Shown here: positions 1 to 37,523 of the stretch, piece after piece | Numbering within the stretch: the first letter of the stretch is position 1 | Layout: each line of letters begins with the position of its first letter | Source of the DNA: a virus | Virus record (IMG/VR): IMGVR_UViG_3300025626_000053 | Coordinates: 1-37,523 of that record | DNA: 37,523 nucleotides | Strand: one strand, 5' to 3' | Made by a program: the position numbers and the translations under genes | The notes under the pieces: model-generated | Told to the model about the DNA's origin: nothing | Databases searched by the model: none | What the model saw: the letters and a program-made list of their open reading frames with translations, nothing else

Positions 1-2115
1 TTGCAGACCCGTAAGCGAGCCCGTTCCAACAAACGTTTCATTCGTCGATAACGAACTCACAGTACCAGTACCAGAACTAAGGTTCAGTGAAAACTCAGTT
101 CTAAATCTGAATCCATTTTCCAACTGACCATTAATATCTCGCAGAGTCTTGATGCTACCATATGGTAAAGTAAACAGTAGTCTATCGTAAGCTTGCTCTC
201 TAATTGTTGCATTACCAGATGCGTCTAATATAATATCAGCGACACAATCAGCAATACTCGTATTATTCTGATAGATAGAACGAACTTCTTGGAATGTCTT
301 ACCTGCATTCATTGTAACGTTGTAGATATATGCATTAAATACTGTAGCAGGATTTCCATGAAAACCGCTGACATACTCTACAGATTTGATTCTAGCAGTA
401 CCAATTTTAGATCCTTCCCTTGCAACACCGGTGGTTCCGTCAGAAGCAACAACAACAATAGTGTCGCCTACGGCATAACTACCGCCAGTATTTCCGGTAA
501 TAGTATCCCAATCAGCATCGCCAAGTTCGATAATAGTGTAAGTTCCTGCCGTCAAATTACCCGAGGTAACTATACCAGATTCAGAAAATCCCCTTGAAGT
601 GATCGCAGTTTGAGCGGTGTCATACAAATCAATTTCGTCACTGTTCTCAAAATCCCAGAATCCGACGAACTCGTTGACAGGAACAAAACTACCTAAGTTG
701 ATTTGAGTATTGACTTGTTCTACTTCTTGTGTGTCCAACCCTTTAGTTAGGTTCACATTCGCTCTAGAAATGATTTCGTTTCTATACCCAGAAACATAAG
801 CGGTAAATGGATCAATTTCCAATAATAATAAATCTGAATCCCCACCCTCGATAGCAGAATATCTACCATTGTTTGTTCCGGTGTTTAAGTGTTCTCGAAT
901 CGATATTCTAGGATCCGATAAAGTATAATCTCCAGATTCATCAAAAGTTCGTTTTGCAATCGCCTCTTCGATCTTACCTTCAATCTCAATCTCGCGGCGC
1001 TTCTTGATGATACCATTTTCAACTTCAATCATAGAAACAAATTCGGTTTCTGAACTTGCTGCGTTGTATGCAACCTTGACTAGTGAAGTGTCAATCTTAA
1101 GACGATCCGAACCTGGCGCCTGGAAGTTTGGTGTGCCCTGTGCGTTATCAAGTAATGTAGTGTCCTCAGCAGAATCCACAAAAGTTTTTGTGGGAACCAA
1201 ACCAACTTTGTAGGAAGGCAAATTGCTGTACTTGTCGAGAATGATGGTTTGTGGAGAATGTAACACAAAGTGGTCGGCGATATACATAATACCTTCGCCG
1301 ATTGTTGCTTTTGATCCTTTGGTATATGTAACTTCTGTTGATAGCCCAGCATTTACGATTGTTTGTGTAGCATTTGTTGTTTCGGCTAATGCATAATTTC
1401 TAGAGCCATACACACCAACAAACAACTGTTCACCGTCATCAAACTTTGCCTTTGCTCTATTATCTAATGGTGATGTGATATCATAGGTATATGTCTCAGT
1501 ATTGTGAACAATAACAGGAGTTCCTGAAGTTGGAATTGTGCCCGAACCGGTCAAATCATTTACCCAAATGTAGCTATCCGCTGATATAGGATCAATGTCA
1601 AAATCAACAAGGGTTCCTGTTATCTGAAGAGATCCTCCATCAGCATCAAAAAATTGTACAGGTTCACCAAGAACCATTGAGCTAGTTGTCAGTCCAATAA
1701 CTTTAACGCGAACAGAACCTGATGTCAAGTAGTTAATGTATAAAGTTTTAGGATCTGGCGCTGCCGAGTCGGTAACCAAACCAACAAATGCTCTAATCCC
1801 CGTATCTTTACCGAAAACTTCCGCATTCAAAAAATTAGAAACATCAACAGAAGATCCGTTAAAGTTATCTTGAAGCTTCACATAGTCCATATTCAAATCT
1901 ATAGACTGCTCACAACCTTGTACGATTGAGCCTTGTCTAAAAAAGAAGTTCGCAAATCTTTGGATTTGTTTCTGCTGGATACTCTGACCTTGAGTCAGTT
2001 CCCTGGCTTGTACCGCCCGGCCTGGGCGATACAAAATCCTCGCAAACTTTTTTTCTTCATCATAATCATCAAAGTATGGACTGATGTTTAGGTTAATACC
2101 GCCGGGATTAGACAT
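1..2115 (-). CDS. DUF4815-type virion structural protein, 3' end cut by the window
   Basis: An open frame runs from the ATG at 2115 to the left edge without a stop (705 codons seen), so the C-terminus is missing. The N-terminus (MSNPGGINLNISPYFDDYD) and the following segment rich in RPGRAVQARELTQ match what I remember of the DUF4815 tail/neck-associated proteins of cyanomyoviruses and pelagiphages. The remainder is long, beta-rich and low in cysteine, like a fibre or baseplate-attached protein. It is the last gene seen in the wedge operon, right after gp8, where T4 carries genes 9-12. An AGAGAAAG ribosome-binding stretch precedes the ATG. Its exact role in the particle is inferred. Confidence 0.75.
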   Translation of the reverse strand, partial: MSNPGGINLNISPYFDDYDEEKKFARILYRPGRAVQARELTQGQSIQQKQIQRFANFFFRQGSIVQGCEQSIDLNMDYVKLQDNFNGSSVDVSNFLNAEVFGKDTGIRAFVGLVTDSAAPDPKTLYINYLTSGSVRVKVIGLTTSSMVLGEPVQFFDADGGSLQITGTLVDFDIDPISADSYIWVNDLTGSGTIPTSGTPVIVHNTETYTYDITSPLDNRAKAKFDDGEQLFVGVYGSRNYALAETTNATQTIVNAGLSTEVTYTKGSKATIGEGIMYIADHFVLHSPQTIILDKYSNLPSYKVGLVPTKTFVDSAEDTTLLDNAQGTPNFQAPGSDRLKIDTSLVKVAYNAASSETEFVSMIEVENGIIKKRREIEIEGKIEEAIAKRTFDESGDYTLSDPRISIREHLNTGTNNGRYSAIEGGDSDLLLLEIDPFTAYVSGYRNEIISRANVNLTKGLDTQEVEQVNTQINLGSFVPVNEFVGFWDFENSDEIDLYDTAQTAITSRGFSESGIVTSGNLTAGTYTIIELGDADWDTITGNTGGSYAVGDTIVVVASDGTTGVAREGSKIGTARIKSVEYVSGFHGNPATVFNAYIYNVTMNAGKTFQEVRSIYQNNTSIADCVADIILDASGNATIREQAYDRLLFTLPYGSIKTLRDINGQLENGFRFRTEFSLNLSSGTGTVSSLSTNETFVGTGSLTGLQ

Positions 2116-2143
2116 TTTACTTTCTCTTTTTTATAGGGTAAAA

Positions 2144-3433
2144 TTAAAACTCAATAACTAATTTGACATCCTCAATCTGGTCTGTCGCACGAGAAATCGG
2201 GCTTCGGTTTTCAACATACAGTACGTCACCCGAATATGGTGCTAGTGCTGGAGTATCAACCCCAGCAGTATCAATTGTTCCCGTACCAGTTACTGTTGCG
2301 TTATTGATAACTGCGGCATCAGTCCAAAGCGAGATATCCAGTGTAGGTAAAGTCGTGTATAAGTATGAGTTTATAGAATCCCACTCAACAACTTTGGCCG
2401 AAGTTCCAGTAGAACCAACTGTAACAGTATCATCAACATTAAATGTTCCAGTAATACCAGTCAAAGTAAATCTAAACGTTTGTCGCATATTTGTTACTGT
2501 AGCAACATCTGTCGTACCATAATCATACGGATCTCTTACCAATCCAACTTTACGGAAGTCGTTGTCTACGCTAATTGTTCCGTTTTCCGTTCCGTCTAAA
2601 CGAACATTCAGCATAACAAACTTGCCACCGAGTTCTTCGGGAGCGTTTGCGCCGTGGCCACCCTTGGGGCTAATAATGGGAGTGACTTCGCCTAAAGTAC
2701 CACCACCGAGTGTGGTCAGATCTACTGAGGCAGAAGTATAACCGGCTCCAGCAGCGTTTAGTAATGCTGATATAATCGCACCACCACTAACCACAACTGT
2801 TACAATGCCACCGGATCCATTGCCGGTAAGAGGGATGTCGTATGAGTTATCAGTATAACCAGAACCTGCGGTAAACTTGTATACATGAACCCCACCGTCA
2901 ATTGCAGCGGCAGCAACTGCAGAATCTGTTCTGACAGGAATAAATTCGTTAGTCAAAAACTTCAGCGCATCTGCTGTTGTCACAGTGTACATATATTTCC
3001 AGATGTATAAGTCTCCTGTGGTAAACTCGGTTGTGGTTGTTCCAGTAGGCTTCACTGTTGATGCAGAACCAATGTTATTTGACAAACACTTATACACATT
3101 GTATTCGTCTGTCATCACATAAAAATCGTCATCTAAAATATTAGTGTCGGAATTGTCATACTGATCGTATACTGTGCCTGTAGTCCAATTATATCTATCG
3201 ACTACCTGAACAAGATCAGTTGATTGAACACGCTTTGCGGCATACATATCTTCCCAAGGTGAAAACTCAATCGAAGACGTGTCGTTAGTTGGTGCGGGTG
3301 GGTTTGCGTCATCCACAAAAGCACTAATACCACCAATGTAAAAATACATTTTAGTGTCATTAGCTTCTGAGAACGCTTCCAAAAATTGCTCTGCGTTATG
3401 AACGCGGAACTTACTAGTAGCAATAGCTGCCAT
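2144..3433 (-). CDS. 8: Baseplate wedge protein gp8
   Basis: 429 residues against 334 in T4 gp8. The C-terminus (DVLYVENRSPISRATDQIED) aligns closely with the T4 gp8 end (MIYMENRPPIIMAMDQTEE), and the W-x-Y-M-Y-T segment near residue 145 matches the T4 W-E-Y-L-F-E region. gp8 forms a dimer in each of the six baseplate wedges. The extra length is a glycine-rich stretch at about residues 180-260 with GSGYT/GAGYT-type beta repeats also found in the neighbouring gp7. It follows gp7 in T4 order and has its own late promoter overlapping the gp7 stop codon. Confidence 0.9.
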   Translation of the reverse strand: MAAIATSKFRVHNAEQFLEAFSEANDTKMYFYIGGISAFVDDANPPAPTNDTSSIEFSPWEDMYAAKRVQSTDLVQVVDRYNWTTGTVYDQYDNSDTNILDDDFYVMTDEYNVYKCLSNNIGSASTVKPTGTTTTEFTTGDLYIWKYMYTVTTADALKFLTNEFIPVRTDSAVAAAAIDGGVHVYKFTAGSGYTDNSYDIPLTGNGSGGIVTVVVSGGAIISALLNAAGAGYTSASVDLTTLGGGTLGEVTPIISPKGGHGANAPEELGGKFVMLNVRLDGTENGTISVDNDFRKVGLVRDPYDYGTTDVATVTNMRQTFRFTLTGITGTFNVDDTVTVGSTGTSAKVVEWDSINSYLYTTLPTLDISLWTDAAVINNATVTGTGTIDTAGVDTPALAPYSGDVLYVENRSPISRATDQIEDVKLVIEF

Positions 3434-3463
3434 ATTGTTTCTCCTATATTTTTTTGTATTCTT

Positions 3464-3471
3464 TATTTATA
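3464..3471 (-). promoter_or_regulatory. T4-type late promoter for gp8
   Basis: A perfect TATAAATA on the minus strand, 30 nt before the gp8 ATG and overlapping the gp7 stop codon. T4-like late promoters consist of this -10 box alone, recognised by gp55 with the gp33 coactivator and the sliding clamp. gp33 is encoded in this window. Confidence 0.75.
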
Positions 3472-6091
3472 ACAAGTATTCTCGTAATGCTTGAACACTG
3501 GTATAAGTTTGTGTTGGTGTAACATTAACGATCATCTCGCTGGCGCTATTAATATTTGTTATAATAAACTTTTCGGTGTCTATAATAATGAATTCTCCAG
3601 TAGAAAACTCCGTATCAAAACTCGTCCCAACCCCTGTTACTGTAGTTCCTGAAGTCGAAACGGTTCCATCAATCCTAATCTGCCGATAAAGCGGTCTTTG
3701 AATGTCATAAGGATCGCTAAACTTTTTATTCTTATATGTAGAGATTTGATCTGCCGCGAGAACTGATATAGCAAGATTTCCAAATAACTCACCTGTACCT
3801 AAACCGAGAGGCTCTACAATACTGACAGATAGATCAAGTTCTTGTTTAAGCTGTCGCGCAAAAATAATTTGTGTCTCTGGTGCTGTATATATGGAGCTGA
3901 AAATCTGGATTTCCGAAGCAGTGTATGTCGGAAATTCTATAAACAACGATATCGAAGGAGACATATTTGCGCCAGAAGACGCAACTTCTATTTCATAACT
4001 GTTAGTAGAAACAATAGGCGCAGGATCTCTAAATGCAGAACTGAAGTATTTGATAAGTTTGATTGCTGAACTTGCGGTTGGTGTAAACGCGAGAATTTCT
4101 TCCAACACAACAACAGTAGAAGAAGGTCGAGGTTGCGTAATAACACTCGTGAAGTTTGCTGCAACAGTAATAAGTGACGAAATAAGAATCTCACCGAAAA
4201 ACTCAGTTCCCGCAGGGTGCAAAACATCTTTGATAATCGAGCGATAAGTATTGAATCCCAATCCACTACGAATGACATAAGAGAAGTCTTGGAAGAATAA
4301 AGAGTCTTGAATTATTCTACGTCCAACCAAACCATCGGTTGTTAAAAATTGACCAGAACCAATCCCAATCCCACTAACCAAAACTTCAAGCTCCGCGTCA
4401 GTACCAGAACCAGAGACCGTAGCAGTTACTGGCTGTTCGTATGCGACTCCGAAGTTATCAATTTCAATTTCACGAATAGAACCCAATCCCAGCCCAGAAG
4501 AAGATTCCACAGAAACGGACCCAGACTCACCCTGAATACCAGTAGGTGTTAGTGCAGCCGATGACCCTGTACCTGATGTTACAGTAATCGTTGGTAATGT
4601 TAAGTTTGTATATCCAGTACCAAAATCGGTAAGTTCTATTCGAGAAATTGGACCCAACCCGTCAACCAGAGGGTCATCATTAATCAGTATACCATTTTCA
4701 CCTTCCAGTGTAAGGTTAAAACCATCCTCAAAGGCAAATTCACTAGTATCGACACTTGGCGCTACTGATGCAACAATACCAGCTGCAGAACCAGCACTGA
4801 AAACAAGTGCATCACCCACAGCATAGTCATCGCCTGGGTTGTCAATTGTAATAAGTTTGTCGGTCAACGCACCAATAGATGATATAACAGTATCGGTTAG
4901 AGATAGTATTGGTGCAGCAAAATAATCCTCACCCCGATTTAAAATTGTAATTTCTGAAATTTCACCTACAGTATATCCACCAATATCATAAGTGTTTTTA
5001 ATTCCAGTAACTTCTACGACAAGGCCTGTGCCGCCAGTATTTGTATTGTCTACAGTTGCACGAGTTCCTAATTGATATCCATACCCGACGCTATCAATTG
5101 TTATGCTCTCTATAGCGCCAGAGTTGATAGAAGACACACTGGCGCTAGCTTCAAATCCATTTCCGGAAATGTTTACACTATCTCCGATAGAGTAGCCAGA
5201 ACCGCCATTCGTAATATTGAATCCAGAAACCAACCCGTAAATTGTTGTTACTAAAGTGGAATCATCAACAGCAAAAACTTCTTCGCCTCCGGTAAATTCT
5301 CCAGAAACTAACGAAAGCGTAAACTCAGCAAACTCAACTCCACCCAAATAAGTAATACGAATATCGATAATGTTAGCAACAGCGTTACTCGTTCTACCGC
5401 GAACAGTTTTATTGAGGAACGTGAATACGCTTACTGGTTGAGGTCCGTCACCTTCACCAGCATCGTATGTGGTACTCGCTCTCAGTATAGAAGTTTTTTC
5501 GAATCTTCCGTCTGATACACGAAGGATTTCGTCGCCCGGAAACCGGAAAATAACATCGTCATTAAATACCGCTTTGAAAAAATATCGATAAGCATCTTCT
5601 GTACTTTTCGCAGAGTAGAAGTCTTTGATTTTCTTGCCGACCAACCTTCTGTCGGATTCTGTAATAGTAGGAATGCCCCTATTCAGTTCAGATTTCAGGT
5701 ACTCAAAATATTGCCCGGAGCCTTCGTCAAAAGATTTGTTTTCTATCAGTCTGTCAGCTTTACGTAAGACGTTATCTTCAGATTTACTTACCGTAGCTGT
5801 AACCGAGGATGCGTTTTGAATTAGTTCCGCAATATCAAAGGATGTCTTTGTTGACATCTTTAAGACAATAAACCCATCGCCTACATGTTTTATTTGCCCC
5901 TTAGAGTTGCTGGTTTGCCCAGTGATTACATCACCAACGACAAAAGTTCCCGACGCATTCACATACGTGATCCGCGTAGACTCCATCCATTCATAGTACG
6001 CTTGCAGAAACGTCTGGAAGTTGTCGGTATCGAGTAACGGCAGTAAAGTATCTACCGAAAGCGAAGGTTTGTTTGTTACATCATTTGACAT
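3467..6091 (-). CDS. 7: Baseplate wedge protein gp7, rearranged relative to T4
   Basis: 874 residues (T4 gp7 about 1032), placed between gp6 and gp8 as in T4. Residues 20-36 (DTDNFQTFLQAYYEWM) and about 115-195 (YFEYLKSEL...DRRLVGKKIKDFYSAKSTEDAYRYFFKAVFND) match the C-terminal third of T4 gp7 (NFEAFCEAYIQYL; DFYSTKGIEASYKFLFKVLYNE). Near residues 600-645, SYVIRSGLGF and DVLHPAGTEFFGEI match a T4 segment containing VIRFVHPVGFGF. Between these blocks lie about 350 residues of repeated glycine-tyrosine beta motifs (GGSGYSIGDSV, DFGTGYTNL). T4's long N-terminal region is absent. It overlaps the gp6 stop as TAATG. Homology is judged by eye from memory. Confidence 0.8.
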   Translation of the reverse strand: MSNDVTNKPSLSVDTLLPLLDTDNFQTFLQAYYEWMESTRITYVNASGTFVVGDVITGQTSNSKGQIKHVGDGFIVLKMSTKTSFDIAELIQNASSVTATVSKSEDNVLRKADRLIENKSFDEGSGQYFEYLKSELNRGIPTITESDRRLVGKKIKDFYSAKSTEDAYRYFFKAVFNDDVIFRFPGDEILRVSDGRFEKTSILRASTTYDAGEGDGPQPVSVFTFLNKTVRGRTSNAVANIIDIRITYLGGVEFAEFTLSLVSGEFTGGEEVFAVDDSTLVTTIYGLVSGFNITNGGSGYSIGDSVNISGNGFEASASVSSINSGAIESITIDSVGYGYQLGTRATVDNTNTGGTGLVVEVTGIKNTYDIGGYTVGEISEITILNRGEDYFAAPILSLTDTVISSIGALTDKLITIDNPGDDYAVGDALVFSAGSAAGIVASVAPSVDTSEFAFEDGFNLTLEGENGILINDDPLVDGLGPISRIELTDFGTGYTNLTLPTITVTSGTGSSAALTPTGIQGESGSVSVESSSGLGLGSIREIEIDNFGVAYEQPVTATVSGSGTDAELEVLVSGIGIGSGQFLTTDGLVGRRIIQDSLFFQDFSYVIRSGLGFNTYRSIIKDVLHPAGTEFFGEILISSLITVAANFTSVITQPRPSSTVVVLEEILAFTPTASSAIKLIKYFSSAFRDPAPIVSTNSYEIEVASSGANMSPSISLFIEFPTYTASEIQIFSSIYTAPETQIIFARQLKQELDLSVSIVEPLGLGTGELFGNLAISVLAADQISTYKNKKFSDPYDIQRPLYRQIRIDGTVSTSGTTVTGVGTSFDTEFSTGEFIIIDTEKFIITNINSASEMIVNVTPTQTYTSVQALREYLL

Positions 6092-7914
6092 TATCGATTA
6101 ACTAAGCTGATTGTTTTATCGTTTACAAGACTCACTGATATATCCGTATCTTTAATGGCTACGATTTGCCCCCTAAGTGGGAGAACGTCTTTATTCTGCG
6201 GCACTGCGGTTATCCGCAACGTAACACCACCATCGCCAATTGCTGTAGGCTGGAAGTCATCTAATACGATTTGCCCACTGACGTAATTGATAGTTCCTAC
6301 ATTCTGAGCAACACCAATAGCATCTCCGGCCTCATTTACCCGAAAAATACGAATAAGCCCACCATTGTCTTCTAAGAAACAATTAGAAAACCCACCATAA
6401 CTAAACGTATTTGAGGAAACTTGATTTCCTACATTGTATGGATGGGTTATTGGTCGATTTTGTGTTGTACTATTTATAGCATTAGAAAAACTGATAGTAT
6501 ATTTCGCTGACGAATTCAGCTGCACGTCAAATTCCTTTCTCATCCTCACAGTAAGATCTGAACTTAGAATAGACCTCTCAGAAGTATCGATTGCACGAGA
6601 CAACTCAGAATATCTAAAGTATCTGGAAAATTTATTTAGATTATTTGCGTTATAACTGATGGCAGTGTCCGCAATAGTATCCTTTAAGCTTGCTTCTGTA
6701 GCAATGGTCTGATCTGGGTCAAAATTTGCTGTAATAGCCAAAGTCAGGTAGATGTACTCTGGATCCACAATTTCTGTAGATACCGTCAATACTTTTTTTG
6801 GGTTGATAATATTTTGAATAATGATCTGCTTTTCTGTTGGTGTCAATACTTCACCCACCGACGGTCTAATAGCAATAAAAACTTTACCGTATGCTGGAGG
6901 ATCATTATCTTCCCCACCCCACACAAGTACTGAAGAAACATTTGCTTGCTGAGAAACCAATGCAGAATAATCCTCTGCAGTAACTGCTCGATTTTGCGAG
7001 GCATAAGCTTTTGGTGCATTAAATTTGATCGAGTCTAAGCTCTCAACACTTTCCCCACCAGAAGAAAACTCCGTAGCCGCAAAGGTCGCCGCGCTGACAC
7101 CAACAATATCGTCTTCTAATGTTACATTCAGAATACCATTTCCAGCAGCCCCTTTTGTTACGATGTAATCAAGATAGACTATGTTACCATCATCTAACGA
7201 TTGCCCCAAGGAACCAGAACCAAATGCCAACTCGAATTTTCCCCCATCAATTTCTTTGATATAATATACTAAAGATGAGGAATCTACACTGATAATAGAA
7301 GATGCCAAGGTGAAAGATCTAACCGTAGAATCTGTGCTGGAGTTAACAACACGAACCCGTAATGTTGACGTGTCAGCATTTGCGTTGTTTATGATTATTT
7401 TTTTCTCTGGGTTGCTTGCGTCATAAAGATATTGTTCTGATGTGTACGTACCTTCTTTCAGAGTAACATTGCTCAAACTATACACACCCAACGTTGGAGT
7501 TATAACTAATGATTCTGAAACAGAAAATACATAAGAAACACCGTCAATCGAAGCTTTAAATTTTGTTCCGTAAGGAACGGAAACCGTCGCCGGAGTTCCT
7601 GTAGGTGTGACAGTAATCGTGCCAGGCAAATTAGCAGAAGTAGCAGATCTAGGAACATACCCCAATGTGTCCGCCAACGCAGTAACGGAAGATCTTTTTT
7701 GTGCTGTGCTAAGAAAAGATTCTGCCGATGCCATATTGGTGTAGAAAGAGTTGTAGTATGTGTTGTACGCCAACAGGTCTAACAAATTTGATATACCAGA
7801 AGATTCGAAATTGTAATCCGAAAATGTCGATTGCCCCTTCAGGTATTGCTCAAGATTGCTCCTGATATCACCGTACTCCAACCCATCAACTTTTAAGTTT
7901 GTATCGTTAGCCAT
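6091..7914 (-). CDS. 6: Baseplate wedge protein gp6 (gpJ-like)
   Basis: 607 residues (T4 gp6 660). The N-terminus has the typical gp6 pattern with SGISNLLDLLAYNTYYNSFY and YTNMASAESFL, followed by ALADTLGYVPRSATSA, which is shared by gp6/gpJ baseplate proteins of contractile tails. gp6 forms the ring that ties the six wedges together through gp25. It lies directly after gp25, the same order as in many contractile injection systems. The gap to the gp25 stop is 1 nt and the downstream gp7 start overlaps its stop, so translation is probably coupled. Confidence 0.92.
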   Translation of the reverse strand: MANDTNLKVDGLEYGDIRSNLEQYLKGQSTFSDYNFESSGISNLLDLLAYNTYYNSFYTNMASAESFLSTAQKRSSVTALADTLGYVPRSATSANLPGTITVTPTGTPATVSVPYGTKFKASIDGVSYVFSVSESLVITPTLGVYSLSNVTLKEGTYTSEQYLYDASNPEKKIIINNANADTSTLRVRVVNSSTDSTVRSFTLASSIISVDSSSLVYYIKEIDGGKFELAFGSGSLGQSLDDGNIVYLDYIVTKGAAGNGILNVTLEDDIVGVSAATFAATEFSSGGESVESLDSIKFNAPKAYASQNRAVTAEDYSALVSQQANVSSVLVWGGEDNDPPAYGKVFIAIRPSVGEVLTPTEKQIIIQNIINPKKVLTVSTEIVDPEYIYLTLAITANFDPDQTIATEASLKDTIADTAISYNANNLNKFSRYFRYSELSRAIDTSERSILSSDLTVRMRKEFDVQLNSSAKYTISFSNAINSTTQNRPITHPYNVGNQVSSNTFSYGGFSNCFLEDNGGLIRIFRVNEAGDAIGVAQNVGTINYVSGQIVLDDFQPTAIGDGGVTLRITAVPQNKDVLPLRGQIVAIKDTDISVSLVNDKTISLVNR

Positions 7915-7915
7915 T

Positions 7916-8290
7916 TTATGCTCTATTAATTACTGTATTTATTTCTTGTTTTGTTGAGTACCCATCGACATAATATTCTATTATGATATTGATCCCATAG
8001 TCTTCCATATTAGCTTCTATTGCTATAAGTTTAACCCTAGGCTCGAACTTATTTATAGCATACTCAAGATCCTTAATAATCAATTCTTCTGTGTTAGAAT
8101 CTTGCTGCTTGAATATGTGGTCATAAATAAGAGTTCCGTACTTAGGATTGTATGGCTTGGTGCCTACTGGAGTTCTAAGCAAATTTTGCAATGCAGATTT
8201 TACGGCACGTTCACCCGAGATCGCTCGAACCTCACCCGAGCTTGGGTTAGCAATAAAATTTAGCGATAAGTCTGAGTACAGTTCTGCCAT
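7916..8290 (-). CDS. 25: Baseplate wedge protein gp25
   Basis: 124 residues (T4 gp25 132), the small lysozyme-like-fold wedge protein conserved in all contractile tails. Visible hallmarks are the N-terminal YSDLSLNF, the ALQNLLRTPVGTKPYNPKYG segment and the family EPR motif at residues 83-85 (FEPRV). It bridges the tail sheath and the gp6 ring. It lies 5 nt after the histone-like gene and 1 nt before gp6 in one operon. Confidence 0.95.
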   Translation of the reverse strand: MAELYSDLSLNFIANPSSGEVRAISGERAVKSALQNLLRTPVGTKPYNPKYGTLIYDHIFKQQDSNTEELIIKDLEYAINKFEPRVKLIAIEANMEDYGINIIIEYYVDGYSTKQEINTVINRA

Positions 8291-8295
8291 AAGAT

Positions 8296-8472
8296 TTATG
8301 AACCTTCTTTCATCTCTTGAATTTCTTTACGAATCTCTTTAGTCAATTTGGATATTTCTGATAACGCCTTTCTCGCCCTAGAAGCTGACACTTTAACACC
8401 TTTTTCCACAAACTTATCACGTTCTATCAAATATGTTTCAAAAAGATCTACTAAAACTTCATGGTTTGTCAT
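8296..8472 (-). CDS. Small Hc1/histone H1-like protein
   Basis: 58 residues, very rich in Lys, Arg and Glu, with a central VEKGVKVSASRARKALSEI followed by a helix TKEIRKEIQEM. This K-G-x(3-5)-A-S-R-A-R-x(2)-L pattern resembles the bacterial/phage Hc1-like histone H1 family. Start choice: the ATG at 8472 has GAGGA 7 nt upstream; a GTG at 8484 in the same frame lies in that ribosome site and is rejected. It is the first gene behind a late promoter, so a nucleoid or packaging role is possible. A small structural or chaperone role in the baseplate is the alternative. Confidence 0.65.
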   Translation of the reverse strand: MTNHEVLVDLFETYLIERDKFVEKGVKVSASRARKALSEISKLTKEIRKEIQEMKEGS

Positions 8473-8544
8473 AATATTCCTCACTTTTTACTTGACATTT
8501 CCTTGACAATGTGGTTAAATAACAGTGTAGCCTATCCATAAGGG

Positions 8545-8552
8545 TATTTATA
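8545..8552 (-). promoter_or_regulatory. T4-type late promoter for the histone-like/gp25/gp6/gp7 operon
   Basis: Perfect TATAAATA on the minus strand, 72 nt before the ATG at 8472, in the only sizeable gap (8473-8562) of this tail cluster. The leader between box and start contains tandem-looking TGTCAAG copies. Confidence 0.75.
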
Positions 8553-8562
8553 ATATTTATTA

Positions 8563-9096
8563 CTAGATACCCAAAGCATCTTTAATTTGTTTTACTGTGA
8601 TAACACTACCGTCATCTAACTCAAATTCAATGGATTTGGCTTTTATTCTTACTCTTTCGTCATCACCACTCATCTGAAACTTAACTTTATTATCGATTTC
8701 GTGGATATAATCATTCCTGTTAGTTTCATTTGTCACTGAATAATATACTGATGGGAATGATCTTTTGGTTTCTGCAGACCACTTATTCCCTGTTGGCCCT
8801 AAATTGGATTCTACGTTGCCAGGCAGAATTCCCATAACAACAGGTTCTTGTGCATCGTTGCCATCTAAAAAGAAACCTACTACCCAATCACCGACATTCG
8901 GTCTCCCATACGCACCATGTACATTTGATGCAAACAATGATGGCGCCCAAGGAAGATCTTCTGTGGGAATCTCATTAGAGTCTTTGCTGGAATGGTATCC
9001 AAATATTCTAACCTGAACTCTACCTAAAAGTGCAGGGTCCGAGTTCCCTTCGACAACGCCTATCCACCATACAAACTGATCCCTACCCAAAAACAT
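8563..9096 (-). CDS. 5: Baseplate puncturing protein gp5-like, OB domain without lysozyme
   Basis: 177 residues against 575 in T4 gp5. The N-terminus FVWWIGVVEGNSDPALLGRV aligns with the T4 gp5 OB-fold start (WFVGVVEDRMDPLKLGRV), followed by the conserved IPTEDLPW (T4 IPTEKLPW). The T4 lysozyme domain and the long triple beta-helix are missing. The C-terminus (residues about 120-177) holds only a few predicted beta strands ending KQIKDALGI. It should cap the hub trimer at the tail tip. It starts 1 nt after the hub gene stop. A separate lysozyme gene is at 30112-30558. Confidence 0.85.
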   Translation of the reverse strand: MFLGRDQFVWWIGVVEGNSDPALLGRVQVRIFGYHSSKDSNEIPTEDLPWAPSLFASNVHGAYGRPNVGDWVVGFFLDGNDAQEPVVMGILPGNVESNLGPTGNKWSAETKRSFPSVYYSVTNETNRNDYIHEIDNKVKFQMSGDDERVRIKAKSIEFELDDGSVITVKQIKDALGI

Positions 9097-9097
9097 A

Positions 9098-10852
9098 TTA
9101 TCGCCTTATTGTTGTCGTTAGCCCTATAGCACCAAAGTTTCCATCTGTTAGCACACTATCTTTTATGATCTGATTTATTCTAGAATCTACGGCGTATTTT
9201 GTAACCACCCCATCAGACTCCGTCTTTTCTGTAATGATGGGATTTTCTACCGCAGGTGCTTCTGATGGTTTGTATGCGCTCTGATTTCCGCGCTGAAAAT
9301 ACTCCGCATATCCGTTCAAGTAAGTATTTGACAGATACTTGATGTCCAGCGCAACCGATGTAGTTAAAGTTGAGAACTGAGATTGTGTGGCTGCTAACTC
9401 AGCTTTCAGTGTGTCAATAATGCTAGACTGTGCTTCTGGAATTTTTGTTTGTTTAACTTCTGCTACAGCATTTGCTAAGTAACCCTGTTCTGGGGTTACA
9501 ACATCAATATTGTTTTCCGCAGGTCTTCCTCCCAACAAAGATTCTCTTACAGACGATCTGGAAAGTTCTAAGTGTTTAGTATAAATTTCATTTGTCAAAA
9601 AATGCTTACATGCCGTAACAAAATACTTACCAGAATACATATTGTTTTCTACAAACTCGGGCGAATTTGGATCAATAGTTTTTGCAAAATCGCTGGGTAA
9701 ACTTAGATTGACAATATCACCAGCACCAATTTCATTAGTTCCTCCGTCAATAGCAACGTTGACTCTGATACCCGACATAGACAATGATCCATGCATATCA
9801 TATTTTATCCACTGAGTTTTATCTGTCATAGGATCGTTGATTGCTGGTGTATATATCCTTTCGCCCGGTCTTTCTTTGGAAGAGAAATTTCCGAATATAC
9901 TATTGCTATTGACAAAATTATTTACATAAAAATCATTGATTCCATTTTGGTAATCAAACTGATATGTCTCGACAGATCTTCTGGCTATGTTAACATTAGT
10001 CAATTTAGATTTGTAAAAACCATTACCCATATTAGTCATATGATTGAAATTTGTCTGCGGCTCTACACTTTCTGCTCTGACAGTTGTTTCTGCTCCTGCT
10101 GCTTCGTTGTAGGTGATCGAAGGAAAATATACAATATTGTATATATCAAACCCGTCTCCATCAGAAAGTTTTGGGGATAATGATCTCAGGTTAGACATCC
10201 CAGCAAATACTTTCCCAGTAGATACTCTCTCAAAAAATAAAAAGTAATCTCCAGATGCGCATGCTCTTTTCGCTAAAAAATTTATTGCTTGTATAGGCGT
10301 GTATCCTGGCGACACAAAAGTCTTATCTAATCTCGGTAAGCTGTTTGATATATTGACGGTAGTGTTCATCTCGCTACACAAGTCTTTTACTATTTCGCTA
10401 ATTCTTCTTTGACCACCCCAAGACTTGTACACTCGTTTCTTTTGTGATCGAATTGCACTTTCTGATGTGAACTGCAATCCGTACCTTATAGCATTGTTTG
10501 CAGAAACTTCACCTTTAGTTATGGTGTGAATAATTAGGTCCGAACGATCGATGATTACGTCTTCAGCATTAGGTTTGAACAGTTTTATTTTCAGATATTC
10601 TCCACCCGTAAACTGAAACTTTTCTAAGCCCCCAACATAATCTAAGATTTCTACAGATCCTGAAATTGATGGATTGAAAATATCCTCATATATATTTAAT
10701 CCTGTCATCACTTCAGACAAAGAAATTTGCTGCCCGTCGCGCAGAATTACTGATAAGGTATCTATGACATACGTGCCTGCAATATGTGACTGAACAACAG
10801 ATTCTTGGCTGGCAACCTGACTAGCCAAGTCTGGAAACTTACGTGCAACCAT
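9098..10852 (-). CDS. 27: Baseplate hub protein gp27-like (gpD-type)
   Basis: 584 residues, longer than T4 gp27 (391). The first 400 residues have the phage hub/late-control D pattern: GTYVIDTLSVILRDGQ, then LNIYEDIFNPSISGSVEI, a helical YTPIQAINFLAKRA segment, and a beta-rich SGKYFVTACKHFLTN. The C-terminal extension (about 430-584) carries a coiled coil around IIDTLKAELAATQSQFSTL. The gene sits between gp53 and gp5 and overlaps the gp53 stop as TAATG. gp27 trimers form the central hub that holds gp5. The identification rests on pattern and position rather than on strong identity with T4. Confidence 0.75.
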   Translation of the reverse strand: MVARKFPDLASQVASQESVVQSHIAGTYVIDTLSVILRDGQQISLSEVMTGLNIYEDIFNPSISGSVEILDYVGGLEKFQFTGGEYLKIKLFKPNAEDVIIDRSDLIIHTITKGEVSANNAIRYGLQFTSESAIRSQKKRVYKSWGGQRRISEIVKDLCSEMNTTVNISNSLPRLDKTFVSPGYTPIQAINFLAKRACASGDYFLFFERVSTGKVFAGMSNLRSLSPKLSDGDGFDIYNIVYFPSITYNEAAGAETTVRAESVEPQTNFNHMTNMGNGFYKSKLTNVNIARRSVETYQFDYQNGINDFYVNNFVNSNSIFGNFSSKERPGERIYTPAINDPMTDKTQWIKYDMHGSLSMSGIRVNVAIDGGTNEIGAGDIVNLSLPSDFAKTIDPNSPEFVENNMYSGKYFVTACKHFLTNEIYTKHLELSRSSVRESLLGGRPAENNIDVVTPEQGYLANAVAEVKQTKIPEAQSSIIDTLKAELAATQSQFSTLTTSVALDIKYLSNTYLNGYAEYFQRGNQSAYKPSEAPAVENPIITEKTESDGVVTKYAVDSRINQIIKDSVLTDGNFGAIGLTTTIRR

Positions 10853-11376
10853 TACAAATTCTCAGTTGAGTTTAATATCTCACGAATAGCTACGTCTAGT
10901 TTTTTGATCAAAGAAGAATCGAGCAACTTAATATTTCTTTTTTCGTTGTTCAAATATTCTTCGTATTGGTATATCGACTGAGAATATTTGTCTGTCTCGG
11001 AAGAACTTTCATATGCCTGTTGGCTTGTGATAATGTCATTGACATAATAGTATGCAATATTTGTTTGTGCATAGGTTAAAGATCCGTATTTTTCAATAAT
11101 ATATTTCTTCAGAGTTTTTTCGCTCCGAGGCCATTCGTCGTACATATTGTGAATACCATTCAGCAGGAGTATCGCATAAGCATAGCTAGGATTTCCATAG
11201 AATGTGTATGCAACATATTCTGGTTTTTCACCGTCAAGGATTATGTAGTTTCTTGCACCTGTTGCACCAAACGATCGAATTCTATCGTTTATCTTAACTC
11301 TCTGGGTAATATCAACACCAGTCAGATAGTGATAATCGTCTACTTTGTATGATAATTTTTTATAATTTTTGAACAT
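10852..11376 (-). CDS. 53: Baseplate wedge protein gp53
   Basis: 174 residues (T4 gp53 196). Key similarities are VAYTFYGNPSYAYAILLLNG, matching T4 ELANAIYGNPQLYWVLLMCN, and the following MYDEWPRSEKTLKKYI, the counterpart of YDPYYGWITSQEAAYQ. gp53 attaches wedges to one another around the hub. It overlaps both neighbours as TAATG at start and stop, which fits coupled translation. Confidence 0.9.
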   Translation of the reverse strand: MFKNYKKLSYKVDDYHYLTGVDITQRVKINDRIRSFGATGARNYIILDGEKPEYVAYTFYGNPSYAYAILLLNGIHNMYDEWPRSEKTLKKYIIEKYGSLTYAQTNIAYYYVNDIITSQQAYESSSETDKYSQSIYQYEEYLNNEKRNIKLLDSSLIKKLDVAIREILNSTENL

Positions 11377-12344
11377 TATACTAACTTTCTTCCTCTATCT
11401 CGGTCGATATTTGCATCACCATAAGTTCTTGGTGTCACCTCAATTAAACTGAGCGATAAGTTTGTTTCCGATGGATATCCGTCTTTCATGAATGTCATTT
11501 TTTGACCACCGTAGTCTGTAGAGACGGCTTCTATAACACAAACCTTACTCTGAAACTTCACCTCACCACTACTAGCTCCACCGAAACCGCCTATACTTTG
11601 ACCAACTATTAAATCAAATTGTAAAAGATGCGGATACCCAAATGTGAAATTTGAACCTTCACCCACAAATCCTTCACCGTCTTTTCCTTCAGCCGGTAAT
11701 CCCGCCGAAGCTGCTATGCGTAAAGCATTTACTGCAGCATTTATATTGCGAGCATCCACAGAATTCCTAGGCTTCAAATTAAATGGTAACTGATACCTCC
11801 TGAACGCAGGACCTTTAAATAGTTGTTGTTGCATCGGATTTACGGTTCTTTTAGCTAAGAATTCAAATTGCGAAATGTTTCCTAACCCAGCAGATCCTAT
11901 AAACCCAGCAAGGTTTCCGCCGGCCTTCTTCAAAGAATATTCAAGAGCATCTTTAGCACTGTAAGCAAACTGGCCAGCTGCGTCGCCAGCATTTTTCAAA
12001 AAATCCGCTTTCGTGCTTTCAAAAAGATTTGTGAAAGCTTGAGCACCTTCGCCCTGACTAACTCCACCACCAAAAATAGGACCATCTTGTACATAACTAT
12101 TTGTATTAGTCAAGTTAAGACTGGGGGGCGCTCTCAGTGTAATAATCGGCGCGTCTTTCATTCTCCCGCCATCTTCTGCTATGAGGGTAAATTGTATTTT
12201 CGGAACTATGTATTCGGTATCTCCAACAAAGCTTATAGTTTCATCAAACCCAACATATCTATTCTTTGCACTCTCAATAGAAGTATTATATACTGGATAT
12301 GATCCATCTTCATCTTTTGCTATGGAAAACACTGTGCGCGCCAT
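11376..12344 (-). CDS. 48: Baseplate tail tube cap gp48
   Basis: 322 residues (T4 gp48 364). It is the first gene of the left-hand baseplate operon, transcribed away from gp4. Features consistent with cyanophage-type gp48 are the N-terminal tail-tube-like beta segment (YIVPKIQFTLIAEDGGRMKDAP), the middle FLAKRTVNPMQQQLFKGPAF and the C-terminal tube-domain strands (FDLIVGQ, MTFMKDGYPSETNLSLSLIEV). gp48 and gp54 together form the platform on which the tail tube starts; gp54 is at 13436-14224 on the other strand. Confidence 0.82.
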   Translation of the reverse strand: MARTVFSIAKDEDGSYPVYNTSIESAKNRYVGFDETISFVGDTEYIVPKIQFTLIAEDGGRMKDAPIITLRAPPSLNLTNTNSYVQDGPIFGGGVSQGEGAQAFTNLFESTKADFLKNAGDAAGQFAYSAKDALEYSLKKAGGNLAGFIGSAGLGNISQFEFLAKRTVNPMQQQLFKGPAFRRYQLPFNLKPRNSVDARNINAAVNALRIAASAGLPAEGKDGEGFVGEGSNFTFGYPHLLQFDLIVGQSIGGFGGASSGEVKFQSKVCVIEAVSTDYGGQKMTFMKDGYPSETNLSLSLIEVTPRTYGDANIDRDRGRKLV

Positions 12345-12376
12345 TTTTTATGTTCCTAAATAACTAGTCTTTTACT

Positions 12377-12384
12377 TATTTATA
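12377..12384 (-). promoter_or_regulatory. T4-type late promoter for gp48-53-27-5
   Basis: Perfect TATAAATA on the minus strand, 32 nt upstream of the gp48 ATG in the 48-bp divergent gap with gp4. The plus-strand reading of the same bases gives TATAAT (12381-12386) immediately before the gp4 start. No good -35 is seen for it. Confidence 0.75.
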
Positions 12385-12392
12385 ATGTGCGT

Positions 12393-12830
12393 ATGCCATA
12401 TTTCGGTTACAAAGGAAAATATAAACCAAAAAATTACTCTAAGTATGAGGGTGATCCTACCAAGATTATTTATAGAAGTCTTTTAGAACGCAAATTTATG
12501 GTTCATTGTGACAATAATCCAAACATTTTGATGTGGTCATCCGAAGAAGTTATTATACCATATATTTCACCAAAAGACAATAAATATCATCGGTATTTTA
12601 TGGACTTCAAAGTTAAGTATGCGGATAAGAACGGAAAGATTGGCGTTATGCTTATAGAAGTTAAACCATCCTCAAAAACACAAAAACCCAAACCAGCCAA
12701 AAAATCTAAGAGGTACATCGAAGAAGTTTTTGAATGGGGTGTCAACGAAGCTAAGTGGAAAGCGGCAAGTGAGTATTGCAAAGATCGTGGTTGGCAATTC
12801 AAAATAATGACAGAAAAAGAACTCAGGTGA
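12393..12830 (+). CDS. 4: Head completion nuclease-like protein gp4
   Basis: 145 residues from the ATG at 12393 (an in-frame GTG at 12387 is possible; neither has a clear Shine-Dalgarno). It aligns with T4 gp4 over its length: YKPKNYSKYEGDPTKIIYRS versus FVPKNISKYRGDPKKIVYRS, WSSEEVIIPY versus WGSEEVVIPY, then the TnsA-like nuclease residues in YFMDFKVKY and MLIEVKPS (D...ExK), and NEAKWKAASEYCKDRGWQFKI. T4 gp4 completes the packaged head before tail joining. This is the first gene of the plus-strand block. Confidence 0.93.
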   Translation: MPYFGYKGKYKPKNYSKYEGDPTKIIYRSLLERKFMVHCDNNPNILMWSSEEVIIPYISPKDNKYHRYFMDFKVKYADKNGKIGVMLIEVKPSSKTQKPKPAKKSKRYIEEVFEWGVNEAKWKAASEYCKDRGWQFKIMTEKELR

Positions 12831-12831
12831 T

Positions 12832-12839
12832 TATAAATA
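12832..12839 (+). promoter_or_regulatory. Possible late promoter between gp4 and the next gene
   Basis: Perfect TATAAATA on the plus strand, only 6 nt before the ATG at 12846, which would give an almost leaderless transcript. This spacing differs from the other late promoters here (25-72 nt), so the match may be accidental. Confidence 0.3.
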
Positions 12840-12845
12840 GAATAT

Positions 12846-13436
12846 ATGTTGATATTTAAAGAACTAATATATAACGGTGTCCGAGCAGGGCAAGTTCCAG
12901 CAAGAACCAAAGCTGCGAGAACTTGGTTTCGTGATGCCGCATCTCAGGCTTCTGGTGACTTCAGACCGTCTAGTCTTGTTCGTCAGTTTTCGGAAAAACG
13001 GCGCGTGAGTAGACCTGAGCCGGGGTATATGTATTCCTTTAAATATGATCCGAAACACAAAAAAACATTGCCATACTATGATGTATTTCCACTAGTGTTT
13101 GCTGCTGAATTTTATAGTGATGGATTTTTGGGTATAAACTTTCACTATTTACCACTACCGCTAAGAGCTAAACTAATGGATGCACTTTACACAATATCGT
13201 CAGATAAAAGATATGATGATGAAACTAAGATTTTGCTCAGTTATGATATCTTAAAATCGGCATCAAAATTTAAAATGTTTGCCCCGACAGTAAAACGGTA
13301 TCTGTACTCATATGTCAGAACACCATTTTTAGAAATTAATGCTGTCGAGTGGGATATGGCGTTGTTTTTACCTATAGAAAGCTTCAAGAAAGCGTCTGCT
13401 CAAGAAGTTTGGAAAGATAGTCGAGGAAAAATCTAA
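12846..13436 (+). CDS. Conserved T4-like virion-region protein of unknown function
   Basis: 196 residues. I do not recognise a named domain. Conserved-looking features are GYMYSFKYDPKHKKTLPYYD, FPLVF, DGFLGINFHYLPLPLRAKLMD and a C-terminal EWDMALFLPIESF followed by VWKDSRGKI. I remember similar proteins next to gp4 in cyanophages. By position it lies where T4 has the gene 2 (DNA-end protector)/4/53 group, so a head-completion or DNA-end role is possible but unproven. No Shine-Dalgarno precedes the ATG. Its stop overlaps the gp54 start as TAATG. Confidence 0.7.
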   Translation: MLIFKELIYNGVRAGQVPARTKAARTWFRDAASQASGDFRPSSLVRQFSEKRRVSRPEPGYMYSFKYDPKHKKTLPYYDVFPLVFAAEFYSDGFLGINFHYLPLPLRAKLMDALYTISSDKRYDDETKILLSYDILKSASKFKMFAPTVKRYLYSYVRTPFLEINAVEWDMALFLPIESFKKASAQEVWKDSRGKI

Positions 13437-14224
13437 TGGCCTTCGATGATGGTAAAACCGGTTTTTCTCTAAACAGATTTAAATCTACTATACAAGATTT
13501 GGCTAGACCCAATTTATTTGCAGTTAAAGTTGGACGCCCTAATATTTTTAATACCGATAACGCTAGAGCATTTCCTTCTATGGAGTTTGGCGGATCTTCC
13601 TTTACAGGCAGTAATATTTGGGAAGCAATCACCGCTTTTATTCGAGGAGACTGGAGTAACGATGATGTTTTAGCAGGAATAGTGTTTCCTGGCGGTTGGC
13701 CAAGCGAAGTCATCACATGGGCATCTAGTTATGGTGATTACACACGAGATAAGGATATACATTTGGTGTGCGAGGCTGCAGAATTTCCAGGCAAGACAAT
13801 TTCCACAACCGAAGATGCATTGGCGGGACCCTCGTTTACTATGCCATATGATACTGTGTATAACAATGTGACACTTACCTTTTTGGCTAGGAAAAAGATG
13901 TATGAAAGAGCGTTTTTTGATTTGTGGATGGAAGGTATTATTGGTACAGGAACTCCTCAAAACGATTCGGCAAGTGGTATTAATATTAGGTTTCGTGCCG
14001 GAGAAATAAATTATTACGATGATATTCATGCTCCAATAGAAATATTTCAGCTAGACGAAAAATCAAACCAAGTGGCGAGAACTCTTCTAGCAGAAGCATA
14101 TCCAATAGCACTAAGTTCAATGAATTTGAACTGGGATGAAAGAGATACATACCAAAGATTTACCGTGACATTTGCTTATAGATATCATAACGTAGATTAT
14201 GATGATAGTGCGTCACCTTTTTAA
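13436..14224 (+). CDS. 54: Baseplate tail tube initiator gp54
   Basis: 262 residues (T4 gp54 320). The N-terminus (FKSTIQDLARPNLFAVKVGR) has the tail-tube-family start seen in gp54 and gp19. The C-terminus RFTVTFAYRYHNVDYDD parallels T4 gp54 AVFDVTFAYRVMQTG. The central AAEFPGKTISTTE segment matches the tube-protein strand that docks on the next ring. With gp48 it nucleates the tail tube on the hub. A second tube-family gene is not seen in this window, so this is unlikely to be the main tube protein gp19. Confidence 0.8.
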   Translation: MAFDDGKTGFSLNRFKSTIQDLARPNLFAVKVGRPNIFNTDNARAFPSMEFGGSSFTGSNIWEAITAFIRGDWSNDDVLAGIVFPGGWPSEVITWASSYGDYTRDKDIHLVCEAAEFPGKTISTTEDALAGPSFTMPYDTVYNNVTLTFLARKKMYERAFFDLWMEGIIGTGTPQNDSASGINIRFRAGEINYYDDIHAPIEIFQLDEKSNQVARTLLAEAYPIALSSMNLNWDERDTYQRFTVTFAYRYHNVDYDDSASPF

Positions 14225-14248
14225 TTTAAAACTACTGAGGAGTATACT

Positions 14249-14989
14249 ATGGCTTTACCAAAAATTAAGACACCAACACATGAATTGATTGTTCCTTCAT
14301 CTGGCCTGCCGATGACATACCGGCCTTTCCTTGTTAAAGAGCAAAAGATTTTGCTTATGGCACTGGAAAGTAACGAACAAACAGAAATGATGCGCGCCAT
14401 CAAACAAATCATTGTAAACTGTGTGATCGGTGAAATTGATGTGGATTCGTTACCAATGTTTGATTTGGAATATATTTTCCTACAACTAAGAGCAAGGTCT
14501 GTCGGCGAAACAGTAGATCTAAAACTATCACATTTCGGCGGGAAAAACTCTGATGGTGAAGAGTGCGCAGGGTTTCACCAGTATGAAATTGATTTGACTG
14601 CGATTGAAGTTTATCGAGAAGAAGGGCACGATCCCAAAATCCTTTTGGATGAAGAGTCTGGGATTGGTGTTGTGCTGAAATACCCAACACTCCATATGGC
14701 AGAAGATATTAATGAAGCCGCAGAAAAATCTCAAATAGAAGTTATCACTGATATGGTAGTTACTTGTATTGATGTCATTTTTGATAAGGAAGATGTTTAT
14801 CCTGCGGTAGAATCTTCGCACGACGAACTCACTGCGTTCTTGAACGACTTGTCACAAGACCAGTTTGCAAAAATCACAGATTTTTTTAGTACTATGCCAA
14901 AACTGAAAAAAGACATTGAGTGGAAGTGTACTTTATGCGGAAAAGACGAAACTACTGAGCTGGAGGGAATGGCAAATTTTTTCGGATAA
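14249..14989 (+). CDS. 26: gp26-like baseplate hub / tail assembly protein (T4_baseplate family)
   Basis: 246 residues (T4 gp26 208), with the family N-terminus TPTHELIVPSSGLPMTYRPFL, then VKEQKILLMALES, the IVNCVIGEIDVDSLPMFDLEY segment, and a C-terminal CTLCGKDE pair (one CxxC). A strong GAGGAG precedes the ATG. The last codons (GCA AAT TTT TTC GGA TAA) contain two overlapping canonical -1 slippery heptamers. A slip there removes the stop and continues into the next ORF, giving a product of about 313 residues. With the tape measure gene right downstream, this protein occupies the place of lambda gpG or P2 gpE tail assembly chaperones. Confidence 0.88.
   Translation: MALPKIKTPTHELIVPSSGLPMTYRPFLVKEQKILLMALESNEQTEMMRAIKQIIVNCVIGEIDVDSLPMFDLEYIFLQLRARSVGETVDLKLSHFGGKNSDGEECAGFHQYEIDLTAIEVYREEGHDPKILLDEESGIGVVLKYPTLHMAEDINEAAEKSQIEVITDMVVTCIDVIFDKEDVYPAVESSHDELTAFLNDLSQDQFAKITDFFSTMPKLKKDIEWKCTLCGKDETTELEGMANFFG
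14974..14983 (+). other. Candidate programmed -1 frameshift site at the end of gp26
   Basis: In the gp26 reading frame the sequence reads A-AAT-TTT-TTC. AAATTTT (14974-14980) and TTTTTTC (14977-14983) both fit the X-XXY-YYZ rule for -1 slippage in the correct frame. After a slip, translation reads TTT CGG ATA AGC TTG TCT, entering the small ORF at 14992 in frame with no stop between. A short possible hairpin (TGTC-TCAC-GACA, 14993-15004) lies about 10 nt downstream; it is weak, so I do not rely on it. Confidence 0.65.
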
Positions 14990-14991
14990 GC

Positions 14992-15189
14992 TTGTCTCAC
15001 GACAGTCTTTTGAATCATTATAAAACAAACTTTGCAATGATGCAACACCATAAATACAGCCTAACAGAACTTGATGATATGATGCCGTTTGAAAGAGAGA
15101 TTTATATTGCTCTACTTTCGGAATATGTGAAAAAAGAAAATGAAAGGATAGAAGAACAAAATCGGAAAGCGCAGTCTAAACGACGGTAA
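14992..15189 (+). CDS. Small gp51-position protein; likely the T-like extension of gp26
   Basis: 65 residues if begun at the TTG at 14992, which has no good ribosome site. The only internal ATGs (15037 onward) would remove the conserved-looking start SLLNHYKTNFAMMQHHKYSL. The body is helical and charged (ELDDMMPFEREIYIALLSEYVKKENERIEEQ). It sits 2 nt after gp26 in the -1 frame and 15 nt before the tape measure gene. In cyanophage-type genomes, to my recollection, this position is annotated as gp51, hub assembly catalyst, but T4 gp51 is much larger. Production as a gp26 fusion by -1 frameshifting explains the poor start. Confidence 0.7.
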   Translation: MSHDSLLNHYKTNFAMMQHHKYSLTELDDMMPFEREIYIALLSEYVKKENERIEEQNRKAQSKRR

Positions 15190-15204
15190 TACAGAGAGAA
15201 ACAC

Positions 15205-18200
15205 ATGGCATCTAATTTAGAAAGATTCAGCGGTTACATTGGCGGTAAAGTCAAAGGTGCGGCATCAGATTTTGCCGCAGGCGCAAAAGCCTCTGTGTAT
15301 TCCGCAAATCCCGCTATGTTCGGAGGTATTGAATCTGGTGTTACTGGATTAAAAAATGAGTTTATGCGGGCCCGCAGTGGTGATGAAAAAAGAGCGAGAC
15401 AAGAACGAGCACAAAAAAATCGAGAAAGGGGTTTTCAAGAAGAGCAACGCAACGAACAAAGATATGCTGATGAACAGCAACAAAAAATCTTTAAATCTAT
15501 GGACGATAAGCTCGAACAAATTCTCAAAGCTTTATTAAAAGGTAAGGATGGGGGGGATAGTCTGCTTGGTGGTCTACCACTTTTGGGGTTGGGTTTCAAG
15601 GGCCCAGGCAAAACCCCACCAAGGGTGCCAGGCGTTGATGGTAAAACCCCACCAAGAGTGTCAGACGTTGATGGTAAAAAGCCACCAAGAGTGCCAGACG
15701 TTGATGGTAAAAAACCACCAAAAATTGTAGATCCGGAGCTTAAAAAAATTCGCCTTAGAGGTTTGGGTTTTTTTGATGATATAGTAAAGTCTTTCGAGAA
15801 AATGAAAACTTCTCTGTTCAAGACATCTATAAAATTTCCAGAATTGGAGCGGTACGCCACATCGATGGCCGATGACATGGGTAAATCCGTCAAAGCTATC
15901 GGAGATATGTCGGATAGTATCAAAGCTTCCCGAGAATCTCTCCTAGCAAAATTTGGTCCACAGACTGGGAAAGGCGGTAAAGCTTTATCTGGCGCCGCAT
16001 TAGACAGTCGATTAGGTAAACTTGCCGGTGAAGCAGATAATCTACCAAAACTTATGGAACTGCCGGGCGAAGGCAAGGCTGGCGGCGCGGTAGCCGATGC
16101 GGCGAAAGGTGGAGATATATTAGACAGTATGTCCAAAGCAACCAAAGCATTTTCTGCGGAAGGTGCTATCGGTAAAGTTTTTAAGGGTCTTGCTGTGTTT
16201 GCTGCTGGGATGGGAAAAGCTGTCGCCGGTCCACTAAAACTTTTGGTCGAACTGACTGATATTGGTCAATTTGCAAAAGGGATAGGGAAAGTATTAGGAC
16301 CTATTGGTATTATATTTGGAATCTTTGACGGTTTGATGAATGCTTTGGATACTGAAGGGTTGGCTGAAACTTTAGGCAAAGATGTCGGAAAAATCGGAAT
16401 GCAGGAAAGGATTTCCGGATTCATTGGTGGATTTATAGGAAGCATTGGTGGATTGTTCGATTTGGTTTCCGGTTTGATGGGAATCGAACTCGAAGGCAAA
16501 TCTATACAGAAAAAAATGACCGACACATTCACCAAGTTTTTTGATGATATTTTTGAAGAACTTGGGATCATTTTTAAAGCTGTAGGTGAGTTTTTACAGT
16601 CAGAACCTGTTCAAATTGTTTTTGATTATATCAAGGATATGACCGGAAACTTCATGAAAGGGATTGTGAGCATATTTAAACTTCTTGCTGCGATTGTCAC
16701 TTGGGATGTTGACAAGATGAAATCTGCGGGCATTGATTTGAGCCGAGTGATAACAAACTCATTCAAAGCTCTCGGTAACGTTATAATAGATGCTATAAAT
16801 TATCTGATTAATAAATTTAATGCCTTTGCAGGAACCGATGTAAGAACTATAGACAGATTTGAAAAGTCAGGGGCGGTAGAAGATTGGACGGATCGAGATA
16901 TTGCGGGTTATTTGAGCGACAAAAAAGAAGAATATGACAACGTTGGTCTTAGCCGCAAACTAAGCGAACAGTGGCTGGCCACCAACGAAGCCCTCGTTAC
17001 TAAGTATACTCAGGAAATGGCCGATAGAGGATTTAAGGAAGGAGAAGAAAACCAGCCCAGCTTATTGTCTGGCGATAGAGCGGATTGGGCGATTTTAACC
17101 GGTCAGATTAACAAAGCGCGCCGGGAAATCGAGGCGGCCGAGAAAGAAATATCACTTTTCGACGAACAAGGCCTTTCGGAATCCGAGATTGAAATAAAAA
17201 CCAGATATGAAAATATTATTGCTGAACAAAACAGAAGAGCGGCCGCCGGAGCAGACCCAGTTCCGTCACCGTCGCCAGCAGAGGGTGCAGACCCAGTTCC
17301 GTCACCGTCGCCAGCAGAGGGTACAGAAACATCCGAAGAGGGCACAGAAAAACCACCAGAAGAACAGCCACCAACAAAGGGTGATACTACAGAGCAGACT
17401 GATGCTATAACAACTGCAACGACTGACGTTGGGAATATTATCAACGACGGCAACGTTGAAGCTATGGATAATGCTGCCGAGCTGTCCGAAGCGGAAAGAC
17501 TTCAGCAAGAAGCGTTAGCGGTTGCAAATGCGGACCACCAAGCGAACCTCAATTCTGAAATGCAACGAGCGTACCACGTTGGTGTTGATAGAATGCTTGC
17601 TGGGCAATCGGAACTGATGAGATCTTTGGTTGGACCTTTACTGAAAGGTCAAGGTGGAGAAGAGGGTGGATTCTTATCCAAATTATTTGGTGGTGGTAAA
17701 GAAGGTGGGTTCTTTAGTAAATTCGGGGATTCTCTCGGAAGTTTTTTTGGTAAAGGCACCGGCGGTTGGTTCGATAAGACTACTGGATTCTTTGATGGCG
17801 CTAAAGACCTATTCGGTGGTATCAAAGATACTTTCGGTAGTATTTCTGGTGCGTTTGATGAGCTGTTGGGTGGAGGTGGTAGCGGCACAAATATACTAAA
17901 GACTGCTGGATTTGGCGGATCGTTTAATACCGGAGATCCTCTTGCAAATCTTCTTGGTGGAAAACTAAGCGAAGAACTTGGGTTATCTGGTGTAGGAACA
18001 AACGCTGTAGCAGGCACCCTTAAAAACATTGTTGGTGGTATGGGTGTCGGAAATAGTTTTCGATCGGCGCTTGCGGGACCAGGCGGATTAGCTGGCGGCC
18101 TCGGTGCAGCATTGACTATTGGTAGCGCTGACATAAACACCGTGGGTGGTGCTCTAAGTGGTGGTTTGGGCATATATCAATTACTTAAAGGTGGCGGACT

Positions 18201-20259
18201 GGCCAGCATGCTCGGCGGTGGTATTTCACAGCTGGGTGCTAAGATGACTGCTCAAGCTGCTGCAAACTTTATGGCAGCGAACGCCGGACCCTACTCTTTG
18301 GCATATGCCGGTAAACAAGGAATGTTGGGTGCAGCTGGAAACGCTCTGGGTAACTTTGGTGCTGGTATGGCTGATCCTACCGCATTGTTCGGTAACGGGG
18401 GTATGGCAACCAAACTCGGAGCTGGTGCTGGTGCCGCCGCTTCAGGATTTATGGCAAAAGGTGTTGGGGATTTTGTGAGTGGTGGTTATACGCTCAATAA
18501 ACACTTAACTACTGCTGGAGGCCTCCTTGCTGGAATCGGAGCTACTGGCGCGCTTGGTCCTTTGTTGGCCGCAGGGCCGGCTGGTATTGTTATCGGTGTT
18601 GTTGCGGGATTGGCTAATAGATTGTTCGGCAGAAAGGCAAAAGAATATACTGATGTCGGATTGGACCTAAACATGGGTACCGACACTAGTGGTCAAGTAT
18701 ACAAAGATTGGATTAAAAAGGGCGGAACATATCGTTCAGATAAAAAAGGAACCGAATACGAAGCGTTGGACAGTGAATTGGTATCTTATCTGAATGATTC
18801 GGCAGGAACAATTCAATCCTCGTATGGTAAGTTGGCAGAAACAATGGGATTAAGTGCCGGAGCAATTGTTGGATTTACTAAGTCATATAAGATTTCATTG
18901 GAAGGATTATCTGGTCCAGAACAACAAAAGAAGATTGCCGAATTCGTACAAAAATATGCGGACGATGCAATTAAATCGTCCTACGGTAACGTTTCTAAAT
19001 TTGCACTCGAAGGAGAAAAAACAACCGATACTTTTGTCAGAATGGCATCCGCTACAGAGAATGTTGCATATTGGTTTGATGCATTAGGATACACTGCAGA
19101 AAAAACTAATGATATGTTTAACAAGATGGCAGAGAACGACGGATTGTTCTCTGCTGGCAACGGCATGTTCAACTTCAATTTTGAAGATACCCCTTTCTAT
19201 AAAAATATGATCTCGCAAATTGGCGGCGAGGCGGGGGCTTCTGCCCTAGACTATGAATTTGCTGGGGGTAGGGGTGGACCGAATGGTTACGGGATCGATA
19301 TATATTCCCTTATGAATGCCAGAGCGATGGCCGCTGCAGCCAGCGCCGGCGCCACCCCAGTTGAACCCACAGAAGAACAAAAGAAACTGGCTATTGCAGG
19401 AGCAAAAGCTAATTTTGTTGAGATGTTGGGTGGACAACAAATGTTCGGCAAAACGATGCAAGGATATTTTTCCACGTTCTACTCAAAAGAAGAACAGGCC
19501 GAGTTTATGGCTCGACAAGCCACAATTCAAGCAAAAGCTGCTTTGGATGCTGTGGAAGCAGAACTTGAGAGTTTGTCGGATCAGTTCTCCGAAATTGATC
19601 CTAATGTTGCCGAAAGTCTTGATAACATTAAATCGCAAAAAGAGGTTGATGAGGCGAAAGAGAATTACAGAAAGGCGATTGAATCTGCCATGGAATCTGG
19701 GGATATGGCATTAGCTGCAGAACTTCTTAAGAGTTCTGAGGTGTTTATGCAAGCAGCAAACTTACAGTTGCAAGCTGCAGAAATGAATGGTAACGCAACT
19801 AAAGAACAGGTAGACTTATTTTCTGATATGTCAGAGTTTGGATCTGGTGGTGGTGGTGTCGAGCAGATGAAAGATACTCGCACACTCAACGAAATAGAAG
19901 AGACTGCGCTCGGCCAGATTGTTGGTGGTGGTTTGACCAGCAACAATGTGTCGGCTGGAGAATTTGGTGCCAATGTGGGTTCTGGGGTAGCGGCGTTGGC
20001 CGCCGAAGGTGTGGTTGAAGTTATGAACAATAATTCTGGAACTGGTAGCGCCGACAATCTAGTGGTTGGGGGAACTGCTGTAGAAAATCAGAATGTAATA
20101 AGTTCAAACCCAGCTATCATCGGCAGCAACAACATGACTAGTAATGATGTTATCAACAACGTCAATATAGCTAATGTTGGTGTTAGGGATTTCAACCCTA
20201 TGCTCGCGGTTAACGTTAGGGGAATCACTATGGGTCATATCGGAATAGGTTCTATGTAG
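15205..20259 (+). CDS. Tail tape measure protein (gp29-position)
   Basis: 1684 residues, the longest gene in the window and much longer than T4 gp29 (590). The N-terminus is followed by a charged coiled coil (about 55-115), three 11-residue Pro-rich repeats (136-168), amphipathic helices (200-320), hydrophobic Gly/Ala-rich segments (about 325-420 and 900-1190), an acidic Pro/Thr-rich linker with two 12-residue repeats (683-706), and helical stretches near 1440-1570. The last 60 residues are Asn/Val-rich beta strands. Size, composition and position right after the gp26 pair and before the terminator identify a tape measure. GAGAG precedes the ATG. No lysozyme or peptidase motif was recognised. 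Confidence 0.85.
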   Translation: MASNLERFSGYIGGKVKGAASDFAAGAKASVYSANPAMFGGIESGVTGLKNEFMRARSGDEKRARQERAQKNRERGFQEEQRNEQRYADEQQQKIFKSMDDKLEQILKALLKGKDGGDSLLGGLPLLGLGFKGPGKTPPRVPGVDGKTPPRVSDVDGKKPPRVPDVDGKKPPKIVDPELKKIRLRGLGFFDDIVKSFEKMKTSLFKTSIKFPELERYATSMADDMGKSVKAIGDMSDSIKASRESLLAKFGPQTGKGGKALSGAALDSRLGKLAGEADNLPKLMELPGEGKAGGAVADAAKGGDILDSMSKATKAFSAEGAIGKVFKGLAVFAAGMGKAVAGPLKLLVELTDIGQFAKGIGKVLGPIGIIFGIFDGLMNALDTEGLAETLGKDVGKIGMQERISGFIGGFIGSIGGLFDLVSGLMGIELEGKSIQKKMTDTFTKFFDDIFEELGIIFKAVGEFLQSEPVQIVFDYIKDMTGNFMKGIVSIFKLLAAIVTWDVDKMKSAGIDLSRVITNSFKALGNVIIDAINYLINKFNAFAGTDVRTIDRFEKSGAVEDWTDRDIAGYLSDKKEEYDNVGLSRKLSEQWLATNEALVTKYTQEMADRGFKEGEENQPSLLSGDRADWAILTGQINKARREIEAAEKEISLFDEQGLSESEIEIKTRYENIIAEQNRRAAAGADPVPSPSPAEGADPVPSPSPAEGTETSEEGTEKPPEEQPPTKGDTTEQTDAITTATTDVGNIINDGNVEAMDNAAELSEAERLQQEALAVANADHQANLNSEMQRAYHVGVDRMLAGQSELMRSLVGPLLKGQGGEEGGFLSKLFGGGKEGGFFSKFGDSLGSFFGKGTGGWFDKTTGFFDGAKDLFGGIKDTFGSISGAFDELLGGGGSGTNILKTAGFGGSFNTGDPLANLLGGKLSEELGLSGVGTNAVAGTLKNIVGGMGVGNSFRSALAGPGGLAGGLGAALTIGSADINTVGGALSGGLGIYQLLKGGGLASMLGGGISQLGAKMTAQAAANFMAANAGPYSLAYAGKQGMLGAAGNALGNFGAGMADPTALFGNGGMATKLGAGAGAAASGFMAKGVGDFVSGGYTLNKHLTTAGGLLAGIGATGALGPLLAAGPAGIVIGVVAGLANRLFGRKAKEYTDVGLDLNMGTDTSGQVYKDWIKKGGTYRSDKKGTEYEALDSELVSYLNDSAGTIQSSYGKLAETMGLSAGAIVGFTKSYKISLEGLSGPEQQKKIAEFVQKYADDAIKSSYGNVSKFALEGEKTTDTFVRMASATENVAYWFDALGYTAEKTNDMFNKMAENDGLFSAGNGMFNFNFEDTPFYKNMISQIGGEAGASALDYEFAGGRGGPNGYGIDIYSLMNARAMAAAASAGATPVEPTEEQKKLAIAGAKANFVEMLGGQQMFGKTMQGYFSTFYSKEEQAEFMARQATIQAKAALDAVEAELESLSDQFSEIDPNVAESLDNIKSQKEVDEAKENYRKAIESAMESGDMALAAELLKSSEVFMQAANLQLQAAEMNGNATKEQVDLFSDMSEFGSGGGGVEQMKDTRTLNEIEETALGQIVGGGLTSNNVSAGEFGANVGSGVAALAAEGVVEVMNNNSGTGSADNLVVGGTAVENQNVISSNPAIIGSNNMTSNDVINNVNIANVGVRDFNPMLAVNVRGITMGHIGIGSM
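15610..15708 (+). repeat. Three 33-bp tandem repeats in the tape measure gene
   Basis: Three in-frame units encode KTPPRVPGVDG, KTPPRVSDVDG and KKPPRVPDVDG (residues 136-168), with a degenerate fourth beginning KKPPK. The near-identical DNA (each with CCACCAAG and GTTGATGGT) suggests recent expansion of a Pro-rich spacer. Confidence 0.85.
17251..17322 (+). repeat. Perfect 36-bp tandem duplication in the tape measure gene
   Basis: Two identical 36-bp copies (17251-17286 and 17287-17322) encode ADPVPSPSPAEG twice, at the start of an acidic Pro/Thr-rich linker. Perfect identity indicates a recent duplication and a length-variable region. Confidence 0.9.
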
Positions 20260-20265
20260 ACAAAA

Positions 20266-20288
20266 AAAGGGGGCTTATCGCCCCCTTT
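20266..20288. terminator. Bidirectional hairpin terminator between tape measure and gp32
   Basis: A 9-bp perfect stem (AAAGGGGGC / GCCCCCTTT) with loop TTATC sits between two convergent genes. On the minus strand it is followed by an uninterrupted T run, a classic intrinsic terminator for the gp32 transcript. On the plus strand the tail is TTTGTGTTT, a weaker terminator for the tape measure operon. Confidence 0.88.
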
Positions 20289-20304
20289 GTGTTTGGTTAT
20301 TCGA

Positions 20305-21204
20305 TTATGCTTCTGCAAGCTTTTCGAAGTAGGTTAGCCCATCATCATCATTATCTTCAGCCCAAGGGTCTTCAGATTTTGTTTCTGCTTTAGGCTCTTC
20401 CACAACCGGTTGGGGTGTTGGAGCAGCGGCAGGCTGACTATAAGTACGTTCTTCATCTCGATCAAGAACAAACATCAATCGCGTTTTCAACTCATCATAA
20501 GTCTTAAAGTTTTCAGCACTAATGAATTCGGTTAAACCGTGTTCCAATGACCAGATTCGCTCTAAATCATCATCTGCTTCAGAAGCGGGTGCTGGAGTAT
20601 CGAATTCTGATTTGTCGTAGTTTCTGTAGCCTTCTACATTACGAATCTTCAATTTAAAGTTTGCACCTTCCCATAAATCAAAAGGATTTACTGGAGTCTC
20701 ATCTTCAAACTCTGGATTCATCATATCATTCAACTTGTCAAAGATTTTTTTACCAAACTTAAACAACTTGACTTCACCTTCGTTTTCAGGATTTGACGGA
20801 TCCTTCACAACATAGATGTTTGCAATGTATTGCAATCGTCGTTTCTGTTTACGTGCGGTCTCTTTACCTTCATCGGTACCATCATTCCATAACTGAGAGT
20901 TTAGTTCAGATACAGGATCTTTTTGGTTGATTGTAGTTAGAGAGTTCTCAATGTACCACTTGCCAGTAGGACCTTGGAATCCGTGAGAAAAGGTTTGCAC
21001 CCACGGCATGTCTTCCCCAGCAGGAGCGGGTAAGAATCGGATAACAGCATAACCGTTACCAGACTTGTCCACTACGGGCCGCCAGAAACGTGTGTCCTCG
21101 TAAGACTTCTTTTCTGGTCCTTCATTGAGTTTATTTACTTCAGTTGTGAGTTTCTGAAGATCTTTGTTACGTTGTCGCTTAAGTTCTGCAAAGTTTGTAG
21201 CCAT
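20305..21204 (-). CDS. 32: Single-stranded DNA-binding protein gp32
   Basis: 299 residues (T4 gp32 301). The N-terminal basic region (FAELKRQRNKDLQKLTTEV) corresponds to the cooperativity domain. The core begins FWRPVVDKSGNGYAVIRFLP, and the C-terminus is acidic with the ending DDDGLTYFEKLAEA, the protein-interaction tail. No cysteine is present anywhere, so the Cys/His zinc site of T4 gp32 is missing. gp32 coats replication and recombination intermediates and recruits gp59. It is the last gene of the 33-59-32 block. Expression appears to combine an early read-through promoter, its own late promoter and an A-rich leader that could bind gp32. Confidence 0.95.
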   Translation of the reverse strand: MATNFAELKRQRNKDLQKLTTEVNKLNEGPEKKSYEDTRFWRPVVDKSGNGYAVIRFLPAPAGEDMPWVQTFSHGFQGPTGKWYIENSLTTINQKDPVSELNSQLWNDGTDEGKETARKQKRRLQYIANIYVVKDPSNPENEGEVKLFKFGKKIFDKLNDMMNPEFEDETPVNPFDLWEGANFKLKIRNVEGYRNYDKSEFDTPAPASEADDDLERIWSLEHGLTEFISAENFKTYDELKTRLMFVLDRDEERTYSQPAAAPTPQPVVEEPKAETKSEDPWAEDNDDDGLTYFEKLAEA

Positions 21205-21262
21205 GTTTTGTTGCCTCGTATGTTTTGTTTTAGTTTGTTTTATTTCGTTTTATCCACTTCAT
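21205..21262 (-). promoter_or_regulatory. 32: gp32 mRNA leader, possible autoregulatory operator
   Basis: The leader just before the gp32 ATG is nearly free of G and pairing potential and repeats AAAAC five times, flanking a CGAGG ribosome site at 21214-21218. T4 gp32 represses its own translation by binding an unstructured A/U-rich leader cooperatively. The same design is inferred here from composition only. No pseudoknot was identified by eye. Confidence 0.5.
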
Positions 21263-21276
21263 TCATAATATACCAC

Positions 21277-21284
21277 TATTTATA
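21277..21284 (-). promoter_or_regulatory. T4-type late promoter for gp32
   Basis: Perfect TATAAATA on the minus strand, overlapping the gp59 stop codon and 72 nt before the gp32 ATG. It would allow late gp32 synthesis independent of the upstream replication operon. Confidence 0.7.
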
Positions 21285-21867
21285 AACCCATTACAGATTT
21301 AATAATAGATTTGCACTTCGAAGTATCAATATCCATAAATGGACGATACTTCTTGCACATCCTGCTGACCTCGTTGTATAACGGATCATTTATTATAGTA
21401 TCATACTTTTTCATAAATGTCAAGAGTTCATTTAAAATTATTAATGTTTCGAGACTAATTTCTTTCTGGAAATATTTCTTTATTATTACTGGATGTTCTC
21501 CAGATTTTACAGCAAACATTTCGTCCAGATCTTTTGGCACTAACCCATTAAAGAACTCTATTTCTTCTTTGAAAGCGTATGATAATGACTCGCGTTTTCG
21601 TTTCCAGTCTTTATATGTAACTTCTCCCTTATCACTTAATAATTCACCTACCCAAATATTGGGATTTTCTATTAGGTTTGCCACTAAAAAGTCTTCTACG
21701 GTATCACCCTTCTTGGCAAGTCGGAAAAAGAAGTATTTGTCCGATCTCTTATCCAGAGATTTTGATGATACGTTGGATTTCTTTTGATACTTAAAATAGT
21801 CGTAGCTGTCGGAGGTGAAATGGTTTTTCAGTGCGACATACGTACTATATGCACATAAAGGGTCCAA
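21280..21867 (-). CDS. 59: Helicase loader gp59
   Basis: About 195 residues (T4 gp59 217). Shared features are KRSDKYFFFRLAKK (T4 RRDKYFFQKLSEK), NLIENPNIWVGEL (T4 NLVANQDAWIGDI), ISLETLIILNELL (T4 ISFETFILLDSFL) and YRPFMDIDTSKCKSI (T4 YRKILDIDSQKAKNV). It loads the gp41 helicase on gp32-covered DNA. Start: no ATG is available. The TTG at 21867 has AGGAG 7 nt upstream, while the TTG at 21873 lies too close to it. The gp33 stop overlaps this region, so the two are translationally coupled. Confidence 0.93.
   Translation of the reverse strand: MDPLCAYSTYVALKNHFTSDSYDYFKYQKKSNVSSKSLDKRSDKYFFFRLAKKGDTVEDFLVANLIENPNIWVGELLSDKGEVTYKDWKRKRESLSYAFKEEIEFFNGLVPKDLDEMFAVKSGEHPVIIKKYFQKEISLETLIILNELLTFMKKYDTIINDPLYNEVSRMCKKYRPFMDIDTSKCKSIIKSVMGL
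21396..21424 (-). promoter_or_regulatory. Weak sigma70-like promoter inside gp59
   Basis: A perfect TTGACA is followed after 17 nt by TACTAT, and after 20 nt by a perfect TATAAT (21393-21398). It lies about 190 nt before gp32. The -10 or the spacing is imperfect whichever pairing is chosen. Confidence 0.3.
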
Positions 21868-21869
21868 TA

Positions 21870-22169
21870 TCAATCTCCTATGGGTAGTTTTGCGCCTTTG
21901 GATTCTACCATCCGCTGACTAATAGCTTCCTTTTCTAACTTAGATTTCATTTGCGCGGTAACTAATGCTGCGGCAGTTTCGATTTCAACATTATTTTTTT
22001 CGCAGTACAATACGATAGCGTCTATCATAGTAATAGGCGATTTCTCTCTTACGATTGCAGAAATCTTACTCTCAAAATCTTTTTGACTAAGAATTTTTAG
22101 TTTACTTTTTGAGATTTTTTCGTTATCTTTTGTCATAGCTCTCGGCAAATGTTTGTATAACTTTAGCAT
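21870..22169 (-). CDS. 33: Late transcription coactivator gp33
   Basis: 99 residues (T4 gp33 112), immediately upstream of gp59 as in T4. The conserved pattern is a helix DFESKISAIVREKSPITMID, then AIVLYCEKNNVEIETAAALV, and a C-terminal EAISQRMVESKGAKLPIGD close to the ending I remember for cyanophage gp33 (AKLPI). gp33 binds the RNA polymerase beta flap and links it to the sliding clamp for late promoter activation. The ATG at 22169 is used here; the ATG at 22136 (residue 12) is an alternative. The function fits the many TATAAATA boxes in this window. Confidence 0.8.
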   Translation of the reverse strand: MLKLYKHLPRAMTKDNEKISKSKLKILSQKDFESKISAIVREKSPITMIDAIVLYCEKNNVEIETAAALVTAQMKSKLEKEAISQRMVESKGAKLPIGD

Positions 22170-22170
22170 A

Positions 22171-22596
22171 TTATTCTACGCCTTCGGATGGTTCCGAGTC
22201 TGTCTCAGACTCGACTTTCTTTTCGTCATATTCTTTCTGCATTTGTCGCAGAGCAGTTACAACTTGACCTCGCATTTCGTTGGCCGCTTCTTCGATGCAA
22301 ATTTGTGCTTGCTCACTTTTACGTAGTTTAGAAAACTCTTCCGTTGGATTTGCACGTCTTTGTCTTAATAACTCTTTCGCGCGAGAAGCAATTATCTGTC
22401 GACTCTTCCTGTTGAATCCGCTTTGGTGAAGATCTGGTTGAGCAGGTTGAGTTTGATCGACCGGATTTTCTGCACGTAAAGTTAAAATTTTTGACGCAAA
22501 TTCTCTTGAAGTTCTGGGCAAACTTGCATATAATCTTTTACCTTCTGAGGTAGAATTTCCTGCTTTTCGCAACAGTTTAGATTTTTTCCCGTTCAT
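22171..22596 (-). CDS. Unknown protein upstream of gp33 (T4 dsbA position)
   Basis: 141 residues, no recognised family. The N-terminus is basic (MNGKKSKLLRKAGN), the middle is Arg/Lys-rich with SGFNRKSRQIIASRAKELLRQ, and the C-terminus is helical then acidic (ESETDSEPSEGVE). In T4 the gene upstream of 33 is dsbA, a small double-strand DNA-binding protein. This one is not obviously similar but is also basic and could bind nucleic acid. It is the first full gene after a perfect sigma70 promoter and starts inside the end of the BFD-like gene. Confidence 0.75.
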   Translation of the reverse strand: MNGKKSKLLRKAGNSTSEGKRLYASLPRTSREFASKILTLRAENPVDQTQPAQPDLHQSGFNRKSRQIIASRAKELLRQRRANPTEEFSKLRKSEQAQICIEEAANEMRGQVVTALRQMQKEYDEKKVESETDSEPSEGVE

Positions 22597-22765
22597 AGTG
22601 TAACCCTTTGTTTGATGATGTGCATATTATATCACCATCAGGGTGTATTGTCAAGTTTTCTATACATTTACTGCATTTAGTGTCAGACTCGTACAGTCTT
22701 CTTATCAAGTCATCTTTATTGGGATAGTCGCTTTCTTTGATATTCCGACAAACACAAATGACCAT
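22577..22765 (-). CDS. BFD-like small Fe-S protein
   Basis: 62 residues with CVC at residues 4-6 and CSKC at 31-34, the C-x-C...C-x-x-C arrangement of the BFD [2Fe-2S] domain found in bacterioferritin-associated ferredoxin. The spacing between the pairs (24 residues) is shorter than the usual 31-34. The N-terminus MVICVCRNIKESD is typical of BFD proteins. One more cysteine is at 48. It may carry an iron-sulfur cluster or, alternatively, zinc. It lies near the phage IscU gene. Its 3' end overlaps the next gene by 20 nt and contains the operon promoter of that gene. Confidence 0.65.
   Translation of the reverse strand: MVICVCRNIKESDYPNKDDLIRRLYESDTKCSKCIENLTIHPDGDIICTSSNKGLHYEREKI
22626..22654 (-). 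promoter_or_regulatory. Perfect sigma70 promoter for the (unknown)-33-59-32 operon
   Basis: Minus-strand TTGACA (22649-22654), 17-nt spacer, TATAAT (22626-22631): both hexamers and the spacing are consensus. Transcription would start near 22619, about 23 nt before the ATG at 22596. It lies inside the coding region of the BFD-like gene. It would be read by unmodified host polymerase early in infection. Confidence 0.85.
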
Positions 22766-22771
22766 TTACAA

Positions 22772-22933
22772 TTACTTTTCGGTTTTTAAAAGTGTCCACA
22801 TGCCGTAGGCTAAACCTGCATATGCTGCTAACTTTGCAATACCGCCGAAGAGTATAATACTACCACAGATGGCAATTAATGTCAAACCGTCAAAAGAAGT
22901 CCGTTCTTGCATAAGTTTTGTTAAATATTTCAT
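22772..22933 (-). CDS. Small membrane protein (53 aa)
   Basis: A 53-residue ORF from the ATG at 22933, which overlaps the upstream stop as ATGA. The sequence begins MKYLTKLMQERTSFDGLTLI and continues with hydrophobic stretches (LIAICGSIILFGGIA and AAYAGLAYGMWTLL), so one or two membrane helices, and ends KTEK. It is tightly packed between DUF1353 and BFD-like genes. I recall similar short proteins in cyanophages. A holin-like or accessory lysis role is possible because DUF1353 genes often sit near lysis genes. Confidence 0.65.
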   Translation of the reverse strand: MKYLTKLMQERTSFDGLTLIAICGSIILFGGIAKLAAYAGLAYGMWTLLKTEK

Positions 22934-23541
22934 GGTACAATCCTCTTACCGTTGAGATCAAATTGATCGCGGTCACGATGCCCGTTCCACGCTACGAAAC
23001 CAGCAAGACGGAGCGACCAATATGCGAGATAGTTCAGTACTTTGAAACCGTTGACTTCAATACAGATGTCACGGAACAATTCGTCTGCCATCTTTTGATC
23101 TAAGTTCCATTCTAACATCTGTTCTTTCTTAGTTCCTGATGTTTTTAATCCTGCATACTTGTAAGCATAGTCGTGTACCAACCCACCCATCAACAACACA
23201 CCCACGGGTGATAAGAACGTTGCGAGAAACTTAGGCACTGATGCACCATCAAACTGAAATCCAGCTGGAACAACAAATTTATTATCACCTAACTGATAGT
23301 GCCAGTCCTCTACGATCTCCCACTGTCGTGTGCCCATCAACCACATCCAGACTCCTTTGAAGAATCCTTTGTCTTTGGTTGCGATAGGCAACGGTGACAT
23401 CTTAGGCATATTCTTGTAAGTAAACCCTACACGTAGTTCGCCTTGCCCGTCAAAGTGACTGATTACAAAACCGGTGACTACCAGCACAGCGAGGATTGCC
23501 CATTGCCAAAATGTTGACATCAAATCTATTAACAGTTCCAT
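22930..23541 (-). CDS. DUF1353 membrane-anchored protein
   Basis: 203 residues. A transmembrane helix at about 11-28 (FWQWAILAVLVVTGFVI) is followed by a DUF1353-type domain: the signature FDGASVP at 97-103, HDYAY at 123-127, and an ADELFRDI helix near 150-157, in the order expected of that family. A strong AAGGAG precedes the ATG and a late promoter lies 25 nt upstream. DUF1353 is common in phages and often close to lysis genes; its biochemical function is unknown to me. Late timing and membrane anchoring suggest action at the host envelope. Confidence 0.8.
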   Translation of the reverse strand: MELLIDLMSTFWQWAILAVLVVTGFVISHFDGQGELRVGFTYKNMPKMSPLPIATKDKGFFKGVWMWLMGTRQWEIVEDWHYQLGDNKFVVPAGFQFDGASVPKFLATFLSPVGVLLMGGLVHDYAYKYAGLKTSGTKKEQMLEWNLDQKMADELFRDICIEVNGFKVLNYLAYWSLRLAGFVAWNGHRDRDQFDLNGKRIVP

Positions 23542-23566
23542 TTTAGATCTCCTTTGTTGTTTTTGA

Positions 23567-23574
23567 TATTTATA
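23567..23574 (-). promoter_or_regulatory. T4-type late promoter for the DUF1353 gene
   Basis: Perfect TATAAATA on the minus strand, 25 nt before the ATG at 23541 and overlapping the iscU-like stop codon. Confidence 0.72.
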
Positions 23575-23953
23575 TGACGTGTTTCTTCCTATAATCTTTT
23601 ATCGCAGCTTTGATCGCATCTTCTGCAAGGACACTACAGTGGATTTTGACGGGAGGGAGGCAGAGTTCTTCTGCGATCTGGGTGTTTCTAATACTCCCAG
23701 CTTCATCAAGATTGCGACCTTTAACCCATTCGGTAAGGAGGCTGGAAGACGCGATAGCACTTCCGCATCCGTAGGTTTTAAATTTAGCATCTTCGATAAT
23801 TCCATCATCATTCACCTGTATTTGTAAAAGCATTACATCACCACAAGCAGGGGCCCCGACCATGCCAGTGCCAACATCTTCTGCTTCTTTGTCTAGTCTT
23901 CCCACATTACGAGGATTCTCGTAGTGGTCCATCACTTTATCAGAATATGACAA
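23570..23953 (-). CDS. iscU: IscU-type Fe-S cluster scaffold protein
   Basis: 127 residues, full length. All active residues of IscU are present at the E. coli numbering: Cys37 and Asp39 (APACGD), Cys63 (YGCGSA), His105-Cys106 (KIHCSV), plus the HscA-binding LPPVK at 99-103. Most of the chain (e.g. DHYENPRNVG, GMVGAPACGDVM, TYGCGSAIASSSL) is as in the E. coli protein. The start is a TTG at 23953 with GGAGG 5 nt upstream. IscU holds nascent [2Fe-2S] clusters passed from the desulfurase IscS, which must come from the host. An extra Cys98 precedes LPPVK. It is probably a host-derived auxiliary metabolic gene. Confidence 0.95.
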   Translation of the reverse strand: MSYSDKVMDHYENPRNVGRLDKEAEDVGTGMVGAPACGDVMLLQIQVNDDGIIEDAKFKTYGCGSAIASSSLLTEWVKGRNLDEAGSIRNTQIAEELCLPPVKIHCSVLAEDAIKAAIKDYRKKHVI

Positions 23954-24029
23954 TTATGCCTCCAATAATAATACCAATAATTAAACCCACAATACACACC
24001 ATTAAAAACTTTATACTATAATTCTTCAT
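23940..24029 (-). CDS. Possible 29-residue membrane peptide
   Basis: ATG at 24029 opens a short ORF (MKNYSIKFLMVC followed by Ile/Gly-rich residues, ending IVIF) that is essentially one membrane helix. It fills the 62-bp gap between the 70-residue gene and iscU and overlaps both. No clear ribosome site is present; overlap with the upstream stop suggests coupling. Chance remains possible. Confidence 0.4.
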   Translation of the reverse strand: MKNYSIKFLMVCIVGLIIGIIIGGIIVIF

Positions 24030-24228
24030 AGTCTTCTACGATGTAGGCAATAGCAGTCTTTGCTAACCACACTTCACGACCATTAGGTTGTACAAAAGGC
24101 ACAAATTGTCTATCGTCATTCATAATCCACGGTATAATCTGATCATGGTTTAGAGATGAAATATATTCGTCTTTGGGTAAAGTCCCAATCATAGATGTTC
24201 CATTACTAAATGTAACTTTAACTCGCAT
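24016..24228 (-). CDS. Small protein of unknown function
   Basis: 70 residues, not recognised. It starts MRVKVTFSNGTSMIGTLPKD, looks like a small beta-barrel or SH3-like fold, has two aromatic-rich strands (IIPWIM, VWLAKTAIAYIV) and ends acidic (EDYEEL). AGGAG lies a few nt before the ATG. It belongs to the string of small genes downstream of the exported cassette. Confidence 0.65.
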   Translation of the reverse strand: MRVKVTFSNGTSMIGTLPKDEYISSLNHDQIIPWIMNDDRQFVPFVQPNGREVWLAKTAIAYIVEDYEEL

Positions 24229-24237
24229 GATTTTCTC

Positions 24238-24720
24238 CTAATCTGCGAGAGGATTGTCTAATACATTCTGTATTTTTTTATTTAATCTATCTTCTAATGC
24301 GTTAATCTTCAGTTCAGTATCAGTTTGTAGACTTTCTCTCTTATTGTCAAACCGTTCAGATGCTTTATCAATCATGTTTCTGACATCATCTTGCATCTCT
24401 CTGTTTTGATCTTCGATACGATCAACATTACCTTCCATCCTGTTGAAATCGTCTCTTAGATCGTTCTTGATACTGCGGGAGTAGTCAGTTGCTTCTCCCA
24501 CAGATTCTTGTACTGCATCGAGTTTAATCTCGATTTCGTTGTTCCTTGCTTCTATGGCACTGGTGTCAATATTAGCAACAATTTCTTTCATGTCCATATA
24601 GTCAGAGTAGAATTCAAATGCACCCCAACTCGCTCCACCTAACGTAGAGAGAGCAGTGAGAAGAACCATCATCTTACCGCCCTTAAATGTCATGCCCCCA
24701 AACTCTACTTCAGCCATCAT
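24238..24720 (-). CDS. Membrane-anchored coiled-coil protein
   Basis: 160 residues: a short N-terminal head (AEVEFGGMTFKGGK), one membrane helix at about 16-38, then about 110 residues of charged heptad-like coiled coil. The topology (one N-terminal anchor plus long coiled coil) resembles an inner-membrane spanin subunit, but no lipoprotein partner with a lipobox was found nearby. I remember related proteins with the same start in cyanophages. AAGGAG precedes two ATGs; the second (24717) has the better spacing. Confidence 0.7.
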   Translation of the reverse strand: MMAEVEFGGMTFKGGKMMVLLTALSTLGGASWGAFEFYSDYMDMKEIVANIDTSAIEARNNEIEIKLDAVQESVGEATDYSRSIKNDLRDDFNRMEGNVDRIEDQNREMQDDVRNMIDKASERFDNKRESLQTDTELKINALEDRLNKKIQNVLDNPLAD

Positions 24721-24839
24721 TCATCTCCTTCAAATTCTGGAAACTCGAAACGACGAGTAGGCTGTGTTTGCCCTTTAACGATAGCATCCATTTCCTGAAC
24801 GCTCGCCATTAATTCTACGAATATATCATTTTCAGACAT
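24717..24839 (-). CDS. Small acidic protein (40 aa)
   Basis: A 40-residue ORF from the ATG at 24839 with GAGG about 9 nt upstream, 3 nt after the stop of the preceding exported-protein gene and overlapping the next start. The sequence starts MSENDIFVELMASVQEMDA and ends FEFPEFEGDE. It fills an otherwise empty gap, so it is probably translated. No function recognised. Confidence 0.6.
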   Translation of the reverse strand: MSENDIFVELMASVQEMDAIVKGQTQPTRRFEFPEFEGDE

Positions 24840-24842
24840 CTT

Positions 24843-25268
24843 CTATTCCTCATCCTCGAACGATAGTGCCCGAAGGTTTGCTATTTCTTGTTTTAACTTC
24901 ATTACTTCGATTCTTCGTGCCTCTAACTCTAATTCGTATAATCGATTGCAATCAAGTCGTTTCTGTGGTGCGTTCAACGGTATGACAATTTTGCCGTATA
25001 CACCCACATCTTTTACTAACCCTTCATCTTCCCAGTAATCGGGCAATTCACCCGTATTACTTGAATATGGTCCGTTCTGATTAATAATGCCCACAACTCC
25101 AAACTCTAAATTAACAGAACCACCAATTGCCATAGAGCATTCTAACTGCCCTGACCTAACTCTATCTGTCGCATATGATCCTGACATGTTCGGAAGATTT
25201 AAATTCAACGAACTTGAATCAGCAAACGCATTGCCACACATAAACATTAATATTATAAATCGTTTCAC
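24843..25268 (-). CDS. Exported protein E of the five-gene secreted cassette
   Basis: 141 residues. Signal peptide 1-16 (MKRFIILMFMCGNAFA, cut before DSS). The mature part has SYATDRVRSGQLECSMAIGG and LEFGVVGIINQNG, a short beta strand GVYGKIVIPL, and a C-terminal helix (YELELEARRIEVMKLKQEI). Two cysteines (44 and 107) could form a disulfide in the periplasm. I recall similar proteins in marine myoviruses but no function. The start overlaps the stop of the preceding gene as ATGA, and no lipobox is present. Confidence 0.7.
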   Translation of the reverse strand: MKRFIILMFMCGNAFADSSSLNLNLPNMSGSYATDRVRSGQLECSMAIGGSVNLEFGVVGIINQNGPYSSNTGELPDYWEDEGLVKDVGVYGKIVIPLNAPQKRLDCNRLYELELEARRIEVMKLKQEIANLRALSFEDEE

Positions 25269-25639
25269 TTAATTTTTGAACAGATTTTCGATATTATAGA
25301 TGTTTTCGAACCACCATCCACAAGCAACTTGGATTTCGAGCAAATATAAACAGCATCTTTACTGTCCTTCTCCCTTATATAAATTTCAACTTTCTTTTTT
25401 TCAAGGTGTTTAAATCTCATAATCTTGTTTTGCATTGCGAACGGTACTTTGTTCCACTCTGCATCAAAAACACCAAACTGATAATACTCCACATCGTCTC
25501 GCGCATTGAACAACGTCATTGTTGCATACAACACACCTTCGACATATGAAGTTTTTAATTTCGGATACGTAGGAGTGAACTCATGGGCACTTACGTGCCC
25601 ACTCGCCCAAAGTATCAATATAATTAAATAGCGATACAT
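25265..25639 (-). CDS. Exported protein D, small beta-sandwich, chaperone-like look
   Basis: 124 residues. Signal peptide 1-18 (cut after HVSA). The mature chain starts HEFTPTYPKLK and is made of alternating strands (GVLYATMTLFNARDD, YYQFGVFDAEW, VEIYIREKD), ending with cysteines 100 and 120 near YICSKSKLL and SKICSKIK. The fold looks immunoglobulin-like, comparable to the N-terminal domain of pilus chaperones, but the diagnostic chaperone motifs are not clear. It overlaps protein C's gene by 16 nt and E's gene by 4 nt. Confidence 0.65.
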   Translation of the reverse strand: MYRYLIILILWASGHVSAHEFTPTYPKLKTSYVEGVLYATMTLFNARDDVEYYQFGVFDAEWNKVPFAMQNKIMRFKHLEKKKVEIYIREKDSKDAVYICSKSKLLVDGGSKTSIISKICSKIK

Positions 25640-26127
25640 TCTGCACTCACTACTGCACGATATACGCCGCCAGGAAATGCTTTCCCGTAACCGTAATCTG
25701 CCTGTGTTTCAGTCTTGAACCATGTGCTACCAGCAACGGTTAAACTGAACTCAGTCACATTATCGAACTCTACTTTAGCAGCATCGTAACCAGACATGCT
25801 GGTGTCCGATACCTGAGACGTGGCAGTATCGCCCGTCCATACTACAGTATCATTCAACGTGGGTGCTTCAGAAAATGAAGTAGGGTGTGAAATTCTCGCT
25901 TTATACAAACTCGCTTGAATCACATCGAAGCGTACAACAGGATCTACGCCACCGTCTGTGGGATCTGAACTCAAAACATCTGGGGTTGGGTTACCATACA
26001 CACCAGCAGTATCGGGTGTCACAACACACTTCGACTCGACGTTTCCTACTACTTCCATTTCTTCTGCGTTTACACATAAACAAAAGGTCATCAGAGTACC
26101 GAATAATATAGAAGTTTTATTGAACAT
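25624..26127 (-). CDS. Exported protein C, pilin-like
   Basis: 167 residues. Signal peptide 1-21 (cut after VNA). The mature protein begins EEMEVVGNVESKCVV and ends GVYRAVVSAECIAI, so one cysteine near each end (34 and 164). Beta strands fill the middle (VVRFDVIQASLYKARIS, EFSLTVAGSTWFKT). Cysteine placement and strand-rich composition recall chaperone-usher or spore-coat-U pilins, but this is shape only. GGGAG precedes the ATG. Confidence 0.65.
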   Translation of the reverse strand: MFNKTSILFGTLMTFCLCVNAEEMEVVGNVESKCVVTPDTAGVYGNPTPDVLSSDPTDGGVDPVVRFDVIQASLYKARISHPTSFSEAPTLNDTVVWTGDTATSQVSDTSMSGYDAAKVEFDNVTEFSLTVAGSTWFKTETQADYGYGKAFPGGVYRAVVSAECIAI

Positions 26128-26155
26128 TAATGTTCTCCCTTATGCGTTATTTGTG

Positions 26156-27037
26156 TTACTTCTCATATTGTAAATCAACTAATTGCTGGTGCTTCAATTC
26201 AGAAGCCAGCCCCACTCTCAAACCTTTCTTACTGTCTGGAAGTTTACTATCTTTCAGCGGTTCAGCGTCCGGATATTCACCCCCACTTATCGCCACCAGA
26301 TAATTCCGAGGCAAATAATTAGTCGCAATTAGCGCATTCATCAATAACTGATCTTGTTCAGCTTGTAGACTTGCGCCGAGTGACAAACCTAACATATCTT
26401 CCAAACTTGCCCTAACTTTCTTTTCCATGGACTTCGCCATTTTATCTCTTTCTTCTTTTTCTTCCTGCTCTTTCTGTGCTTGTAAATTTGCTTTGCGATC
26501 TATCTCTGCTTGAATATATTCTTCACTATTAGTATCTATCTCTTGTTCAGGAATTAATGTCAAAGGATCTGCATAACCTTCGCATGATGGATTGTCCTGT
26601 GGACTATTACAAGGAAGGTATTGGTATGTGTAATACACTTCAGGTTCTAATACCGTTCCAAATCCTTCTACTTCTATACTACCATCTCCCCAAAAATCAA
26701 GTGGGATTGAACCAACAGGAATTGCTTTACTAATTGTATTTCCTGGCAATCCAGACCAATCATCACTTGCTCTAAAAATGTATCCTTCTCCCTGTGCGTT
26801 TTCGTTCTGCACATGAACCAGCATATCATCTTCTGTATTCTTTTCTGTAGTGTACCTATAAACCACATTGTTAACTTGCAACCCTGCCGCTTGAGGCAAG
26901 ACGTTTGACATTACCCAATTCAACCCTGCATTAGCAGCATTGTTTGATGTCGCATAAATTATATCTGATTCGCTAGATAAGGAGGAGGAGCAATAGACTA
27001 GCAACGCCGCCAGCACCCATGAGTGTCTTTGTACCAT
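26156..27037 (-). CDS. Exported protein B with conserved surface-type domain
   Basis: 293 residues from the ATG at 27037 (AAGGGG upstream). A signal peptide covers about residues 1-22. A central domain contains HVQNENAQGEGYIFRASDDW, SIPLDFWGDGSIEVEGFG and YTYQYLPCNSPQDNPSCEGY (two cysteines). It is followed by a very charged helical segment (about 170-215) and a helical C-terminus. I have seen such sequences, without function, in marine myoviruses. Its first 65 bases overlap the end of protein A's gene, so A's membrane helix and B's signal peptide are encoded by the same DNA in two frames. Confidence 0.68.
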   Translation of the reverse strand: MVQRHSWVLAALLVYCSSSLSSESDIIYATSNNAANAGLNWVMSNVLPQAAGLQVNNVVYRYTTEKNTEDDMLVHVQNENAQGEGYIFRASDDWSGLPGNTISKAIPVGSIPLDFWGDGSIEVEGFGTVLEPEVYYTYQYLPCNSPQDNPSCEGYADPLTLIPEQEIDTNSEEYIQAEIDRKANLQAQKEQEEKEERDKMAKSMEKKVRASLEDMLGLSLGASLQAEQDQLLMNALIATNYLPRNYLVAISGGEYPDAEPLKDSKLPDSKKGLRVGLASELKHQQLVDLQYEK

Positions 27038-27539
27038 CACTTAACCCCTTCTCTTCTTCTTCCGTAGGAACATCTGTTGATGGTTCCAGTTCTTTGTTTA
27101 CTGCCCAAGCAGCCCTTGCCTCATCACCGATCAAACCGTCAAACGGGCATGGTGTTCCTGCCATCAACATCGCGTCAAAAACTCGTTCGTCTTGACACAA
27201 TGTAGATACAGCAGCAACTTTCATGCCCATATCATATAGAGTCTTAGATAATTTTAGACGCTCACAGTTTGAGTCAGTAATTTGAGATCCCATCGAGATA
27301 CCCAAAATCTGAGTCTGAACAGCACCCGCCACACCAAAGGTACAGAGGTCACTGTTCGAGGTATTTATCGTAGGAGTGATTGCAGACGCAGGAGGTGATT
27401 TTAGCGTTGTAGTGGTATTAGAATCTACAGTACTTCTTGTGGTACTGTCCGTTTTAATTGTGTTGTCGTCTATTGGGGTCACTTCTTCTGCATATACAAA
27501 GGGGTATATTACAAAAAGAAGCACTGACAAATATCTCAT
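26973..27539 (-). CDS. Exported protein A with C-terminal membrane anchor
   Basis: 188 residues. Signal peptide 1-17 (cut after VYA), a Thr/Ser-rich linker (20-63), then a cysteine-containing domain (Cys66, 92, 115, 131) with NCERLKLSKTLYDMGMKVAA and LCQDERVFDAMLMAGTPCPF, an acidic linker and a C-terminal hydrophobic helix (172-188, LMGAGGVASLLLLLLI). It is first in the cassette and follows a late promoter and a CGGAG ribosome site. Conserved in marine myoviruses to my recollection. The topology suggests an inner-membrane-tethered periplasmic protein. Confidence 0.72.
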   Translation of the reverse strand: MRYLSVLLFVIYPFVYAEEVTPIDDNTIKTDSTTRSTVDSNTTTTLKSPPASAITPTINTSNSDLCTFGVAGAVQTQILGISMGSQITDSNCERLKLSKTLYDMGMKVAAVSTLCQDERVFDAMLMAGTPCPFDGLIGDEARAAWAVNKELEPSTDVPTEEEEKGLSDGTKTLMGAGGVASLLLLLLI

Positions 27540-27568
27540 TGTATTGCTCCGTCATTTTTATCTAAAAC

Positions 27569-27576
27569 TATTTATA
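27569..27576 (-). promoter_or_regulatory. T4-type late promoter for the exported cassette
   Basis: Perfect TATAAATA on the minus strand, 29 nt before protein A's ATG, in the 61-bp gap behind the virion protein gene that ends at 27601. It places the exported proteins in the late, virion-and-lysis programme. Confidence 0.75.
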
Positions 27577-27600
27577 ACAAACAACAATCAAAGCAGATTT

Positions 27601-28137
27601 TTATGGTTGGCCATCGTAATAATTTTTACTCAGCTCACCACGCTCTGTGTTTGTAATTCTATATCCGTTTTGTGTGGTTTCTTGAGTTGAGGTGACACCG
27701 GTAGTTCCTGCATTAACAGTAATCACACCGTCGAGTAACTCTGGTGTGATTGCCGTTAAAGTTAAAACCCCATCAACATTACTCGCAGTCCAATCAGTAT
27801 TACCAGTAAACGCAGTTACGACTTTCCCTGCAATAGCGGCCGGGGAGTCTGCGATCGCTAGAGTAGTTGTTACAGAACCTTGAGGAGTTACTATAATCAG
27901 ATCAGTAGCAGTCGTTGCCGCGGCAGTGAATGTGATTTCTTCAATATGCAATCTGCCAGTAGCATCAATAGCCTTACGAGTCCTAGCATATGTTTCTTGC
28001 AGATCGCCCCCCTCGGGTGTGTATGACCTTATACCACCAGCATAGGTTCCGTTTGCATCTGAGTACGTGTTAGCACCCGTTGCAGTGTTTTCATATTCCC
28101 AAATTCCTGCCGATCCTGGCACTGTTACCCACGCCAT
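27601..28137 (-). CDS. Virion structural protein with inserted beta module
   Basis: 178 residues. The start MAWVTVPGSAGIWEYENTAT and the end ITNTERGELSKNYYDGQP resemble short virion proteins of cyanophages and pelagiphages. Residues 62-152 form a separate beta-rich module that begins RLHIEEITF and contains DSPAAIAGKVVTAFTGN and VDGVLTLTA. A similar module is in the next gene upstream. The exact position in the particle (fibre, neck or baseplate decoration) is not known to me. Confidence 0.65.
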   Translation of the reverse strand: MAWVTVPGSAGIWEYENTATGANTYSDANGTYAGGIRSYTPEGGDLQETYARTRKAIDATGRLHIEEITFTAAATTATDLIIVTPQGSVTTTLAIADSPAAIAGKVVTAFTGNTDWTASNVDGVLTLTAITPELLDGVITVNAGTTGVTSTQETTQNGYRITNTERGELSKNYYDGQP

Positions 28138-28140
28138 GTC

Positions 28141-29724
28141 TTAATCCTCCACCCAACTCATTGAGATTGCATTCCGAGATATTTGCTGGGGACTTCTAAT
28201 CAGAACAGACAATTGATTTGATGGAGGAATTGCAATTCGAAGGTCTTCTAGAACTTGACTACCCGAACCACCGGCTTCAACATCAAAGATGTACATTAAT
28301 CGTTGGTCTCCTAATGTCACTACGGAAGTTGTATTAGAAGAGGACGCTGAGGAATATTCATTCAATGAAACGAACTCTCTGGTGGTTGCTAGCCCTGTTG
28401 CGTTTAGAAGTAGAGCAACTGTAACGGGACCAGTACCACTGAAAGCGGAATTAATATTTTTTAATAATATTTCTCTTGTGTTGATTTTACCTCTAAACAC
28501 TAAATTATTGGATACTGTTAAAACGTGATGCCAAGTGTCGGCAGTTAGGTTGGTATCACTTTCTCGAAAAGTTGCGGTAGGAAATTTCGTGGTCGTAATG
28601 ACACCTTCGATAGCACCCATCATAGATCCACCTTCAACTACAACATCAGTTCCAGTGCCGCCTAAAGACGCGGCAACATAACCAATCTTCAGAGATGGAT
28701 TATCGATATGGACATCTACATTGCGATTGCTGTAGTGTTCGTGGTGGAAGTAAATCATATCACCATTGATAGGATTCTCAATAGCGTATCGAATCTCCCC
28801 AGCACCCAACCAACGAAAGTTGATTTGAAATACATTTAGTTTAGTGGGGTCGATAGTAACTTTAGAAGGTCCATTGCCATCCAAAGTGTCGAAGTTGAAA
28901 TCTGCTTGTGCTGTCCAAAGAGAAGTATGAGCAACACCAACCTGAACATTAACTGATGTGGCAGTTGTTTGAGTTGTGCCAGCATCATAGTTGAATGCAC
29001 TACCTTTAGCCCCAACAGATCTTGCAAGAAAACAAACTTTATCGTCGTATGTTTCAACAATATAGAATGGGTTTCCTGCAAAAGCAAGAGCAATCTTCTG
29101 TGCTACTTCTTGTACGGTGTCTCCAGTCGTAACTCCAATTGTTTCAGTAGACGTTGATGCACCTTGAGTTGGATATGTAATAATGATATCTGAAGTAGCA
29201 CCAGCGGGTGCGGTAATGGTAAGATTTTCGATGTGTGCCTTACCGCCGTTCTCACGTAACACACCAAACTCAGTACCGTTAAATCCAACCTGTACTGCTT
29301 GTTCTTGTGAGAAGAAACCAGCACGTTGAGTATAACCATCGACACCTACGCCGGGAGCACTTTCGGTAAACTTAGCAGTGAATCGTGAGACTGCACCTTG
29401 ACCTGGGCGATACCTCACAGCACGACGAGAACGAAGAACTCCGTAACCGAATTGACCAGTTCCGGTAGTGACTCGCATTAGAGTATCAGTTGTTCCTGCG
29501 GTGCCACCTGCTTGAAATGTCTCAAACTGTTGAGGATCTAAATCGTACAGACCGTCTAACTGGAGAACAGGCGTGACAGGAACAGCAATTGTTTCACCGA
29601 ACGCAGATCGTGCGGTAGCACCTTCATTGAAGATGTTACCGTATTGATCCGATTGCATCTGGACTTCATACAGAGTTTTAGTGTTGTTGCCAAGTTCTTG
29701 ACTATTTTTATTCCACTGTGCCAT
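28141..29724 (-). CDS. Large virion structural protein
   Basis: 527 residues. The N-terminus (MAQWNKNSQELGNNTKTLYE) and RSRRAVRYRPGQGAVSRFTA, VQVGFNGTEFGVLR, DPTKLNVFQINFRWLGAGE and GGSMMGAIEG are features I associate with a conserved marine-myovirus structural protein. Residues about 162-263 carry the same kind of module as the neighbouring gene (AHIENLTI...GDTVQEVAQKIALAFAGN). The fold is beta-rich, possibly lectin-like. Late co-transcription with the EF-hand gene is expected. Confidence 0.7.
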   Translation of the reverse strand: MAQWNKNSQELGNNTKTLYEVQMQSDQYGNIFNEGATARSAFGETIAVPVTPVLQLDGLYDLDPQQFETFQAGGTAGTTDTLMRVTTGTGQFGYGVLRSRRAVRYRPGQGAVSRFTAKFTESAPGVGVDGYTQRAGFFSQEQAVQVGFNGTEFGVLRENGGKAHIENLTITAPAGATSDIIITYPTQGASTSTETIGVTTGDTVQEVAQKIALAFAGNPFYIVETYDDKVCFLARSVGAKGSAFNYDAGTTQTTATSVNVQVGVAHTSLWTAQADFNFDTLDGNGPSKVTIDPTKLNVFQINFRWLGAGEIRYAIENPINGDMIYFHHEHYSNRNVDVHIDNPSLKIGYVAASLGGTGTDVVVEGGSMMGAIEGVITTTKFPTATFRESDTNLTADTWHHVLTVSNNLVFRGKINTREILLKNINSAFSGTGPVTVALLLNATGLATTREFVSLNEYSSASSSNTTSVVTLGDQRLMYIFDVEAGGSGSQVLEDLRIAIPPSNQLSVLIRSPQQISRNAISMSWVED

Positions 29725-30062
29725 TATTTTTTACCGGTATAAGCGGCCGCTCCGAAGAAAGCGGCGACGAGGGCTGAGATTGCGATGAAATAAGTTGGCG
29801 CGATATCACCGATGATTGTTGCGGCATTAGACAAACCAAACAACTCTGTCGCAAAAATGCCAAAAGGATACAACAACATACCAAACAATGCAAACCAAGT
29901 CATCTTGCGTTGAGCGTCACGTTGTGCATCCTGATCTTCGAGTTCTTTACGCCGGAATTCCAGATTTAGATGTGTCTCTAACTCTTCCGAAGAAATGTGT
30001 CCATCACCATTAGTGTCGGCACTCTTCGGAAGATCTACTGTGTGTTTCTTTTTGGTGGTCAT
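29724..30062 (-). CDS. EF-hand protein with two membrane helices (holin candidate)
   Basis: 112 residues. Residues 16-27 are a canonical EF-hand calcium loop (DTNGDGHISSEE, ligands at loop positions 1, 3, 5, 7, 9 and 12). A charged helix (30-53) follows, then two hydrophobic helices at about 54-76 and 85-109, ending GKK. Small size, two helices and location 49 bp from the lysozyme gene make a holin role plausible. A structural membrane protein is the alternative. It has its own late promoter 30 nt upstream. The calcium-binding domain would be cytoplasmic if both termini face in. Confidence 0.75.
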   Translation of the reverse strand: MTTKKKHTVDLPKSADTNGDGHISSEELETHLNLEFRRKELEDQDAQRDAQRKMTWFALFGMLLYPFGIFATELFGLSNAATIIGDIAPTYFIAISALVAAFFGAAAYTGKK

Positions 30063-30092
30063 TGTAATATACTCATATGTTCTATAATCGTA

Positions 30093-30100
30093 TATTTATA
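30093..30100 (-). promoter_or_regulatory. T4-type late promoter for the EF-hand/virion protein genes
   Basis: Perfect TATAAATA on the minus strand, 30 nt before the ATG at 30062, in the gap after the lysozyme gene. Confidence 0.75.
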
Positions 30101-30111
30101 ACAATGGTTTA

Positions 30112-30558
30112 TTAGAGAGCCTCTAATCTTTTCATCAATCGTTCTGCACGATTTGTCACTTGTTTGTGCCAACGAGAATCTCGCCCTTCGACTGCTGCTT
30201 CCTTCCAATCACCAGCAATAAGTGCACCAGTAAACTTCTTAAACTTAGATAAGCGAGTTCGTCCCATGTTAAACATCATGTTGACCACGATCTGCTGGAC
30301 TTCTTCTGGAAAGTCATCAAAGACGCTTTCTGTGTATAGAGCGTGACACTCACTGATTGCGGTGTCGAGGTCTTTTTCAAAACATTCCCATACTCTCTCT
30401 TCGGAGATTGGTGTTCCGAATGGTTCACCCCACTCGGGATCTTCATTGATAACAAGATGCCCCACCCCAAACGTGTGGTATCCGAGATGGTCTGCGTAAA
30501 TCTCATACTTGACACCCTCGTCGATTTTTAATGTTTCGAATACTTCTTCTCTGTTCAT
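30112..30558 (-). CDS. e: T4-type lysozyme (endolysin, GH24)
   Basis: 148 residues (T4 lysozyme 164). The catalytic triad is present: Glu14 (KIDEG), Asp23 (YADHLGY) and Thr29 (YHTFGVGHL), aligning with T4 Glu11, Asp20 and Thr26. The C-terminal lobe has VNMMFNMGRTRLSKF and SRWHKQVTNRAERL, as in T4. No signal peptide, so a holin is needed for release. It cleaves the glycan backbone of peptidoglycan. It overlaps the preceding small gene by 4 nt. Confidence 0.95.
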   Translation of the reverse strand: MNREEVFETLKIDEGVKYEIYADHLGYHTFGVGHLVINEDPEWGEPFGTPISEERVWECFEKDLDTAISECHALYTESVFDDFPEEVQQIVVNMMFNMGRTRLSKFKKFTGALIAGDWKEAAVEGRDSRWHKQVTNRAERLMKRLEAL

Positions 30559-30773
30559 TTTCCAAAATCCTCGTAATTTAAGATTGGTTGTTTCATTGCA
30601 ATTTTGATCTTACCAATCAGAAAATCAAGATCGTCAACTGTTTCTTCCTCCAAGCTAACCGACTCCTGAGATACCATCGTCGGTTTTCCCTCATCATCAT
30701 AATAAACCTCATGAACACCATACCATGACACATCGCCAACATTCGTTTTAACTATTCTATAACTCCAACTCAT
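30555..30773 (-). CDS. Small conserved phage protein of unknown function
   Basis: 72 residues from the ATG at 30773, which overlaps the upstream stop as TGATG. The strand-rich start SWSYRIVKTNVGDVSWYGVHEVYYDDEGKP is common in small phage proteins of unknown role. The C-terminus is helical (DLDFLIGKIKIAMKQPILNY). It is located between a membrane protein and lysozyme in a late operon. Confidence 0.7.
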   Translation of the reverse strand: MSWSYRIVKTNVGDVSWYGVHEVYYDDEGKPTMVSQESVSLEEETVDDLDFLIGKIKIAMKQPILNYEDFGK

Positions 30774-31108
30774 CAACTGAACACCTTAGCTAGTGTCAAT
30801 AATACTGCAGTACCTGATATAGCACTACCAATCATAATGGCTTTATCGTTCCAACTACTTCCTACGTAAACCCAACAACACGCAGAGGTCGCATAAAGCA
30901 CTTGACCACTGACAGTGAAATCTGCTTGCTGCAAAAATATTCCAGCGACAGCAGAAACTGTTGCAGCCCATTTGACGTAACTGTCAAGTGTTCCTGTTGG
31001 AGTTGTGGGTTTTAAATCTTCCACTTCCATTTGAAGATCCGACATTTCTTGTAGAAGTCGTTTTTTTTCTGCACTCAATTCCATAGCAAGCCTACCGGCT
31101 TTGCTCAT
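30773..31108 (-). CDS. Membrane protein with N-terminal coiled coil
   Basis: 111 residues from the ATG at 31108, chosen because GAGGG lies 7 nt upstream and the late promoter at 31147-31154 would start RNA downstream of the longer ATG (31147). Residues 1-35 are a coiled coil (AEKKRLLQEMSDLQMEVEDL), followed by three likely membrane helices (about 45-64, 68-84 and 88-108). Position next to lysozyme again suggests a lysis or envelope role; not assignable further. Confidence 0.7.
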   Translation of the reverse strand: MSKAGRLAMELSAEKKRLLQEMSDLQMEVEDLKPTTPTGTLDSYVKWAATVSAVAGIFLQQADFTVSGQVLYATSACCWVYVGSSWNDKAIMIGSAISGTAVLLTLAKVFS

Positions 31109-31146
31109 TGTGCTTCCCTCAAAATGTTCTTTTATCTCTTCTTTCA

Positions 31147-31154
31147 TATTTATA
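31147..31154 (-). promoter_or_regulatory. T4-type late promoter for the lysozyme operon
   Basis: Perfect TATAAATA on the minus strand, 38 nt before the ATG at 31108. It overlaps an upstream in-frame ATG, which argues that the longer reading is not used late. It sits between the tRNA genes and the lysis region. Confidence 0.7.
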
Positions 31155-31164
31155 ATCTATTAAT

Positions 31165-31241
31165 TGGTCGGGATAGAGAGATTCGAACTCCCGACATCCT
31201 GCTCCCAAAGCAGGCGCGCTACCAGACTGCGCTATATCCCG
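31165..31241 (-). tRNA. tRNA-Pro (UGG anticodon)
   Basis: A complete cloverleaf: acceptor CGGGATA/TATCCCG, anticodon arm CCTGC-TTTGGGA-GCAGG with anticodon TGG, T arm around GTTCGAATC, discriminator A and an encoded CCA (31165-31167). Confidence 0.95.
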
Positions 31242-31399
31242 ATTAGTTAGGGCAGACCTCGTTTGACGGAAGCTATCCGAACGCATTGTGTACTGATGTC
31301 CGGCCTGCCAGCGGTTCAGCATTCACCATTCAAAGCAGGTGAAAAACTTCTCGAGATCTGTTTCATAACATATACATTGTATACTATAAGAAACATTAT

Positions 31400-31427
31400 T
31401 GGTGGAAGGGGCTGGATTCGAACCAGC
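31400..31427 (-). pseudogene. Orphan tRNA 3' end (T arm, acceptor 3' strand, CCA)
   Basis: On the minus strand GCTGG-TTCGAAT-CCAGC forms a perfect T arm, followed by CCCTTCC, discriminator A and CCA. No matching 5' half (GGAAGGG), D arm or anticodon arm was found upstream; the sequence runs directly into the ribbon-helix-helix gene end at 31445. It is either a degraded tRNA or a recombination scar. Bases 31242-31399 hold no gene I can support. Confidence 0.7.
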
Positions 31428-31444
31428 GTATCTCTCGCGTCAGA

Positions 31445-31678
31445 TTAAAATGTATCTTCCCAGCGAACACCACTGTCGTGAATATCCCAAGATGATTGTG
31501 TTCTTCTGGATCGCCCATCAGGCTTTCCACTATTTGTAGATGGTGCTAAACCAATCTTCTCGTTGATAAAATCATTCAGCACTTTAGACGGCGTTACATC
31601 ATTTTCGTAACACCAAATTTTGAACTTCTTACGGGTCTCATCATCAATCAAAAAGTTCAGTTGTTTGAGTCTCGACAT
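31445..31678 (-). CDS. Small ribbon-helix-helix-like protein
   Basis: 77 residues from the ATG at 31678 with AAAGGAG 8 nt upstream (a longer reading would run into tRNA-Thr). The N-terminal 42 residues (LKQLNFLIDDETRKKFKIWC and NDVTPSKVLNDFINEKI) fit a ribbon-helix-helix DNA-binding fold: a strand then two helices. The C-terminal 30 residues are polar (NSGKPDGRSRRTQSSWD) and end RWEDTF. It may be a small transcription regulator; it is placed between tRNA genes. Confidence 0.6.
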   Translation of the reverse strand: MSRLKQLNFLIDDETRKKFKIWCYENDVTPSKVLNDFINEKIGLAPSTNSGKPDGRSRRTQSSWDIHDSGVRWEDTF

Positions 31679-31697
31679 AATAACTGCTCCTTTAAAA

Positions 31698-31772
31698 TGG
31701 TGCCCCCAGAGAGATTCGAACTCCCGTCTACGCATTACAAGTGCGTTGCTAAACCAACTCAGCTATAAGGGC
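31698..31772 (-). tRNA. tRNA-Thr (UGU anticodon)
   Basis: A complete cloverleaf: acceptor GCCCTTA/TGGGGGC (two G-U pairs), D arm GCTGAGTTGGTTTAGC, anticodon stem CGCAC-TTGTAAT-GCG region with anticodon TGT, T arm with GTTCGAATC, discriminator A and encoded CCA (31698-31700). Confidence 0.95.
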
Positions 31773-31778
31773 ATAATT

Positions 31779-32195
31779 TTACTTTTTCCAGAACTTACCT
31801 TGAATCAACTTTTTACATACTACCAAAGGATTGTAATAAAACTTATACTCCCAATTATATTGAGCATAATCCGTTTCATAAGTTAACCTTGGTGTCCAAG
31901 CTCTTTTCCAGTTGTCTACGATCAAGCCGTCGTGTTCTAATACTGCATGACCACCGCCGGAAGTTGAGATAAAACAAATTTTTACTTTGCGGGTGAATAA
32001 CATCCACAAAAACTTCAACCGTGATTGCCCAGCTAATAACCATGCTACTGTCAACGCATAATCTTCGCAGTCGCCTTGATCTTTTTCTTGAGTGACATCC
32101 AGAACGCGCCAATAGTCTGCGGCATTATACTGTTCTTTGTCAAACTCATACTCAAATAAACCGTTTACTTTTTCTACCGCTTCGAATTTATTCAT
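31779..32195 (-). CDS. Transglutaminase-like cysteine protease family protein
   Basis: 138 residues with the catalytic pattern of the bacterial transglutaminase-like cysteine peptidases: Cys43 in QGDCEDYAL, His83 in GGGHAVLEH, Asp94 in LIVDNW. Length and order fit a single small domain without a signal peptide. Related proteins are common in marine myoviruses and are of unknown target. Possible roles are processing of a virion protein or modification of host proteins. The start overlaps the stop of the small basic gene upstream. Confidence 0.8.
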   Translation of the reverse strand: MNKFEAVEKVNGLFEYEFDKEQYNAADYWRVLDVTQEKDQGDCEDYALTVAWLLAGQSRLKFLWMLFTRKVKICFISTSGGGHAVLEHDGLIVDNWKRAWTPRLTYETDYAQYNWEYKFYYNPLVVCKKLIQGKFWKK

Positions 32196-32338
32196 TACTT
32201 TCCTTGACCTCTATATTTTTTATAGTTTGCTTTTTTTCTCTTGTTCAAAGAAGACTTTTTGAAGTGCCCTCGTCCTATTGATGTACCTTTCGGTTTGTGA
32301 TCGACTTTGGTAGATCCTGATGATAGTGATTTTGCCAT
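32195..32338 (-). CDS. Small basic conserved phage protein (47 aa)
   Basis: 47 residues from the ATG at 32338, with AGGAG 7 nt upstream. It is very basic and Ser/Gly/Lys-rich: MAKSLSSGSTKVDHKPKGTS at the start, KKYRGQGK at the end. I recall near-identical small proteins across marine T4-like phages. Composition suggests nucleic-acid or ribosome binding; no function known. Its stop overlaps the next ATG (TAATG). Confidence 0.75.
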   Translation of the reverse strand: MAKSLSSGSTKVDHKPKGTSIGRGHFKKSSLNKRKKANYKKYRGQGK

Positions 32339-32365
32339 AATACTCTCCTAACTTTAAAAATGGAA

Positions 32366-32425
32366 CCAGTTTTTTCTGGGCGCTGGGGGTCTTCTTTCGG
32401 TGGATAAGAAGACACTGAAAACTGG
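32366..32425. other. Nested inverted repeats / structured intergenic hairpin
   Basis: Outer arms CCAGTTTT (32366-32373) and AAAACTGG (32418-32425) enclose inner arms GTCTTCTT (32389-32396) and AAGAAGAC (32406-32413) around a 9-nt loop. A small third element CCAG-TTTTTT-CTGG overlaps the outer left arm, so two alternative folds compete. On the minus strand a T-rich tail (CCATTTTT) follows. It could be a terminator or processing site after the nuclease gene, or a small structured RNA. Confidence 0.6.
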
Positions 32426-32441
32426 CAAAAAACCCCGAAAC

Positions 32442-33107
32442 TTATGCGATAGTATTCTCGTACAAGTCTCTTAATCTTATAAACTCACCTATATAGTCAT
32501 CGCGTTTTTTTACAAACACTTGTGCATCTTTCTCACCATCAACCGCAATTATAACCACAAGTCTATTTATAGGGATTCCTGTCAGTTCTTCATACATAAC
32601 AGAATATGCTGAACACTGAACGAAATAATTCTGAATCCACTCTTCCTTCTTAATCTTCTTGGAAGTCTTGAAATCAATCACCGATAACTTTGAGCCAAAC
32701 TCGGCAATACAGTCAACTGTTCCTGCAGATCTCAAGTGATGAGAATACAAAGGTGCTTCTAACGCATGCACTTTACCTACGTGCTTGTCAAGCGTACTCT
32801 TCAAAGCAGAAAACATCAAGTTATCCATAGGCTGCTTGGTTTCCACCAGATCATTGTTCAAATAATCTTCGCAGAGTTTGTGAACGCGAGTTCCACGCGC
32901 AGAAGCTTGCCCTGAGATTTTATTTGCTTCAGCTTCGCCTACACGTTTTCTCCACGCAAGAATAGAATCCTTGCTGAGTTGCCCTGTGATTGTAGTCACG
33001 GAAGGATATGCGTTACCGTTAGGCACCGCATACAACCGGCTTCCGTTAACGTTCTTTCTTTTCAGGGTAGGCAGTTCCTGCGCCATATTTAAGTGTTCAA
33101 AGTTCAT
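32442..33107 (-). CDS. PD-(D/E)XK nuclease (RecB-like exonuclease)
   Basis: 221 residues. Nuclease residues are visible: GTVDCIAEFGSK (Asp132), VIDFKTSK (Asp145, Lys147) and the following QCSAYSVMY (Gln165, Tyr168), the RecB-type G-x-D...D-x-K...Q-x(2)-Y order. The upstream helix RGTRVHKLCEDYL is also typical. There is no four-cysteine cluster, so it is not Cas4-like. Similar genes are found near phoH in cyanophages. Likely role: DNA degradation or recombination. Its ATG overlaps the preceding stop as ATGA. Confidence 0.85.
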   Translation of the reverse strand: MNFEHLNMAQELPTLKRKNVNGSRLYAVPNGNAYPSVTTITGQLSKDSILAWRKRVGEAEANKISGQASARGTRVHKLCEDYLNNDLVETKQPMDNLMFSALKSTLDKHVGKVHALEAPLYSHHLRSAGTVDCIAEFGSKLSVIDFKTSKKIKKEEWIQNYFVQCSAYSVMYEELTGIPINRLVVIIAVDGEKDAQVFVKKRDDYIGEFIRLRDLYENTIA

Positions 33108-33883
33108 AATTTAAAATACACCGTTACGTAGTTTTTATCGTCTGCATCAACCCCTAATGATACATGATGAATGGGGTAAATGTCAAGTTTTTCTAAGCGA
33201 TTCTTCAAATTCTTTTTACTCCACGCAGTAAGCTCCGGTTCCAAGTCAGAGAGCATAAACTCCTCGTGAAATTTTATATCCACCGCAGTGCGAGAGGTGA
33301 TATCATCAGTTACGAAGTATGTGCCTAAGAAAGTATTTTTGCCCAGATTCGTTATTTTATCCAGAACAACCTTAGGCACATACTTCACATTTGCCATATG
33401 CATTGCTAACTGAATATTTTTAGGATTAGGATAAAGCAAAGACTCATAAGATGTTCTCTTTACACCTTCTGGATTTTCAGCATCCCATTTTAGGGAGTCA
33501 ACATTCTTGATCTTGAACTTGAGATTGTTGTATGCTCTTTCATATTCACTTTTTCCGATATGCGTCTCGGTGTATATCCTGTAGTTATTTTTGTCGCCAT
33601 TTTTTTCCAAGCAAACCCCAATGTTTTTGCTACTATAATACATTTTGGTCATAGTGTACTTGAGAGACTGATCTATATTAAACTTACGTGCGAGGTTCCA
33701 CAACCCCTCTGCAGAAATTCGATGTGACGGAATATAAGTCAACACCCTTTCGGAGTTAATTTTGGTTTCTTTGATTTTTACTGATTGGTCTACGTGCCGA
33801 ACGGAGTAGTTTTTCATCAGTTCGCAAAAAGAAAGAACAGCAGGGTCATCCGAGACAACCCTGCTTAATGATATATTTTCCAT
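33104..33883 (-). CDS. Unknown protein between PhoH and nuclease genes
   Basis: 259 residues, not recognised. Mixed alpha/beta, no signal peptide or membrane helix. Distinct segments are HRISAEGLWNLARKFNI, a Lys/Asn-rich middle (NLKFKIKNVDSLKWDAENPE) and the C-terminal strand pair PIHHVSLGVDADDKNYVTVY. It overlaps the nuclease start by 4 nt and follows PhoH by 1 nt, suggesting a joint role in DNA or RNA metabolism. It also contains a sigma70-like promoter near its 3' end. Confidence 0.75.
   Translation of the reverse strand: MENISLSRVVSDDPAVLSFCELMKNYSVRHVDQSVKIKETKINSERVLTYIPSHRISAEGLWNLARKFNIDQSLKYTMTKMYYSSKNIGVCLEKNGDKNNYRIYTETHIGKSEYERAYNNLKFKIKNVDSLKWDAENPEGVKRTSYESLLYPNPKNIQLAMHMANVKYVPKVVLDKITNLGKNTFLGTYFVTDDITSRTAVDIKFHEEFMLSDLEPELTAWSKKNLKNRLEKLDIYPIHHVSLGVDADDKNYVTVYFKL
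33157..33186 (-). promoter_or_regulatory. Sigma70-like early promoter for the nuclease gene
   Basis: Minus-strand TTGACA (33181-33186), 18-nt spacer, TATCAT (33157-33162; five of six match TATAAT). Expected start is about 45 nt before the nuclease ATG. It is located inside the preceding coding region. Confidence 0.5.
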
Positions 33884-33884
33884 A

Positions 33885-34649
33885 CTATGCTACCTGTTTA
33901 GGTATCCTTGATATTTTTTCAATTTCATATACAGCATCTTCATGCTGAAGTTTTGCTAATATATAGTCACGTACCAATGAACTTCTCACAATATCTTCAG
34001 CGGTAAACTCTATCTTTGTAAATGCGCCCATATGGTACGCAATCTCAAAGAACTTATTTATACCACTAACATCGTTCTTCTTTTTGTTTAAGTCTGTTTG
34101 TCTGTAGTCACCACACCATATAATTTTTGACTGGTGGCCTACTCGCGTCATGACGGTATCGATTTCTTCAAATGTCATATTCTGCATCTCATCAACAATG
34201 ATGATTGCATCGTCAAAACTCATTCCTCTAATAAACGAAGTTGATATAAACTCAACTACACCCTGCTCTTCCAGAACACTCCATGCGTCTTTCCTTCCGA
34301 ACAAGTTTTCGCATATCTGCACATACGGCTGAGAAAACACACTCATCTTCTCGGAGACATCGCCGGGGAGGTGCCCCATATCTCTTGACTGTACCGAAGA
34401 TCTAACAATGACGATCTTTTCGAAAGAGCTGCCTTTATCTAGTACCTCCTCTAGTGCTTTATAGAATGCGATAAATGTTTTTCCTGTTCCTGCAACACCA
34501 TGAAGTGCTATAAAGTAATCACCTTGCCGATAAGAATCAAAAAACTTTCTTTGATTGTCGGTAAGTGGTTCAATAACATCCATATGATCCAGTTTTATAC
34601 AGGATTTTTTTCTCGTAGTCGTTTCTCCGTTTTTAGCTTTTCTTGACAT
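33885..34649 (-). CDS. phoH: PhoH-like ATPase
   Basis: 254 residues from the ATG at 34649 (GGAAGG 6 nt upstream; a longer in-frame reading has no ribosome site). Walker A GVAGTGKT at 51-58 and Walker B IIIVDE at 149-154 followed by MQNMT are typical of PhoH, as are LTDNQRKFF before the P-loop and IVRSSVQSRDMGHLPGD after it. PhoH ATPases are widespread in marine phages; their substrate is unclear, probably RNA-related. Confidence 0.95.
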   Translation of the reverse strand: MSRKAKNGETTTRKKSCIKLDHMDVIEPLTDNQRKFFDSYRQGDYFIALHGVAGTGKTFIAFYKALEEVLDKGSSFEKIVIVRSSVQSRDMGHLPGDVSEKMSVFSQPYVQICENLFGRKDAWSVLEEQGVVEFISTSFIRGMSFDDAIIIVDEMQNMTFEEIDTVMTRVGHQSKIIWCGDYRQTDLNKKKNDVSGINKFFEIAYHMGAFTKIEFTAEDIVRSSLVRDYILAKLQHEDAVYEIEKISRIPKQVA

Positions 34650-34683
34650 ATAGTACCTTCCTTGATTAATTGAAGATACCCCA

Positions 34684-34920
34684 TCAGAATGTGTTAATGT
34701 TCCCCAAAGGGTGGGCTTCTTTTGCTTTATGCAAAACTTCACGAAATCCATTATCAGGTTTTACCAGCCCGAGCCTTACGGGGTCACCAATCGACGGGGC
34801 CCCTAACATCACAGACTCATATTCGGGATTTGCGGCTAACCACTCCTCCCGCTCACTAATCTTCATTCTCATTTCAATGACTTCACGCGATTCTTTGTGT
34901 CGAAAGTTATACGTTGGCAT
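34684..34920 (-). CDS. Small conserved phage protein (FmdB-like start without cysteines)
   Basis: 78 residues from the ATG at 34920, with AGGAG 7 nt upstream. The start MPTYNFRHKESREVIEMRMK recalls the N-terminal strands of FmdB-type zinc ribbons but has no cysteines. It continues ISEREEWLAANPEYESV and ends in a helix and GNINTF. I recall this family in cyanophages under no assigned function. It overlaps the preceding gene by 14 nt. Confidence 0.7.
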   Translation of the reverse strand: MPTYNFRHKESREVIEMRMKISEREEWLAANPEYESVMLGAPSIGDPVRLGLVKPDNGFREVLHKAKEAHPLGNINTF

Positions 34921-35503
34921 AAGATACTCCTGATTGAAACCATTCAGGCGCGCCACGCTTCTTCCAAGACGCCAAATGTGTTTTAAATTTGTTATAGTAG
35001 TTGCGATAAGACGCCAGAGATGTCTCTAATACGCACTCCTCGGGCATCGCAGGCGTCGGGGCAGTAAATGGAGCATCCGCAATGTTGTTTGGGGGTGTGG
35101 ATAGCCGTTCTACGAGCCCAATTTCGAGGCATTTGTGCGTTTTGCCGTATCGAAACGTGTATTCTTGGCACAATTCCACCAATAATGAGTGTAACCAAGC
35201 GTAATTTTGCTTGCTGAGACGCACCCAGACGGCGCTGGGGTGGTTTATGTGCGTAGCCAAGTATAATGTACCCTCTCTATCGTCAGGAAGCTTCCAGTGT
35301 TTCTTAGTGCGCTCCTCACCGGACTTTAAATAGACTTGTTTGCCGCTTTTATCCAGCGCAGGCACCATGACCATCTGCCCGTCAGCAAATCTATGCGCAG
35401 AAGACAATAACTGGCAGTACTCCAGTATCATTTTGACACAATGACTGTCATTATGAGCTTGCGCACACGGTTTAGGGTTTTCCGATAAATAAAATACGTT
35501 CAT
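34907..35503 (-). CDS. Conserved phage protein of unknown function
   Basis: 198 residues. The sequence starts MNVFYLSENPKPCAQAHNDS and has HCVKMILEYCQLLSSAH, HINHPSAVWVRLSKQNYAWL, YRYGKTHK-like (FRYGKTHKC), FTAPTPAMPEE and SYRNYYNKFK. These motifs are familiar from cyanophage/pelagiphage hypothetical proteins; the conserved His, Asn and Trp suggest an enzyme, but I cannot name it. CAGGAG precedes the ATG, which overlaps the HAD gene stop as ATGA. An early promoter lies about 60 nt upstream. Confidence 0.75.
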   Translation of the reverse strand: MNVFYLSENPKPCAQAHNDSHCVKMILEYCQLLSSAHRFADGQMVMVPALDKSGKQVYLKSGEERTKKHWKLPDDREGTLYLATHINHPSAVWVRLSKQNYAWLHSLLVELCQEYTFRYGKTHKCLEIGLVERLSTPPNNIADAPFTAPTPAMPEECVLETSLASYRNYYNKFKTHLASWKKRGAPEWFQSGVSYANV

Positions 35504-36120
35504 ATTTCTCCTGTTACATACTTATATATGTCTTTCCAATTTCCAAATTTCGCAATAGATCCATTATACTCCACATTATAGGAATGGTCAAGCAAAATAC
35601 TGGATAATCCAAGTGCACTTCCGAGTTCTGCATTTTCTATCTTGTCCTCAATCCAGAAACAGCCGGTATCTCTGTATGGTTCAAGTGCATCATCTTTATC
35701 AGCACCACAATCAAGACACACAATTTTCTCAAAGACGGTTGGACCGAATAACAAATCCAAGTTTCGCTTCCGTAGTCTTGCACCATCCGGATCCGTAGAT
35801 AATGATGTGATAACATGGAAGACATACCCGTGTTCTTCGTGTAACTTGCGAACATACTTAATAGCATCCCGCAGAGGGCTCAACGTCTCAATCGCTGCAG
35901 ATTCGTTAAAGTACTTGATGAGCTGCTGCCCTACCGCCTTAGTGAGTTTATACCCATCCTTGGAGTAAGCAGACTGCGTTTTGGCAAATCGCTCAGCCAC
36001 ATTGTACGCGGTTTCATCAACAACACAATATCCATTGCGAATCATCCACGAAGTAAACTTGGCTTCCCAGTCAACTAAGACACCATCACAATCTGTCAGT
36101 ATCACTTTGTCTCTTATCAT
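35500..36120 (-). CDS. HAD-superfamily phosphatase (nucleotidase-like)
   Basis: 206 residues from the ATG at 36120 (GAGGA upstream; the upstream TTG is part of that site). HAD motif I is ILTDCDGVLVDW (Asp10, Asp12), motif II a Thr/Ser in HVITSLST, motif III a Lys in the FEKIVCLDCGADKDD region, and motif IV the acidic pair in WIEDKIENAE. Such small phage HAD proteins often act as 5'(3')-deoxyribonucleotidases or polynucleotide phosphatases. The substrate cannot be told from sequence alone. Confidence 0.82.
   Translation of the reverse strand: MIRDKVILTDCDGVLVDWEAKFTSWMIRNGYCVVDETAYNVAERFAKTQSAYSKDGYKLTKAVGQQLIKYFNESAAIETLSPLRDAIKYVRKLHEEHGYVFHVITSLSTDPDGARLRKRNLDLLFGPTVFEKIVCLDCGADKDDALEPYRDTGCFWIEDKIENAELGSALGLSSILLDHSYNVEYNGSIAKFGNWKDIYKYVTGEI
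35563..35591 (-). promoter_or_regulatory. Sigma70-type early promoter
   Basis: Minus-strand TTGACC (35586-35591), 17-nt spacer, perfect TATAAT (35563-35568), inside the HAD gene and about 60 nt before the ATG at 35503. Confidence 0.65.
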
Positions 36121-36121
36121 T

Positions 36122-36289
36122 TTATTCCTCAATCAAATCTGTATACTCGTCTAGTATATCAGATAATTCGCATAATGTAAAGACAGAAATTTTACCTTGT
36201 CTCCACGCATCCTCTATAGCGCTGTACACCTTTAGAGTCTTAGCAACTTTTTCCTCATAAGACATCACATCTTCTTTTGCAAAACTCAT
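36122..36289 (-). CDS. Small protein (55 aa), unknown
   Basis: 55-residue ORF from the ATG at 36289, overlapping the upstream stop (ATGA) and preceded by GGAGG about 10 nt away. Helical and acidic: it starts MSFAKEDVMSYEEKVAKTLK and ends DILDEYTDLIEE. It fills the gap before the HAD gene and contains that gene's promoter. Confidence 0.65.
   Translation of the reverse strand: MSFAKEDVMSYEEKVAKTLKVYSAIEDAWRQGKISVFTLCELSDILDEYTDLIEE
36153..36181 (-). promoter_or_regulatory. Sigma70-like early promoter for the HAD gene
   Basis: Minus-strand TTTACA (36176-36181), 17-nt spacer, TATACT (36153-36158): five of six matches in both boxes, about 30 nt before the HAD ATG at 36120. Confidence 0.55.
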
Positions 36290-36483
36290 CGAAACGCATC
36301 CTCCGTTTTAACAAACACAACATAGTCGGTGTTATGAAGAGGAAATCCTTTGTCATCATGCACCACGGTAGCAACGGCAAACCCATCGTCAAAAACCTCT
36401 TCGACAAAACCGGTTTTGCGTTTACCCATACGCTCAAAATTGACATAAGAACCATTCAGGTATGCTTTAGGGTTATCGCTCAT
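36286..36483 (-). CDS. Small protein (65 aa), unknown
   Basis: 65 residues, unrecognised, with a beta-rich, SH3-like look: the start MSDNPKAYLNGSYVNFERMG, then TGFVEEVFDDGFAVATVV and DYVVFVKTEDAFR. Overlaps both neighbours by ATGA junctions. Such small early genes are typically accessory host-takeover factors. Confidence 0.6.
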   Translation of the reverse strand: MSDNPKAYLNGSYVNFERMGKRKTGFVEEVFDDGFAVATVVHDDKGFPLHNTDYVVFVKTEDAFR

Positions 36484-36641
36484 GTATTATCTCCATCAGT
36501 ATATTTTACATCATTTTTGTTAAAACGGTTTAAGCGTTCTTGCTTACGTTCTCGCTCACGTTCTTCCAGAGCAAATGCTAGTGCCCATAGAAAAATCATC
36601 GCACCAAGTACACCCATTGATATTGCCAAAAAGGTATCCAT
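36480..36641 (-). CDS. Small membrane protein (53 aa)
   Basis: 53-residue ORF from the ATG at 36641: one N-terminal membrane helix (about 4-25, beginning FLAISMGVLGAMIFLWALAF) and a highly charged cytoplasmic tail (EERERERKQERLNRF). It starts 1 nt after the preceding stop and ends in an ATGA overlap. Function unknown. Confidence 0.65.
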   Translation of the reverse strand: MDTFLAISMGVLGAMIFLWALAFALEERERERKQERLNRFNKNDVKYTDGDNT

Positions 36642-36642
36642 C

Positions 36643-36882
36643 TTAGTGTCTCACTGCTACTCTTGGCTTCCACCCTTCGATGATGGTTTTAGCCGTCATA
36701 CCGAATCCCATAGCGTCAAGAACACTGCGGATGTATTCGATCTCGTCGGCTTTCGCAAGCCCTGCGTGGTACGCACGAGAGTCGTCAGCCATAGTGAAGA
36801 ACCAGTCGTGAAACTTACATTTCTCGTGAAGAATCTCTAACAATTCGTCTGAAGTTTTACCGCTCAAGTCTAATCGCTCCAT
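36643..36882 (-). CDS. Small protein (79 aa), unknown
   Basis: 79 residues, helical and charged, not recognised. It starts MERLDLSGKTSDELLEILHE, with FHDWFFTMADDSRAYHAGL in the middle and a basic end (GWKPRVAVRH). It is the first gene after a near-consensus sigma70 promoter, so it is probably expressed early. Confidence 0.65.
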   Translation of the reverse strand: MERLDLSGKTSDELLEILHEKCKFHDWFFTMADDSRAYHAGLAKADEIEYIRSVLDAMGFGMTAKTIIEGWKPRVAVRH

Positions 36883-36907
36883 TTCGATTCCTTATTGATT
36901 AAAAACA

Positions 36908-36936
36908 TATTATGACACAAAAAATATGGTTTGTCA
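36908..36936 (-). promoter_or_regulatory. Strong sigma70-type early promoter
   Basis: Minus-strand TTGACA (36931-36936), 17-nt spacer, CATAAT (36908-36913; five of six), in the 64-bp gap before the ATG at 36882. It drives the 36882-to-34649 small-gene series by host polymerase. Confidence 0.75.
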
Positions 36937-36946
36937 ACACTTTTTC

Positions 36947-37132
36947 TTAAATAAACACAATAATAGCAAAGAAAGTTCCAAAGATCAGCATAGATCCCAC
37001 AAAAGAACCGAGGACACCCTGCATGAACGTCTCGTCAAAGTCGTTCTCTGCGTGGTTGAATGTCATTTTCCTGCGGCGATCTTCGGGGATGTACACAGAA
37101 CCCACCTCGTGATTGAGCTTTCTTCTTTCCAT
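36947..37132 (-). CDS. Small tail-anchored membrane protein
   Basis: 61 residues: a polar N-terminus (ERRKLNHEVGSVYIPEDRRR) and a C-terminal membrane helix (about 39-60, GVLGSFVGSMLIFGTFFAII). GGGGA lies 6 nt before the ATG. It is the last gene before the strong sigma70 promoter. Function unknown. Confidence 0.65.
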   Translation of the reverse strand: MERRKLNHEVGSVYIPEDRRRKMTFNHAENDFDETFMQGVLGSFVGSMLIFGTFFAIIVFI

Positions 37133-37141
37133 AATAATCCC

Positions 37142-37523
37142 CTATGCATACCAACTGTTGTAGAATTCTCGTTTGCCATCCCACTGGAAAGCACTGCTAT
37201 AGCTGTTGATCTTGATACCATACTCAGTGATTCGCTTGGTGATTGTCTCTTCACCAATGAAAGCATTGTGAACAGGAACCACGTTCTGCGCCATACCGTG
37301 TGAAATTTCAGTACCCTCAACAGCACGACAAGCGATAGGACGCAACACGACAGTGGCATTGCCTATCTTCTCGACGACCTGAAACGCATCAACGTTGGTC
37401 TGCTCGTAACCCCAAGAAGAGACAAAGATGTCATCAACGATTACACTGTTACGTGCCATCGTGGTTCGCTCTTTCTTCTCTGCAGCACGTTCTGCTTTGT
37501 AAACTCGCTTTGCTTCAAGATCA
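37142..37523 (-). CDS. Phage protein, 5' end cut by the window
   Basis: The frame stays open from the stop at 37142 to the right edge (127 codons seen), so the annotated-looking ATG at 37459 is probably internal. The part upstream is Lys/Glu/Arg-rich (DLEAKRVYKAERAAEKKERT). The domain IVDDIFVSSWGYEQTNVDAF, VVLRPIACRAVE, SHGMAQNVVPV and a C-terminal W-Y-A ending is found in phage and prophage hypothetical proteins of similar layout. Function unknown. Confidence 0.7.
   Translation of the reverse strand, partial: DLEAKRVYKAERAAEKKERTTMARNSVIVDDIFVSSWGYEQTNVDAFQVVEKIGNATVVLRPIACRAVEGTEISHGMAQNVVPVHNAFIGEETITKRITEYGIKINSYSSAFQWDGKREFYNSWYA

What the first reader, a model, noticed from the sequence alone, without database searches (positions are those of the whole stretch)
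14249..15189. Programmed -1 frameshift fusing gp26 to the next ORF, a lambda G/GT-like tail chaperone pair in a T4-like phage
The end of gp26 reads A-AAT-TTT-TTC, carrying two overlapping X-XXY-YYZ slippery heptamers (AAATTTT at 14974-14980, TTTTTTC at 14977-14983) in the gp26 frame. A -1 slip bypasses the TAA at 14987 and enters the 65-codon ORF in frame, giving a product of about 313 residues. That ORF lacks an ATG and a ribosome site, which frameshifting would explain. The pair lies 15 nt before a large tape measure gene, exactly where lambda G/GT, P2 E/E' and Mu tail-assembly frameshifts lie. In T4, gp26 and gp51 are hub assembly factors. I know of no report that they form a frameshift pair, though I cannot search.
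Basis: partly seen in the sequence, partly recalled or inferred. Interest (0 to 1): 0.85.

Follow-up and report, generated by a model that had tools for sequence, protein, structure and literature searches.

The report
Frameshifted tail chaperone in T4-like phage
This virus very probably makes two versions of a tail-building helper protein from one gene by making some ribosomes slip back one base at a conserved run of six Ts, a trick already described for relatives of phage T4; here the signal is nearly invariant across distant phages and comes with a conserved ribosome-pairing sequence just upstream.

Summary
gp26 (14249-14989) ends A-AAT-TTT-TTC-GGA-TAA; the -1 frame is open from 14959 to 15189, encodes gp51 (phrog_634, E=1.5e-28), and would give a 313-residue fusion. 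Of the two heptamers named, conservation supports only T_TTT_TTC (14977-14983): it is in phase before the gp26 stop in 88 of 91 related loci (37 of 40 clusters at 80% identity; about 0.3 expected by chance), while AAATTTT is in 16 of 40. In three clusters the -1 frame opens exactly at the T run, which fixes the slip site. Eight clusters have no start codon in the -1 frame near the junction. I also found a conserved Shine-Dalgarno-like GGAGGG 9 nt upstream, and no conserved downstream structure. T4 itself has two divergent genes: short gp26, without the slippery codons, and gp51, which matches the gp26 family over its whole length plus the gp51 domain, colinear with the predicted fusion. So gp26/gp51 works like lambda G/GT. 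The idea is not new: Vladimirov et al. (Virology 2022) identified T4-like tail assembly chaperones, and a later paper credits them with poly-T signals. The window is a strong new member; the upstream element and exceptions may be new details.

The parts
14249..14989 (+). gp26-like gene, short chaperone form (TAC-N / 'G'), 246 aa
   Evidence: PF12322 E=3.2e-58, phrog_150 E=2.2e-63
14962..14967 (+). internal Shine-Dalgarno-like GGAGGG, 9 nt before the slippery run; proposed frameshift stimulator
   Evidence: anti-SD duplex -9.8 kcal/mol, none as strong in the sampled background of this gene; mean z -3.6 over 37 clusters; third base of codon 239 (GAG) is the top synonymous outlier of 234 columns, z=6.8
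14977..14983 (+). slippery heptamer T_TTT_TTC (slip site)
   Evidence: in phase in 88 of 91 loci and 37 of 40 clusters; -1 frame opens exactly here in 3 clusters
14987..14989 (+). gp26 stop codon (TAA) bypassed by the slip
   Evidence: sequence
14983..15189 (+). gp51 domain ('T'), -1 frame; 68 residues added to gp26 residues 1-245, product 313 aa
   Evidence: phrog_634 E=1.5e-28; codon-position variation in the -1 frame
15205..20259 (+). presumed tape measure protein gene, 1684 aa
   Evidence: position; partial tblastn similarity to annotated tape measure proteins, E=8e-7 and 3e-3; no profile match naming it so
13436..14224 (+). tail tube protein gene (gp19-like)
   Evidence: phrog_45 E=8.6e-36

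Best explanation
gp26 and the downstream -1 frame are one tail assembly chaperone gene with two products. Most ribosomes stop at TAA 14987 and make short gp26 (TAC-N, like lambda gpG). A minority, held by pairing of the internal GGAGGG with the 16S rRNA tail, slip back one base when tRNA-Phe sits on both codons of T_TTT_TTC, and continue to the stop at 15187, making a 313-residue gp26-gp51 fusion (TAC-NC, like gpGT). By analogy with lambda, the gp26 part coats the tape measure protein and the minority gp51 domain brings in tube subunits. Shown by sequence: site, phase, conservation, coding of the -1 frame, homology to T4 gp26 and gp51. Inferred: frameshifting in the cell, its efficiency, the role of the SD-like element, and the chaperone function.
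For: T_TTT_TTN in phase in 88 of 91 loci; given the amino acids, log10 P about -14 over 37 clusters if treated as independent; codons 243-245 are among the four strongest synonymous outliers of 234 columns. -1 frame open in all 40 clusters, beginning at the T run itself in L065, L088 and L093. Variation is highest at third positions of frame 0 upstream (0.40 vs 0.17/0.15) and at third positions of frame -1 downstream (0.33 vs 0.19/0.07). T4 gp51 matches phrog_150 over residues 3-248 (E=2.6e-84) and phrog_634 at its C-terminus, and aligns across the junction. Two-gene phages keep FF or a relic in short gp26 but not TTT-TTC. SD-like element. Gene order as lambda V-G-T-H. Best PDB fold hit is the HK97 tail assembly chaperone 2ob9, though not significant.
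Against: No proteomic or reporter evidence exists here. gp26 has no detectable sequence similarity to lambda gpG (hhalign probability 0.4%), and the fold hit is weak (E=0.29). The Ackermannviridae and Vibrio K469 relatives keep the -1 ORF without a canonical heptamer. Some relatives (Cr30, YB07, PVA8, K469) have an ATG overlapping the gp26 stop, so reinitiation could contribute there. No conserved downstream structure (mean z +0.21). The clusters are related, so the P value is too small.
Confidence: 0.93

Rival explanations
1. Termination-reinitiation: ribosomes ending gp26 restart in the -1 frame at a nearby start codon, giving a separate small gp51.
For: Annotators list gp51 as a separate CDS. 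Cr30, YB07, K469 and PVA8 have an ATG overlapping the gp26 stop.
Against: The window has only TTG (14992, 15010) before the ATG at 15037, which lies inside the conserved domain. Eight of 40 clusters have no ATG, GTG or TTG up to 45 nt past the stop. It does not explain the nearly invariant T_TTT_TTN or the gp26-gp51 fusion in T4.
Confidence: 0.04
2. Transcriptional slippage: RNA polymerase adds or drops U in the T run, and the fusion is read from altered mRNA.
For: A homopolymer run is conserved; a few relatives have runs of 7 or 8 T.
Against: The run is 6 T in most, and the second Phe codon is TTC in 31 of 37 clusters against 12.7 expected, so selection keeps the run short. Slippage by bacterial RNA polymerase usually needs about 9 or more (general knowledge). 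The fixed codon phase and SD-like element are not predicted.
Confidence: 0.02
3. The Phe-Phe motif is conserved for the protein and the T run is a by-product of AT-rich codon use.
For: FF ends gp26 in most families, including T4 gp26 (GLKEFFELL). Background TTT use for Phe is 65%.
Against: All 37 clusters use NNT-TTT before the second Phe (41% expected each), even ones with few TTT codons (Xanthomonas X1: 2 of 12). Where T4-type gp26 keeps FF it is encoded TTC-TTT, without the heptamer.
Confidence: 0.01

Closest known systems
Tail assembly chaperones of T4-like phages (Vladimirov, Gautam, Davidson 2022, Virology 566:9-15)
   Same: Short and long forms of a chaperone in T4-like phages; some carry a short gene and a long fused gene (PMC10885494), with poly-T frameshift signals in TAC-N genes (PMC12846349).
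   Different: Full text was not held, so lineage coverage and details could not be compared.
Lambda gpG / gpGT
   Same: Gene order tube - G - T - tape measure, -1 phase, slip near the end of G, C-terminal extension.
   Different: Lambda slips at G_GGA_AAG (sequence), here at T_TTT_TTC; no sequence similarity.
T4 gp26 and gp51
   Same: Same families; T4 gp51 is colinear with the predicted fusion.
   Different: T4 makes the two forms from two divergent genes, without a slippery site.
Vandenendeviridae TAC locus (phage Adele, PMC12846349)
   Same: Conserved poly-T -1 signal at the end of TAC-N and an uninterrupted -1 frame.
   Different: The motif reported there is GTTTTT, in a different phage family.
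dnaX-type -1 frameshift signal of E. coli
   Same: SD-like element about 10 nt upstream of an X_XXY_YYZ heptamer (from general knowledge).
   Different: dnaX also uses a downstream stem-loop (general knowledge); none is conserved here.

Membership tests
T4-like tail assembly chaperone (gp26/gp51) | N-terminal part belongs to the gp26 family | tested here: met
   PF12322 E=3.2e-58; phrog_150 E=2.2e-63
T4-like tail assembly chaperone (gp26/gp51) | C-terminal part belongs to the gp51 family | tested here: met
   phrog_634 E=1.5e-28
T4-like tail assembly chaperone (gp26/gp51) | Short and long forms from frameshift or duplicate genes | tested here: met
   Sequence evidence for the frameshift; products not observed
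Programmed -1 frameshift, X_XXY_YYZ type | In-phase slippery heptamer conserved in relatives | tested here: met
   88 of 91 loci
Programmed -1 frameshift, X_XXY_YYZ type | Downstream stimulatory RNA structure (common, not obligatory) | tested here: not met
   Mean z +0.21 over 39 clusters
Programmed -1 frameshift, X_XXY_YYZ type | Upstream SD-like stimulator (optional) | tested here: met
   Mean z -3.6 at offset -15
Programmed -1 frameshift, X_XXY_YYZ type | Fusion product made in cells | not testable with these tools
   Needs mass spectrometry or a reporter
Lambda G/GT | Location between tail tube and tape measure genes | tested here: met
   Tube 13436-14224; presumed tape measure 15205-20259 with partial similarity to annotated ones; lambda order
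Lambda G/GT | Detectable homology to gpG | tested here: not met
   hhalign probability 0.4%; HK97 chaperone is the best fold hit but not significant

The most novel reading that the evidence does not exclude
The T4-like chaperone frameshift is a two-part signal: T_TTT_TTC plus an internal Shine-Dalgarno-like element 9 nt upstream, kept under synonymous selection across the T4 supergroup. The slippery codons were lost when T4-type phages duplicated the gene, and are replaced in Ackermannviridae and some Vibrio phages by an N_NTT_TTY site that lacks the canonical heptamer.
Probability: 0.6. Interest if true: 0.5.

Novelty: new member of a known kind. Interest (0 to 1): 0.4.

Why it matters
T4 was long listed as the exception to the G/GT frameshift (Atkins et al. 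2016, PMC5009743: conserved in long-tailed phages 'except T4'), and gp51 as an essential hub protein of unknown function (PMC3004832). The data here independently support that T4 relatives do frameshift and that T4 uses two genes instead, giving gp26 and gp51 a concrete role to test. It also means the gp51 CDS in many cyanophage records is probably wrongly annotated as a separate, truncated gene.

Tried and rejected
AAATTTT as the slip site: in only 16 of 40 clusters. Downstream stem-loop or pseudoknot: the 70 nt after the site are no more folded than other windows (mean z +0.21); pseudoknots were not modelled; Rfam gave only one below-threshold chance match. Sequence link to lambda gpG: none. 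Fold link to the HK97 chaperone: best hit, but E=0.29, so only suggestive. NCBIfam had no useful match. Tape measure identity by profile or by pairwise comparison with Cr30 and S-PM2: none; partial tblastn similarity to annotated tape measure proteins was found. The short -1 ORFs of L027, L028 and L046 are contig ends, not stops. The 2022 Virology paper could not be read; its content is taken from its title and from papers citing it.

Full report
The observation. The window is a virus fragment from IMG/VR. gp26 runs 14249-14989 and ends ATG GCA AAT TTT TTC GGA TAA. The -1 frame is open from 14959 to 15189 and has no ATG until 15037. gp26 matches PF12322 (E=3.2e-58) and phrog_150; the -1 ORF matches phrog_634, 'baseplate hub assembly catalyst' (gp51), at E=1.5e-28, and also the C-terminal end of phrog_150, whose profile therefore extends into the gp51 domain. 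A slip at T_TTT_TTC gives 245 + 68 = 313 residues.

Related loci. Seventy-eight of the 80 IMG/VR loci returned hold the end of gp26 and were read; in every one a T_TTT_TTN heptamer stands in phase 7-13 nt before the gp26 stop, and the -1 frame runs on about 60-70 codons unless the contig ends. Annotated phages extend this to S-PM2, syn9, P-SSM7, S-CREM2, Caulobacter Cr30, Stenotrophomonas YB07, Aeromonas phiWae14, Xanthomonas X1 and the Straboviridae phage PVA8. Overall 88 of 91 loci counted have it; the three without it are Vibrio K469 and two Ackermannviridae.

Chance. Clustered at 80% protein identity there are 40 groups, 37 with the heptamer. In-phase T_TTT_TTN occurs at 12 of 9331 other gp26 codon positions, so about 0.3 of 40 clusters would have it in the last five codons by chance. 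Given the amino acids, the preceding NNT and first TTT have joint probability 0.41 per cluster, or about 10^-14 over 37 clusters, an overstatement because clusters are related. In a synonymous test of 234 columns the four strongest outliers are codons 239, 245, 243 and 244. The second Phe is TTC in most (third base C in 31 of 37 clusters against 12.7 expected), so the T run is held at six.

Which heptamer, and where. AAATTTT is present in 16 of 40 clusters only. In L065, L088 and L093 the -1 frame opens exactly at the T run, and within 3 nt of it in L054, L075 and L086, so the shift must happen there. Variation is concentrated at third positions of frame 0 before the site and at third positions of frame -1 after it.

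Stimulators. An SD-like GGAGGG at 14962-14967 lies 9 nt before the T run. Its predicted pairing with the 16S tail is -9.8 kcal/mol, stronger than anything in the sampled background of the gene, and across 37 clusters the anti-SD pairing peaks at that distance (mean z -3.6). The Glu codon there is GAG far more often than expected (22 clusters with third-base G against 6.8). In the window no start codon in the -1 frame stands at a suitable distance behind it (first TTG at 14992), so it is unlikely to serve initiation of gp51. This resembles dnaX, where an SD-like element about 10 nt upstream stimulates -1 shifting (general knowledge). No conserved structure downstream was found.

T4 as a natural control. 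In T4 and 44RR, 26 and 51 are divergent neighbours. T4 gp26 and gp51 both match PF12322 along its length; gp51 also matches phrog_150 over residues 3-248 (E=2.6e-84) and phrog_634 at its C-terminus, and aligns without a break across the predicted frameshift junction of the one-gene phages. In the two-gene phages examined, short gp26 keeps GLKEFF or a relic, but where the Phe pair is kept it is TTC-TTT, not TTT-TTC. So the slippery codons go with the one-gene form, not with the protein motif.

Exceptions. Ackermannviridae end GAG/GAA ATT TTC ATT TAA, with the -1 frame opening as little as 10 nt before the stop; K469 ends ACG CTT TTT GCG TAATG. Both keep a Phe codon TTY after a T (N_NTT_TTY), which may allow slippage as in phage T7 gene 10 (from memory), but the mechanism there is open and K469 could reinitiate.

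What it works like. The order tube - gp26 - gp51 - presumed tape measure matches lambda V-G-T-H. An AlphaFold model of gp26 (mean pLDDT 87.7) gives the HK97 tail assembly chaperone as best PDB hit, not significantly; there is no sequence similarity to lambda gpG. It therefore works like G/GT, while homology to lambda G is not shown.

Novelty. PMC10885494 cites Vladimirov, Gautam and Davidson 2022 for T4-like phages that carry a short TAC gene and a long fused one, and PMC12846349 credits the same paper with poly-T signals in TAC-N genes of T4-like phages. The paper itself is not held. The window is thus a new member of a known kind; the SD-like element and the Ackermannviridae variant may be new, but that could not be checked.

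Noticed in passing
window 14962-14967: Conserved internal GGAGGG (SD-like) 9 nt upstream of the slippery run; its Glu codon is the strongest synonymous outlier in gp26.
   Followed up: yes
L090, L094-L108 (Ackermannviridae); L087 (Vibrio K469): gp26 relatives that keep the -1 gp51 ORF but lack a canonical heptamer (ATT TTC ATT TAA; CTT TTT GCG TAATG).
   Followed up: partly
window 14881-14887: A second in-phase TTTTTTT inside gp26; slipping there meets TAG at once in the -1 frame and would give a truncated product.
   Followed up: no
window 15205-20259: The presumed tape measure gene (1684 aa) has no profile match naming it so, but stretches within residues 1138-1324 resemble tape measure proteins of Acidovorax phage Aval and Vibrio phage P23.
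   Followed up: partly
window 12387-12830: Head closure (gp4-like) protein that matches the TnsA-like endonuclease domain PF08722.
   Followed up: no
window 31165-31241 and 31698-31772, minus strand: tRNA-Pro(TGG) and tRNA-Thr(TGT) genes; no tRNA-Phe.
   Followed up: no
L082, L083, L085, L092 (S-PM2, syn9, Cr30, P-SSM7): gp51 is annotated in public records as a separate, N-terminally truncated CDS of varying start.
   Followed up: partly

Follow-up and report, generated by a model that had tools for sequence, protein, structure and literature searches.

Pairs from chaperone-usher systems (FimC/FimA, PapD/PapG, Caf1M/Caf1, SafB/SafA) are exported proteins encoded side by side, and no phage-encoded pilin/chaperone pair appeared by title in the literature searched. 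Among phages, pelagiphages and phage Melnitz carry a multi-gene module for cell-surface export, the curli (type VIII secretion) clusters, with CsgF, CsgG, FecR, adenylate cyclase and histidine kinase (excerpt of PMC9599517). Spanins (Rz/Rz1) and T5 Llp are also phage proteins that act on the envelope, late or as accessories. We analyzed a stretch of 37,523 nucleotides from a marine bacterial virus (IMG/VR record IMGVR_UViG_3300025626_000053, hereafter the window), in which a cassette of five exported proteins in a lytic phage had been proposed from the sequence alone.

Layout, conservation and export signals of the cassette

The cassette and its surroundings comprise the following features:

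27569..27576 (-): T4-type late promoter element TATAAATA, about 30 nt upstream of the A start
26973..27539 (-): gene A, 188 aa; signal peptide, T/S-rich linker, conserved four-cysteine domain, C-terminal transmembrane segment
26156..27040 (-): gene B, 294 aa; signal peptide, beta-rich domain, one CxxPQxxPxCxGY motif, charged helical linker, conserved C-terminal HxxMVxxQY
25624..26127 (-): gene C, 167 aa; predicted exported Ig-like, pilin-like subunit with a donor-strand-like N-terminal segment (model, Foldseek, motifs)
25265..25639 (-): gene D, 124 aa; predicted single-domain exported protein, chaperone-like with a PapD/FimC N-domain fold (model, Foldseek, VIA-align)
24843..25268 (-): gene E, 141 aa; exported, two invariant cysteines, amphipathic C-terminal helix, homologues in Vibrio siphophages
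24717..24839 (-): putative 40-aa ORF between E and G, shorter than the 45 aa required in the neighbour clustering
24238..24720 (-): gene G, constant sixth member of the module; one N-terminal transmembrane segment, then a coiled coil, with NPL at the C-terminus

The original prediction described A to E as five consecutive overlapping genes. They are indeed co-directional and overlap at three of the four junctions (A/B by 68 nt, C/D by 16 nt, D/E by 4 nt), but B and C lie 28 nt apart. The A/B overlap was kept in all 72 related loci compared (47 to 98 nt), and B itself starts with GTG, with a homologue-like ATG one codon inside. Downstream of E, the 40-aa ORF is followed by G, a 70-aa ORF, NifU and then the next TATAAATA on the same strand (23567-23574). 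The late promoter expected ahead of the cassette is an exact T4-type element, of which the window holds 14 copies (2.5 expected; none of 100 shuffles reached 14). Of 80 related loci, 23 have it in the 120 nt upstream of A, compared with 1.3% of random stretches, and a gp33-type late coactivator gene is present in the same window (21870-22169).

Co-conservation, whose absence had been set beforehand as a refutation, was strong: A-B-C-D-E-G were complete and in order in 62 of 80 related viral loci, with 16 others cut by contig ends and two without C to E, while the next commonest neighbour family occurred in 27 of the 80. A second 80-locus set was non-independent, as it consisted mostly of the same contigs re-cut (73 new identifiers, 7 old), and its 73 new-identifier loci included 53 complete, 16 cut and four without C to E. 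The five genes A to E lie within a larger unit, to which G belongs too and in which A-B-G and C-D-E are separable halves. The A family is present in marine phages, pelagiphages and roseophages, and other phages have A together with G and a longer B but lack C-D-E. A genome scan based on B, aimed at homologues in bacteria rather than phages, returned one 6.3-kb contig of a Bacteroidetes MAG carrying the whole module, which is probably a phage contig. An apparent E-G gene fusion in two loci (L042 and L044) was an artefact of an ORF that ran through a stop. Alignments were built from 72 A, 44 B, 64 C, 59 D and 45 E sequences, after removal of near-duplicates and of ranges interrupted by stops (e.g., E of L061 and B of L039).

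The signal peptides, paired cysteines and single C-terminal membrane anchor noted at the outset were all recovered. Signal peptides, scored by a crude rule rather than SignalP, were called in 5/5 cassette genes versus 4/38 other window genes, at least three of these four encoding membrane proteins. The same rule was positive in nearly all relatives (A 76/80, B 72/73, C 70/70, D 63/66, E 61/63). Cysteine counts in the mature parts were almost invariably even, with two in B (72/73), C (70/70), D (66/66) and E (63/63), and four (75/80) or six (5/80) in A. The anchor belongs to A, whose C-terminal membrane segment was found in 79 of 80 relatives. The transmembrane segment and the terminal NPL of G were each kept in 62/62.

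A chaperone-like protein beside a pilin-like protein

Structure prediction and Foldseek searches, proposed as a check of the original prediction, were run for C and D and gave pilin and chaperone matches, respectively. For D, the model had a pLDDT of 92.8, and pilus chaperones made up 15 of the 17 Foldseek matches in PDB at E≤1e-3. In VIA-align, D 18-124 was superposed on chaperone 1-114, the whole N-domain, with Z up to 10.8, and chaperones filled 42 of the best 50 rows. The initial guess of an immunoglobulin-fold chaperone accordingly applies to D, which, on a high-confidence prediction, corresponds to a PapD/FimC-type chaperone reduced to its N-terminal domain. The Ig domain of the chitosanase CsxA reached Z 10.2-10.4 against D, so the Ig fold alone is not exclusive to chaperones. 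The L-shaped layout of two Ig domains of the PapD family is absent in D, which has 124 aa and aligned to chaperone 1-114 only. The anchoring residues of the PapD family are Arg8 and Lys112; D has a basic residue two positions past its last cysteine (K/R in 59/59), which, judged from where the aligned ranges end, should lie near position 112, and no equivalent of Arg8 was seen. No Pfam or NCBIfam family matched D, and mature D scored 15.7 against K-12 chaperone profiles, within the shuffle maximum of 17.0. In BFVD, D matched Erwinia phage pEp_SNUABM_01 at record level.

The pilin-like guess fell on C, which, judged by its model and sequence, is an immunoglobulin-like sandwich with both terminal signatures of chaperone-usher pilins. 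Its model (pLDDT 91.5) ends in a strand (161-166) that reaches the C-terminus. The top five Foldseek matches were all chaperone-usher pilins (best E 1.3e-3); VIA-align gave Z below 8, with staphylococcal adhesins first. The two signatures were noticed post hoc. A hydrophobic-x-Gly-x-hydrophobic motif before the first cysteine was found in 64/64 C proteins and 9/14 E. coli K-12 pilins versus 8/1076 other ORFs, one of the eight being a C homologue, and in only one of six Vibrio C proteins (no Gly). Gly at -14 together with Ala at -10 from the C-terminus was found in 51/64 C proteins, 5/6 Vibrio C proteins and 11/14 K-12 pilins versus 15/1075 others. C lacks the Tyr that most K-12 pilins have as their second-last residue, and its two cysteines sit in the first and last strands, a placement that differs from the cysteine pairing of classical pilins. 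A homology between C and E. coli pilins at sequence level was rejected, as an apparent 91.7% match was owed to signal peptides and disappeared once these were removed; mature C scored 14.9 against K-12 pilin profiles (shuffle maximum 17.7), which is not significant.

The usher family PF00577 had no match above cut-off in 32 records, among them nine named phage records, the window record (a fragment) lying outside this set. One sub-threshold match contained two stops, and the E. coli control was positive. With no usher and no significant match of the mature sequences, the relationship lies at the level of fold and motif. As in the chaperone-usher pairs, C and D are exported and encoded side by side, one with the chaperone N-domain fold and the other with an Ig-like fold and both pilin end signatures. 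They differ in that D has no second domain, no usher accompanies them, sequence similarity is not significant, and their genes sit in lytic phages behind a late promoter. We consider it reasonably probable that C and D are a true chaperone/subunit pair. The reading that they are simply two Ig-like exported proteins outside any chaperone/pilin relationship, each binding host envelope proteins, is the less favoured one and appears rather doubtful: Ig folds are common, the Z for C is middling and neither mature protein is significantly similar to pilins or chaperones, but the matches of D are dominated by chaperone N-domains and its neighbour C independently has pilins among its best matches as well as both terminal signatures.

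C-D-E also occur as a consecutive, strongly diverged trio in the records of about 180 cultured Vibrio siphophages. This trio is homologous to C-D-E of the window and has the same gene order, but lacks A, B and G. Mature-only profile comparisons between window and Vibrio proteins scored 55.3 for C and 30.0 for D (shuffle maxima 19.5 and 18.3), and E was related to its Vibrio counterpart by tblastn. In phage pVp-1, the trio is pVp-1_0077/0078/0079 (phrog_25895, phrog_25455 and phrog_37374, function unassigned), and among the records opened the proteins were annotated as hypothetical only. The trio comes after two large genes that, from their sequences, look like tail fibres, and a small lipoprotein comes next, followed in pVp-1 by a T-holin and an M15 endolysin.

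Comparison with curli, spanins and other known families

The other members were less informative. A matched no Pfam or NCBIfam family and no PDB profile, B gave only weak matches, to carbohydrate-binding sandwiches, and PDB sequence searches with profiles of A to E and the long B returned nothing significant. Curli resembles the cassette as a phage-borne module for cell-surface export, but a curli identity was rejected: no CsgG, CsgF or curli-repeat family was found in A to E (Pfam/NCBIfam) and none was recognized in G. An anti-defence role was likewise set aside, as the PADLOC matches were limited to weak ones with the coiled coil of G.

With spanins, the resemblance is one of layout, as G has the N-in, coiled-coil arrangement of an i-spanin and A a type I layout, which may also be that of an i-spanin (excerpt of PMC6139136). 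In contrast to spanins and T5 Llp, no conserved lipoprotein partner was found near G in the 80 loci, and the exported partners are five, not one. The Rz family PF03245 was absent from 16 records. One locus (L048) has an ORF for an Rz1-like lipoprotein, and pVp-1 is listed with an i-spanin and an o-spanin in the available part of PMC6139136, so the module is not simply a substitute for spanins and its reading as a complete spanin replacement is weakened.

Proposed role in the envelope of the infected cell

We tentatively favour the view that A-B-C-D-E-G make up an envelope module which lytic phages express late and export, which has an usher-less minimal chaperone/pilin partnership at its core and which helps release. 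Late in infection, A to E would be exported via Sec and then oxidized. D, a chaperone reduced to its subunit-binding domain, would donate its C-terminal strand to C and prevent its aggregation, and C and E would be passed to an inner-membrane complex held by A and G, while the sandwich domain of B may bind a cell-wall or outer-membrane glycan. During the final stage of infection, the complex would alter or bridge the envelope, aiding the release of progeny. The module suggests that the host cell envelope is rebuilt by the virus shortly before release. Release, or remodelling in the lysis phase, is a possible purpose of the module, at best a cautious proposal. Lysis genes lie nearby in unrelated phages (the T-holin and M15 endolysin after the pVp-1 trio, an M15 peptidase in HTVC023P), and lysozyme genes occur in locus L084 and in the window (30112-30558). 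Against a role in release, the Vibrio trios come without A, B and G. A bolder version, in which C and D, in lytic phages of different kinds, are an usher-less donor-strand machine coupled by E to a glycan-binding A/B/G scaffold and polymerize in the periplasm to mechanically open or reshape the envelope, is unlikely.

Superinfection exclusion or receptor masking, in which the exported proteins block an outer-membrane receptor or the injection path as T5 Llp does, also seems an improbable explanation. The T5 Llp gene adjoins that of the receptor-binding protein pb5 and Llp works from the periplasm (excerpt of PMC9586334), the Vibrio trio lies behind tail-fibre-like genes with a small lipoprotein after it, and a tail-fibre-assembly family occurs in 11/80 loci, typically just upstream of A. 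However, expression driven by a T4-type late promoter would come late for exclusion, six conserved proteins are far above the needs of known exclusion factors, and the window type has no conserved lipoprotein. 

Donor-strand exchange could also link C into a fibre that is extruded, or set free when the cell lyses, and then tethers cells or debris. Since pelagiphages carry curli genes, phage-built fibres have already been proposed, with 'sibling capture' as the purpose of the pelagiphage curli (excerpts of PMC7029224 and PMC9599517), and C has a donor-strand-like N-terminal segment and a pilin-like C-terminus. This is quite unlikely for the cassette, as the 32 records contained no usher and a curli-bearing phage gave no clumping in the available part of Buchholz et al. 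(PMC9004378). That A to E are virion components, for example fibre-associated, despite their signal peptides is very unlikely: the cassette is transcribed late and adjoins virion and tail-fibre genes in several phages, but almost every homologue has a signal peptide and an even number of cysteines, which points to exported, oxidized proteins and away from virion assembly in the cytoplasm. The site of action of the module is, quite probably, not the virion but the periplasm or envelope of the infected cell.

If the envelope-module reading is right, it would give a function to the dark families phrog_25895, phrog_25455, phrog_37374 and phrog_16916 and to the A and G families, and late phage export to the host envelope would become open to gene deletion in an existing phage-host pair. 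The polymerizing machine, if true, would be the first viral donor-strand assembly for release or envelope remodelling within the literature searched. Marine phages commonly carry the module, and C-D-E extends into the Vibrio phages, some of which infect strains that can be handled in the laboratory. If true, the chaperone/subunit principle of pili would have been taken over by viruses and pared down to one chaperone domain without an usher.

A late unit of exported proteins

The window, an IMG/VR record of 37.5 kb, comes from a T4-like phage with genes for gp32, gp59 and a gp33-type late coactivator as well as baseplate proteins, one of them a wedge subunit of phrog_219. On its minus strand, five genes for exported proteins (A to E) had been placed behind one late promoter, and a sixth gene, G, lies downstream.

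27569-27576, minus: TATAAATA element ahead of A-E
27539-26973, minus: A
27040-26156, minus: B
26127-25624, minus: C
25639-25265, minus: D
25268-24843, minus: E
24720-24238, minus: G, downstream of E

A single TATAAATA element does precede A-E, and the window holds 14 copies against 2.5 expected. Downstream of E come, in order, a 40-aa ORF, G, a 70-aa ORF and NifU, followed by the next TATAAATA on the minus strand; with these four more ORFs, the transcription unit exceeds the reported cassette. The NifU-type Fe-S scaffold gene of this late unit lies at 23570-23953 (minus strand), downstream of G. The five genes had been described as consecutive and overlapping, which holds for A and B and fails for B and C, which do not overlap. 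In 72 of 72 loci the stop codon of A falls inside B (overlap of 47-98 nt), so that one DNA stretch (26973-27040 of the window, minus strand) encodes, in two frames, the C-terminal anchor of A and the signal peptide of B.

The three protein features of the original prediction, namely signal peptides, paired cysteines and one C-terminal membrane anchor, were all recovered. By a crude rule, signal peptides were called in 5/5 of A-E versus 4/38 of the remaining window genes, and nearly all homologues of A-E also pass. Cysteine counts in the mature proteins are almost fixed, with two in C (70/70), D (66/66), E (63/63) and B (72/73) and four in A (75/80). The anchor belongs to A, which has a hydrophobic C-terminal segment in 79/80 cases.

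A conserved module with two separable halves

Searching with A gave at least 598 relatives among at least 599 matched viral-contig stretches, and 80 loci were retained, in which module genes were counted by profile HMMs and also by tblastn. According to the profile HMMs, A-B-C-D-E-G was complete, in the same order and strand, in 62 of the 80 loci; 16 end too soon after A, and two (L072 and L076) lack C-D-E. ORF clustering placed A in 79 loci, B in 72, C in 70, D in 65, E in 63 and G in 60, far above the commonest non-module neighbour family (27/80), indicating that the six genes travel together in varying surroundings. The late export module is real, conserved and bigger than first reported, G being part of it. 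Of 31 records searched, most of them fragments, five contained the gp32 family (phrog_224) and four contained phrog_219, one of these four by a weak match. A 6.3-kb contig binned with a Bacteroidetes MAG (L094) carries the entire module, with 67-84% identity for A-E and G, and is probably a mis-binned phage contig.

Other genes recur nearby. The commonest neighbour family consists of EF-hand proteins with membrane segments, possibly holins; in the window, a lysozyme-domain gene (30112-30558) adjoins an EF-hand protein (29724-30062), both on the minus strand. A DUF1353 membrane protein (phrog_1158, 'tail assembly chaperone'; 22930-23541, minus) and a transglutaminase-like C93 peptidase just under the Pfam cut-off (31779-32195, minus) each represent families near the module in 12/80 loci. 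An Rz1-like lipoprotein ORF is located 0.9 kb upstream of A at L048:4999-5265.

Five loci (L150, L154, L160, L076 and L072) encode A, then a long B (at least 563 aa) and G, without C-D-E. Coordinates of four long B genes are as follows.

L076:6413-9019, long B
L072:1651-3732, long B
L154:5612-7858, long B
L150:5359-7356, long B

The N-terminal sequence of long B is sandwich-like; the protein also has a two-cysteine repeat, counted 5 to 12 times, and an acidic or charged linker, and it shares its C-terminus with the B of the window, which has one repeat unit. The repeat (about 23 residues, QQCxxNPLYxxxCPGYxxAYxx) had no Pfam match, and the long B of L154, the sole one tried, had no match among cultured phages. 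The cultured Pelagibacter phage HTVC115P has A, long B (profile match of 8e-4) and G, and HTVC023P, Mosig and uvMED S28-C10 have an exported 461-611 aa protein after A that matches B marginally or not at all. No Pfam or NCBIfam family and no PDB match was found for A. B had weak matches only, those of interest being carbohydrate-binding sandwiches (Lectin_leg, 0.012, for the B of the window; CBM_4_9, 0.0089, for the uvMED protein after A; FBXO44, 0.03, for long B). G combines a single TM segment with a coiled coil and ends in NPL (62/62), and no conserved lipoprotein was found near it.

The other half, C-D-E, is present without A, B and G in Vibrio siphophages. All 180 phage records retrieved by tblastn with E were from Vibrio; the counterpart of C was found in 179 records and, under a permissive limit, that of D in 182, of which 179 had ≥80% coverage. 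In pVp-1, the homologues of C and D lie upstream of that of E, in the order of the window. At E ≤ 1e-3, profiles recovered 8/10 (C), 8/10 (D) and 10/10 (E) Vibrio loci, a set including four IMG/VR records resembling isolate genomes. With signal peptides removed, profile scores against the Vibrio proteins were 55.3 for C and 30.0 for D, versus 19.5 and 18.3 in 60 column shuffles. A small lipoprotein gene follows E in these phages, joined in pVp-1 by a T-type holin and an M15 endolysin; this lipoprotein (CTxNxxIDTDYA..., phrog_16916) is conserved downstream of C-D-E (L088:5266-5424, L089:5221-5424, L093:6836-7009).

A pilin-like protein and a one-domain chaperone fold

The guess that one Ig-fold protein is a chaperone fits D, whose AlphaFold2 model (59 sequences, pLDDT 92.8) supports well a one-domain pilus-chaperone fold. 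Of 17 PDB matches at E ≤ 1e-3, 15 were pilus chaperones (SafB, FaeE, Caf1M, DraB, FimC, SfaE, PapD) and two were VAP-A MSP domains. VIA-align (Z up to 10.8) aligned residues 18-124 of D, the mature protein, to chaperone residues 1-114, the N-terminal domain, and its 50 rows comprised 42 chaperones, six CsxA and two MSP. No part of D matches the second domain of PapD/FimC-type chaperones. The last strand of D runs to the C-terminus, with S-[RK]-I-C-S-[KR] in nearly all sequences. In a viral structure library, three matches reached E ≤ 1e-3, all of them lacking a named function.

The predicted pilin-like member corresponds to C (64 sequences, pLDDT 91.5), for which kinship with pilins is moderately supported. 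The Foldseek top five were CfaB (three), the PapG pilin domain and CS17 pilin, with a best E of only 1.3e-3, and VIA-align ranked staphylococcal adhesin domains first (Z below 8). Ahead of Cys34, all 64 sequences have I/V/L at -8, Gly at -6 and V/I at -4; the same hydrophobic/Gly pattern precedes the first Cys of type-1-like pilins. The combined N-terminal motif occurred in 64/64 C and 9/14 E. coli K-12 pilins; among other ORFs it occurred in 8/1076, counting a C homologue missed by the filter. Only 1/6 Vibrio C has it, this group lacking the Gly. Gly(-14) plus Ala(-10) from the C-terminus is shared by 51/64 C and 5/6 Vibrio C with 11/14 K-12 pilins, against 15/1075 other ORFs. Both motifs were spotted post hoc; as sequence signatures, they independently support pilin kinship, although C lacks the penultimate Tyr of most K-12 pilins.

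A 91.7% profile match of C to K-12 pilins was caused by signal peptides and was rejected. When profiles of the mature parts alone were compared, neither C and K-12 pilins nor D and K-12 chaperones matched significantly, and in 32 records, nine of them from named phages, no usher exceeded the cut-off. Therefore, C and D were not filed in chaperone-usher families.

Possible roles of the module

By donating its last strand, D would keep C in the periplasm, E being a putative partner of this pair, and A, B and G might form a frame bound to membrane and glycan. The main functional rival of a role at release is superinfection exclusion of the kind exerted by T5 Llp, as described in PMC9586334. Next come an extracellular fibre, akin in purpose to what PMC7029224 and PMC9599517 propose for the curli of pelagiphages, and a virion role for the module proteins. 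C-D-E does not appear to replace spanins, since pVp-1 is listed with its own canonical i- and o-spanins in PMC6139136. Late timing argues for a role of the module at or just before release, and holin or endolysin genes close to the module or the trio in several unrelated phages agree with this role. C and D resemble chaperone-usher proteins and may work alike, and this usher-less chaperone/pilin-like pair is unusual.
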